Below, piece by piece: positions 1-64,000 of a stretch of DNA of 64,000 nt (position 1 is the stretch's first letter; each line of letters starts with the position of its first letter). The translations under genes were made by a program, and so were the position numbers. The DNA comes from Tigriopus japonicus (taxonomy: Eukaryota; Arthropoda; Copepoda; Harpacticoida; Harpacticidae), in assembly GCA_010645155.1 (NCBI GenBank), contig JAAGOF010000250.1, forward strand, positions 422,747 to 486,746. Direction: 5' to 3'. The notes under the pieces were generated by a model. That model was not told the origin of the DNA, did no database searches, and saw only the letters and a program-made list of their open reading frames with translations.

Positions 1-256
1 TTTGGACTTGACGTGTCTAATTATTTTGATACTTTTCACTCATTCAAATACTACAGTGACGAAAAAGCTTGGCTTATGAGTTTGATTTCTTTTATCAAAG
101 AGTTTCTTGTAATAAAAAAGCCTTTTTAAAGCTTTTTTTTTCTTTATAAGCTGTTCTTGTAAAGTTTTGCGTTGAAAGATATTTATGGAGGGCCAAGTGA
201 CGGATTTAATCAATAAACTAGGTAGATTGAACCCAACAACTCAGCTATTCCATACT
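1..256. other. Unassigned sequence left of a hAT insertion
   Basis: No gene or repeat boundary was recognised. Positions 185-264 are open in one + frame up to the hAT insertion and the target site continues at 1067. The interrupted sequence could therefore be an older decayed coding repeat, but I cannot name it. Confidence 0.3.
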
Positions 257-1066
257 CTTACTGACAGGGTTGCATCGGAGAAAAACCCGCCCGGGGTTTT
301 CGGGCGTTTTTTTAAGTTTTTCGGGTTTTTTGATATTTTTTTTTCAATATTATTAACTCTTCATATACTCTACTTCCTATTAGACCATATTAACATATCA
401 CATCTGAGTTTTGACGATACACAACATATTTATAACTCGATTTTTTTCGCAAGAAACATCAACCTTTGACATTTTTTGTCTCGATTACTTAAATCCTGCG
501 GGAAATTATTTGAAATAAATATTTTACACACTTTCACTGTACTTTTTCAAAGAATTTGGTTTTTTTCAAATTCTAGAATGATTTGTGTAAAGCAAAAAAT
601 GTGTTCTTAAGGAAGCCTAAGGTTTAAAAAGAGAAATATTTTGCGACAAAAAACATTACCCAAACATATATTTGGCCAAATTTGACACTTTTATGTCAAC
701 AAGTAACATCTCAAGCCAGAAAATGGCAACTTGATAACAACTTCCGTCGCATTGAGTGCAACTTTTAACAATATATTGCAAATTTAGAGCTAAAAGCCTG
801 CAACTTGTAGCCAAAAAAAAATAACTTTATTCAAGCCCTATTTATAACATATCCCCATACATAATTCATATCTTCTTCAAGAGTTTTAGGAGATACAAGA
901 TCGACGAGTATTGAATTTAAGTCGCATAAAGTCACTCACAAAGCGGTTAGCACAATTTTAAGGGACGAATTAGGGGCTTTTAGGGCAAAAAGGAGAAAAA
1001 CCCGCCCGGGCGGGTTTTTCGGGTTTAATGTCAACCGGGCGGGATTGAAGCAACCCTGCTTACTGA
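257..1066. mobile_element. Non-autonomous hAT-type element with 8-bp TSD
   Basis: The element proper is 265-1058 (794 bp). It starts CAGGGTTGC and ends with the reverse complement GCAACCCTG. It is flanked by identical 8-bp copies of CTTACTGA at 257-264 and 1059-1066, the duplication size typical of hAT transposases. Both ends carry GC-rich subterminal blocks built of CCCGCCCGGG, standing out from an AT-rich interior; 996-1019 is a perfect 24-bp palindrome. No transposase frame is present, so movement would need a transposase in trans. The class call is inference from the TSD length and the CAGGG end. Confidence 0.85.
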
Positions 1067-1487
1067 GTACCTTAGTCACTCGTGATGTGCTTCGAGTTCT
1101 ATTTTTACGTAAAAATTGGAAAATTGGTCCTCGTTCAAGTTTTTGGGTTAAAAGCTTACCACAGCCAGATTTTTTGAAAATAAATATAAGTTAAAATAAA
1201 TAAAAGCTTGTATAAGTTCTTTTGAGATTCACGAAGATGACAAGGGTTTGGGCCTCATAGGATGGGGGCCTCAACTCCCATGCTCGGTGAGTTTGCGCTC
1301 CCATGCCCACTTCATTGCATTTGGTGGTGGACGGGCTCGATCAGCGATTCAAACGTCCGTTCACGTTCCACGTTCCGTTGCGGTGCGTTCAAGTTGGATC
1401 TCGTTCGTTGACTTGACCGTTGTTCGTTCGTTGGCAGAGCGGCTTTTGAATACGGATTTTTTTTTTTGAATAAGTGATTGAAGGAAG
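1067..1487 (+). promoter_or_regulatory. Upstream region and 5' leader of the dynamin-like gene
   Basis: This stretch lies between the hAT element and the start codon. It turns from AT-rich to GC-richer after about 1240, as expected near a promoter or 5' UTR. A TATAAG at 1211-1216 is the only TATA-like motif seen, and its use is unproven. An in-frame TGA at 1479-1481, three codons before the ATG, rules out N-terminal extension within this exon. Confidence 0.4.
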
Positions 1488-1735
1488 ATGTCGGGTCGCG
1501 TTCGTCAAGGTCACTCTCACCATCATCGTGCCACGGCCAATGCCAATGTGGATGCGGCCACCACCACGGTCAATGAGCGCATCTTGCGCGAGTGTCATAC
1601 GCTTTACACGGACGAGACCAACGGCATGATCGCCATCGCCCAAAACGTGGATCTCAAGTTGTTGGCACCGCGAAAAAAGATCACCATCATGCTCATCGGC
1701 AACCATTCCGCCGGAAAATCGTCCTTTATCAATTG
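1488..1735 (+). CDS. Dynamin-like gene, exon 1 (P-loop)
   Basis: Encodes residues 1-82 plus two bases of W83. A His/Ala/Thr-rich N-terminus, unlikely to be folded, precedes KKITIMLIGNHSAGKSSFIN, the beta-strand and P-loop. The donor is AATTG/GTAAG. Confidence 0.93.
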
Positions 1736-4700
1736 GTAAGAAGAAAAGGCGGAAGAACCAAAATCCGTCCATCCATGCATTGGCCTTTTGAAAGGGTCAA
1801 AGGAGTCGATTTGGACCCTAAGAATATCATGAGAGTAGAGGGGATAGAATCCAAAGGGTTTAGGAACGCGGATCGATTTGTCGGTCAAAGTTCATTTTCG
1901 ATACGTGATCCATTTTGCCTCGAGGGTCTGTCAAAGAGTTTTCCACGTGACGGTCTGAACAAACCTTACCCGCATCATATAAAGGTTTAGACGGGGCATT
2001 TGCATTCATGAACGGCAAAGAGGCGGGATATTTTCTTAGTTTTAAACCCAACGTACCCTTGCCAACCTAACCTCACTCTCACGACAGTCGATCCCCATCC
2101 CTCACTTTTACGGGGTTTGGAAATACCAGTCAACATTCTTGGCTTGAAATCCTATTGTGAATGCATGGGAGTTATCCTCTCTCAAATGTTAAATTTCGGT
2201 CTAAAGCCTATCGCTTTGATCCAAAACCTTACACTTATGATAGATGCGGGGCAATTCTACACGAGAGGATTACCTGCAATTCAAAGTAATCAATCAGCAA
2301 TTGGAATTCTTTTTCTATACAAGGAAAGGCAATAGTTTGACCAGAAGTCTCACTTTCTCCATATTTATTAGATGATAAAGGCGTTTAGTTGAAATATTCG
2401 ATGGGATTCAATTTGATTGACCCTTTCTATGTCTCTACTGTACTTGGTGGTTCATTGAATTTTGCGAAATTCCTATCCTTGTCAGGACAAACTGAAGGCG
2501 TTATTGGCTCCGTGGAATTGATTCAACTCGATTCTGCGGTTTTTTATCTCCTTCTCGCCTAATTCGTTAGAGAAGAACCTCTATCTGAAGAGAAAAAACA
2601 AAATATAGAGATAGGCAAAAAGTCAAGTTCATGACTTTGTTTGATCAAAGCTTTTAAAAGAGACATTTGCCTTGGTTTTGCGCATGTATTTTTCCGTCTT
2701 TGATTGAACTTTAGTCATTTTGAAGAATGGAAAAGACCATTGCCTAGGGAATATTTCAATGACTCTAAAAATAATATTGAAAAAGTGACGATTCAATTGT
2801 TAATTTTGATCTGGAAGTTGATTTGAAACTTGTTTCTTTTTTGCTATTTTTCAACCATTTGAATAAGCACATTTTTTCATCCGATTTTATTGTCTTCCAA
2901 GATCGCTCTGAAACGATAGTATCTTAATTCTTTATTAATTTACCACGTGTCAAGTCAGGAAAATAGTTTTTCCGAGCTTTTCAGAGGCGCTCATTATATG
3001 ATGTATCACAAAATTTTCGTATTACAGTTTGGAACGAATCGATTCCTTTATGTGATATTGAACTAATCCGGAAATAGTTGAGCTCACCCTAAGTTGAAAA
3101 CCAGATCAGATTCTTATTTTAGCTCGCATGATGAATTAGAGAGCGGATTCGACGTACATCTCTAGTAAAAATATATGCAATGGAGCAAGTTAGTCGGCGG
3201 AGTTGTTGTGAACACACACAATTTTCACGCCACCTGCGTTTTCAAGTTCAAGCTAGATTGAAGTGAAGATTCATTGACTTTGATTGTGGCCTAAGAGCCA
3301 TTCCATTGTGTTCTTTCTCCTCTCCTCTCATCTCTGATATTGAATAATTGAGGTCCTCATTGAGACTTGCCGTAACAGCTTTTGGAAATGCATCTTTGTT
3401 TGTCATACTCTTAAAAAGATGTGTTGAAAACCTTTTGTTTAGCGACAAAAATGCTGTTACTCTCTTCACTTGACTGGCATGGAGAAGATACTTTCATTTT
3501 GGTGTTAAAGGCTAGCAATTATGCACATAGATGCATTTCTGTTCGCATGATTATTTTGGAGCTGAGGCAATCTCCAAATTAATGTATTTAAATTGGAACG
3601 GACCTGCTCTAGTGTGCTCTACTGTAGTCTTTTTCCGTCTTCACTTTCGTTTTGCATGCGCAGTATGCGTTTCACAAATGAAAGTGTGCGCATTCAATGG
3701 AACTCTAAGGAAGTCCTGTGTTTTTGCCAATTACTAGACCACTTGAACACTCGTGTTCCTTTCATTGCCATTTTTTTGTGGTTGGCAGGCATGTGTGAAA
3801 TGTCCTGTACACAAAATTACATTCCCATACGGAACATTATCCAACATAATATTGTTCAAATAAGTATTATTGGTGCACGACATTAGAGCATAGCTTTTCT
3901 CTTAGGTAATACATTGGATGTCCTGGCAACCCAGATTTGCTGAACAATGATATGGAATTGGATCTCTATCTGACAAATTGGCCTCGCAATATCAAAAGAA
4001 CCATAACAGTAATATTAAAAGACACCAAACCGATCATATTTCGTTTTTACGAAACCAACTGGGAAAAACAAATATGATAGTATCTTATCCGAGTCAAGGA
4101 TTTATTCCTTTTTTCGTCAGATTTTCCCAGAATGATCTCCTGGTCAAATCTGAGACAGTCAAAACATGTAAGGATTTGCGTGTAACATACGAAATAGCTT
4201 AATGAACAAATAGAATCTTAAGTGTGAAAGGGCATCTCATACATGAGGCTGATATTATCTTATTTTCAAGTCCAGAGACAGTTCTACAAAGATGTCTGAA
4301 CAAGTTGATCGCTCAGCCTCATCTGGAATATATCTTTCGCCCATTAGGTCCCAAAAATAAAATTATTTGATCTTTTAAGAGTATTTCCGAACCATGTTTT
4401 CTTCTGATTTTAAAGGCTAACTTCACCCATCGGAGAGGGTCTACTTGAAACTTGAATTGTTCGAATCATAGTGTTTCTCTGTATTCGGCTATTTGGTAAC
4501 TTTACTTGCTACACTCTACTCTGCGTATGGAACATGTGGAAAATGATCTTCTTATGTACTTTGGAGACAGCTTTAAAGAAATTTTGTTCAGCCCTACTTT
4601 TGCATTTTACAATTCCAATTTATCGGTAGACAAACGTGGAAAAAAAACCAAATCATAATTAAAGAATGAAAACGAATAGCCTTGAGATGAGTCGATACTT

Positions 4701-7700
4701 TGGCAAAAAGGAAAGAACGAAAGTGAATCGCATTTGTTTGCAAGATTCTAAAAAGCTCTTTCCAGTTATCTACGTGGAACACAAAAGGGACATTTTAAAT
4801 GTGTCCTTGGTTGGTCGTTCAAGAGTTAGCAAGTTGTCCCATGAATTTTTATGTACATAAATTCCACTAATCCTAATTTCACCAATGCTTTGGTGGAGAC
4901 GGAACCAACCACGCCTGCTGAAACTGTACGTATTACAGTATGAGGAAAAACGCATTTCATTACTCAATCTTCGTAGAGGTTTGTTTGGCCAGAGCTTTAG
5001 TCTAACTGTATTATGAAGACATGTACCCGCCAAAGCTCTAGATTTAGATGGCCATTTATTTGGAGCCACCGCAATCAAAACATATTAAGAAGTCAATGCT
5101 TCTGAGCTAATGAGATTGGGCCCCTAATCCGTAATAGACTCGAACGGCATGTAAATGTTATGGCTATAACCAAAGTTTCTCTCCTGGAATGAAATGAGAG
5201 CCTTTCTGTGTGTGAATAGGTAGGGAGGTGGGTGGTTGGGTGCATGGGAAAATTACATTGTGCATCCTCTGGCATGCATTTTGGAGCACGAATGGCATTT
5301 CCCAATGTGGTCACCAATCTTGATGAACGGCCGTTGTGTGTTTTCACCAACCTACCTATAATAGCTGAATCTCCATCTCAGTACTACATGTATCCCATTA
5401 AAGCCTGAACAGTTTCTCATTAGCACGTTGGAGGGTGGCGGGTGTTTGCTCAATGCGAATGGGAACATTGGACACGTTCAATTTGTCCAAAACTTGGCTT
5501 GGCAGCCAAGACATTCGATTGAAAAGGATAGAGAATCAATCTCTTCCTTGAGGAGAGACATGTGAGGTCGATTTCTGGTCTCTTCTTGACCTGTCTACGC
5601 TTCTTAGCCACCGCCAACATTTGCTTCGCGAGTTTTCCTCACTCAGTTGTCAGATTACCTCGTCCACTCGTGTTTGAAGTTTCTGAAATATTTCTGCCTG
5701 AAAAGTGTTTTCCTTTTGGATTCGGAGCAAGGATACGTCCCTTATTAGCAATGGCGATTCTAGGTCAAGTAACTTTTTATTTTAAATCCTTCATAGAAGC
5801 GAGCCATCAGAACAGATGAGTAGATAGAGAAGCAAGGGGGGACATGCGTCAAGCGGTTTTGCGGCAAATCGTTTGGTGCTCTCGCCATCTTTCGGTAGTC
5901 CGTTTGTTTTGAACCAATGTGTTCGTTCGAAGCGAAGGACGACTCAACCAACCAACCAACCAACCAAGCAAGCAACCAGGTACAGAGCTTGTGAGTCCAT
6001 GAACATCATTGTGGTGGTGGTGTGCGTCTTTTTGTCTTGGTGTCCGATTGTCGGATACAATGGCAGGCTGGGATGAGCTTTCCGTTGGATTTGGAGCCGA
6101 AACACGGACAACTTTCAGTCTTACTACGGTGGTTCCTCAATCAACCTGTTGTCTCATCATACAAATTGCTTCGTCCAATTGCGGTAAGGACTTTGGAAAT
6201 GTACATTGATTCAAGATTCGATACAAGCAAATGTGAATGAGATACCCCAGAAATATCCGTTTTGGGTGGGTTCGTTTGACTCTCTTTCGCTCAAATATTG
6301 ACTCGGATCGAGCATTCTTGGACCAAATTGTGTTTTGGCTTTTTTTTGTTGAGCGCCTTAGTCCCAAGTTGGATGGCAGTAAACCATTCAGGATCTCGAT
6401 ATTGTCGAGCAGAGCAGCATATCCAATGGAGGACGAAGATCGAGAGAGATGCTTTTTGCTGTGACCACAATCGCCTGTTTTTCTTCTTCTCGAACCAAGT
6501 TTTTAGCCTGAAGGTGTTGTTGATAGCGGAAAGTTTTCGTATTTCCCGCCATGGCTGTCGCCCAACTTGTCACCATTAGAGGATTGGGTACCTATTCTAC
6601 GTGAGGTTTCCTCGCTTTTTCTGAAAAGGCTGTTCCAATATTCCGGTTGCCATCTATCCAATTTTATAGGCAGGAATCGACACTCGACTCAACAACATGC
6701 TCCAAAAGCCAGTATATTTGGCCCTACTGAACATTTTTTTAGCAAACCCACGCTATTTTCAACCCGTTTCTTGACTTGTTGCGGGTAAGAAGTTTCTAAA
6801 GAGGCATTTATCTCCTTGAGAGTGTTGTTTTGCTGGGAATTCGAGAAGAAACTTGTTTTGGGCTCTGACTTGGCAATTTCGCGACAGCAACTTGAGAAGG
6901 TCTCTTTAAGTTTATTTTGCAAATGAATCTCGTCTCTTGACACTAAGGAATTTGGTCGTCTGGAAAACTTTCCTCCAGATAGTCCTTGTATGTACGTAAC
7001 AATCCTTGAAAGCAAACGAGCTCGCAGTGTAATCGTCGAGCCAAATCCAGGGATCAGAATCGATGTACTGCCTTCTACCTTGAGGCGAGTGAAACTTATT
7101 TGTCTGTGATTGCCTTGTACATAATCGAATATCAAACCATGGTCTTTTAACGCATGACTAATCTGCTTGAAACAGACCAAACATATGTATCCCACGACGA
7201 TAATATCCGTCTGATAGGCGTGAACAAGGTGATGCGAAGTGGTCAGACTTTCATGCCAAGAACCTCGATTTATCAAACCTGCTCGCCGTTGCACTTTCCC
7301 CCTTTAATGGACGGACACATATGGTGTTGGTCGGAAGTTCACTCCTCCCGACCAGATGACTGGAATACCAAATCCACCTACCTACCAACCGTTCAACCCC
7401 GCTAGCTAGTAGGAGTCAACCTTGCTCGGCTCTCCCAGATATATTAGCGAACTTGTTCCATACATTAGTGACAGGAGTGCCTTGGCCTTAGTATTACCAA
7501 CATCGCCCAACTTCCAGCTGGTCAGGCTCGCTCATTCTCTGCCTGTCCCGCATACAAATGAGTGAGCGGACTTTGATTCGTCTTGCTCTTGGCCTTTTTT
7601 AGGTACATCGAGGAACATGTTCAACGCACTGGTGTGGCCATCGAAACCCAAGGCTTTTCTTTCGTCACTAGTGGACGCAGACGGGAATCTCTCACGGTAA

Positions 7701-10700
7701 GAAAGATGGAAAAACAAAACCGAGAGAAATCGATTTGAAATGTGTCGTCGTCATCATCATCATCATCATCATCATCATCGGTGCTCCCGTGAAACACTGC
7801 CCGTAATCTATGTCTTTTCTGAGTTTGAACGCTCTTTTTTTCTTTTTTTCCACCATGCATAATAAGTGAAATAAGGAATGACAGATGGTTGGACAACCGG
7901 GGAAATGTTGGAAATATGTTCCACCACTGTATGGTAGATTTTTTTTTGTGGAAGACTTGTGATGCTCTTGACACTTTTGGACACTTGAGAGTTACTGGAG
8001 AGCGGTACATTTCTAAACACAGGGGATTCATTAGATAAAGTGAAATGGGCCGAGCGAGAAGCTCTTCTAAAACGCACTTTTTGACGGCATCAGAAAAGCC
8101 AGAGTATAGTGAGGGGAGGCGCTGATAAAAAGGAAGTCATTGCCCAACATCTAGTATTTTTACGAGATTCATCTTCTCTTAACTGGACCGAAATTGAGGC
8201 CCATCGGTCTAAGGAAAGAAATGGCCCAATCAAAAGAACTTTTGATGGGTTAATAAGTTTCTGCAAGATCCAAGAAAGTGGAGATTCCGTTTGTTGGCCT
8301 GAAGGATGTGGGGTTGTAAGAACAATAAGCCCAGGATTTTAGCGGATATGGTGGCTTATCTTAATTTAAATTCAAAGGACTTTTTTTCCGCGGTGGTCTG
8401 GTGTTTTTTTTTTCGCGAGCCAAGTGCTAGTCCAACCATTTGATGGCTCTGATTCTCGCCGATTGTCTCATTTTGCGGTGTGAGAAGAATCAATTTCACT
8501 CAGGTGGACAACTGCAGTCAAAGTCCATGTACTGCAAACGACATCACCGAAACGGATGATGATGATGATAATAATGATGATGAGGGGGCTATTTCCAGAG
8601 GGTTTCTTTCTCCCAATTGTCATTGGAGCGTTAATCCTCGGTTCAAGGCTAGACTATTGATCCCAAGCATTCGGAAACGTGATGTGCGATTTGGCTCGGC
8701 GATGTCAATTGGCCAAGCCGAGACTTACTTGGCTTTTGTCGCCTGAGAACGATTCTCAGTCCCGAAAAGATGATCATGATGTTTATGTTTCGGCTTTCAG
8801 GGCAATGCCACTCTTCACCTGTATCCACATTTCCAACCACTTTTGGATTTCCCAGGTAAGTCTTGCCTTGCCGTTCATTGTGCTTTTGATCCGTTAACGG
8901 TGTGTCATTCATTTGTGCTTTGTCAGTGGTAGCGGATCGTCGTGGCCTTCAAGGTAATTTTGTTGTCAACTAGTTTGGAAACGCGATCATTCAGATCAAA
9001 GAAATGCATTCGCCTTCAGACAAAGTTATCAATGAAATGGTGCCATTGAGGTTTACCACGAGCAGATTTATTCTGACCACGAGTTTTCTGGCTCCAAAAG
9101 GTGTTGCAAACGGGAGATCTAAGGTTAATGGTGTGCTTCTTACCATAGCTTGACTTTTTAGCAGACGACAACACGTGTTGCTAGAAATAAGTGTACAATT
9201 GGACTCGTTGTTGATGAAAAAATTACCAAAACAAAATGCAAGAGATCTATGCAATTCAGCTTTGAATTCAGGAGGACCTTAGGATCAATGCTATGTAGAT
9301 TTTAAGTTTCTTTGCTATTTACAAATATGTATTTAGATGTATTTAAAACCAAGAACAAACTTTTCTTGAAATATTGTGTTTGGAAATGTTTGATGAATAA
9401 TAAAAAATAATGAAATTCCAAGTGTAAGTAACAAAAAAATGATTAACTGACGTCCTTGGTAAGATAGTTTTAATAGTTTCAACTACTTAAAATACAAAAA
9501 TGTTAGGTTAGGTTAAGAAAGGTTACGTTAGTTTAGAAATGTTAAATGCTTGAAATTCAAGTTTAGAACCTCGAAACCTCAAGGAGTTAAAGGATAATAC
9601 TGTAGATAAGACAAAGAAGCTTCAATCTGACATGGTTTTGATTCCTAAGACCTTCTGAGTTCAAATCTGTATTACATATAGATCTCCCTTGTTGTTCAAA
9701 AGAATGTTTTTCAAGAACATGTGTTGTCAACTACCACATATTCCAGAGAAAGCTTGTTAAAAAAGATGGGTTTGAAATTCAATCGCAAGTCAGGTTCTCA
9801 AAAGATTATAGAGTGAAAATTTCGCCGAGCATGTGTCGGTCGATTCTGTCAAAGATGACGCTTACTGACCAATCGTGACTGAATTTAAATCATCGTTCTC
9901 CGACCTTTCAAGTATCATCTCGAACTTTGAAGGATTTTCTCGATACCAAGAAGATTAAATGAAACTCCGTTTATAGGAGAAGTCATCTGTACGTTTTCTC
10001 TTTGAGCCTCTCAGGAATGATATTAACACCTCGGCCATTAGAAAAGCCTGCCCAATCGAATCCAATTCATATTTCAGTAGAATTCTGGAAAAAAAACTTT
10101 TCGAAGAAATCCTTCCATATGAATGATAGTCCATCCTACCAAAAGTTCGGCAATTTTCGGCCATGCTAGAATTTAGAAACCCAAAATATGTTTGCCTTCC
10201 CATTGTGTACAAGTTATTTGGCTTTTAATTGTATTTGCGCAATTGAACATGGTCACCGAGCATTTGAAAAATTCCTCGCAAAAGCCATTTGAGACGTGGT
10301 TTGACTGAAATTAACAACCGTATAGAAACCGCACCAATAATTCTCGTCGGGAATTTCAACAACGTTGGAATCGAGTTGTCGTCGAGCGAGGCCTTTAAGC
10401 CACAGCTGGTGCATGGTTTCAAATACCAAGGTTACTACTGCACAACAACAACAACAGCAACGACCACCAAGGCGAAAAAACGGTCCTTATCGGATGAAAT
10501 GGAATGTCCTGAAAGAACACATTTACTTATTTGGCTCTCAATAAGGAAGAGTAAGATAATTTCCATCTGCCATTCCCCCCCTCACCACTAACAGGAACTT
10601 GTTGAGCTTTAATCAACCTGAGTGAGTGTCCATTACTTCTATTACTCTGCCTGCTCGAGTGTTAGTTATCAAGTGAAACCAAGTAACGTGGTCCACACGT

Positions 10701-13700
10701 GTGTACATATGTAGTACGTGGTGCATTGAACATATTTGAGTGTCAGCTTGGAACTACAACTACTACTACTACGAGATTGCCCCCATTTGGCACTTTTCGC
10801 ATCGGAACAAATGTCAACTGACGGAGATCGAGAAAAAGGAGGAGGAGAAGGACAAACGGACGGAGAAACTGTGATTACAGACTAGTAAGTGGTGAAACGG
10901 TCGGATGTGGAATAGTGTTCGAGACGACAGTGATAATGAATTGGATCTCGGAGATGAGGAGGATGAGCAAGAAGGCGAAGAAGAAACACTGAAGACGCTA
11001 ACCATGATCAAGAAGAAGAAACTCCCCTTTGATAAGAGAATGTTTTGTCCTTAAATACGAATCCGTTTTGGCCTCCACGATTCAGTGTCAAGTCAAGAAC
11101 AACATTGCCGAGAAGCATCTCCTGCCCTCCTTCCTTCAAGAGCGTGTGAACAGAGGAGCCAAATCCACGCAATTCTGATCTTATGTGTAAGGAGGATCGT
11201 TTGTGTTATCGAATTTTGGTTCGACAAGCCCAGCGGAGCCAACACATCGAAGGGGTTTATTGAGATTCAATAACACAAGCCATTTTCCTTGCAAATTCAA
11301 AATTCATCCACTGTAGTTATTGCGTTTCTTTCCTCTTGAAGACCAAGCCATCATGTCTTTGGTAGCCCAGCTTTTCAAAGGGATTGGCTAGCGTGAATCT
11401 ATGGTTGCTAGCTGCCCAGTGAAGGGCTGAGCTCCAACAGACCCATAAACCATCGCGACTATTCTCCCTCCGATCCGTGTGGGAGCTCTCATCGGAAACT
11501 TTCGGCCTTTGGAAGCGGCAATCACGAACCAGTCCGACGCCTCGGTTGTCGGCTTTGTGATGATCCTTTTGAATCCCTTTCAAATTGTATTTTCATGATG
11601 CCATTACGACTTTGGACTGACACTAGGGGGCCATTTCCCAACAACCATTGGTCGAGTTGGGATGTCATATGGAGCATCCTCACGTCAACTTCATATTTTT
11701 GCGAGGGTTCTTTTGTAGTTGAAAGTTGAAGATAGACCTCGTTGTGACACTTTGTTGATGGCAATGGAGCAAAATTATGCTATTTTAGCTTTTATTACCT
11801 TTTTGAAGGGTCAGAAATTGATTTCATGTCTGAAATGCGTAGGTAGAATCAGTTCGTTTAGATCGTTCAAATCACGAGGTTTTCCTCAAGTGCGAGAACA
11901 TTGTTGCAAAAAGAGATACCGTTATTTTTGGCTTCTGTACAAGGTCTAGCTATGTTTGTCTGTAGAGTGTCACAAGTTTTTGCCCATTTATTTTTTGTTT
12001 TGATCTCGTTGAAGATGATTCTCCAAGAAATGTGCTTGTTTTCAACTGTCTCCATTTTTCCAACGCTACAACTTGTTGACTCTCCTCGCTCTTCTAAGGA
12101 GAGATGAGTGAATAAACCATTTCGAAAGAATCTCGTTTCTCTATTAGAATGGCTCCTAAATTTTCTGATGTCAACACGTTTGAGCGGTTAATTTCCGCTC
12201 ACGTGAAAACAGAGCTTGCTCCTCTAATTCAGTCTGGAAAGTGACTCTAACATTATGCAGAATGCCTATGAAAAGAAACAATCCTTATTTTTTATTTTAT
12301 TTTGGTGACAACAGACGGGCCTCAAAAGAAAACCAGTTCAAGTTTGGGTCGTAAATTGTCCGCACATTCCATTGCTTTCACCACAGTCCATCCACAATCG
12401 GTCGCTGTTGTCGTCATCCAAATCCTACGGTTCTGTGAACTGAACTTTTCCCCTGTTCTTTCGTTCCCTTTGTGGATGTAGTAAAAAAACTTGGATAGTT
12501 CTTCGTCAAGCACTCGTGCAAAGGCCGAAGAAGGCTGCTTTGTAACCTTCTTCTTCTGGAAGGTTTCGAAGAACTTTGTTTGATCGCTGGGTAACGTAAG
12601 GATCGTGGAACATTCGACGGGGGAAAAAATCAGGAACAATGCAAACTTTGGCAAGTTCTGTTGATGAAAATGGCTGTCTGTTCCAATTTGGAGTGGAGTA
12701 ACTTGGAGACAGTTCTCGTTGGATCTTCAGTTCGATCGAGTCTGTCTGTGCGGTTGCGGTGGGTCCTGGCTGGTTCCAATGGGGCCTTTTTTATGGTTTG
12801 AATTGAGGACATTGGCTTTTAGTTCCCGATGCTCTAATGTGAGAGAACGAGGGAAAGTCGTTGGAGAACGTGGGGAAAAATGGGAGAAGAAGAAGAAAAG
12901 AAAAGAAAGAAAGACGTGTTGGAGAAATTGCTCAAATATTGTTCCAAGAAATTTGTCAATTTTCGTCCAAGGGGAAGGAAGTGGATGGCACGAAAATGTG
13001 TAGTACGAAGGCTGGTGGCCAACCTTGTTCTTTGTTTACCTTTACAGCGCACACGAAATGGATGTCGCTTTACTTTCTTAATGTAGTAGCTGAACATTCG
13101 AGAATGATTTAACTTAGGATTGAGACACATTTTAGCTCTCCAATGCTTATGGATGAGATGCACCTCTCGTCAATTGTTTAACTTGTGCAAAAATATCTAA
13201 AAAAAATTGAAATGGAAACATCACGTTGGATTCAAAGGCGGTTGAAATAAAAGAGCTTCAACTAATTGTGCAAGCGGCACATCTTTTGTTCAAGGTTTCT
13301 TCGTGAGGACTTTGAAACTTTTTATCGGGGCTCCGTCGCTTCCTTGTGAATGAAATAAGTTTGCTCAAATCGTCATCCATCATGCAGTTTTCATCTCTGC
13401 GATTTCCGCAACGTCTCTCAAGTTTTTTTCGTCGCTTGAGCAACGATCCTTCTCTTTCTTTTTTCGTTTTCTTTCGCCGAAAAGGACGTGATGTCACAAA
13501 TGTCATGCTTTGTTAAATCACAACCAAGGTCATGCTAGTTTGGTCTTGGGTAAAACAATTAGATGACGCATTCATTCATTTCATCTTGATGAAACGTTGG
13601 ACATCGCAGAACATTTAAAAAACCGAACAGGATGGTGTTGACATTTTATTTGCTATTTTTGTTACCACAACAAAAGTGCAAATTTCCGTTTTGTTCATCG

Positions 13701-16700
13701 TTGCAGATAAAACCCTGAAGTTTTTGTAATATTACCTGTACACTTGAACAACTCAATTTACATCTGATATGAACTATGCACAAGTTGGATAGAACTGTTT
13801 ATTGATGCGACCAAGTAATGTGTTTTGGCCAAGTGTTGCCACATTGGACCGTGTTCAGTTTTTTTGGGTCTAAAATTGTTACCAACCAATCGACTTTCAG
13901 AAAATAAAGAGGCATAAACACTAGGTGAAAAACCCGGAGACGCTTGTTTTGGTCGCATTATTTTTATTTACCCCAGTGTAGGTAACCGTTTTTGTGTCAA
14001 GGCCCATCAAATTTGGTTTTGTGAAGTCGGGGCCCACCATACAAATGGTAGCAGTTTCATGGGCCCACAAATTAACGATCTAAGACCTCTGGGCCCACAA
14101 ATACAGTACTATGGATGTCTTTTGGGCCCATGGCTCTCCTCCTTACTCGTGGGCCCACCAATGATCTCCCTTAGGCCCACCGGTTGCCGACCCCGGTTTA
14201 CGCCATGGTCCGAGATTAAGGAGTGTAAACGGATGGCATGAGCAGTGTTGCCAAAAAAACTAGTCAGATTTGTCCCATGTTGCCTTGATGGTGGGATTGG
14301 ATAATGCATCACTGTTATTCTGCCATGTTCTTATGATTTCATTGAAGGTGAGTGGTTGGCCAAATTTAAGTCTTTAAGTTGACCAAGTGAAAATTCAACG
14401 GGCTATCCACCATAACAAACGGATTTCAAACTACCGAGGCTTCGAAAAACCTAATTCTTCTACGTAAAATAGCAATTTGTCGAACAGTTATCATTTCCTT
14501 GGGTTAAAAAAGTGGCGAAGTATTTCAATTAAGGCAAAAAACGAGTGACTTTTTTTGTAAATCTTACTCTATAACCACGAGTGCAAGCCGGAAAAATGGA
14601 TAAGATGCTCCGCTTTTTGCTCATCAATTAATGTCTGAAACCAAGTGTTAAACGACAATTGACTAACGAGCAGGGTTCCTCTTCATCTTATGAATCATGA
14701 ACTTTAGTATTTGACTTCTCATCACATCAACTAATGTTTGAATCGGAGCCAGTAGAGACTAAATCAAATCCAGTGCCAAACTTGCTACCAAACGGTTGAG
14801 AATTTCTCATTTTCCAACATGACACAATAATTTTTCTGCGTTGTTGTAATGACAGTCATTGTTTAGCGCCATGATATTGTTTGGATGGTCATTGTTTAGC
14901 AAAGAGGCCAATATTGATGCATGCCGATGTATTTGTTAGTTTCCTCCATTCACCAGTTTCTCCTCCGACATTCGGTTCGCATGTGTATGTTGTTGGTTGC
15001 TTTGGATATGTCAAACCAGCTGTTGATTAACGTTCACTTTCCATTCTGTCGAGAATTAGCGGTTGCCGTCTTCATGTATGGACGTAGAAACCATTGTTTC
15101 CACCTTATCAATGCACGACTGCCACTTTCTATTTGGTGATGTGAGGGGCACCATCTCGACCGTTAATGGTCCAGACACCACGAATCAATTTTCTTCTAAA
15201 TCTGTCGGTGCAAGTAAGATTTACTTGCCTTAGTTTTTGGAAATCGAAAAAGTTCAAAGTTCCTCATGAACATTCGGCATCGTTGGCGATTCAATTGTGG
15301 ATCAAGGATGCAGAGTTGGTTCAATTGATATTCCAAGGCCGCAAATAGGGTGGAACAAGTGCATGATAAATTGAGGAACTTGCGTGTGGGGAAGAAGACT
15401 GATGATGACGGTTGTTTCGTTGGCGCGAGTCACGTAAAATGTCAAAATAGAAGCCTCTTTCATGTCGGGGGTTGCATTTGTCTTTGTCACATGTGTCTAG
15501 GCGAGAAGAAGAGCAGCATTGAAATGATGCGTGGTACGTGCCTTCACGGTTAATATTAGGCACCAACAATATCAACCATATTACCGATTCTGAGAGAGAC
15601 TACGGCTAAGAAGATTATTTTACGTAGATTGCATTCCATCCAGATTTATCTGATCAATTTAAAAAATAGATGACGTTACACTGAACTATTGGTCATGGAT
15701 GAGACGCAAGAAACCAGGGGTAAAAAAAAGTGAGGAAAAATTCAACTCGCATATCTGTCATAAAATACTTTTCTACCGTTCTCAAAGTGGGCTTTCCCAA
15801 AAATAAATAGCAAGCAAGATAATAATATTTCAAAAATCAATATGGATAAAATTCAAGTCTTCACATGTCTCTTCAATGCACAGATTTAAAAAACACTTAC
15901 TTAAGCCCGTTACACCCGTCATTTTTCAGGTGTGGTGGACTATTTGCAAACAGAAGTGTCCACTTCCAAAGAGAAGAAATTTCCATTGGTCACGTTTGTG
16001 GACACACCCGGATTGGTGGATGGCGATATGAACTATCCTTTCGACGTGAATGAAGCCATTCTTTGGTTGGGCGACCTTGTGGACATGATTTTTGTTTTCT
16101 TTGACCCCATTGGACAGGTTTGTGCGACACATGATGATGCCCTCGTTCCACTAAAATGTCACAATGCAAACCTGACTCATCTTTGCGACACCACTATTTT
16201 CAATGGCAAATAATTCCCTTGATAAAAGCCCATGTCTCACAATGGCGACGCTTTGGTCTGGTGACACAAATTGAAATTGAATCCTTGGTTCATACTTGAA
16301 ATTGAGTATTTACCGGGTGTTTCATAAGTAACGGAACAGGAAACCATGAACGTGACTCGGAAATCGTTAATCTCTCAAAAAATATTTCAAGCTCAAAAAT
16401 ATGTGGTAGCTAACAATTCGTAAGATACACATGGTTCTATTCCCTTTATATCGCCCTATTTTCGATTGAAACCAAGTTTTGGAACGGAGAAAAAAGTTGG
16501 AGTCACGAACGCTCTGTTTTCAAAAATGTCCCATCACGATAAAAATCGTCGTCGGTTAACTTGGATATAATTGCTTTTTCTGGTTCTTCAAGCTAAGGGT
16601 TTGACAAATCGTATCCATCAAAGATGAGGTTCTTATATTGTTTCAATCACGAGTTATAAACGATATAATTTGGTGTTCCGTTTCTTACAAAACACCCGGT

Positions 16701-19700
16701 AGGCTAGGGTCTTCAACTTAAAAATGGAGAAGAACGACTATCGAGCGTTATATTTATGTCAAGGTGTTTTATCGGCAGAATGCAAATTTCGATCATTGTG
16801 AAAGTATCCTTTAATCTAACTCTGGTTGTGCTTGAATGATGAAATGAGGAGTGGGTTTGAAAAATTTGTTGAAGGCGAATTTAGACGATCCTTCTCGTGT
16901 TCCAAGATTTGAGAGTTCTTCTTCGAATTCGAGGCACGTTCTCAAACGGCAAATTGCTGAGCCCATTTCTATTCCGTTTCCCACTCATTTATCTACTGTG
17001 TTGGTTCTTGCGCGAGCGCTACCTTGACTGGAACGCGTGGTTCGTTACCCGAAATGGTCCAGGTTTCAACCGACCAACCAGCCAGATAGATTTGTACCTA
17101 TGAGTACATTCAAAAATACTTCAAAGGTCTCATTCATATGAAGTGACCCATTTAGTCTTGAAGAGCTCCGGGCTCCAAATGAAATGAGGTACAACTGACC
17201 TGAGATTCGGATCAAATTGAATGAAATCACTGGAGCTAGCTTTGTAGATGTTCCTATATGTTAGCACCAGAGAAGAGAAGCGATGTGTAGCCGAGGGGCA
17301 GTAAGATCATCTCCAGATTTGCATATCAGTCCAATGGCAATCCCAAGCTCGCTTCAAAGCGGGCTGCCAGGTTGAGAGCATTTAAAAGGTAGGAAATCTT
17401 TCGGAATGGAAGAAATGAGGATAGGGAACCACGAGAGCGAAAGCTACCGCCTCCAAAAGTATCAATTCCAACAGCACCAAAACTGGAAATATGCACAAAA
17501 GTGGTGCAAATCAGATTTTGCCGCCAGACTTCAAGAAACTCAAGACTTGTCATAATTGTTTGCGGCTGTCTGTGATGCTTTGGTTTAGGATTTTGTTTTT
17601 GCTCTTGTAATCTAGGCTCTTTGCAAAAGGACCCTAAATATCGTGGAATCCCTGAGTGCCAAACATTCCGAACGCATGCGATTCTATTTGTCGAAAGCGG
17701 ACGAAGCCGGACACGAATCCGATCGACAAAGAGTCATGATGCAAATCGTGCAAGAGCTCTGCAAAAGACCAACCTTGAATCGAACCGGATTCGAGATGCC
17801 CACCATATTCATTCCCAATCCCGACAAGGTCAGTAAGCTCGATTTTCCCGGAGCCTTGATGATGATCATCATCATTAATGGATTTCATTACTAACACGTG
17901 GCGTGTTGGTTGCATTTTCTTTGTTTAGCCGAGTCGTTGCGTGAACCAAATCGAAGACGTGTGCAAGGACATCGAAAAGACCATCACGCAAACCATCCAG
18001 AATACACTGAATCAATTGGAAAAGGACTGCGACGAGATTGGTGACCTGGTGGACTCAAAAATCGCCCGAGATAACGAAGCTCGCTCCCACAACCTTCGGG
18101 CAGGCACCAAAGGACTCCTTTTGTTCTTTTTGGGTCTGACCTTGCCTCTGGCCTTGTTGGTCAATCTTTTGGCGAGCAGCTTCCCGGAAAAGATGCTCAA
18201 GGACCTCCTCGGGCGCGATGGAATGGAGTCGCTGAAACTCTATCTGGTAATTACTTTGAACTCGCCATTGGCTCACCATGGGATATGAAAGCCAAACTGG
18301 TTCCCCGTTTTTGGACCCTGGAAGATGTATCCATTTCCATATGTTTTAATTGTCCCCCTCTCGTCCCTGAAGTACACCCACCCATGGCTCCTACTTTCAT
18401 ATTCATGGAGTATTATGCAAATTCTGTTGTTTATTTTTGGATGTGAACGCCGGCATTGTTGTTTCAGTCCCCTATTCGCGGTTTTTGGGAAAGCATCCCA
18501 CAGGAGTATCACTTGTACGCCCTTCTCACGCTGGGCTTCCTGACCTTATTTCTACTTGGAGCGGCCAAATTCCTGTCCCGATCAAAGGCCACAATGTCTC
18601 GAAAGCACAAGAAGAAACTTCTTGAACAACAGACTTACGTGAGGACCGTGGTGAAGGACAAGAAGGTAAGTGCATGCAAGCAATCGGTCCCAGGACCATA
18701 AAACGCGGAACAACCTTCCGTGTCTTCATCACCTCTTTTCTTTCTCGCTTCTTTGTTGTTTGTGCCGTGTGTTCGGGATATTTGGTGTCGGGATAGTTGC
18801 CTCTAGCCGGCATTGAATCACACAGCCTTAATGGGATCCACCCGCAACAAGGTTTTTAGCCTCTAGCTCGAGTGCTAGGAAATAATAAGATTTGAATAAT
18901 TCCATCTACTTAAGTTTAACATGGATGGAGGGAGGGCACTGTCACACAAGCAAGATTTATTGCGCTTTTTCATGTTGTCTTCACAGCGGAGTTAGGAACG
19001 ACAACGACAACGTTCGAGTGGTTAAGGGAAAAAAAGTCTCTAGAAACGAACCTAAATGGAAACCTTGGGACCCCCAAAGCCGAGGATGAAAGACGGGCTT
19101 TAATCAAAGCCCAATCATGAAAAGTATGCACGACAGATCGAATATCTTGGAATGATTGAATGGCCAATCTAGTCCGTCCTTTGTGTTTTCAATCGCCAGA
19201 TTAGACATTTCCAATATCTAAACTGATATCGGAAAACCAAATAGTTTTCTCCAATGGACAGAGTTTCAGTATAAAGATATAGCAAACCTACAAGAAGGGA
19301 GCTTTTCTTATTCCTTGCAATAAGGGGGACGGAATATACAAAAAAAGTTGGAATTGAAGCGGCGATCTCAGTTTCACAAAGAGTCCTTTGAAGTGCGTTC
19401 GCCTTGGGTTGGAATGAGTAGCTGAAGCAAGCCAGCCTTTCTACGTACATACAGACTTTCTTTCTTTACCTTAGAACTGTGTCTTCTTTCCCAATTGCGA
19501 GCGAAAACCGAATTTGGGGTTGGAAGGGATCCCCGACTGAGCAAATAAGTTGGCAAATCTCTTTGAACTCATATTCCATGTGAATTGCAAAGGACGACCA
19601 ACCAGTTGGCGATTCTTTTGAGATAAAAAGACCAAAAGGCCCTCCTGCTGTCTTGTAATTGGATGAAGGCAACCACTTTTGGACTTGAATGTACATTGTA

Positions 19701-21770
19701 GAACAAAGGCCAACTTTGATGAAAGGCATAGCATGAATTGTTGGGCTTTTGGGCTTTAGTTTCACCCCTTTTATATCAATGTTTCCGCTAATTTTGCGGT
19801 CAAACCTTTCCCTTGAGGAATTTTAGTTCCAGCTTGCTTTTGGATCTGGGGGAAAAATGGATCAAATGTCGGTTCAGTTGGTAAACCTATTATTTACCCC
19901 ATGAAGTTGGCCAAAACATTCCGTGACATTCGATCTAATCTTGATAAATGATGGTTAAGCCGCGTTGGGTGCATTTTTGTAAATGAAATGTGCGATTCTT
20001 TGCCATGATAAATTATCCGATAGGTTTCATGAGCCGTTTCTGAGAAATAACTTATCGAAGCAAGTTTGTCACCGACAGCCCATATTTCAGAAACAAAAAG
20101 TAATGGCTGAATGTCAACCAAGGCTTTTTCAGTTGTTCTTGACCAGTCGAGAATGACAAATGGCCACCAATGGGTTGGCTACCGTACTAATTTGCGAAAA
20201 GGATAGGTTAGCAAACTCTGCCCGTGACTTTTACCGAGTTTAGGTCGTTGTTGATCTGCTAAATCTTTTCAATGAAGATTGCCATAACGACTCGTTTAAA
20301 AGATTAGGTGGGCTCCATACCCGGTGGAAGCAAAAAATAGCGTCTTCTTCGTGCAATAAATATTTCGTTATCGCTCGTAATTTCTGTGCCGTGCTCCCGA
20401 AAGCGAAGGTTCCAAGTGGATCCACACGACAAAAAAGTAAAAAATCGTCCTTAGTCTCCCCAAAGACCAGTCCAAAAGAACCACTTCAAACAGCCTTATG
20501 CCGGCGAAAAGTGGTTTCTGAATCCACGAGGGAACCACTTTTTGGCGTGGATCGAGTCGAAATGCTAAAATCCTCTTGCCATTGCCAAAACTCTCCAAAG
20601 TCATGACTTGGTTCTTAAGGTTGTGCCAAATCAATCTCATTTCGCGCTCGCAAATAGACTTTGAGAGCACCTCTTCTATTTAAAGACCTTTTTCGCGAGC
20701 AAAGCTTTCCAAGAGATTCTTGAGACAGAGAAGCCCAAGCTCGATATTGTTTCTGTGAAAGTTCGTTGACCTGCTTCCATCTGGTGATAATAACCTGAAA
20801 GGGCACATTTCCTCTCTCTAATAGGTTGTTGTTGGCTCAGTGGCAAAGTTAGTTCTTGTGCCCGATCTGTACATTGATTTAGGACCCTGGTTCCCGACAC
20901 AAAAGGAGTATCTTTCTTAGAAGAAGTGTTGGGATCGAGGAGTGTGTAGTATAAAGTTGGGAGATGGTCGAGTGGCTCGTTCGTTCTCCAAGGTTCAAAA
21001 GAGTTACTATTATCATTGAGAGGAATTCCGGTCAACACGTTCAGCCTCGATGGACGTCCATTTCACTGAGAGCGGCTGGCCAAGTACGAATTGAGTTTTT
21101 TTGCCCTTATCTTTCTAGTGAAGGGCAATTGATTTTGAGCTTGATTTATCTGCACCTTTCTTTCATTTTTAAGCCAATGGAAAACATAACTTTTCGTTGC
21201 CCACTTTTAACGAACTCTTATCAGTATGAAAATTAGTTCTCGATCATGAATAGGAAGCAAGTCATTAACATGTGCTTCACTAACGAGACTTTCTTTGAGA
21301 AGAAGGAGAAATTTGATTGGAACTTTCCAAGAGACGGTGACCAATTTCCATTCTGTTCAGGGCCTCTACTGTCCTTGGTGCTGTGAGGACCTGAAAAATG
21401 TCCTCGGATTTATTTGCCACCTCACCTCGAGGGAAGTCCGACCAAGACGTCAAGGACGATGGCTCTTTATGGAATGAGCCAGATGGAACTTGCTCCAAAA
21501 AAAGTTCCCTCCCATGCTACCTTGTCTAGTGGCAGGTGAACGACGACGAACTTTAAAGATCCCCAAGCTTCACTTCATTCGGAAAAAGTTCCGGATTACC
21601 CGTTATAAACGAAACTTTTGTCGACGTAGCTGTTCGGTTCTAATCTATGTAACGCCATGTTTTTCGATTCATTGAGGCCTTTTAATGAACCTGTTCCATT
21701 CCTCTTTCTTTTCCAGCAATCCCTCTACAAGGAGTATTTACAACAAATGGTCTCGGAACATGATCTCTAA
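1488..21770 (+). CDS. Dynamin-type GTPase with two C-terminal membrane segments (8 exons, 455 aa)
   Basis: The spliced product is a predicted membrane-anchored, dynamin-superfamily large GTPase. Exons are 1488-1735, 7603-7696, 8801-8855, 15930-16117, 17616-17828, 17929-18246, 18468-18665 and 21717-21770; all introns are GT-AG and all phases join without a stop. Visible motifs are the G1 P-loop GNHSAGKSS (residues 71-79), G3 DTPG (157-160) and G4-like SKAD (221-224). Exon 6 has a helical stretch followed by a hydrophobic segment near 329-350, and exon 7 has a second near 388-408, then a basic tail. By analogy with dynamin/EHD-like proteins it probably remodels or tethers a membrane; the organelle and partners are unknown. 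The ATG has A at -3 and an in-frame stop just upstream. Small internal exons sit in introns of up to 7 kb. I know of no standard gene symbol. Confidence 0.92.
1736..7602 (+). other. Intron 1 of the dynamin-like gene
   Basis: 5.9-kb GT-AG intron. Apart from a CCAA microsatellite at 5946-5967 I see no exon, RNA gene or bounded transposon in it. The longest frame inside (6689-7294, minus strand, 201 codons) resembles no family I know. Confidence 0.7.
5946..5967. repeat. (CCAA)n microsatellite
   Basis: About five tandem ACCA units in intron 1, followed by two AGCA variants. The same motif recurs at 23128-23146. Confidence 0.85.
7603..7696 (+). CDS. Dynamin-like gene, exon 2
   Basis: Acceptor TTTTTTAG/G and donor CACG/GTAAG. 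It completes W83 and encodes residues 84-114 (YIEEHVQRTGVAIETQG, then FSFVTSGRRRESLT), the switch-I side of the G domain. Only the phase and the fit to flanking exons reveal this 94-bp exon. Confidence 0.9.
7697..8800 (+). other. Intron 2 of the dynamin-like gene
   Basis: 1.1-kb intron holding a TCA trinucleotide run at 7751-7779 and a GAT/AAT-rich run near 8555-8582. Nothing else was recognised. The poly-Asp frame on the minus strand is only the microsatellite translated. Confidence 0.75.
7751..7779. repeat. (TCA)n microsatellite
   Basis: Nearly ten uninterrupted TCA units inside intron 2, preceded by three TCG/CGT units. Confidence 0.9.
8801..8855 (+). CDS. Dynamin-like gene, exon 3 (55 bp)
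   Basis: Acceptor GCTTTCAG/G and donor CCCAG/GTAAG. It encodes residues 115-132 (GNATLHLYPHFQPLLDFP) plus the first base of G133. Its phases match exons 2 and 4 exactly, which is the main support for so small an exon. Confidence 0.88.
8856..15929 (+). other. Intron 3 of the dynamin-like gene
   Basis: 7.1-kb intron. It holds an old hAT-type MITE at 13974-14195 and a short TTAGG-like stretch at 9503-9515. No other exon or bounded element was recognised. Confidence 0.7.
13966..14203 (-). mobile_element. Old hAT-type MITE, GGGCCCAC-rich family (copy 1)
   Basis: The element proper is 13974-14195 (222 bp), inverted relative to the copy at 56006-56254. They share ordered blocks of GGGCCCAC and an ACTATGGATGTCT block. 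Ends read CAGTGTAGGTAACC and GGTTGCCGACCCCG, decayed from CAGGGGTMGGCAACC. Flanks ATTTACCC and GTTTACGC agree at 6 of 8 bases, consistent with an aged 8-bp duplication. Confidence 0.75.
15930..16117 (+). CDS. Dynamin-like gene, exon 4 (DTPG switch II)
   Basis: Acceptor TTTTTCAG/G and donor GACAG/GTTTG. It encodes residues 133-195 including VTFVDTPGLVDGDM, the G3 motif, and ends FVFFDPIGQ in phase 0. Confidence 0.93.
16118..17615 (+). other. Intron 4 of the dynamin-like gene
   Basis: 1.5-kb intron whose main content is the mariner-type MITE at 16313-16699. The remainder shows no recognisable feature. Confidence 0.75.
16311..16701. mobile_element. Mariner-type MITE with TA target duplication
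   Basis: The element proper is 16313-16699 (387 bp). Its ends are inverted repeats of about 25 bp starting CCGGGTGTTT and continuing TAAG-AACGGAAC, with two or three mismatches. Both flanks are TA (16311-16312 and 16700-16701), the Tc1/mariner target. It has no coding capacity and lies in intron 4. Confidence 0.88.
17616..17828 (+). CDS. Dynamin-like gene, exon 5 (SKAD)
   Basis: Acceptor TAATCTAG/GCT and donor GACAAG/GTCAG. It encodes residues 196-266 with MRFYLSKADEAGHESDRQR, where SKAD is the likely G4 guanine-specificity motif. Both ends are phase 0. Confidence 0.93.
17929..18246 (+). CDS. Dynamin-like gene, exon 6 (stalk-like helix and first membrane segment)
   Basis: Acceptor TTGTTTAG/CCG and donor TATCTG/GTAAT. 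It encodes residues 267-372: an amphipathic, Gln/Asp-rich helical stretch, then a roughly 22-residue hydrophobic segment containing LLLFFLGLTLPLALLVNLL. A 100-bp intron separates it from exon 5. Confidence 0.93.
18468..18665 (+). CDS. Dynamin-like gene, exon 7 (second membrane segment)
   Basis: Acceptor TTGTTTCAG/TCC and donor AAGAAG/GTAAG. It encodes residues 373-438: hydrophobic HLYALLTLGFLTLFLLGAA, then a Lys/Arg-rich tail (SRKHKKKLLEQQ). The two segments of exons 6 and 7 would form a hairpin anchor. Confidence 0.92.
18666..21716 (+). other. Intron 7 of the dynamin-like gene
   Basis: 3.05-kb GT-AG intron before the short last coding exon. No bounded repeat, RNA gene or additional exon was recognised. 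Confidence 0.65.
21717..21770 (+). CDS. Dynamin-like gene, terminal exon
   Basis: Acceptor CTTTTCCAG/CAA follows a good pyrimidine tract. It encodes QSLYKEYLQQMVSEHDL and a TAA stop. Phase 0 matches exon 7, and a poly(A) signal follows, supporting this as the true end. Confidence 0.82.
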   Translation, partial: QSLYKEYLQQMVSEHDL

Positions 21771-21943
21771 CTCTTCCCAACCACTAGAACGTCGTGAGCA
21801 ACGTGATCCATGAGGAATGAATCTCTCCATATCGCAAGTGCCTAAATGAAATCTTAATTGCTTTGACAGTATCCATGTGTTCGCCAATGGATTACCTACC
21901 TGATTTTTACAATTTTTTGATCAACGATCTGCTTTTTCCACGA

Positions 21944-21949
21944 AATAAA
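21944..21949 (+). other. Poly(A) signal AATAAA of the dynamin-like gene
   Basis: First canonical AATAAA after the TAA at 21768-21770, giving a 3' UTR of roughly 200 bases. Confidence 0.6.
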
Positions 21950-24900
21950 ATGACATCACAGACAGGCAGAAAGAACTCCATTACTCTCGCCGGATTTGAA
22001 AACCGTTAGAAAATTGACAGTCAGGTATGCGTACGTTTGTCCGTAGAAGTTTGTGAAGCCAGAGATCATTCTTCTCCTCAACGAGACCGGTTGCTAAGCT
22101 AGAGTTTGGAATCTGGTTTGATGTCAAAGGCTTCCGGATTTCAATCTGACTACTAAGGTCTTCTTGAATGATGATGGTGATGGAGACGCATGCATGCATA
22201 CATGGATGGTAGGTATTAAATTGTGCCAGCTCTCTAAATTCGGCGTATTTTTCATCTACCATCCAATTGTGGGATTGCCAGAACGTAATTTAATTTCGGT
22301 GAGTCGTGGAAATCGTCTCAAATCAAGCCAACGCCCGTGTTCCTTAGCCATTTCCAGGTTACTACGACGGGGTTCCTCTTTCCTAAATTGACACATTTCT
22401 CCCTATTTCCCCAGGGTGACTCTTCCGTGGTAGTGAGCTTCCACATTTAGAGTATACTATAGTATATCGTCTTCATCTAGTATGTACTACAGTATGTGTG
22501 TGAGTGGTGGAGGATTGACAAAATGTCGTGGAGTCATATTCCATCTCTTTCTTGTTGGGCTCTCCAAATTGTGTTCGTGAGAGGCGTCGATCGGCTTCAC
22601 CAACCTAGCTGTGGAACAGACCTTCAGTCAGCGGTTCAAAGCCCTTCAGCGAGTCGTCGAGCTCCCAACGATCCATCCAAATGCAAGAGGATGGAACACC
22701 ACGAAGGCGCTTTTCTGTTTGCCAGTCACCGTCAAAAACGGGCGAAGAAATCAGAAACTTGAACGGCGACTCCTAGCTTGAGCACCCGGACCAACCCATA
22801 AGGGAACAATAACAATATCAGTCAACGTGTGAGAGTCGCATCGAACAGACAGACACCAATCATCATCGTCAATAGACACAATTTATTATTTGCGTATTGT
22901 CTTGAGAAGCCATATCAGAGTCGGTGAAATATCTAGTCGACCAACCAAGGCTTCTTTCCCAATATCCGGGGTGGTGGTTCCATAGTTCATCAGAGACCAT
23001 CTGCAACGAGCAAGCCTAAGGAGGAAGGAGAAAAAGAAATTGTGAGGGACATATAGAGTCATGTCATTAGCATGTTCCTTCCCAAAGGAAATGAGTATGC
23101 TGCTCATCTGAGAATGAGCGAATAGTGAACCAACCAACCAACCAACGATTGAGTTGCAAGTGGATGGGTTCGTGTGTGAGTGAGACATTGTCAGTGTGGA
23201 ATACATCAGGGAACAACCGACAAGTGGGGACGAATAGTAGTTGGGTGTTGGCAATAATAATAGCCGTGCTACGTACTAGATAGCTGGCTTGCTCGTTTCG
23301 TTGGTTCCCCCTTGGGTGGAGCTTTTCTGTGGCTTTGGCTCTGTCACATCGGTTCCTAATTGGACCGGACCATCATCGGGCAGTGTGGCCTTGGTCCAGA
23401 GAATCCAATTGACTTTTGGGTCGTCGTCTTCTCCTTTTTCTGCGCCCTAGAGGATCTGAGAAATTGGAACTAAGAACAGAACTAATATCATCGCGGTTGA
23501 AGATCCAATCGTGGAACAACCATGCCTTCAGCCGCCAGTTTGGAACAGCTCAAGGAGAGGCTTTGCCGGAGAGAACAGTAAGAAATCATTCACACTTAAA
23601 ACGTAACTATTGTAAAAAAAAAGAAAGAAGCGTGGCTGGCAGAGCGCGGTTCCGACTCAAGTCAATGCCACAAAGACGTCGAAATATGAAGAGAACCATA
23701 ATTCAAAGCTATTTTTGCTTCTGAGCCCTTTCTGTCGGAAAGGCGCCAATACGAAAGCTGTCAATATTCCTTATTGCGCGGAAACAATATTGAAAGAAAA
23801 AAGAAGGCTTAAGGACAGACCTGGCCATAGATAGACATAGCTTTTCGCTTCGCGGGAGTAAAAAGAGACAAGTGTCGATCAGCGTTTAAGTGCATCAATG
23901 ATGCACATTCTGTCCAATCAAAACAGACTAATCCAAAGCTTTTCAGGGTATTTTAAAAGTGTGGTGCCATTCCCTCTCGCGTTGCTTCCTACCGATGGCC
24001 TAAGTCTCAAGGGAAACCTCTTTATGAGTTGGCTTCATTTCGCCACTCCCGAGGGCAACATGAAGTTTCCATGAGCTTGACGGGCTGAAATAAAAAAGAA
24101 ATATGCCACGGGCAGCTGTCTGTCTGTCACTTTATCCTCTGCATACACCCTTGCCAAGACAGGGCAAGAAAATATGTGCCAAAATGTGTACCCGAGGGAG
24201 TTGGACCACTGTTGGACTTGCCATGACGAGGAGGGATAATTTGTTGCTGCAAGCGCACACCAGAGGCCACTTACTTTTTGCTGAGCGTCTCCAATTAATG
24301 AAGTTCTCTTCTAGCTTCTTCCACTAGTCTCTCTCATGTTGGTGATGATCGGGGGCCCAGGTGGTGCCACTCAAGCGTAAATTATTGGATAGCCAACCTT
24401 GAACAAACTTTAGAGGTTTTCATTAAAATTCCCGTGCGTGTTTGTTCAACAACAGGCTTTTAGGGTATCGTCATCCACGTGTTTGATCTTGGTTGGGTGG
24501 CCTGATTTTTCCTTTTCCGCCTCTTGTCAACGTTTCGTGCTTGGGTGCCGATATTCGATGTTCCAATTTGGACCCGACAGACGTTTTCTTGAGCAGGTTT
24601 TGGGAACAAAATGTGTCCCTTTTCACGAGTGAAAGAACGTACTCAAGACTAAAGAGTGTCTGAAAACTTGGTCATTTGAATTATGCAGAAACTTTATTAA
24701 CAAGGAGTGCCAAAAAAAGGGAAAAGAACAGGACCGCCTTTGAAATGAGAAAAACAGCCTCGTGTTTTAAGTGAAGCCACGGTTGTTCACCATTTTTTTC
24801 ATTTTGAAAATCGTTTTATCTTATTCTTCACGTGTCAAAGAGACTGGAACCGCTGAAACAGGGTGCAAAAATAACCACCGCTACGAAACGTTTACTTTCA

Positions 24901-25113
24901 ATCTCAAAACTTCACTAACGAATCTTCTTTCAACCAACGTAAGTGATCGGATTTTTTCTATATGTTTTGGGTCAATCGCTATCCTAGAAATTTGAGAGTT
25001 AATGTTGTGAATTGTTAGTTTTGGTTCTAGTTCTGCTATCGCTTCGTTTTGGATGTGAGATATTCTTGGCTCAAAAAACAATTGAACTTGGATGTAAAAG
25101 CGACCCAAACATT
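21950..25113. other. Intergenic stretch
   Basis: No supported gene. It contains an ACCA microsatellite at 23128-23146 and a stretch rich in AGTATACT-like palindromic bits near 22451-22496. Confidence 0.55.
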
Positions 25114-25162
25114 GGTCAAACTAGAGCGCTATAATATTTTATTATAGGGCTCTAGGTCAAAC
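25114..25162. mobile_element. 33-bp palindromic micro-element with 8-bp TSD
   Basis: Positions 25122-25154 form a near-perfect palindrome that starts TAGAGCGCTATAATA and ends TATTATAGGGCTCTA. It is flanked by identical GGTCAAAC at 25114-25121 and 25155-25162. The TAGAG end and 8-bp duplication match hAT conventions, so this looks like two fused transposon ends with no interior. An end-joined deletion remnant is the likeliest reading. Confidence 0.65.
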
Positions 25163-26068
25163 GAAATTATTTTAATGTTTCGGGAGTCATAATTTTTGGT
25201 TCATCTTATCATTCAGCAAGGTATCTTCGACTAGTTTTGTTGAAATACAGTACAAGGCCTGGACTTGATTGCATTTCTTGCTGCTTCTTCTTTCGATCTT
25301 TTGTTGTGAGGTATCGGGCAAACTACGGTCATTTGCATCAGACTTGACCTCAAACCTCTCCTCTAAAAAGATCTAAATAGAGCAAGGTTAATGTATTCAA
25401 ATCCCTAGGATTAGAGCTCATAATTGATCATTGGGCCAAACATGCTAAAATCGGGCTGCCACAAAACATTCTGGGGTCAGTGAAATGCTGGAGTTGGGGG
25501 CAAACCTAACCCTTCATAGTGCTCCATAGGAAAGAATGCCAAAAATGTACAATACGGAAAGTAGTGATGAGTTCGGAACAATCAAGAAGATTGGTCCTGG
25601 GGTCAAGCCAGAGCTGATTGTAAAGGCCGAAAATATCTAGAATTTGATGTACTTCGCACGACCGACCAAAACCGAGTAAATTTACTACACAGAAGAAGCT
25701 TCGTTTTTCCATTTTTCCTATGTATTAAATCAAAAATTAAAGTGCAAAAAGTCACAAAAAGTTGAACACGAGCAAAATATCTACGAAGAAATGCAAATTT
25801 CCAGAAAAGTATGCAAAATAGTTGGAAAAATGGCTAAAATTCCCGAAATTGTAAAACCTGTTCAAAAACTGGGAAATAGAAAAAAAATATTGAAAATTTA
25901 TTTTCCCACTGCCTACTTAGCAGACATTTATCCTCGGTTGGAACTTTTTTTTCATTACATTTTCGGCATACGTCTAAATTAAAACATTTTTGTAAAACTG
26001 AGAAAATAATGTTTCAACTGCAATGACATAAAATACTTAAATCTCAGGGACTGCTTCATCGCTTTGTC
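25163..26068. other. Intergenic stretch
   Basis: AT-rich. No gene or bounded repeat was recognised. Confidence 0.5.
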
Positions 26069-27546
26069 ATATCCGACAGGGTGGCCAACTTTTTTTGGAG
26101 CGACGATGCTAGTTAAAAGTCAACTCAATGCTAGAAAAATGCTAGTTGGAAAATGGAAAATGTTAGAAAAATGCAAGTTGGAAAATGGAAAATGTTAGAA
26201 AAATGCTAGTTGGAAAATGGAAAATGTTAGAAAAATGCTAGTTGGAAAATGGAAAATGTTTGAAAAATGCTAGTTGGAAAATGGAAAATGTTTGAAAAAT
26301 GTTAGTTGGAAAATGGAAAATGTTAGAAAAATGCTAGTTGGAAAATGGAAAATGTTAGAAAAATGCTAGTTGGAAAATGGAAAATGGTAGAAAAATGCTA
26401 GTTGGAAAATGGAAAATGTTAGAAAAATGCTACATTTTCTAATACAAAAGAAGGGACTGTAGCGGCTATTATGCCCATTAGTGAATATTTGAATCTATAT
26501 TTTGACTTTAATTTTGCTGAAATCGACACAAAATATATTTTTGTGCTACTTGCCAAAACTAGTTAAAAACTTTGTCTTCAAAAATTTTTAATGCATTGAT
26601 TGTGAAATAAATCATAAAAAGCAAATCAAAACAATTGGCAAGCCATGCAGCACTTATTTTTGATGACAATTGTAAAAAGTCATTTTTTCGAATAATTGAA
26701 GGTTTTCTAAAAAACCAAACATTAAGATTTAAACGATTACTTGAAATTTACTAGGATTAAATTGAAACTAGTGATGGATCAAAAGCGCTTTTTGTATCAA
26801 TTTCACTTATGCCTCCATGAAAACCAAAAGCAGATATGCATTTTAAAGACTGAAATTTCACACCAAAGTTGAATATTTCTTGGTTCAGAAACCTTTGCAA
26901 CTTATTTTCCTTATTTTATAAAATTTGTAATCTCTCAACATCAAACACATCAACAGTTTCAATTTCAAAGTGAATTTTGCATGTTAAGAATGTTGTAATC
27001 AGCTACTTTTCATTTCAAAAAAGCCCTCTTTTAACAAAAATAGTTTTGGTTAGAAGCCCTTTTAGATCCGTTTTTTTTACTGAAACACTGATTTATCCAT
27101 TCAAGGTTTAAAAAGCTGTTTTCTGTTGTTGGTGTTGTAGTTCCATCACAAATCAAATCTTTTTTGAGACAAGTAATGCTTTGTGCCCCTTCTCAAGTTG
27201 TCTAGACAAGCCTGTAAACAGAAATTTGGTTACCTGTACTGTAGAACCAACTTGAAAATAAGGATCACGAGTCTTCAATAAATCTTTTTTTTAAGTCAGG
27301 GAAAGTAGGCAAATTCAGCTGTCAAATTCAGCTGTCTTTGAACCCCAAAGTTGGATGGTTTTTTTCCAAGAAGTGCTAAAATGCTATGCAATTTTTTTGA
27401 ATTATAGAGCCTTTCAAATAATGCTAGAAAAATGCTAAAAATCCGAGCGCTGCTAATCAAAATTCTGCAATGCTTTTGCCCTTGAAAAAATGCTAATTTT
27501 CAGAAATTAGCATTGAAAAATGCTAGTTGGCCACACTGATATCCGA
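26069..27546. mobile_element. Non-autonomous hAT-type element carrying a minisatellite
   Basis: The element proper is 26077-27538 (1462 bp). The left end is CAGGGTGGCCAACT; the right end, reverse-complemented, is CAGTGTGGCCAACTAGCATT. Both flanks carry the same 8 bp, ATATCCGA (26069-26076 and 27539-27546). The interior is AT-rich, has no transposase and contains nine tandem 32-bp units next to the left end. The unit repeats sequence found at the right terminus. Confidence 0.92.
26129..26432. repeat. 32-bp minisatellite inside the hAT element
   Basis: Nine full units spaced exactly 32 bp (AGTTGG at 26144, 26176, 26208 and so on to 26400) plus partial edges. Consensus parts are AAAAATGCTAGTTGG, AAAATGG and AAAATGTTAG. 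Units differ by one or two bases, for example GCAAG in unit 2 and GTTTG in units 4-5. Confidence 0.95.
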
Positions 27547-29074
27547 AGGTAACCCGGAGTAAATAATACATATCTCGAAAGTTTATAATTTGTAGGAGCT
27601 ATTTTTAAACCAACCATCATCACAATAATTATTTCTTAGCAAAAATATAAGATATGATCTTTAACAGCCGATGGCCCCTGCCTTAATGCATTCTCGATCT
27701 GCAAATATTTTTTTCTGCCTTCTTTCGATGATTGGACGCAGAATGCATCCTTGGATCCCTAAACGCGAAGTGACTACTCGTTTATGCTGCACGCCCATGA
27801 TTTTAACGACTGCCTCCCGGGGCATTTTTCCACGATGACGACGACGGGTTGAGTATGTTCAAATGGACTACTAGCTCGTGATAAGGTTCTATTTTGCATT
27901 GGGGCAAATCCTATGACTACTAAACTGTGCCAACTGTTGCCAAGCGAACGCAAAGAAAACCTCCTGCTATCTTTAAGATTACTCCGTTTTGCATTTGTTG
28001 CGACAAACCAGAGCAACGAAGAATCCAAAATGAGACAACCATTGGCATGCATGAAGCTCAAGATAGTTATGACAGTGAAAGTCATGAGAAGGTGCGTTTT
28101 ATTATAAAAACAACGATGAAAAAAGCACGGGAAATAAAGAAAGCTTACATGCTTAAGATTAGATCAACTTATTTCACGGCATTACCTAAAGTCACTTGTT
28201 CACCCAATCGAAACACTAGGACAAATTCACTGGGTGAAAAGACCCGAATAAACCACAAGAGACCACACAAATTAAAGGGATTAAAATAGTGGTCAATGAA
28301 GTAGTCAATTTCACTTGGAAACTGTAAAACCAGAAGTCTCGGCCAAAGCACAAAGAAAGGGAAAGTTCTTGTGCTTGGGTCCATATCCAATGTTAGGAGT
28401 CTCCCTTGCTTGTTAAGTTAGTCTCGGCCATTTCTTCAACTTAAGCTTGTTCCAAATGCCGCCCAAAATCAATCAAAAACTTGATTGGTAGTCGCAGTTC
28501 GTCAGCAATATGCGGTGTCTATTGATTTTCTCTTTTGAAACCACCTTCACATAAAGTATGCCACTCACCCATTCCATACATCGTAGGATATAAACATAAA
28601 AGACATAAAAACAGAAATTTTGTGTCATGAAGCTCAGAGGTTGCACATCTTTTCTCTTTCACTGGTTGCGCTGAAAGGGCTCTATATTGATTGAAAAAGT
28701 CTTGTCAAACCTGGATTTGCATCAAAAAGTAGGGTTCTAGTGTCGGTTCAGAATTGAAATCAGTGAATTTTCTGCTATTACAAACACCTTAAGTTGAATG
28801 GAATTGTCCAGAGAATAGAACATTGCTTCAAACGTGTCTCTCAAAGGATGAAAAAAGGTCAAAATTGCTTAGTGAGTTCAGTTTCTCAATTTTCATAGCT
28901 GCCTTTCCCTAAGGAACGTCCAAGAGGAATTGCATAGGTGTCCTACACTTGATTATTTCCATCTGACAATGCATTTTTTTGCTAAATGAGTGATGGAAAT
29001 GCCTTATTTTCATTGATCAAAAGACGTTAGCGTCACAATTCATTTGGGAATATGAATTTGTGTCTTGCCTCTTT
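27547..29074. other. Intergenic stretch
   Basis: No gene, RNA or bounded element was recognised. Open frames are short and lack family resemblance. Confidence 0.5.
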
Positions 29075-29550
29075 TACAGGGTGCGCCGCTATAAACCGGT
29101 CAAAGAAAAAAAATCTAGCTCTCCAACCACAAAACTAAGTATACTTTTTAGAACATGTTTCCGATTCCATTTCGATTTTTGGTCGCTAGGGTCCCGGATT
29201 GTTTTCCTACAAATGAGAAAATCATCTATTGCCTCATCCATTCATCAAAAACTTTGTTCAACCCATTTCTCAAAACTGCACCAAGAACGTTCAATTTGTT
29301 TCATCTCCTCTCGACATTTTTGTTCTTGGTTTAAGGATTGAGCTTTGGAGGAGAGAGGAACTAGATATTAAATCAACCGTTGCACTTTGTTCCTGCAAAT
29401 ATTGAGAGTGATAAGTGGCGCAAACTTGGTAGCAAAACGAAGTAGAATAATCCGTTGATGAAGTTAGAGGGACTAACCAAGTTAAAAGTCTAGGTGATGC
29501 GTTATTCCACACACCACTTCCTTGCTCCATTTTACTTGGCACACCCTGTA
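29075..29550. mobile_element. TA-flanked Tc1/mariner-like MITE
   Basis: The element proper is 29077-29548 (472 bp). Ends are CAGGGTGCGCC and, inverted, CAGGGTGTGCC, flanked on both sides by TA. Inverted-repeat similarity fades after about 12 bp. An 83-codon minus frame fills half of it but has no transposase motif. Confidence 0.7.
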
Positions 29551-30233
29551 CCTTCTTGATCTATTATCAAAACCCATTACACGGGCCCTCCTGACTTCAA
29601 TATTACGTGCTTCCGACCACGTTTCCAGCCCTCTCAGAGCTGTCACACAATGACCGATGATAAACCAGACCAGTTTCCCAAATGAACTGAAAAAAGATCC
29701 CCGCAAGAAACATTCCAACCGGGTAACCGAGTGACCAAAAATATGGAACTATTCCTTGGAATCTGATGCTCACAGAATGACTCTAAGTTTTCACTTTGCT
29801 CAAATGTTCAGGGACCGATTTTGATGGTCCTTCACTGTAAAAACATGTGGGATCAATTTACTCGCGGTCCAATTTTTTTCATCTAGAATGATGACATTCA
29901 AAACAACGAAGAAAGCCTAAGGGCCTCAGACGAGTACGTTTTTTAGCAGTGCCAGCTGAAGGCTGACATTGATTGATCCATGGTCGAAAGGAGACCTTCA
30001 ATCAACAAGTAACAAGAGATTGAATCCACACGCAAATGGATCCTCCTCTCCTTGCACGAGCTCGTTCTCTCAACCCTCCACATTTCCCAAGTCTATATCT
30101 AACCACAGACAGATGATCCAATATCATTCACTAAAAAGGATCGAAACCGAGATCGGTTCCACGCTTGACCTCCATTTTCGTACCTTTTGTTCCCATTACG
30201 ATTCACCGTGACCCATTTTCTCTTCTGTTCCAG
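29551..30233. other. Intergenic stretch upstream of the small membrane-protein gene
   Basis: It may hold the promoter or a non-coding first exon of the next gene. I could not identify either. Confidence 0.4.
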
Positions 30234-30426
30234 CTTGGACCATGCAGAATGTGAAAAAGCGTCTTTACCGACGTTGGAACACGCCTCCTTAGTCCACTCC
30301 CACCTTCACCATCCCAATGGGATCACCGATGGGCAAGATTCAGCGGCCATGGCCTCCACGGCTTCGGGGGTGGAAGCTGCTGCAGATTCCTACGACCAAA
30401 CGCGAAATGCTATTGTTTACATATCC
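30234..30426 (+). CDS. Small membrane protein, first recognised exon
   Basis: Putative acceptor TCTGTTCCAG/C and donor ATATCC/GTAAG. Only 30349-30426 is coding if the strong-context ATG is used. Upstream, the ATG at 30242 opens a 16-codon frame ending in TAG before the main start, a possible uORF if this part is leader. Confidence 0.65.
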
Positions 30427-33400
30427 GTAAGTTGAATTGAAATCCCAGATTTCATAACCGAAGTTTTTAGGTACTGATAAGGGAGAAGGGGGAATGGAAA
30501 TGGAGATGAAAGAGGTCGCATTTGTTGGTGACATTGGTTAATTTTTGGCCGCCTTTTCCATACGACTAAAGGGAACCAACTCGGCTCTCTGGATTGTGCT
30601 CATTTCACATGTAAATGGCATTCCATAAATCTGACTGCAAATGGCTATTCATAATGGCAAAACAGAGGAATGAACCCCTTTGCTCTTTTCGGGCCTTGCT
30701 TCGCATGAAATCTGAGGCTTGAGTTGCAAACAGGCTGCTCAAGGTCAAAGAAGAGTTTATTTTGGCCTTTGACCACATTCCAAGAAAAGGGATTGAGCTC
30801 GAAGAACATGAGCTGAATCAAGGAAGATCCATTCATTTTCCCCGTTTGGCCCAGGTTCCAATTTGCTTCAAGGGAATGAGTGCCTGGGATGCAGTCGGAG
30901 AGGCATTTCTCCTGGTTTTGTTTTCAACCAATTGGGATGCTCTTGGGCCATAAACGAGCAGGATAACAGGCTTCCATCACCATCATCATCATTTTCTGCG
31001 TCTTCGCGTCTTCATCGTCGTCGTCGGCCTTTCTTTTTTGCTTTCCCTACATAGTATAACCTATGTGAAATGGGCCCTTTGATGCTTCTCATCCTTTTCT
31101 TCATGATGTTGAGGCCTGGGGAAATGCATCATCGGCCAAGAAGACAAGGTAAATCCTCGTGAAAACAACTCGAATCCCATCTCGCTCGCTTCGTGCCTAG
31201 CTTACTCTTTCCATCATTGGAAGACTTTGTTGGTTCATTTTGGTAAGGGCTTCGTCGTCTCCTTGTTTTCAAACAGGACATTTGGCGGAGCACCTCTGTT
31301 ATTGGACATGATTGATCTCATAACTCCCAGTTGGAGCTTTGGAACGTGCCCCGACCGATCCCAAGGGACCATGTTGAGCAACTCAAATCGAAAGATTGGA
31401 ACGCTCGTAGTCTCAAATGTGAACTCCAAAGATCTTCTATATCGTAGCTGACTTAAGATGTGCGCGTTATTGGGACATTTGGGGATGCTATTCTTAATCC
31501 CAACTCGTCAAACTTTCGAATTATGGCCCCATCTGGACCAAAAAGGCCATGTGTACCCTAGATAGCTTATCCCGAAGTTGAATGTGTGCTTCAATAAATC
31601 TTGGTGAAGAATGGAAGTTGAATGGCCATGGATCATTAGTCCCAGGAGGGCAATAAAAGAATGCACAACTTAATGGTCTCTTTAAATCCGCTCTTGTTTC
31701 CCCAAAACAGCAACTGGATAGTCCAAGAGGGAACAAGAAAGACATAAATATGCCTTTGTTGTCGTTCCACATTTACATTTAAGACATGGCCAAGAACAAA
31801 TATTTATTTTCAGGTTCTGTCCTTTCAACCAACCCAAGAGCCCCCTTGAAGACTTGAAAAGACCAATAGAAGTTGGCAAATAATTCAGGCAAGGGAACGG
31901 CAAATTCAAGGATCGGAAGGAATATCTTCATTTCCAATCTATAGATGAAGTTCCACGTCTTCGATTCCCATTATAATCAGACAAGACCAATATGAAACGA
32001 GAAACTGGCAGCGAAAAAGTTTCCCCAAGGCTATTGACTTTGGCAGATCGCGACCAGGCGCCATTATAATTAAAAACAATCGAAGACCATGAAGGAAAGA
32101 CGAGCTAAATGGTCGCTAGAAGAGCTGAGGTCGTGGTGATAGAATTTCCAGCTTGTAGAGAACATCACAGATCGTTTCTTATCTGATCAGGTCCTCCACA
32201 GAAAGTCTTGTTCTGTCCACCACAAGTATTTTGAAACTCTTATCTCGTTATTGCACTTTCAAGAAGCCCTGGGGTCCAATTTCACTCAACCTTAAGTCAC
32301 CCACCAGGTTTTATCGGATTCAGGCCCTATTTCGAGCGGGAAAAAGAAGGCACAAGAGCGTAAACTCGAACCACGAGAAAAGGAGTTATTTGGTGATGTT
32401 GTTGTTGTTGTTGTTTAATACCCATATGCGTCTCTTCTACATGGCTTTATTGCTCCTCGGGCATTGACGAGGTGTGCAGAAGAACCGCTAGTGATGAGAC
32501 AAATGTCACTTTGCTAACAAGACTGACATTGGACATGACCGAAATGGTAGATGAAAAAGAATGTGGGATTTTCCTACATCAAGGACGACATTCCTCGTGA
32601 AAGAGCCGTTTTTTGACGTGATTTTCCTTTTTGGAGATGGTCAAACCCGAAGCCGATATTCGGTGTCATCCCTAACAAATAAGGTCTCGAGTCTTTGGCG
32701 CTTCTGGAAAACGAAAAGAAGGCATTCGTCGAGTGCGCTATACTATGTGTAGTGCAATATGAAGGCCAGGCTATTTACAAAAGATCCCTCACTTGCACTC
32801 ACTCGAGAACGAGTGAGTCCAAATGGGTCCCGGACCATGTGTGGCTTGTTCTATTGGAAATTGGCTCCTTGAGTCTTTCTCTTATCTGTTCATAGGGTTG
32901 CCAGGCTTCCCACTTCCGAAACAGAAAGTATAGATATCAATTCTTCAGGCCACTTTTTGCTCTCCTTACCAACCCGGCCAATCAACGAAAGTCCGCAATG
33001 CACTACTTTATTTTTGTTCCACTCTCTGCAATGAAATCTCTACCATGACCCTTGCGTTTTTGTTTTTTAATGATTTCTTAGCTGATTTTCCAATGAGATG
33101 CACCCCTGATGGTTAAAAGGTTTGTCGAGTAAAACGGATTCCCGGCCAAAAACACGCCACCTCACTCCTATTGATTACCAATATTGGGCGGTCATTGACA
33201 GGAAATACACTCGGGCACCTCACCTCAACCGAATGTGCTAGTGGAGTGGCTTTGATGTACGTACGGATGGACTAGAAAGAGGCACAGAATGATGCGTGTG
33301 GCAGCTTCTATTAGGGATCCATTTGGACCACTTACTTCTTAAAAGTAATCAACGGTCGTTCTTCCACCCAAAGGATGCAATTGAGTGGAAAACACAGACA

Positions 33401-35563
33401 CCATCAGATTGGGTCAGTGAATCACCTTGGTAACAAGTTGAAAGAGAGCCTTTCAATTACTTTGAACCCATTCGATTTGGTGTCTCAATTAGTTGATACT
33501 AATCATTGCCATTCGAGAAGTGACCTCCAAATGAAGTGCAAAGAGTCTAACATTATATCACACGAGTTCCAAACGAAGCTTTAGGGAAACAAGATTGGGA
33601 TCAACGCGAGGACTGAAGTACTCAGATTAGGAACCTCTCTGTCAGCATAGATAGGATTGATATTCGAAAACCGATTCTCCGTCCCTCAAAATACCCCCCT
33701 CTAGTAGAAAATCACTTTCCAAGCATATCCATCAAGTCTTATCTGGTCACTCATTACATTTATACAACTCTCAATGCCACCATGAACGAGAATTGATTTA
33801 GAGGCACCAAGTCAGAGAGAGATAGAGATATGCGTCAAAGGCCCTCCAGAGATGGTCCTTTTATTAACAATCTAGGGCAGAGATCAATTGATTCTGCATC
33901 AGCTACCAATAATGTGGCCATTGGCGTCTCAATCATGAATCCCAGGCTCGGACTCGATCCTGGCGCTTCAATAGAATGGATCATTTGAGGTTGGTTTCAA
34001 GGGGGATTGAGACCCTTTTTTGAACCTTGATTACAATTTTCAAGTGACCATTCACTGTTTCCATTATGAAGCCAGGTGATCCCAAGAGATCAGTCCCGGA
34101 TAAAGATCGAGCACTGGGAGAAAATGATCGGATGTTCGCACTTTGATCCCACATTGACTAGTTCCTCTTCAAAGTCCAAGTTTGGCGCAAAGTGAAACTT
34201 GACCAATCGAAAGTTTTTCAAGATCCTCTTTAAATTTTGGCCCAAACTTTTTCCCTCTTGATGCAGGGACGAATTTGGCGAGATACGTAGCTCGACTTTT
34301 CCCGTAAAACACATTTCCTGTCATCGAAGTGAAATCCACACGTGATTGCACAAGAAATTCAATCAATCCCTTGGGCGAGATTCTGGCACTGATTTTCAAT
34401 GGGAACGTTTCCCTCTCTAAATATATCTTGATTCCATTGCATCAGAACGGATTTCTCCGGGGTTGCTGTAGAGTTCTCAAATATGTTTAATAAACATAAC
34501 GGAATGAGGTTACACGAGAGTGCTATCGATCTGTCCTACAATCGAGATTCAGCACACTCTTACTTGATTAATCCGCATTGTGCCACTTCAAGGACTCCAC
34601 TATATATGAATGAGCCGCCCTAGGGACTAATACAGAGAGTGGCAAGGGCAAGGGCGAATTCCGTTTCCCTGGAACGAACATGGTCCAATAACGCGTTGTT
34701 GCTCATATTACATGACGACAGTCATTGGTCAGTCAGTCACTCGCTGGGCCAATGGATCTCTGAATAATGATGAGGTCCTCTTCATCCGAGGCTCACATTG
34801 GTATGTCAAGAATGAGTCCAAACGTTTTGTCCGTACACGTACACTTACCCACCAAACTACTCGTATTCTAGCTAAGAAGATGGATGTTTGAATGGAATTG
34901 GAACTCTCACTCATTCAATTTTTCATTTCAGTTGGTCGTGATTGTATATATCGTCGTGATACTTTGGTTGGTGTCGGCCAATTTCCGCTCAGCCGCAGTG
35001 GTAGCCGCTTCCAATTCTCGTCGAAAAGGATTCACTCGTCGGTTCTTTGACGCAGTGGCCGGCACTTTCAATGGTAAGCCAAAGAAAACCATTACTCAAA
35101 GCCAAGTGACAAAAAGAACCTCCACATGATTGGCTCTCTTGTGACACCTATCTGCTGTGTGGGTACCAAATCTACCGACGTCAGTGGCTTTTCTAAGGCT
35201 TATTCCTCGAGTATCTTGAACAATCGAGCTCAAATTAGCTTTGTGTCAAGAACTCAAAAGTGTAGTACGTAAGTAGCAGGATGAGCCTGATGAGGGAAGG
35301 AGTTTGAAGGCCGCAGGCTCTTGAAGGCCCCGGGCCTTGACTGAAGAGAGCCGCTGGATGGAAAGAAAATCTTGATCATCATCCTCTCAATTGAATTTCT
35401 TTGCCAAAGAATGAATGTTATCTCGTGTCTTTCAGGAGACTCTGATGAAGAGGAAGAGCTCATCGAGGCCGAGGCTCTACTCGTGGTTCAAGACGAGAAA
35501 TGCCGGAAGAAACCTCGCGTTACCACATATTTTGAGGAAGAGTGCGAAGGAGACCCAGTTTAG
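30234..35563 (+). CDS. Small single-pass membrane protein of unknown function (3 exons seen)
   Basis: Exons 30234-30426, 34932-35073 and 35436-35563 join in frame through GT-AG introns. If translation starts at the ATG at 30349 (context GGCCATGG) the product is 115 residues. N-terminal 17 or so residues are Ala/Ser-rich and acidic; about 22-44 form one membrane segment (AIVYIS + LVVIVYIVVILWLVSA) built across the exon 1/2 junction; then come a basic stretch (RRKGFTRRFF) and an acidic tail (DSDEEEELIEAEALL). Basic residues after the segment suggest C-terminus in the cytosol. The frame stays open upstream to the putative acceptor at 30233, so an earlier exon could add residues. I do not recognise the family. 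Confidence 0.78.
30427..34931 (+). other. Intron of the small membrane-protein gene
   Basis: 4.5-kb GT-AG intron. It holds CAT/CGT-rich simple sequence near 30980-31025 and a GTT run at 32395-32416. No bounded transposon or RNA gene was recognised. Confidence 0.65.
34932..35073 (+). CDS. Small membrane protein, exon 2
   Basis: Acceptor TTTCATTTCAG/TTG and donor TCAATG/GTAAG. It encodes 47 residues with most of the membrane segment and the basic stretch, leaving one base of a Gly codon. Confidence 0.88.
35436..35563 (+). CDS. Small membrane protein, last exon
   Basis: Acceptor GTCTTTCAG/GAG. It completes Gly and encodes the acidic cytosolic tail ending EEECEGDPV and TAG. AATAAA at 35811-35816 follows at normal 3' UTR distance. 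Confidence 0.88.
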
Positions 35564-35810
35564 GAGACCCAAAACTTCTCCACTTAAGATCTCTATACGA
35601 TGAATCGAGACTGCTTTCAACCCGAATGATAATCGGAGCTACAGAGCTCCTCCATTTCACGGCAGTATTGGTCCTTCAAGGGTTTTTCTGAACCTGAAAA
35701 TGTGTGTCTATCGTTATGAATTGGGATGAAAGCGTTCGAAACTTAGCGAGAATGGGATGCCAACATATCAATTCAGGTCTACATGTTCAAGCGTATTTTG
35801 TTATCTCATC

Positions 35811-35816
35811 AATAAA
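35811..35816 (+). other. Poly(A) signal of the small membrane-protein gene
   Basis: AATAAA about 250 bases after the TAG stop. Confidence 0.6.
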
Positions 35817-36586
35817 CATAGTTTACAAATCGAAAGCCTACGAAAACTTGAATGGGAAAACTTGAGAAAAGTCGTCTTCTGAACGTGGATCTTTTCTTTA
35901 CGAAAACAAATCTAAACATGATAATTCAACAGGGAAAACTTTTGATGTTAGAAAAAACTTTACGAAAAGAAACTTTACTTCGTGGAAATCGCTTTCTTAT
36001 GTTTTCGAGTCAATCTACTAGTTGGAGGTTGAAATCCCATTTGACGCCCATCGTTCATGATTTTTTAACGTTTCTTTAGAGGATTTCAAACACCTTTCTC
36101 CCCAATACTACACGTTTCATATTCCAGGACGAATGAATAAAACTTGGAAGAAGGTCGTCTGTGTTTTAGAACGGGTCTGAATAAGTAAATATTTGATTTT
36201 AGGAATGATATGACCAAAACAAGTCAGTGTCTTTGGACAACACTAGGATAAATATTTGAGTTTTGAGCCATTTTCCCAAGGCAAATCCAAAAAATGGTTG
36301 TTGCGTTTTCGAAGTGTCTTAGATTTATCTGTGCAAAAGTAGGCGATGTGACTTGTAAATGTGGGCTGTTCTTTTTCAGTGCAGTCTTTGCTTGGGTTGG
36401 CAAAGTCTGCGGATTCATTTTCTGCGCAATCGACCGTCTGAGACCAAAGTTATGCGCATTCAAAACATAAAACAATTTCAGCACGAATAGCCAAGTCCTC
36501 CTTATCTGGGGATATTTTACGAACGTGTCTTGTTGTTTAGGAAAAAAACAAATTTGAATTGAAACGCAAACACGTTTTCTTTAAAC
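35817..36586. other. Intergenic stretch
   Basis: No gene or repeat boundary was recognised. Confidence 0.5.
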
Positions 36587-37069
36587 CCAGCCAATATTGG
36601 ACATTAGCCCGGATGTTAGGTGCACTAATTCAAATGGCTCAATTATCCCAAAGTAAAGTATAAACAACACTGCTCGAGTATAGTCTCAGTACATAAGCTG
36701 CCTCAAACGCACTTTATGTACAAGGATTATACTCAAGCATCGGTATTTATGCTATACTTTGGTTTAATTGAGCCTTTTGAATTGGTGCACCAAACATTTG
36801 GACTATTAGGTCAGTGGGTGAGGCCATTTGGAAGTCTGATAGAAGCACAGGTGAAGCACAGAAATACGAAGTAGAAATAACCATGCTCAATCAAGTTTAG
36901 CTAAATAAGCTGCGTTCATTCAATCGAAAAAATGCAGCTTATGCACTGAGCATATACATACTTTACTTGAGCATGGTTATTTTTACTCCGTCTGACTATG
37001 CTTCGCCTATACTTCTACTATACTTCCAAAAGTTTTCAACAAATGACCTACTGTCCGGATATTGACCGT
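36587..37069. mobile_element. Two adjacent or nested foldback elements
   Basis: 36613-36797 folds on itself: ATGTTAGGTGCACTAATTCA at the left matches the inverted right end ATGTTTGGTGCACCAATTCA and similarity runs on for about 70 bp. A second foldback spans about 36797-37048, with arms sharing TTTGGAAGT, TAGAAG, GAAGCA and AAATAACCATGCTCAA. Outer flanks near 36590 and 37060 also look like weak inverted partners, so the first may have inserted into an arm of the second. Confidence 0.6.
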
Positions 37070-38416
37070 CAAAAGAATAGACGGTACCAGAAGTTTAAGT
37101 AATGATCAACCGAAAGCGGTTTCGGACACCAAAACTGAAAGCAGACATTAAGACTGGAAAAAATGTTTATGATTTTTTTTTCAATTTTTGCTAGGTTTTA
37201 GGCTATTAAGAAATTTTTGAAATGACCAATGAAGGAATTTTTGCTACACCTATTCAAATCACTAAGCGAAACAGGAATTGTCTTGGGCTTAATCATTTTT
37301 ATATTGATGGTAATTCTCATGTATCGAGGGACGGCATAAACAATTTGTTAAAGAGTTGATATTCTAATAAGATTTTCTTGTTTTCAACTTTGACCAAATT
37401 CAAAAGAAAGTGTCTTTGGGGCATAAAATGACAACTCGTGGTTTTGGTTGTCAGTTCACATTTGGAGTGGTTCTTGTTTCGTTTGCAATTTAGTTGAGAC
37501 GAGAAGGAGGTCCCCATCTTTCAATTCGATTTATTTGGGTGCAAGATGCATGCATTCACTTTAGAACCACAGGAAAAGGTTTGCTTTTGGATTTCAATCT
37601 TGTGTATTGAAATTTCATGTTATCAGAAAGCCCTCAAGGGCCTCATAGATGTGTATGCTGAAGTGCATTGTCAATGGAAGGACCTTTGCCACTTGTTTGT
37701 TCAATGAAAAAGGCCAGTTGGATTGGAAATGTTGGTTTTCTTTCGTTTTGGAGGACCACTACAGTAGAGAAAGCAATATTGTTTTATCTTTGGATTTAAT
37801 GATGATGAAATCTGAAAAGAGATTGGTTCAACGTTAGGCCAAAAAATGGATAGGAGTACATTTTGAAGAAACTTTTTGAAATACGTAGTACAATTTAAAA
37901 GGTACGAGATTTTTTTATTTGTCTCAGCTCTTTGCCGAGACTAAATCACTGGGATTGGAACCAATTTTCTGTTTTCATGACCGTGACATGACGCAGTTGC
38001 CAACTTGTGAATAATGAAATGGCCAGTACGGCATGAGAATAAACTTGCAAAATATTTAGCCCTCCCAAATGCAGGTAACTCCCAGTGGTTTGCGCCTCTT
38101 TTGGTTGCCAAGATTCGATGGCTCTGTCAGTGGCAAAATTTAATATCTTCCATGTGTTTCATTTCCATTATGTATTTTTTTTCGAAAATCAGTCTTGGCA
38201 TGATAAAAATTGTCTACCAATTTTAGCCCTATCGAAAGTGTTACCTAAAACGCTTAGTTTGCATTAGTTGATTCAGAATTAAATTAAAAAGTAGGAATTT
38301 CTTCCTCATTGTACAAAGGCGATATTCCACACTGTCCCAAAAAGTTTAGATAATTCCAAATACTTGCACAGATGACCTTCTACGGTTGCCCATTTTATTG
38401 GTCAGTGGCTTAAAAA
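37070..38416. other. Intergenic stretch
   Basis: No gene or bounded repeat was recognised. Confidence 0.5.
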
Positions 38417-38640
38417 CAGGGGTCGGCAACCACTGGGCCGAGTCGCTGGCTGGCCCATGAGCTATGGGGAAAGTCTAAAATAGTGGGACCGAGAGTATTC
38501 CTAGTACTGTGCTCGTGGGCCCGGTGCTCTTTGATAGTTGATAAGTGGGCCCATATATCTACTAGGATCTGTTTTGAGGGCCCCTGACTGCACAAAGTCA
38601 AATATCTAAGACCTTCTAAGAACCCAGAATGGGCCCAATG
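38417..38640 (+). mobile_element. hAT-type MITE, GGGCCCAC-rich family (copy 2, right end lost)
   Basis: Begins CAGGGGTCGGCAACC and follows the copy at 56006 in the same orientation through GAGCTATGGGGAAAGTC, ACTCGTGGGCCC-like and GGGCCCCTGAC blocks. The right terminal repeat and TSD are not recognisable; the end coordinate is approximate. Confidence 0.7.
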
Positions 38641-40432
38641 ACTGTAGATATTGTAAATCTATTGTATGTATCCAATGAGAATGTGCAATCTCGCAATAAA
38701 CATTATAAAAATATGGCGGGTCTTTAACCCAAAAGTTGCTTCCAATCCCTGCTACAAAACGTTAAACTTGGAAAAAGAGCAAGTCATCGGAGTCAACCAA
38801 AAAGATATCACAAAGGATCATGTTTTCTTGGCGAATGGTCAATAAAAATAAAAGAGACATCATCAGCTTGCCTTTCATGGTCTGACATGAATGGCTCTTC
38901 CATATTTATGAACCATGGCCGGTTCTTTGGGGTGAATGATGCTTTGACTAAAAAGATTGAAATGATTCCTTTACTTAAGATTCCTAACAAATCAAAGATA
39001 AGTATTTCTGGAAATACACATAGAAGTTGAACGTAAGAATCTTTCTCTATTAAAACACTTATTTCCTTTGATCCATTCACTAGGTTTCTCGAGAGGAAGG
39101 AACAATCGAAAAGAATCACATTTCACGTACCTAATTCTAGGTTATGGAACCGCCAGAAAATAAATAGCCTTTGGATATAATTAGACCTTTTGGTGGGGAA
39201 TGAGCGGCAATAAAGACCTGATGAAAACAAAAACATGAAGGATCGCTTTGAGGCTGCTCTAATGCACAAAACGGGTTTCCTCTCGTTGGCGAAGACATAC
39301 AAAGTTTGCCATTCCGCATTTTTGACTTGTCACGCAATATCTGCAATGGATCAAGTATGGAACCAGAAATGGCCGTGGACCATGGCCCTCATTCGTAGCT
39401 TTGTTGAGAATGGCATCAAAACCCTGCCAATGTGCTTTGAACATGGATGAACACTTAGTGCCCATGAAAGTATATTTTGGTAAAGTGGAACCTAATAAAG
39501 GCCTGTGTGATCAAATTTGACAGTTCCAAGATGAACTCTAGGGGCCAAGCGCCCCAGTTAACTTCCACTTTATTAAGGACATCTATTTTGTTCTGGACCT
39601 TAACCTGTTGTTGTTGCTACAAAAGTGGACACTATTTGATATGTGTTTCTTGTACTTCCTTCGTCATCACGGTAATCCCTACGGAATGAAACTAAACTTT
39701 CAATTGATTCATTCTAAGGTTCGAAAAATGTGAGAAAACAATAAGGAACATACTTTAAACGATAAAATGATTTACACCTTTTTTTGCTTTATTCAGAAAA
39801 TTGAACGTGGTTCTCGTTGGATGCAACCATGAGCTAACCTAGAATTGGAACAATTTGTGCTACTGCATACATTGTGTGACCAAGTGCTTGCTTGCTCTCC
39901 ACAAGTTTACAGTCAGTCGCACTTTGGTGCATTTTGGCATTTTGTGCCAATAAAAACAGGAATTTAATTCCCTTCCCAGTGAATCGGTTTCGCCAGGGAA
40001 ATAAGTCAAAGTTGTTCTCACACTCTTTTTGAATATGCATGAAATTCAAGAAAAACAGTCGAGCATTTGGATCGGTTGAATGAACGAACGCCTGCTGAGC
40101 AGAGAAGGTCGGTTGGTTGGCCTTTAATCTCCACTGAGGCGAATGAACAGGCACACGTGACAACATGCGTTAACGAAGGCTTGTTAACCACATAATTGTG
40201 CATTCAACTCATTCGTGGCTTAAATACGTAATTGGAGGAGCAGTAGCAAACCGTCGGGCTCGATGGTTGTGTTTTAAGTATATAATTCCGACGACTTTTT
40301 TACGTTGACCTTGATACAAACTAACGGAAGTGCTGATCATTAGCCAAATGTTCTTTATTTGCTGCTGCCAGCTATCACTTTTAGAGTCAGCTGATTTTGG
40401 AAGAGTGCAAAGCGCCGATGATTAGATACGTA
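38641..40432. other. Intergenic stretch
   Basis: No gene or bounded repeat was recognised. Confidence 0.5.
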
Positions 40433-40737
40433 GAATCGTCTAGAGGGCTAACAGACAAATGACACTCCAAAAATATTCGTGAGTTACCAAGCCTGCACTG
40501 TGTGTGCGATGGGATTTGACGTTGAACACGCTAAGTTACGTGATTCAAAAGCAGAACTTGCGTTTTCAGGGAGTCAGTGGCGGAATTGCCCAGTCAACTG
40601 CTTTGCACGAACAAGAGCAACGCATGATGAATCAAGCCACTTGACACCCTTGCTGCTGGATCAATGAAGTGTGTTCAAAACAAATCTCCACTGACTGAAC
40701 TGGAGTGACATTTCTCTGTTAGCCCTCTAGAATCGTC
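40433..40737. mobile_element. hAT-type MITE with TAGAGGG ends
   Basis: The element proper is 40441-40729 (289 bp). It has 29-bp terminal inverted repeats that start TAGAGGGCTAACAGA and run to CACTCCA with two mismatches. Perfect 8-bp duplications GAATCGTC flank it at 40433-40440 and 40730-40737. It has no transposase. Confidence 0.9.
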
Positions 40738-41506
40738 TACCGTTCAAGGGATTGCTGAATACACAAGATTTGTTCAAAGAGATAATTAGGCAAGACGAGC
40801 AATCTTCCTGAATATCCATTAGTCATCATTCAATTAGTGCGACATTTTGAGGTTGCCACTTTGTAGCAATATCATTAAGAGTCTCATTAAGATCACTCTT
40901 TGCATGCGATGGAGCGAGTACATGTCCTTAAAGGAATTTGACCTTCAATGGCCCAATTTCTTCAAGAACCATTGCAAGTGAGTTCCAGATTAGCAGATTT
41001 CAGAAATTGCTCTTAAATGGTGATTGTGGTGGCCACACGAGTCCAATCATGAAAACCACAAACCAGCTCCAGACTTCTCAGTTCTAGCTAAGGTTGCATT
41101 AGGAGATGTTGGTAAATGACTAGATGTATTCTTCATAAAGACATGCGTATATATACAAATATATCAAGTGACTAGAACGATCAAGAAAACGAACTGCAAC
41201 ACAAAGGAATTCCACCTAACTGCTAGAGACTCGTGCATATGGTGCGCCTGCCAAGAACCAAATCATCCATACCATATAACTCTCCGATACTGTCCCCCTA
41301 GCAAATAACGGTAATGACGTTAAATCCGTCGCAAATATATATTGATTGATTGACTAGAACGAGCATGAGTAGATAGAAGAGAGCAGAGAATGCAACATCT
41401 CCCTTTCAGGGGGGCAAAGGTAAAATAAAAAATAAGAAATAAAAAACAATAAATAATATCACAGTTGTTAGCATAAATCACAGTAGGGACTAGAATGTAA
41501 ATAGAT
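40738..41506. other. Intergenic stretch beside a retroelement remnant
   Basis: No gene seen. TGATTGATTGACTAGAACG and GAAGAGAGCAGAG around 41340-41395 may belong to the neighbouring retroelement, but no terminal repeat could be set. Confidence 0.35.
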
Positions 41507-42148
41507 TTGACTAGGCTCCAACATCTCCTTTCCCTCACCGGGCATCGCTTTCATCCACCAAGTGGCATCGCTTTCATCCATGGTGGCGGCGTCGTCGTCC
41601 ACAGGGGGAATTTTGTCTCCATGGCGGGTCCACATGGTGGGAGACTTGCCGGGGAATTTTCCCTCCCGGCTCACCATCCTCCTCTCGAGGCGCCATCCTC
41701 CCCGAGGCACTGTTGGGAATTGGTGACGGCCACTTCCGGGTATCACGCCGGCCATCACGGCGGGAATCGCGCCGACCACGGGTTCGGTCTCAATTTGGAC
41801 GAGTCGGGGTTTCGGTACATCGATGGTGGTCTCCACGTCGATGGTGGGCACATCCACTCACTTTGTGGGCCCATCCACTTCAGGTATGGTGGAATTGGTG
41901 GTGTTACTGGACCCATGGTGGGATCCTCTCGGATCCGTGACGGAAAACGTCCCGGGGAAACGAGATCTCCCGGGCACGCGATGGTTCCGCCACCCTCCGA
42001 TGAGGCATCACCCTCCAAAGGCACCACTCACTCCCCCGAATGCAATCGAGGCACAGCAACGCAATCGGTTCGCAGGTCGGCACGAACCGACTGCGCCATG
42101 TTGCATCAGGCAGACGACGGCGATAGTTGTTTGATCCGTGACCTCTAG
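41507..42148 (+). pseudogene. C-terminal tail of a Gypsy-like pol polyprotein (remnant)
   Basis: A 213-codon frame of unusually high GC, rich in Pro, Gly, His and Arg, ends in VRRSARTD, then DDGDSCLIRDL and a stop. The last third resembles the low-complexity tail after Gypsy-type integrases. The decisive clue is a second copy at 60.9-62.7 kb: it has the same ending (S-LIR-L-stop) and the same following sequence, and lies beside a reverse-transcriptase fragment. No core integrase motif is visible here, so the N-terminal part is assigned only by continuity. Confidence 0.5.
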
Positions 42149-42200
42149 ATGACTCAGGCTGTATTTTCTGAATTGACTCTGAGAATCAAACTTCAAAAAA
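42111..42200 (+). repeat. Retroelement tail block shared with 60.9/62.4 kb
   Basis: Shares GTTTGATCCGT, ACCTCTAGATGA, GGCTGTATTTTCTG and CTCTGAGAATCAAACTTC in order with the reverse complement of 62447-62480 plus 60920-61003. Together these show two dispersed copies of one element. Confidence 0.8.
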
Positions 42201-45200
42201 GGATATCTGCGTTACAAACAAAGTGGCGCACTCTGTAACATTCCTTTTGAAACCATCATTTTTAACAATGTTTTTAGGTAATCCCTTATAGAGGGCGGTT
42301 TTGGCGACGTCAAAATTGAGATATCTCTATTTTATTTATCTATGATGAAAACTCGCAATGTATTGTCAGCAAACTATTTGTTCCATCGTTAACCCATGGT
42401 TGCTTTAAATAATAATAAATTGAGGGAATTGGACCAACAATGGTTTGGGTAGAAAACTTTGATGCCACAAGAAGGGGAGACAAAAAAACTGCATACATTG
42501 AAACTAAGAAATCTGAATCCAGGCCCTTGTGCTCATTCCGGCAATACGTAATCTGAATTTTGTGAGTTAAAAAGAAATTTGAAAACCGACATGTTTTCAG
42601 GTAGAGGCTTTAAAAATTGCATTAAAAGCTGGATTAGCTGACCAATATGCCCCAGATTAAATCACTTTACCGGACCCCTCCGATCAGTTTTGCCACTAAT
42701 GCTAAATTGGCTGTGATCATGACTGAACCAAAAAGTTCAATTTCCTAATGTGGTGATTAAATTCGGTTGATATATGTTGTCAAATCGCTTAGATCATTTA
42801 TTTATCACTAGATGGCGTGCAAGCCTTAGTCAGGCTGATTTGGCAAGCGGGGCGGAATGCGTTGAATTTATGAGGAAAACGTCGCCAACACAACTGTTGA
42901 GCGGACAATTAGTGTGACCAAACATGTGAATCAAGATCAACTTTTTTAAACTCGTTCTTGAAGCCACAAGTTAGTTTTTGTCCATATATGTATTGGATTA
43001 ACCCTACATAACGCAAAAGCTTAAATTTATGTTCTTCCTACCAATAACTTTTTCAATGTATTGGCAAAAAAGTTCCTAGTTGTTGTATTCAAATCCAAGG
43101 CATGGTCAACTAATCAAGTCTTCAGTTCTTTCAAGAAAGTGACCTCTAGCAGTAGCAAAAAAAAACATTACTCAATTCCATCTTGATTCATTAACTGTAT
43201 GGTTGATATTTGCCTGGTCACACCTTTCAAATGTTCCTGAACTTTTGTCCACTCAACTGTTGGCGACCCGAGACATATTTTTAGGCTTACACTTCCTCTA
43301 GTAATTAGTAGAACTCAATGTCAAATCGGGATGTGACAACCAAAATAACGTTCTGTTAACGAACAACTGACGGGGAGGTCACCTTACTAATACAGCTCCC
43401 AAAATTTGCACCCTTACATAAAAGTTTGACCTATTTTCGAACTTCTCAATGTTTATTGAACACGTAAGAACAGAAGTTGAGTTCATTAAAGCTTTAAGGT
43501 TGCACGTTTTTTCTATTTTATTTGTTGCGCTTACAGGACTCTCATCCCTTTGTTTGTAGTAAGCTCTTTTACCTTTATGCAAGGTTTTGTCAACTTGAAA
43601 ACCCACGGACACTCACACCACAAAGAACAGAAGTACACATGAACAGTATTCTTAGGAACTTGTGACAATCCTATTTGGGTAGTTTTCGTTAGGATAAGCA
43701 AATGAAACAAATATCAATCTTGTTCACATTTTTCAAGATTATCCTATTTTTCCCTTTCTTTTTCAGTCTTTTAATGCCCCATCCCTACTGTCATCATCAT
43801 CCCGTTATAGCCCGGATTTGTTTTTGTTGTGGAGCAAAAATCCCAGACGTTTCAAGGAGAAGGGTCAGCTGACGTAACCGCCAGCTGATTATACGTCCCC
43901 CAACCCTCAATGTGCAAATCATCAGACTTTTTTCAATGTAAGCAAACAACTTGCAGAAATTGACAAAACGGCATGATTTCCTCCTTAAAGTTATAGAGCT
44001 AAAAAGGGTTGGTTGTCGCACAAGTGCACTCAAATTTGAGTATTGGATCATCTTTAGAGGGACTTGAGGCTAATTCAAATTAAACAACAAACGTTTCATA
44101 ATTTCAATTCAATAAAAGACATTTTGTTCTTTCAAAGGGAAGCAAATACTATTAAAAGACGCAAACTTTGAACCTTTTTTGATTTTGATGAGACAAAAAC
44201 GTTCCATTGAAATTCAGAATTTCACTTCAAACATCTTGTTTAATTAGCCAACGATTCAGTGAGGTCACTAATCTAAACAAAGTCAGGGATTGGTTTAGAA
44301 TTGAGCCCGCTCAACCAATGACAACAAGGCAGCAATTTTGCGGACATTAGATCACTTTTGAGTTTTGACGCTTGAACAACACTCAGCAGCGATGACGGTA
44401 AGGACCCCATAAACCATTTAGGCCAATTGAAATCAGATGAATCATGGAATAGTCCAAAGAAGATTGGTGTTAAAAGGAAATTTTGTAAGCTTTTCATCAA
44501 AAAAAAAGTTCCGATTATCTGGGATTTATTCATCAACAGTATGGTGTAAGATAGGTCACATTGAGCCTTGATTCTGTCCATGGCATATCATTTTGTTCAC
44601 TTCCATCGGGTCATTCTGATATAGAGGTGAAGAATCTTTCTAAAAATTGAAGTTTTTGATACTGTGGCATTTTTTCTCGAAATGTTTTGGAACTGTGTCA
44701 GTGTTTGGTGCTTTCATTCTCACGTTTTTTCACTTAAGCTTGTGTGTTGAATCTAGTTGTTTCTTGGCTTTAGTCTGGATTCCCATGGTCGCTCGATTGG
44801 TGGGTTTGTTGATTGGTTGCCTCTACCATCCTTCAAACATCTTCTGATGCTAGTCATGAAAGGTCTTTTGGTTTTTCGCTCTCGTAAGTTGCTCTTGTTG
44901 TTTTGGACTAAAGCAAGACGACGCTTTTTGTTTGGACGGCTGGCCGCGTCGGAACGGTAATTCAGGGTCAGAGCGGTAATCATAAAAATCCCAAACGTGC
45001 GTCCTTCGATACCGATCATCAAAGCGGCTTATGAGTTTGCTCAAATCAAAACCATGTCATTTTTTCAAAAGTAAATTACGTGTTCATTGAGTCAAGCGAG
45101 ACAAGAGGGATGATTCAAATTGGTCTACAAATAAAGTTTGAACCCTGATTAGGTCTGGCCCTCCGACATAAATGTGAGGTTTGGTGAAAAGTTGGTTTTT

Positions 45201-46543
45201 TTTATTTCACTCTTACAGGAAGCCTGAGTACTTTTTAGCGCATTTTAAAACACGTTGGTCTGTCGCAATATTGGTACACCACATGTAGCCACCAAAAATA
45301 TCAGAATCATCTCTTTTTCTAACAGCATTGAGCATTTCAAGTTTCGGTCCACCTGCGCAGCACGACTCAATGTCCGCGATCTCACATAGTACTAAAGAAG
45401 CAACAGGCAGGGACAAAATACGAAAAACAAAATACCGCAAATATCCATTCAATTTGCTTTGCATATCAACTAAACTACGAAAGTGTACCTTTTTGATTAT
45501 ATCTCAAATAAGTAGATGTAATCAAGGCATAAAAGTAGCTGACTGACACCATTGCATTATTTTTAAACGAGTGAAATCTCGATCTTCAATCGAAAACTCA
45601 TCACACTTGAGAAATGAAGGCAGAATCAGATCGGCCTAACGCCAATTGTTTCTAGCACAGGGTGGATGTACTGAAATGGATGAGTTACGGCGAGCAAATT
45701 ATGAAGAGCAAAGGTTGCACGTAAAAACTTGTTATTTCCGAAGGTTATTACCTAAGTTGTGCCCAAACAAACAAATTTCCTTTCCTGCCAAAGTTGTGTT
45801 CGTTTTGATTTGTTGCGATTAAATAATGTGAATTTAACGTGCAGAATTAGGAGGAGACGTGATGTCGTGGTTAGCGCAGTTTCCTATAGTGAGATTATAT
45901 ATTCGATTCTCCTCCCCGACCTTTCTCAAGGAAAATTTTAGACGTTAATTCACGACCACAGACGGGAAACCATTCTGATACCGGACTTGAAATTGCCTAT
46001 CGGAAATATTTGGGCGATGTGATGGCTGGCTTCGTTGGCCGGGCGAGGATAAAACCTCCGACCTTAGCACCAACAATCAAACAAGAAAAAAAATATTCAT
46101 GCCTCTGGTCTAACGCGTTATTCTTGACAGGCCCTCACCGATTGAGGTATTTACAAATTGAACAAGTGACCATGACTTCAACCCTACAAACGAACTTGTT
46201 TGGGCACAACTGCTTGGAAAACGTCACAGCCCAAGGTCAGCTAGAGCCTGAAAATTGTCCAACAAATCGTTAGCCGATCTTGGCTAAACATGCTCACTCT
46301 GGAACTCTGGGGTTTCTAGTAAAACATTTTATGTGTACTATATTACCATTTCAACTTTATCCCGAAGTCTTAGAATGGCAATTTTATGGAAAAATTCAAA
46401 AAAATGATAGTACAAGGATTCACACAATCCCTTGTCAAAATGATAGGTCGATTGTTGAGGTAGCTTGAAGTATTGTTGAAGCATAATAGAAGCACAATGA
46501 GACAAAAGAAATGATGTTGGTGATGATATATTTCGGGACCCCA
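42201..46543. other. Gene-free stretch
   Basis: No supported gene in 4.3 kb. A weak tRNA-like sequence near 45858-45925 (GTCGTGGTTAGCGCAG, then TTCGATTC) may be a decayed tRNA-derived SINE. Confidence 0.45.
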
Positions 46544-46551
46544 GTTATTAG

Positions 46552-47424
46552 TAGGGACAGGAACTTTAGTCGAATAAACTTCTTTAAAATAAAGTCTTTA
46601 TTCTTCTTTTTTCGTCGCGAATTTTTTATTCGCTTAATTTGGATTTTATTCGTCTTTTTTCATCTAATCGGGCAATTTTATTTGTCTTTTCTCGTTTAAT
46701 TGGCCAAAAACTTGGATTTTCTTGGATTTCAAACTCATTAAGCGTTGTTATCAATTTTCCAAGCAAATTATATCTTCGAAGAAAGGTCAACGCCCAAAGA
46801 TTATGGAAAAGTAACAATTTGATTGCCAGATGTGGTTTTGCACCAACAAAATACAATCCATACTTACAAATTAACTAATACTCGTAGTGTTGCCCAACAG
46901 GCACAAAAAGAAAAGATTACTATTGGGATGAAAAAGCTTTCTGGCCATGAGAACAATTATTGTATCTGTATATCTGACTACAGCTCTACAGAAAACGCTC
47001 CTTAAAAAGAGGCATTTTTGAACTCTAGGTATTGATTTGACATATGTACTACCAAAAATCTCTAGTCCATTAATTACTACTTTTTTAAATTTTCTAGATT
47101 TCGCCGTTTTTGCACAAGCAGACATATTTTTCCCCAGTATTGTCTATTTTGTGGGAGCAGTTTTTAAAGTCTTTTTTCGTCTGTACGGGCACTTAAATTG
47201 TCTTCTTTCCTATACAGTATAACAGTTTCATTCGCCTGTTTAGGAAATTGATTCGATTTTAACGTCTTATAAGCATTTTTTTTTTTTCGTTTTATGGGAA
47301 CTTTTATTCGTCATTTTTCGTTTAGTTGGTCATTTCATTCGTCTTCTTCCGTCTAATCAGGCAATTCTATTCGTCCTTTTTCCTTTAATTTGACAGTTTT
47401 ATTCGTCTAAACTTACTGTCCCTA
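46552..47424. mobile_element. Transposon-like element with subterminal tandem repeats
   Basis: Terminal inverted repeats of 27 bp start TAGGGACAG and end CGAATAAA with 24 matches. Both ends carry roughly 34-bp subterminal repeats built on TTTATTCGTC and CGTTTAAT (about 46600-46705 and 47235-47410), a usual layout for transposase-binding arrays. No transposase was recognised. The left flank GTTATTAG and the right flank with the neighbouring Tc1 element removed (GTTAAGTG) match at 5 of 8 bases. Confidence 0.6.
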
Positions 47425-47426
47425 GT

Positions 47427-48805
47427 TACAGTAGTAACAAAAATGTAACAAATGTCTTTTCGTATGTAGTTAATTTCATTAATCTAAAATAACTTTAAAA
47501 CTACTAAATGGTTACTGACGAGGTTTGGTGAGTCCGTCGTTGAAAGCTCTCCCCATCTATGACTGATGCTGCCTGTTCTGCCTGGCAGTGCTCCAGAAAT
47601 AAAAGAGGGGGAAATTTAGTTGGATAGAAAAGGAAAAAAGCAAAGTCTCCAAAACAGGCAAAAAATGTTATGGAGCTTCGTACACTGGTCTTAGGCATGA
47701 TAGAGGCCGTTATGACCCATAAGTGTGTTGCAGACACTATCCATGTTACGTTACGAACAGTGCAAAACTGGTGGAGGTGCCGCCGGAGTGGTGAGAGCCT
47801 TGAAGATCGGCCGCGGTCTGGACGCCCAAAAACTTTATCAAGAGTTTAGCGAATTGTTATCGCGAAATCGACAACAAAACGTCATCATAGCACGAGAAAA
47901 TTGGCAAAAAGATTGACTTCTCATGGATGTGTGACATTGCACATTACTGTGTACCGTTATCTAGTCAATGATCTTAACCGCAGGTCGTATCGGAGGCCAA
48001 AGAGCCCAAACTTGCGCCCCATAATATTCGTCATCGCCTCAAGTTCTGCCGAGAGCACCGGAAGTGGACGGAAGATGACTGGGCTCATGTCTGCATCTCC
48101 GACGAAGCCCCCTTTTACCTCATGGAGCCTCCAAATCCTCAAACGGATTGAGTTTGGGCGTCTGATGCTGGAAATGTTAAGCCTGTGGAAACCATCAAAT
48201 CACCGCCACATCTTATGGTATGGGGAATGATGAGCGCCCAAGGACTCTCTGAGCTTCATATCATTCCCGCCAAAACCAAAATTAACTCCGCCTATTACAT
48301 TGGAAATATCCTGGATGGTCCATGTTTCCGTGCATTTAGCAGGACGAACAAGAATGGTGGCATTTTGGAACAAAACTGTGTCCGAGGATGTCCGAGGCTA
48401 TTTTTCAACAAGACGGAGCGCCCATTCATACCTCCAAAGTAACGCAAGAGTGGTGCCAAAAAAATCTTCCGAACTTCTGGAGAAAAGACGTGTGGCCAGA
48501 CAACTCTCCTGATTTGTCTCCGATTAAAAATCTCTGGGCGTTCATGAAACAAGAGATATCAAAGATGCCCATTGCTACAAATTTGAAGGTTTTGGAGAAG
48601 TAACTTTAAAGAGTCTGGTCATATATTAGTCCAAATTTGTTAAAGAATTTAATGGCTTCTATGCCTAATTAATTTAAAAAAGGTATCCAAGCCAAAGGTG
48701 GACGTTTTGGCAATTGAGTCACCAGTTCAAATTGATCTGTGTTACTATTGTTAACTTTTTACAGAATAAAATTCAAATGCGAAAAGACTTTTGTTACATA
48801 CTGTA
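47427..48805 (+). mobile_element. Tc1/mariner-type transposon, full length but decayed
   Basis: The element proper is 47429-48803 (1375 bp) between TA dinucleotides. Inverted ends start CAGTA and share GTAACAAA and TCTTTTCG. It carries a broken transposase on the same strand. Confidence 0.88.
47697..48603 (+). pseudogene. Tc1/mariner transposase, frameshifted
   Basis: Pieces in three frames give a helix-turn-helix region (TLRTVQNWWRCRRSGE), a GRPK hinge, a first catalytic Asp (CISDEAPFYL), a second (FQQDGAPIHTS) and the third-site context DLSPIKNLWAFM. The third position is Lys where Tc1-type enzymes have Glu, and 37 residues separate it from the second Asp, the spacing of the DD37E group. 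Stops at about 47852 and 48150 and frame changes near 47850, 48150-48230 and 48380 make it inactive. Confidence 0.85.
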
Positions 48806-48837
48806 TAAGTGTGAATTGAAGGAATTAGATTAAATGT

Positions 48838-48885
48838 TAAGGAAGCTAGAATGGCCACGCGTGCCAACGGGTTCGAAAATCGAAA
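48838..48885 (+). repeat. tRNA-derived SINE fragment (copy A)
   Basis: AAGGAAGCTAGAATGGCC followed by ACGCGTGCCAACG matches the head of the SINE at 53847. It sits just outside the Tc1 element. Right limit approximate. Confidence 0.55.
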
Positions 48886-49240
48886 AAAATTGTTCCATGG
48901 GTTTGGAAATAACCAGGATCGATCAAGTTTTGTTACATAAACTGCTTTTTTCAATCGCTTATACAAAATTTTTGAACTAAGACCGAAATTATTGCGAAAT
49001 TATTTCAACAAAATTGTCGTAAAATTTTATGATAATTGATAAGCAATTAAGTAATCTTGTAACGCCACAACTTCTTTCTTAGAAGGCATAAAGTTTTTTA
49101 AAAGGAAGACCCTCATTAAGACGTTTTGGGCTAATTATCTTTGCAACCAGCGTCATAGGGTTGCTCGTATATTTTTTGAAAGGTTCTTGTTTCAATACAA
49201 AAACGAATACATTGTCCTCTAAATTTTAAGCAAAATCAAT

Positions 49241-49310
49241 AAGGAAGCCAGAGTGGCCACGCGTACTAGTGCGTTCTTATTAAAGCCATATGTAGCCTGA
49301 CCTACATCCT
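49241..49310 (+). repeat. tRNA-derived SINE fragment (copy B)
   Basis: AAGGAAGCCAGAGTGGCC, then ACGCGTACTAGTGCG and TTCTTAT, matches the head of the copy at 53847 with few changes. The B-box half is not preserved. Confidence 0.6.
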
Positions 49311-49516
49311 GAAACGTCTAGAATTTCTGCTCTGCAGGAAAAAACTTTTGGATCCGTGGTCTAGTCATTATGTAACCATGTACGCATGTACACGGTGCGG
49401 ATGCAAAAAACGGAATTGAATTTGACGCTCCTGTGATATTGGAGATATCAAGTTCTTTTAAACTTTTGTCAGAACAGAAAGAGCCAACCAAGTCTTGGCT
49501 TTAAAATAAGCTACAG

Positions 49517-50510
49517 CTAAAGAGTGAGCTTTTTATAAAATGACAACAAAAGGACTGCTGTAATTTTTGTCAACTTTGCTCCACGCACTTCAATGAAGTC
49601 CTGGAAATCAAGACCGTCTTCAGGATCAATAAAACAATGATCAACCACGCCAAAAATAAGCTGGAGGCTGGGAACAACTTGGAGACGAAGCCTGGCAATG
49701 ATAGCAGCAACAAGATTGTCATGGCAAACTTCCTGGTAAGTAGCAAGGATTTCACCATTCTGGTTTGCCAAGGACCTCACCATGGGGGGCAATGAGTTCT
49801 TGGAGGTAATGAAAACGACAGTAAAGCCTTGGGATGGATTCCTTGGAATTTGGAGGTGCTCTCAAAACACAAGTAAAACGCCTATGGTCGCAACAGCTGA
49901 CCGTAAATCCTGGGTTAGGACAGAGCCCTTGAATGCTCTTGAAAACATACAGTATCAGATACCTTTCATACCTTCTCTGAGTACTGTACAGCCTTGACTT
50001 CTGGAGCCTCTCCCAATACGAGAGCTCTCTCATTCCTGTGATGTTCCTAGTGAAACATCTTTGGACCTGCTCGACCTTTTTCAAACCTGCTGAACTCATT
50101 AGAGCCCATATGGGGGAAGAATTTTCAAGATTCGGTAGAACAATCGACTTGTACAGAGTTAGCATCGTAATACTATCTCTGGACTTGCAGACGTTTGAAA
50201 TGACTTACTCACCTTTAGCTCAATATTCTCATCAACTTTCCATCATCTTGGATGAAAACGCCCAAATCCTTCGACCAGCCCAAGAACGGGCTTTCTCCGA
50301 GTCATCGATTAGAATATTTGAGCCGTGGCCGTTCCTCCCAGAAACTAATCTTGGACCATCAGCATATGATGAATTATTAGCTTTTGTACTAAACTTCTGG
50401 AGAGGAGCAACAAAGACAATAAACAGGGACGGACCAAAAATTGAGACTTGAGGAACATCTGACTTGACATCATACATGCCATGAGTGGATCCTTCAACCT
50501 TAACCATTTC
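49517..50510 (-). pseudogene. LINE reverse transcriptase, 5'-truncated and broken
   Basis: Minus-strand pieces at 50232-50507, 49752-50165 and 49517-49792 read, in order, VPQVSIFGPSLFIVFVAPL, SSYADGPRLV, LYKSIVLPNLENSSPIW, VQRCFTRNITGM and LSYWERLQKSRLYSTQRR. These match the palm and thumb regions of non-LTR reverse transcriptases of the CR1/Jockey type. The catalytic (F/Y)ADD is ADG here, and frameshifts separate the pieces. The 5' part with endonuclease is missing. Confidence 0.85.
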
Positions 50511-51221
50511 CTACCTTTCACTCATCAAGCATTCAATCCTATTTAAGAACTCACTCTAGATTCCAAACTCTTTTATTTTAATGATTTTAAATAGCAATGT
50601 ACCAATCCAAGATTGTGCAGACTGCCAATGAGCAAACAGAAAAAATATTTGCCAAAAAGTGGCAAAACATTGAAACTCTATTTTTTCAAAAGCCTTACAC
50701 ATTTGAAAAATAAGCTGGATATTTAGAAAATATTTTTTTGACAACGTATTTATTTCGTAGCTTTGTTTGTGCACACCAATTTTATCAAATATATTTTTCT
50801 TAAATTTAATGTAATGGGTCGTTTTTGGAGGCACACTTCAACTTGCCGCAATATATGACTCGGTTGTTTTGCGTATATGACAATAGTTATGGTTGTGAGC
50901 CTCTAATTTTAGTACAAATGTCCATTTATTAAAAGATATTAAATTTTTCCTCAAAATACCAAACCAATCAGAAAATCGAGGAACAATGGGGAAATATTTT
51001 TCAAATATGTTGTACTCTTAAATATAGTTCAGGGCCTTAGTTCATTCCAAAAATACAAGTTTGCACCCTAGTTCAATGTTGTGCTTTCGCATTTTTAGCT
51101 CATATATGCTTTGTCTGCACCAAAGAACGCAGGAAGCATGCTTCCAGTATCGGCTTCAAGGGTATTTTAAGCCTGCTGGAGCATTTCTAATGAAATTTTG
51201 GGTTAAAAATCCATTACAAAG
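50511..51221. other. AT-rich gene-free stretch
   Basis: Between the LINE remnant and the inverted-repeat-bounded CD36 segment. No feature was recognised. Confidence 0.5.
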
Positions 51222-51325
51222 AAGCTGTAGCGGATCGATGTCCGCCAACATTGGTGACCCCGACGTGATTGGCCGAGGTCAACCTTGAACTGGCCGAGCT
51301 CATCAGACCCGAATCGATCCCACTA

Positions 51326-51960
51326 CTACTTGAAGCGGGCAACATGGGTTGAGAGATCTTTAGCTCGGCGATTGAGACAAACTCTAACCGTGGCCACCAA
51401 AGCGATCACCAAAGTGGACGTTAGGAGGCCCAGAAGTACGCAAAAAATGTAGTTCTTGTAACGAGGCGGGTCCATCACAGCCTTGGAAATGAGCGACACG
51501 AGATCATCCCCGAGTTCGTCGAGACCTTCTTCAAACCATAGGATGGGGACGACCGTGACCTTGATTCTACTGATTTCATCAAATGTGCTCAAGGCTTTGA
51601 TTGCAAAATTGATTTGGATTCGAGCCTTGGCGGCCAAGGTCGTCCCAGTCGTGGGCTGAACATCGAAATATAATTGATGCTTGTCCTTCCGCGGGTTCAA
51701 TCCTTCAACTGCATTCGAGAAGCTCTGATTAGCCCCCATGAAGTGAGGCCAAGACAAAACAATAGGCGCATCAAATTGGCACTTGGAAATGGCGAACATG
51801 CCGTCTCCGATCATGTCGCACAAAACTGGGTCGGTACAGAAGCATTCGTTGGCCGGATACGAGGCTGGGGTCATGAACACATCCTTTCGTGGCACGAATC
51901 TGAAGCCTTCAATAGTCTTGGAATGGACTGGCTGTAGGTCATTGGCCAATTTTTTAGGCT
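51326..51960 (-). CDS. CD36 / scavenger receptor class B family, C-terminal fragment
   Basis: About 210 codons without a stop or frameshift encode the distal ectodomain and C-terminus of a CD36/SCARB protein, a lipid and lipoprotein receptor at the cell surface or lysosome. Landmarks in order: TIEGFRFVPRKDVF, the Cys-rich block NECFCTDPVLCDMIGDGMFA then ISKCQF, LSWPHFMGAN, EGLNPRKDKHQLYFDVQPTT, VVPILWFEEGLDEL, and a C-terminal membrane segment (YIFCVLLGLLTSTLVIALVA) followed by a short basic tail. A full receptor is roughly 450-550 residues with an N-terminal membrane segment; that half is absent from the window. The frame continues into the minisatellite. A possible splice acceptor (CTACAG) lies near 51938. 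Gene remnant, captured fragment or 3' exon cannot be separated from sequence alone. Confidence 0.85.
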
Positions 51961-52705
51961 TTCCTTCTACGGCCACGACCTCGCCATCGGCGTAACCGGC
52001 CCCATTCATTGCCTCAACCTCGCCATCGGCGTAACTGGCCCCATTCATTGCCTCAACCTCGCCATCGGCGTAACCGGCCCCATTCATTGCCTCAACCTCG
52101 CCATCGGCGTAACCGGCCCCATTCATTGCCTCAACCTCGCCATCGGCGTAACCGGCCCCATTCATTGCCTCAACCTCGCCATCGGCGTAACCGGCCCCAT
52201 TCATTGCCTCAACCTCGCCATCGGCGTAACCGGCCCCATTCATTGCCTCAACCTCGCCATCGGCGTAACCGGCCCCATTCATTGCCTCAACCTCGCCATC
52301 GGCGTAACCGGCCCCATTCATTGCCTCAACCTCGCCATCGGCGTAACCGGCCCCATTCATTGCCTCAACCTCGCCATCGGCGTAACCGGCCCCATTCATT
52401 GCCTCAACCTCGCCATCGGCGTAACCGGCCCCATTCATTGCCTCAACCTCGCCATCGGCGTAACCGGCCCCATTCATTGCCTCAACCTCGCCATCGGCGT
52501 AACCGGCCCCATTCATTGCCTCAACCTCGCCATTGGCGTAACCGGCCCCATTCATTGCCTCAACCTCGCCATCGACGTAACCGGCTATCCTTCTACGGCC
52601 ACGACCTCGCCATCGGCGTAACCGGCTCCCCATTCATTGCCTCAACCTCGCCATCGGTGTAAACGGCTCCCCATTCATTGCCTCGACCTCGCCATCAGCG
52701 TAACC
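51961..52705. repeat. 39-bp coding-frame minisatellite beside the CD36 fragment
   Basis: About 18 tandem units; roughly 15 central ones are nearly identical at exactly 39 bp. On the minus strand one unit reads GYADGEVEAMNGA. Three units at the high-coordinate end are 2 bp longer or carry a replaced block. One of them (about 52585-52610) repeats CCTTCTACGGCCACGACCTC, which otherwise occurs only at the CD36 edge (about 51963). The unit lacks stops in several frames, so the long frames on both strands are not by themselves evidence of translation. Confidence 0.95.
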
Positions 52706-52870
52706 GACCTCTTCCATAGCCCATCTGGCATGGAACCACCTACCTCCTCTTTCTCCCAACTCTTCGTCTATTCTTTGCCGTAGTCGGAAGCTCGGGGGAG
52801 CTGTGGCGACACTGTCTTCCGTGACCGGTTTCTCCCTTCCTCCTACTCTGCTCTCTTCTGTCCTTCATAT
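52706..52870 (-). other. Open frame leading into the minisatellite
   Basis: On the minus strand, about 50 codons (including PPSFRLRQRIDEELG and FHARWAMEEV) run without a stop directly into the first GYADGEVEAMNG unit in the unit's coding frame. After the first 2-bp-longer unit this frame meets TGA. Origin unknown. Confidence 0.35.
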
Positions 52871-52871
52871 A

Positions 52872-53600
52872 TACCGGGTGCGGTAATTGATCTCGGACGC
52901 TTTAGAAAGTTAACTTTAAAGAGATTTAATACAGAAATAAGAGGCGTGGCAAAAAAAAATTAATAACAAAAAAGGTTGAGCATAATTATCATAATTATTT
53001 TTCAAAAACTCCCCCATTTTTGTCAATGCAGCCTTGTAGGCGGGGACGGAAGGCGCGCATGGCGTTGACGAGGTTGGCCTCGGACATGGCGGCCCACTCC
53101 CGGTTGACGCTGGTCTTCAGGGCTTCAATATTGGGATGGATGATGTTGCAGGCCCTCTCCTCAACATGCGTCCACACGTGGTAGTCTTAGGGGTTCAGGT
53201 TGGGGCTGAATGGCGGCCAGAAATTCTTCAGCCAGAATCCCCTAGACCCCAATTTATTCTCACTGTCCGCCTCCTACCGCCTCCATGACGCTTTGTGAAG
53301 CCACCAGACTCTTCATGTAACTTTTTAATGTTATAAACGGTGCTTCTTGCCACTCCAAAGTTTCGTGAAATGGTGGTGGGCGTGTCACCGGCCTCAATCC
53401 GCGCAAAGATTTTTTGCCGTAATTCTGTCATGTAATGTTGTTTTATTTCGGTCACTTTAAACTGCACAACACAAGCGCATATAAAGAAAGTGCTTGATTG
53501 TCGCAACTTCCCCAAAAAGTGGGATTTAAAATAAAAATGCTTTTATCATATGTAAAAACTCAGTTTTTTAAGTGTCCGAGATCAAACTCCACACCTGGTA
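52872..53600 (-). mobile_element. Internally deleted mariner element, nested
   Basis: The element proper is 52874-53598 (725 bp) between TA dinucleotides. Inverted ends start CCGGGTGCGG and CCAGGTGTGG and share TTGATCTCGGAC. It holds both ends of a mariner transposase gene on the minus strand but has lost the catalytic middle. It lies inside the inverted-repeat-bounded CD36 segment, so it came later. Confidence 0.9.
52995..53515 (-). pseudogene. Mariner transposase, catalytic core deleted
   Basis: The N-terminal piece (minus, starting upstream at about 53430) reads MTELRQKIFARIEAGDTPTT then ISRNFGVARSTVYNIKKLH, a helix-turn-helix, and GGGRRRT. It jumps to FWPPFSPNLNP-stop-DYHVW and the C-terminal THVEERACNIIHPNIEALK. 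The DYHVW context carries the third Asp typical of mariner-type DDD enzymes; the segment with the first two Asp is missing, and an in-frame stop replaces the residue before DY. Confidence 0.88.
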
Positions 53601-53846
53601 TATATTTCTTTCCCGCCAGCAAATCAGTCATCTACCATCTCTCGACTCGTCATGTTGGCGGACATCGATCCGCTACAAAGCTGTCATTAATATGACGTCG
53701 TTTTAAAAGCCTGAAAACGTTTAAGTGACTCAAAAAGAGTGGAAGTCAATTGATGAAGTATACTTCAAGCATGCGTCTCTAAACACAAAACATATGACCA
53801 AAAATTGTGTACCAATCACAACTCAAAAACTTGGAGCAAACAAATG

Positions 53847-54030
53847 AAGGAAGCCAGAGTGGCCGCGCGTACTAATGCGCTCTTATAAGAGCCGGGTGTA
53901 AGTGCTTCCCCAGACGGCGTAGGTTCGAATCCTGTTGGGGATCAGATTGAAGCTGTCGGGAGAAATCCTTGTTTACAAGGAATCGCATTCCTTGTAGCGG
54001 TAGTAGAAAATCCGCAACAACAACAAAAAA
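53847..54030 (+). repeat. tRNA-derived SINE, most complete copy
   Basis: GGAAGCCAGAGTGGCCG begins an A-box-like region and GTAGGTTCGAATCC is an intact B box, as in Ser/Leu class II tRNAs. A tRNA-unrelated body follows (CTGTCGGGAGAAATCC, CAAGGAATCGCATTCC), then a CAA-rich A tail. The anticodon stem-loop is a GCTCTTATAAGAGC palindrome with no normal 7-base loop, so it is not a functional tRNA. Confidence 0.75.
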
Positions 54031-54562
54031 TCAATAGCCGAGTAAGTTCGATCCATGCAAGTAGGGTCTCTAGACATCAACTGATCATAGTGAGTCCGTA
54101 AATAGGAATCGATCGGCAAAAGAGTAAAAATAGAACGGTTTAATTTTTAGTCGTTTTTGATCAAGGAAATCACTGGGAAAGCAATCTTCAATTAGTGTGT
54201 GAACCATGGCAAAATTGCACGTTGCAAAACAAAAATACTAATATGCAGAGTGATAATCAATCAACAGACAAATAGCCAGAGACTTAAAAACGATATTTTC
54301 TTTAGACCGCCTAATGGAAATTAGGGTCTCTGGCAAGAAAAAGACGTCTCTGACATTGAAAAGAAAAAAAAAATAGGCGCACCAAGAATAAATACAGATA
54401 CTATGACATAGTTGAGTTGTTAGCTTTTAGAGATCTGGCTAACCCTGTAGAGGTGCAAAATTTGTACAAGTGGGAGTCTATGATTATTCCCTAACAAGAG
54501 TCACTTAAAAATACGACATAAAAACTCGAAGCCTCAAAGGTAGTTTCACACTCGACCGCAAC
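54031..54562. other. Short intergenic stretch upstream of the cysteine-rich protein gene
   Basis: Presumably holds the promoter of the next gene. No clear TATA box or initiator was identified. Confidence 0.4.
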
Positions 54563-54796
54563 ATGAGCTGTGGTCAGTTATTTCAAGGGCTTCCTGTCTG
54601 GCCTTTGGTCATTTTGTTCAGTCTAAGTGGCATGTTTTGTTTTGATGACTCTTCTTCCTTTCCAACTCTTCCACCACTAGGTGTTTTACCTGCCATTACC
54701 GGGATTCAATGTTTTATAGGTGGAGAATGCCTTGACTCCTTAATCGTGGACTTGACGCCCACCAACACCTCTTCCACGTGTCTCCATCAGTGCCAG
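54563..54796 (+). CDS. Cysteine-rich secreted protein, exon 1
   Basis: 78 codons: signal peptide, a Pro/Ser linker and the first four cysteines of module 1. Donor TGCCAG/GTAAAA. Confidence 0.88.
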
Positions 54797-55566
54797 GTAA
54801 AACAAAGTCTCCTTTTTTATAATCAAGCGAGTTTTCAATAGTTTTTTTCAAAGGCGTAGGAGGTGTGGTTTGTTTGGGGGGGCAACACCAAATTTGCCCG
54901 AATTTCACAATTTATTTGCGATTAATTATTGTCTGGTTCTTCAGTATTTTACGATTAATCTTGTTATTTAATATCATTTTTCCCCTCCCCGAATGCCCGA
55001 ATATCTCAACTCATTTGCCCGAATTTTAGCAGTCTCCGGAGGCCAGGGGGGGCAGTTGCCCCCCCTGCCCCCCTGCCTCCTACGCCTATGGTTTTTTTTG
55101 TCCTTTTTTCTCATAGCAAACCCGCGGTTGCGAGTGGTTCACTTACTACAAGGACACGAAGCTATGCGCCTCGCTATCCGTGTGTCTGCGACTCGATAAG
55201 ACCATTTGTGGCGACAATTGCGTGAGTGGTGAAAACGAATGTCCCGAGTTTTACTGTGGCGTCAAAGGCAAGTGCTTGGGAGCATTGGAAGGTATGCGAA
55301 TGGTGCAGAGCGAGTCCGAATGTAAAGACAAATGCGATGAAGAAGCCCGGTGTAAATGGCACTCATTTGACCGGTCCACCAAGGTTTGCTCCATGACCGC
55401 CGATTGTCCAGCTTTGGATGCGAAATGCGAGAACTGCATCGCCTCTGAGCGAGCTTGTGAGCTCGGACAAGTATCTGTGCCCCGAAATAACACATTGAAG
55501 GCCACTCCTCAAAATGAAGAACCTAGCAAATACACTAAAACATCGAAATATGGTAGTAAGGGTTAA
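54563..55566 (+). CDS. Secreted protein with two PAN/apple-like cysteine modules (2 exons, 227 aa)
   Basis: Exons 54563-54796 and 55117-55566 join in phase 0 at CLHQCQ/QTRGCEW. The start has A at -3 and gives a signal-peptide-like N-terminus (VWPLVILFSLSGMF, residues about 12-25). Two modules of about 70 residues follow the same cysteine plan: C50-C56-C73-C77-C83-C95-C101-C109-C113-C120 and C125-C131-C147-C151-C157-C169-C175-C182-C185-C192. Each has a CEWFTYY or CKWHSFD core and an ending of the form C-x2/3-C-(V/I)-x-S-E. This fits PAN/apple-type domains, which bind proteins or carbohydrates outside the cell; the ligand is unknown. A Lys/Ser/Thr-rich tail ends the protein. A donor-like GTATCT near 55470 could allow a longer spliced form. 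Confidence 0.85.
54852..55087. mobile_element. MITE filling most of the intron (54797-55116)
   Basis: AGGCGTAGGAGG at the left is mirrored by CCTCCTACGCCT at the right, followed inwards by G-rich and C-rich runs. The interior has two TTTGCCCGAATTT blocks and a GGGGGGCAGTTGCCCCCC hairpin near 55050. No clear target duplication. It makes up 236 of the 320 intron bases. Confidence 0.7.
55117..55566 (+). CDS. Cysteine-rich secreted protein, exon 2
   Basis: Acceptor TTTTTTCTCATAG/CAA. 149 codons complete module 1 and encode all of module 2 and the tail, ending TAA. Confidence 0.88.
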   Translation, partial: QTRGCEWFTYYKDTKLCASLSVCLRLDKTICGDNCVSGENECPEFYCGVKGKCLGALEGMRMVQSESECKDKCDEEARCKWHSFDRSTKVCSMTADCPALDAKCENCIASERACELGQVSVPRNNTLKATPQNEEPSKYTKTSKYGSKG

Positions 55567-55799
55567 TCATTCAGCATATTACATGTCCAGTTTGACCATG
55601 TTAATGAATGTACTTTTAAAGCAAATCACTCCACAGAAACAAAGGAGGGGAAAATACCTTTTACTGTAGACATCTTGACACAATTACAAACCTGCCACGC
55701 CATGCATAATTACCAAAAGAATAATCCTTAGCACAGTGCTACTTCTGTTTTGATCTTGCCATACACTTTCTGTTTCAATGTTTCATTCCATGTCTAGAA

Positions 55800-55805
55800 A
55801 ATAAA
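55800..55805 (+). other. Poly(A) signal of the cysteine-rich protein gene
   Basis: AATAAA about 235 bases past the TAA stop. Confidence 0.6.
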
Positions 55806-55997
55806 ACGATCTGAAGAATCATTTGGAGCTGATAATAATTATTAAAAAACATGCATATGTGAAGAATTCATGAAAGCCTCAGGGTCATAATAGAGAGAAA
55901 ATCAGAATTGGGCAAGGATGCTTCTAAATTCAAGGCGATGAGGTGTGTTGAAATTAATGAAATTACTACCATTGCAAGTTGCTTCAAACACAAAATC

Positions 55998-56262
55998 GTT
56001 TAGGCCAGGGGTAGGCAACCGGTGGGCCGCGGCCCACATGTGGGCCCAAGCGTGGTCTTTGGTGGGCCCAGGAGCTATGGGGAAAGTCCAAAATAGTGGG
56101 CCCGCGAGACATCCATAGTATTGTACTCGTGGGCCCAAAGCTCTTTGATCATTAATTTGTGGGCCACTGAACCTACCAACGTTTGTTTGGTGGGCCCCTG
56201 ACAACATGTAATCAAATTTGTGGGCCTTGACCCCAAAGTGGTTGCCGACCCCTGGTTTAGGC
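55998..56262 (+). mobile_element. hAT-type MITE, GGGCCCAC-rich family (copy 3, intact ends)
   Basis: The element proper is 56006-56254 (249 bp), from CAGGGGTAGGCAACC to GGTTGCCGACCCCTG, with perfect 8-bp duplications GTTTAGGC at 55998-56005 and 56255-56262. The interior has many GGGCCCAC or GTGGGCCC blocks. It serves as the reference for copies at 13974 and 38417. Confidence 0.93.
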
Positions 56263-56790
56263 CTTTTATATTCAGTACTTTTATTCCTGGAAAATTATCT
56301 CATTGGACCCTATTTTGAACGTGGTTTTGAATTTGCACAATGAAAGCAATTATCCCTCACTTTGTTATTCTAGAAATTTTTGCAATTTAGTCTCTCAATC
56401 ACATAAAACCAACCGCATTTTTCCCTTCAACCTCAATTTCCCTTGTTTGCAAAAATATTATGAATATAGCTTGTTGATGGGATTGAGCATTGTGTTGGCT
56501 CAGCTCCTCAGCTGGTGATTTTTTGGAATGCGGGAAAGGGCAATAAGAATAAACTTGGTGTTGCAAGGTTTTAAATGCATTAATTAATGGTATTGTCAGA
56601 CATCAACAAATATTATGCAAACTAGCAGTTGTGGTAACTGATACTCTAACAACTTGCAAATACCGTTTCTGCCTGAAAGTCGAAAGTACATAATGTACTT
56701 TCGAGACGTTACCACTACTGATGTGTTTAGAGTTGGATTTTTGGCAGAGTTTTGCCATTTTGGTTTTTAGGGTCAAAAAACTAAAATTTT
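56263..56790. other. Intergenic stretch
   Basis: No gene. A palindrome AAAGTACATAATGTACTTT at about 56684-56702 is the only structured feature seen. Confidence 0.5.
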
Positions 56791-58772
56791 CTGATAAGTC
56801 TTGGACCGCAGTCTCTGCTATGTAAATCGTTCATTTCAAACAATTTAGCACTTATAATTGATCACAACAAACGCAGAACTGTTGGAAAAAAGCCGTATTA
56901 AACATTTTCAAAATATTCTTACGTAGCACATCAAAATTGGACACATTTGTGGAACCACCGATGCACGTGTAACACGCACAAACTATTCAGATATTAATGC
57001 CCATACTATTTCAACATAGAAAAATACTGAATTTAGTAGATTATTAGGAGGATAAACTATAATATAGACCTGACTGAAAAATTAAAAGAAAATGAAAGAG
57101 GGTTATTTCAGTACCAGGTAGCTCTGGTATGGGTGTCAAATATGAGTAGTGTTTAGATTTAATCCTCAATAATCAAATATGTCAATGTTTCAGAGGTAGA
57201 TGAAATCAAGGGTAAACTAAGTAATTCCTGCGGAAATGAGCAATAAATTGGAAAAGCTTCCAGTGCAGTGATGTACATAGGCAAATCTCGACCGTATTCA
57301 TGCTTGAGTACGAGTTTAGAACAAGATTAATGCCAAAACAAGGGGAATAAATCCATTTCTAGAATTCAATTGTAAAACTAGAAAATTTGCCCATCAATGT
57401 TTTATTTTTCCATTTCTTTATTACCTTTATGATTATTCAAAAAAAGGATCACATTTTTAAAATTTCACCTTAAGGTACATGAAATGTTAAACATGCCAAC
57501 TCGATTAGATCCAAAGGCTAGGGGTTCTTTTCTGTGCTCACTAACTCATTCGGTTTCATTCTTAAAGGTAAGCATATCAATGAAGGTTTTGAGAACAGAT
57601 CATCATTTGGAAGCATAAATCATTTTTGCATTTCTTCGTCATTTGTGTCCCAATGTCGTCTTTGGAACTGCTTGGAGTTTTCGAACATCATCATTGATGT
57701 CAATGGCTGGAGCTTTTTGGGAGCTTCTCAGTATCACTTAAGGCTTTTAAAAGACCAAAAGAACTTTGAAAATCTTCATCAGACTTTGAAGGACAAAAGA
57801 TGGTTAATCGGGAAGGTGGATGGTCCATTGACACTTCATAAACTGGACTTTTTTTGACGTTACCCTTGGTTCCACCGCCAAAACAGCTAAACAGATTCTT
57901 CCTTCAATGCTCAGGTTGGTTTATCAATTCTATTTTCTTGCCCAGCTCTGATATTCATTCACTTGGATCTTTTAGAACTCTTAGCTAGCTCCTTTGGTAA
58001 CTAGTTTGGTGAAACCACTCGTTCAATAATGTGTGGAATCCGATTTCCGCTACTTCCTGCGTCGCTTGATTGTTCTGGCACTTGACACGAAGCCTTCAGA
58101 TGTTTTCAATGGGGTGTTTTCTTGCTTTTTTTACCTCTATCACGTTAATTACCGAGGATTTGAAGCAAAAACTCTCTGTTCATAGAAATGAGTTCACTCG
58201 ATGTACAGCCTCAGGCTGCTCGCGCCAAACACCCAAAAAGAAGGAGGTCAGCTGTTGAGTTAACCTCCGTATGGAAAGATATGCAATCTTTCCTTGCCCT
58301 TTTAAAGATGTATTCTATATCTTTATAATGGTAAATTGTAATTCTGACAAACTTTTTAATCAAATTGCTCATCTGCATAGTTTTCAAAATCTCCTGAAAT
58401 GATTTTACCTCTTTGTGGAGCTCAACTACTGTCGTTTGAAGGATTTTACAAACTCCATGTTGATAAAAGCAAAAACTTTTGTCTCAAATTTGTTCACCAT
58501 TATCAGAAGCCATTGTTTGAACAATTTTGGAGAGAAATTTGAAAAACTCATGAAGCTGTTTTCATTTAAAAAGATAGGCTGTATTGTGCGTGTTACACGT
58601 GCGTTTGTGATTCCACAAATGTGCCCATTTTTACCTGCTAAGGAGTGCTATTGTGAATATGTTTAACAAAGCTCTTTTCCAATACTTTTGTGTTTGTTGT
58701 GGCTAATTTTAAGAGCTAAATTGTAGAAGTGAATGATTTACAATGCCAAAATTGTGGTCCCAGACTTATCAG
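56791..58772. mobile_element. 2-kb DNA transposon with long terminal inverted repeats
   Basis: The first ~200 bp match the inverted last ~200 bp at roughly 70-80% by eye: CTGATAAGTC, GGACC, TGTAAATC, TTCA, CAATTTAGC, CACAACAAAC, TTGGAAAA and ACACATTTGTGGAA, then CACGTGTAACACGCAC, all in the same order. The interior has a 107-codon frame at 57534-57857 without known transposase motifs. No target duplication is evident, so exact ends and superfamily are open. Confidence 0.75.
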
Positions 58773-59429
58773 CCATCCTGTAATTCAAATCTAAATACCA
58801 ATCACTCTGATTTCAATCTTTAGGAAAGCCATCAATCCCATTGTTCCATTGCAAACGTAGTGTCAATTTGCGTGATCTTGATGGCACCTGTGGTCGAAGT
58901 CTTCAAAAACAGGATCACTTTTTGGATATTCTCTATGCACAAACGTATTTTTCAGGGTGACAAATGTACTGTTTTTTTGTGAATTGGCAATTACAACGAA
59001 GTAGCCCGCGCAAAACTGATTGAGCAGATTCAAAATCAGATTGAACTCCATCAGTAGTAATTGAATCACTACAGGTTTCTCTTTCTTGGTAATTACAACG
59101 AAAGAAATTGTATCTTCTCGTGAACACAGGAACATTGAAAAGAAAAATCCCTCGCATTGTATGTAGGCATCCACCTTCACCCAAAATCTTGACATCGTTT
59201 TTTTTCTTGGGTCCTCCAGGTTCCAAAATAACTAATAGTTGGTTGCCGGAGCACAGGGGCAGAAGAATTGAACCATTCAAACCAACAACAAGTTCAGTAG
59301 GGGTTATCTTGGGGTAAATAAATGGGGTGGGCTGATAAGGTATCCAATATCAAGTTGCACAAATATTCGGGGGTTCTATGTTTAAACCAACAAGCAGTCA
59401 AAGCTACAATTGAAGTGGACGAGGAATAG
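58773..59429. other. Intergenic stretch
   Basis: Frames on both strands around 58900-59320 are open but unrecognised; they could be the upstream part of the retroelement tail at 59430. Confidence 0.35.
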
Positions 59430-59651
59430 ATGGAATTTTCCAAACAATACTTGAGACTCGAACAAATCAAGGCATTTATCGGGAAACAAGAGCAACGACC
59501 CAACCGGAAACTCATATTTTATCAGAACTCAACAAACTTTGCGAATCAAGGTGTCAATTTATGGAACAATATGGACCCTGAAATCAAGATGATTCAATCC
59601 ATCAGATCTTTCAAAAAAAACCACGCCTTTGTTTGTTTGTTTGTTTGCTAG
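59430..59651 (+). pseudogene. 3' end of a LINE-like reverse-transcriptase frame
   Basis: RKLIFYQNSTNFANQGVNLW followed by NNMDPEIK and SIRSFKK matches the common C-terminal ending of CR1/Jockey-type polyproteins. A TTTG microsatellite at 59628-59647 follows at once, like the short tandem tails of such LINEs. Confidence 0.5.
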
Positions 59652-60919
59652 GAGCCAGTTACCAGATTAAAGCCGCCATCTGTTAAAGGGTGTCCCAATT
59701 AAGAGACATTCCCGCTCCTTCAAGTCTTTTTTTTTACTGTTGCCCCCGAAAGTCAACTAACAAATCCACGAGTATGCCTAGTTTTTCCTTTTGTAATTTA
59801 GGACTGCCTTTACAGGATCTGTCTTCTTGACTTGTAATTTCCATCAAATGTGCCACGGCAACTTAGAAATAAAAACACAAGTACCTCTATGAGGTCAAAC
59901 TTCACTCTTGACAGAATATTTTCTTTTGCGACCATTTTGATGACCTTGTGCAATCAGGAAATCTAGAATTCAATCGTTTTTATCCAAACTTGACTCGAAT
60001 TGGTCTCCAATTAGGTGCTGAAAGAAGAAGGTTTATTTAGAAATCATTGCTTGTGAGTGCGCTCCATTTATTGGAGAGCACTGGCTTCAAATAGCACATT
60101 TCTTTATCCTCTAATCTGTTCTTGGCTAACTTGGAACAGAGCAATGTTTTCAAAGAGATTTTAAAAATGTTGGATATTCCCAAGTGTTATGTTTGACGGC
60201 TTCAATAATGTGAAACAGGCTGTAAACACAGTCGACTTTCTTTGACATATCTTCGCTGCTACAACCTGCACAGTGTTATTCATATATTTTGATCCGGTTT
60301 GGATTTATATATGGAACATCCATAGACTTAAAATGACGGTTCTTGCTTTTTCATCGGCTCAACTTTGAGGGGTTGCAAAAATAAATTGTAAAATTGCAAA
60401 CTCGGTCAAGGAAAAAAAAGATGACGCTTAGAAAATCTAAAGGAAATAATTTAGCGCATAAAAACATGCAAAGAATCACCAGTGATGCGATCATTCTCCA
60501 AAACTCAAAACAATTTCTAAAAATTTGGGGAAAATAAAGCAATCTTAACATTGCTTCATTGCAACAACTGTAACACCGCCGACTTCACCAATGGCCAATG
60601 AGCGGTGTCGTGAATGCCGCAGATTACAGATGTCTCAATTCTGACGCCACTGAAAACGCCTTCTACAAGGTATTGCCTAACAAAACTCTTAAAACCAATT
60701 GATTCATAAGGAACGTCATAGTAGTGATGCGATCAAACAAAATGTGTCGCCGTTTTTGACATAGAGTTTGTGCTTGTGTGGAAGTCTATCCGTGTTAATC
60801 TTTTTAAATCCAAAAAGTTGAACAAGGGCCAATGTGGCAACACTTGTCCAAAAAACTTGTTTCAAACGCATCAGTACGGTACGTCATAGAGTGAGCTACC
60901 CTGTTTCTGAGACAAGCAA
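59652..60919. other. Gene-free stretch
   Basis: No gene seen. GGGTGTCCCAATTAAGAGAC at 59685 looks like a lone transposon terminus, but I found no inverted partner in the window. Confidence 0.45.
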
Positions 60920-62715
60920 CCTTTTTGAAGTTTGATTCTCAGAGCCAATCCAGAAAATACAGCCTCACATCATCTAGAGGTAACGGATCAAACTGCTGTC
61001 GCCAGAGCTCTCAGATTTTTCGTCAAAATTACCTAAAAATTCGTCAAAATTACCCAGAAAATTACCCAAACTTTGACCTTTTACGAAAAATTACCCAAAA
61101 ATTACCAAACCTTTTTAAAATTAATTTTGACTATTTTATAATGTTTTCAGCAGTTGTTTATTGATATTTAAAGGTATAAAAACTATCAAACCAGATGACA
61201 AGACAGCCCTTGCAAGAAATTATCCTAACAAAGCAATTTTTGAATTGTTCCTAAAAACAAAATTCTATTCACTTGGTGCTATTGCTTGGACACTTGAAAC
61301 AAGTTTTTGAAATGCAAAATTTGAAATTTGAAATTTTGAAGTTGTCCTATCTTATGAGTGGTTCATGCAATCTAGCAACACGAGGTAGAACGAGTTCATT
61401 TTCCGCCTACACTTGCCTGAATTTTAAAGATGCATGGCTTTTAACTTTGTTGTTCCATTGAGCTGAAAATTTGTATACAAACTTTCTAAAATATCAATAG
61501 CTGCTCCTGTAAAATATAACACATTCTCGTGAATGGGAGCAAGGATGATCAAATGTGAAGTGGTCAAGCAGAAGCGAGCTAAGGGTGCATTAGCTAATTG
61601 AGCGACAGTATCATAACAAGGAGAAATACTGTACAGGCAGCTTGCAAAAGCTAAGGGTTCATGTTCCCCAGCTCTGATTTCGAAAAACTAGTTTCATCAA
61701 GCTCTTCTTGACTATGATTGAGACAAGGTCAAGTTCAAATGCATTTATGTGCGGTCAGCCTGTTCAAATCAAAACAAGAAATACTGTTCACAGCTTACAG
61801 CTGATCACCTCTAAAATTTTGTTTGGTGTATTAAGCTTGCCAATATGCCTCAGCGTTCACAAGCTACTCATACAGCATTTCTCCTTGATGTGAGTTGATG
61901 TAAAGTCAATCCTCCCATGGATACAGAGTCTCCATATCTAGGTTTCCTATCGCGCCAATCTTGCACTTTTTGGGGTCTAGTTTGCGCCTATTTCTTTGTC
62001 TATTTTTTTCTGAATTGCGCCTAGTTTGCGTCTATATTGTTAATTGCGCGTTTTGATAAATATGGGCGGGTTTTCCCTCATCTATTTGAAGGCACTGTAA
62101 AGATGTGTTAAAGCTCGATAGTACGATTTTTGGCAAAGTTTTGCGACATTGGTCTGTGTTAAGGTTTCGGGCCAGAAAGATTACCTCACGCAGACTTTCC
62201 TAGGGAAGTGACATAAACTCTGAGTCAAAAATGGCAACACTGAAAACTCAAAACAAAGTAGAGTTTTTCAGACTTTTTTCGCAAAAATTTACCCTGTATG
62301 AACAAAAATTAGCTGTCTAAGAGCTTGGACTTCAAAATTACCCAAATTTTGGTGTTTTGGTAATTTACCAATTGACGAATTTTTATACCAAAAGGGGGTC
62401 AAAAAGTACCTAGATTTGGTAAAATTACCCAAATCTGAGAGCACTGGCTGTCGCTGTTGTCTCCCTGCCAGAACTGAATAGTCTGGGGCTTGGTCCGTGT
62501 GAATGCTCTCATCCAAGTTGTCCCGATTCAGCGGCATCCCCACGACCAATAATCACTCCAAAAATGTTGTGAGAGACTGATCATTTGTTGTCACACCAGC
62601 GATGATCACGTCGTTGTGAACGGCGTGCAGCCCACAGGTGTCATTGAAGTGCTCCTGCAGGGCTTTCATGAACTCGCCTGAGGTGGGGTTACCTCCCATG
62701 GGGAGTCTCTGGAAA
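60920..62715 (-). mobile_element. Gypsy-like retroelement remnant split by a hAT insertion
   Basis: On the minus strand, 62715-62555 reads RLPMGGNPTSGEFMKALQEH, CGLHAVHNDVIIAGVTTND and a short tail. This is the palm region of Ty3/Gypsy reverse transcriptases; the Y/V-x-D-D motif is VHND, a lost catalytic Asp. It continues to GDNSDSSLIRYL and a stop, the same ending as the tail at 42.1 kb. The reading passes across the hAT element at 61004-62446 once its one target copy is removed. RNase H and integrase are missing, so an internal deletion preceded or accompanied decay. Confidence 0.7.
60996..62454. mobile_element. Non-autonomous hAT-type element nested in the Gypsy remnant
   Basis: The element proper is 61004-62446 (1443 bp). 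Ends are CAGAGCTCTCAGATTT and, inverted, CAGTGCTCTCAGATTT. Perfect 8-bp duplications GCTGTCGC lie at 60996-61003 and 62447-62454. Subterminal repeats of TTCGTCAAAATTACC and AAATTACCCAAA occur at both ends. No transposase was found. Confidence 0.93.
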
Positions 62716-62783
62716 CAATATAGGGCATCTTTTGGCAGAAGATCAACAATACAGCTATTCGAATATCCATTCAGTCAAAATTA

Positions 62784-63906
62784 CAGTCGAATCTCATTTT
62801 AAGAAACGTTTCTGTCAACAGCAAAATGTTGCTTATATCGAGATTTTTCTTTTGTCGAGACTCAAGAAAATTGGCTCAAGAAACGATAAAAAATACAAGA
62901 AAACTACAAGAGGAGTTTACCTCAGCTTTATATAACCTTTTAAGCTTACTTTTATTACAACAAAATCCGACAATGACTCAAAAATTTAGCTTTTAAAAAT
63001 AGTTATTAAAACACACAAATTGACATTACAAGTTACATCTACATTTACATCTCTATTCCAAAGCTTAAGAACTTGTTTCAATCTCGATTTGACAGAAAAA
63101 AATAAAAGACGAAAGTACAATTTTGTCATGATTGGTAAATTATCTAACCTATACAGAGACAAACAACTTTTTTTTAAAAAATGAGCCTTCCACGTTTTCA
63201 TACTGACGAAGTTTTATTTGCTTATTTTTGGGAATATCTCAACTGCAAATCTTGTATTCTCAATTTGACCTCAAATTACTTCAAATTTGAGAGACTTTCT
63301 TGGGTTCACATGACACTTCCTTGGATTGCTTATTTTCCACTTGGATTTGCTTTGGCAGACACACAATTTTTTCACTCTCAAGTATTGCAAGTTTGTTGGC
63401 AAAATGAGCTTAAAAAATATTTTTTAGAATTGTCGACAAATTATTTTTTAAACTTAATGTCATTAAAATAGTTATTGTTGAGTGGCATGTTGGACATTTT
63501 TTAGCGATTTTAGGGTTCAAAACGCAATTTTTCGTTCTTTTGACTGAAACTTGAAAAGTGTAAGTTGTTTTTTCAAAAGAAGCGCGAGGCGCGAGAGACC
63601 AAAAAAGTGCGCAAAAGGCACCCTAAAAAGGGCAAAGTTTACGCAAAAGCACAAAATATGGAAGCACTGCATCGATCCTTTTAGAAATGCTTCGGTTTTT
63701 TTTTTTGTTTTCGTTTGTGCTGTGACCAATTTAAGCAAGAGAAATTGGCCAAAACTTTGAGAATGTTTCTTATATCGAGATTGAGGAAAAATGGAAAATT
63801 TCTTATGTCGAGAATTCTTTTGTAGTGAAGTTTTGGTCAGCACGGAAAAGTTTCTTATAACGCGAAAATTTCTATAACTAAGATTTTTTATATCGAGATT
63901 CGACTG
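62784..63906. mobile_element. Pogo/Tigger-like non-autonomous element
   Basis: Starts CAGTCGAATCTC and ends GAGATTCGACTG, the CAGT-type inverted ends of pogo/Tigger elements. TA precedes the left end; the right flank is AA, so one target copy may have mutated. Both arms hold repeated TTATATCGAGATT or TTATGTCGAGA motifs. No transposase motif was recognised in the interior, including a 96-codon frame at 63181-63471. Confidence 0.75.
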
Positions 63907-64000
63907 AATATGAGCAATTATCTAAGGCTTTTAAATAGGCGAAAGAGGATTCAGACAAATATTAAATGAAGAAAAAAATTAGGAAAATTGGAAAGGATTT

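Follow-up and report, generated by a model that had tools for sequence, protein, structure and literature searches.

A host CD36 fragment inside a TRIM-like LTR retrotransposon of Tigriopus japonicus, and its probable uptake through a tRNA-copied DNA end

A window of the Tigriopus japonicus genome (64,000 nucleotides of contig JAAGOF010000250.1, assembly GCA_010645155.1) holds an inserted unit that is probably one integrated reverse-transcription product of a TRIM-like element that took up a piece of host CD36 mRNA by way of a tRNA-copied end. The vehicle is a short, coding-free and non-autonomous TRIM-like LTR retrotransposon primed by tRNA-Trp, and we regard the capture of the CD36 fragment by such an element as close to certain. 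The anomaly of the unit is its left end, where the mechanistic signal sits. The features of the unit, in window coordinates, are as follows.

51222-51225, no strand: left copy of the target-site duplication AAGC, read directly.
51226-51250, minus strand: inverted copy of the 25-bp U5 end of the LTR (minus-strand U5 DNA sequence), the exact reverse complement of 53653-53677.
51251, plus strand: single T between U5 and the primer-binding sequence, also T in most listed relatives and C in two to three.
51252-51269, plus strand: TGGTGACCCCGACGTGAT, exact complement of the last 18 nt of tRNA-Trp(CCA) including CCA (tRNA genes L094, L095, L099, L114 and L115).
51270-51946, minus strand: captured CD36 fragment, antisense to the element; parent at about C2:4907561-4908325, one exon (97% DNA identity, alignment, Pfam CD36).
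51326-52633, minus strand: chimeric open frame of 435 codons that passes without a frame change from the 39-bp repeats into the C-terminal half of CD36.
51947-51956, no strand: 10-bp filler at the second junction, absent at that place from the parent CD36 gene and from the C5 relative.
51957-52801, plus strand: internal domain of the LTR element, ending in a polypurine tract (about 52788-52801); its 39-bp array found by TRF, with the repeat type and the polypurine tract also in relatives.
52802-53677, plus strand: 3′ LTR (TGTGGCGACACTG...CCGCTACA), split by a mariner-like insert, with homology to both C5 LTRs and to solo LTRs.
52874-53598, no strand: mariner-like insert of about 725 bp in the 3′ LTR, with TA at 52872-52873 and 53599-53600 and a remnant transposase helix-turn-helix.
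53653-53677, plus strand: U5 end of the 3′ LTR, right arm of the inverted repeat.
53678-53681, no strand: right copy of the target-site duplication AAGC, read directly.

The preliminary description had taken 51226-53677 as one inserted unit bounded by perfect 26-bp inverted repeats with AAGC outside each. The repeats (51226-51251 and 53652-53677) are indeed complementary at 26 of 26 positions, AAGC is read directly on both sides, and the structure fits a single insertion with a target-site duplication. Of these base pairs, 25 belong to the U5 end of the LTR; the remaining one agrees by chance. A genome search with the repeat, suggested earlier, also recovered it outside the unit: the 25-mer TGTAGCGGATCGATGTCCGCCAACA has nine places at two or fewer mismatches in the 194.9-Mb genome, three of them exact, two of the exact ones being the arms of the unit and the other seven of the nine places being LTR ends. 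The inverted repeats are real and perfect, but they are not the normal ends of the family, whose members have direct LTRs that mostly start with TGTGGCG. Direct LTR pairs with TG...CA ends are present in the relatives on C5, C1 and C58 (the C58 5′ LTR being rearranged); the window copy has its 3′ LTR and, in the position of the 5′ LTR, only the 25-bp inverted U5. Having one LTR, it gives no age from an LTR pair. Target-site duplications are short and of constant length, at 4 bp in the window copy and around seven of eight other family copies checked (the end of the eighth could not be placed); that of the C58 copy is, on reading, ACCT. No empty allele of the AAGC insertion site was seen.

Perfect terminal inverted repeats with a target-site duplication could also mark a Pack-type DNA transposon with 26-bp terminal inverted repeats that captured the fragment. 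The repeat, however, is a U5 end, and the family it belongs to combines direct LTRs with a PBS-like site and a polypurine tract; a pattern search of the genome found an inverted U5 end next to a primer-binding site (PBS) once at two or fewer mismatches, in the window unit, with two more matches at three mismatches. A DNA transposon with terminal inverted repeats, Pack-TIR elements included, was rejected because the inverted repeats are not the family's own ends and the relatives end in direct LTRs; we give this origin almost no credence.

The family itself is best seen in its clearest relative, the 713-bp copy at C5:9368627-9369339, which has two LTRs of about 147 bp that differ at 2 bases, a PBS-like TTGGTGACCC, a polypurine tract, a 4-bp target duplication and, internally, a tandem repeat of the type found in the window array. 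At less than 1 kb and with no coding domain, as judged by eye, it has the format of a TRIM; the window copy exceeds 1 kb owing to its repeats, the CD36 piece and the mariner-like insert. A DNA search of the genome with the C5 copy gave at least 73 matches, which are pieces and not copies and form a lower bound with 40 of 66 first-look candidates scored; the family has dozens of matches in the genome, solo LTRs among them. The earlier hint of an LTR-class vehicle, taken from TTGGTGACCCCGACG, is thus borne out, since this is primer-binding-site sequence for tRNA-Trp and an LTR family was found. In the window, the polypurine tract AAGCTCGGGGGAGC precedes TGTGGCG, as the same or a similar tract does in relatives, and the 5′ part of the 3′ LTR is identical at 73 of 73 bases to a solo LTR at C3:3327419. 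The internal domain holds a 39-bp tandem array at 51978-52706 (18.5 copies, TRF), a 21-mer of which has 17 matches at two or fewer mismatches in a genome search, all in the window copy. The nested mariner described earlier is present as a mariner-like insert, with its bounds now set to 52874-53598 and TA on each side.

Two other family copies deserve mention. The leader of a subfamily copy (C12:11811150-11812123, L043) resembles by eye the start of gag (MTENQENAVKLPTFCAAT), which hints at an autonomous parent. The copy at C4:3930365-3932104 (L054, L062; target-site duplication GTGT) has an apparent antisense piece of a Gypsy-type integrase, recognised by eye, that separates its 5′ LTR from the internal region, and is possibly a second antisense capture.

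The cargo is a stretch of CD36 (Pfam PF01130, E = 8e-51, profile positions 286-461 of 463) that matches C2:4907551-4908325 in two pieces at 97% DNA identity. The C2 locus encodes a CD36 protein that matches residues 7-605 of P0001, a full-length relative of 635 amino acids, in five blocks; it is an intron-containing parental gene of several exons, such as the preliminary description had proposed to look for elsewhere in the genome. By eye, a 69-bp GT-AG intron lies just upstream of the captured stretch, which itself sits inside one exon. The absence of introns from the fragment is therefore uninformative as to an RNA origin of the piece. With both the LTR family and this multi-exon parent in hand, the earlier proposal that a mobile element captured a host gene fragment has held up. 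P0001 matches the window only from residue 326 on, and a protein search with it (E up to 1) found no N-terminal CD36 exon in the 64 kb, in agreement with the earlier view that the N-terminal half is missing from the unit; upstream CD36 exons, named at the time as what would speak against a captured fragment, were likewise not found in the window, and the other such outcome named, a repeat confined to the unit, did not come about either. A genuine 3′ CD36 exon flanked by coincidental element ends, the alternative offered earlier, or else an assembly artefact, would accord with the frame being open over the fragment. Against this, the 64 kb contain no other CD36 exon that we could find, the fragment is about 97% identical to one C2 exon and the structure fits a single insertion with a target-site duplication; the genuine exon was not borne out, and the two possibilities together appear very improbable.

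There are 12 CD36-like matches in the genome, of which the window fragment is the only one on C25, and a DNA search of the genome that skipped very common words and scored the best candidates found no second copy of the LTR-CD36 chimera. The closest CD36 protein to the fragment is 'Tk08744' in eukprot (71% identity), presumably, from its name, of Tigriopus kingsejongensis. Two near-equal CD36-like loci with stop codons, C1:2535795 and C39:13610 (L020, L021), have 62-63% protein identity to the window fragment and are possibly one duplicated pseudogene or a haplotype duplicate.

Relative to the parent, the fragment has one 83-bp and one 4-bp deletion. The 83-bp gap was considered as a spliced intron, and so as proof of an RNA intermediate, and rejected: it lacks GT-AG borders and the stretch is coding in the parent, hence it is a deletion. 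It shifts the frame after the membrane segment, so that the earlier claim of about 210 intact, intron-free codons of a CD36/SCARB C-terminal half stands for the presence of C-terminal CD36, over about 207 codons, and fails for the C-terminus, which is frame-shifted. These codons form part of the 435-codon frame, the remainder of which is mostly the 39-bp tandem array, the array making up the N-terminal half; the array unit keeps the frame by its length of 13 codons, and the chimeric frame is probably incidental. An extended receptor, with CD36 running into the tandem array, was rejected, the array being the internal domain of the element. Fragment and parent differ by four synonymous and six non-synonymous changes over 576 aligned bases, in which there is no sign of selection, and no sign of a function of the captured piece was found. 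Downstream of the unit, a cysteine-rich open frame of 149 codons lies at 55117-55566 of the window.

The left end carries the evidence on the route of capture. Window positions 51226-51269 correspond, base for base, to the reverse complement of the U5 of the 3′ LTR, a T and the 18-nt complement of tRNA-Trp. Five tRNA-Trp(CCA) genes (ARAGORN; in 3 of 12 loci and 2 of 5 loci) end in TTCAAATCACGTCGGGGTCA, L115 having TTCGAAT..., and the PBS adjoining the left LTR end matches tRNA-Trp at 18 of 18 nt. TGGTGACCCCGACGTGAT stops at A59, one base short of A58, which we take, numbering from the T loop, to be the next base of the tRNA. Among 15 PBS sites of relatives, not all independent, 14 match the tRNA over an unbroken 7-13 nt and the fifteenth has its match interrupted at base 3; total identity is 9-14 of 18. 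Because the relatives match over only 7-13 unbroken nucleotides, the 18 nt of the window copy look to have been copied from the tRNA itself in the round that made this copy. Other LTR elements in the genome carry TGG plus 15 nt natively (26 of the 35 loci listed), and since perfect 18-nt primer-binding sites are thus common here, the window copy might instead descend from an ancestor with a native one. In HIV-1, plus-strand strong-stop DNA is described as ending after 18 nt owing to m1A58, and the same source states that tRNA-Trp is among the primer tRNAs that carry this modification (PMC13191261). For Ty3, the PBS is reportedly not perpetuated through tRNA copying (PMC5371799), so that such copying would not be the rule in this superfamily.

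The U5 at this end is nearly self-complementary, so its 3′ end could fold back. As single-stranded DNA, the 25-nt U5 strand forms a hairpin that pairs its two terminal bases with each other (-5.3 kcal/mol, z -2.7, a value equalled by 4 of 200 shuffles). In 14 of 18 LTR ends (12 of 15 distinct 27-mers), the U5 strand is more stably folded than about 95% of 300 shuffles; the other 4 ends (3 distinct) fold no better than shuffles at the 5% level, and the hairpin pairs the very first base in 4 of 18 ends (3 distinct sequences), that of the window included. The hairpin may serve the family in another function. In relatives a poly(A) signal, AATAAA, stands shortly before the 25 bp, but the window has AGCAAA at that place; such a signal, together with the GT-richness at the start of the 25 bp, would be in keeping with a U5 of 25 bp. 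That the U5 strand ended exactly at 25 nt and folded back we infer from the sequence, and we give the fold-back even odds.

At the other end of the 18 nt, the last bases (CCGACGTGAT) resemble the parent gene (CCGACTGTGAC) just upstream of the CD36 junction. By a simple score applied to one locus, this microhomology is matched at 15 of 7,983 locus positions, the junction counted, and at 3 of 1,300 nearby. GTGA being common to both sequences, the exact junction rests on the 18th base (T, with C in the parent). The CD36 sequence is antisense and runs from its C-terminal side inward, as expected for priming on mRNA. A parent gene elsewhere in the genome (C2) and microhomology at the switch are both features of LTR-mediated retroposition, and mis-priming from a tRNA-copied end is, in our judgement, likely.

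The proposed sequence of events has five steps. Minus-strand DNA would start on tRNA-Trp and copy the 25-nt U5; the 3′ end of U5 would then fold back beside the tRNA, be extended over its last 18 nt and halt at A58, a product whose predicted sequence is exactly that in the window. The freed 3′ end, equivalent to a plus-strand strong-stop end, would pair over about nine bases with CD36 mRNA and be extended, which would leave CD36 antisense with the orientation and junction read in the window. Synthesis would next shift to the element's own minus-strand cDNA and run to the end of the 3′ LTR, and integrase would insert the linear product with a 4-bp duplication; that both of its termini were of U5 type is shown by the ends of the unit. 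Repeat expansion, small deletions and the mariner-like insertion would be later events. Alternatively, while making the minus strand, reverse transcriptase may have switched near the PBS from element RNA to an antisense transcript of CD36, the odd left end forming separately. Jumps guided by microsimilarity between packaged RNAs are a published model of LTR-mediated retrocopying (PMC5408686), but this course of events requires antisense CD36 RNA and leaves unexplained both the inverted U5 and a junction at exactly 18 nt of tRNA complement; we consider it distinctly doubtful.

Sequence joined to a copy of tRNA-Trp also occurs elsewhere in the genome. In the family copy at C58:158288-159204 (L103), which sits within sequence that resembles, by eye, a Gypsy-type pol gene, the 5′ LTR holds the 3′ end of tRNA-Trp with an 8-nt internal duplication; this tRNA copy ends after base 18, the same base as in the window, and is joined to antisense LTR R sequence. 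The same LTR also holds a U5 foldback and a second R-U5. A pattern search for the C58 junction returned only C58 at zero mismatches and, at three, C2:11334119 and C9:2546550, the latter also with a duplicated PBS. This similar 18-nt junction at a second locus counts against a quite different history of the window unit, in which a normal TRIM inserted first and later double-strand-break repair or gene conversion swapped its 5′ LTR for a CD36 patch from C2 and inverted the terminal 25 bp. A DNA donor is possible, given that the captured stretch does not extend beyond a single exon, and the short deletions and 10-bp filler resemble end-joining scars. Yet repair would have to yield separately an exact flip of U5 at the edge of the target-site duplication, an 18-nt tRNA complement absent from the relatives examined, and a junction at base 18; we hold it to be unlikely.

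Longer tRNA copies follow LTR-like ends at C2:9387769, C3:3335176 and C73:159792 (L008, L105, L120), with CCA plus 49, 43 and 50 nt of tRNA-Trp, respectively; at the C2 locus the tRNA piece runs into sequence that reads by eye as Gypsy integrase, and the elements of the C3 and C73 insertions are known from 131 bases each. Opposite position 58, two of the three insertions have C where all five tRNA genes found have T; such a C amounts to an apparent A-to-G change in the tRNA. A difference at base 30 in the C3 and C73 insertions corresponds to the gene variant L099. The position-58 cases number only two, and C2 and C73 are possibly alike by common descent. Misincorporation at m1A is documented, with a C signal described as low where the 3′ neighbour is A, as here (PMC4787781). 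We tentatively raise a general form of the idea, as a minority possibility: LTR elements here may have a recurrent side-route in which tRNA-Trp-copied 3′ ends, stopping at or reading through m1A58, prime on other RNAs and capture host mRNA antisense, can be capped by a snapped-back U5 and are integrated as DNA with two U5 ends, so that the insertions would record tRNA modification.

As a kind, LTR-mediated gene capture is already known; the route here is unusually legible. TRIMs are defined as elements under 1000 bp with 100-250-bp repeats, and a bivalve element has been called the fourth animal case (PMC6934838). The present family resembles them in its LTRs of about 147 bp, PBS-like site, polypurine tract, sub-kilobase non-coding C5 copy and solo LTRs, and differs in its 4-bp target duplications and internal tandem repeats; the window copy differs further in the host gene fragment it carries and in a left end that is not an LTR. 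LTR-mediated retroposition by abnormal template switching likewise joins host RNA to an LTR element via microhomology and inserts the product with a target-site duplication (PMC5408686, PMC1950507, PMC13317346), but in the window CD36 is antisense and starts directly after the 18-nt tRNA-copied end, and an inverted U5 stands in place of the left LTR. Among plant TRIMs, an Arabidopsis element carries a P450-like gene fragment; that case is described as 3′ transduction (PMC13317346), whereas the window capture is antisense and at the PBS side. Early minus-strand strong-stop DNA of HIV-1 can also prime on itself via a stem-loop, one that depends on the TAR hairpin in R (PMC4668388), whereas here a U5 hairpin is proposed and the extension copies tRNA. 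In the titles and abstract openings covered, with subscription literature mostly absent from them, we found no description of integrated LTR elements with tRNA read-through or inverted-U5 ends.

The window unit lays out, base by base, one way in which host gene sequence can enter a retroelement, and it singles out the tRNA-copied end as a primer prone to error. If this is true, genomes can be mined for tRNA-copied junctions to learn how frequently host genes are captured by this route. Such mining could also tell, for a given animal, if its primer tRNA bears m1A58, and if tRNA copying takes place at all in Gypsy-type elements; for Ty3 it is reportedly not the rule.
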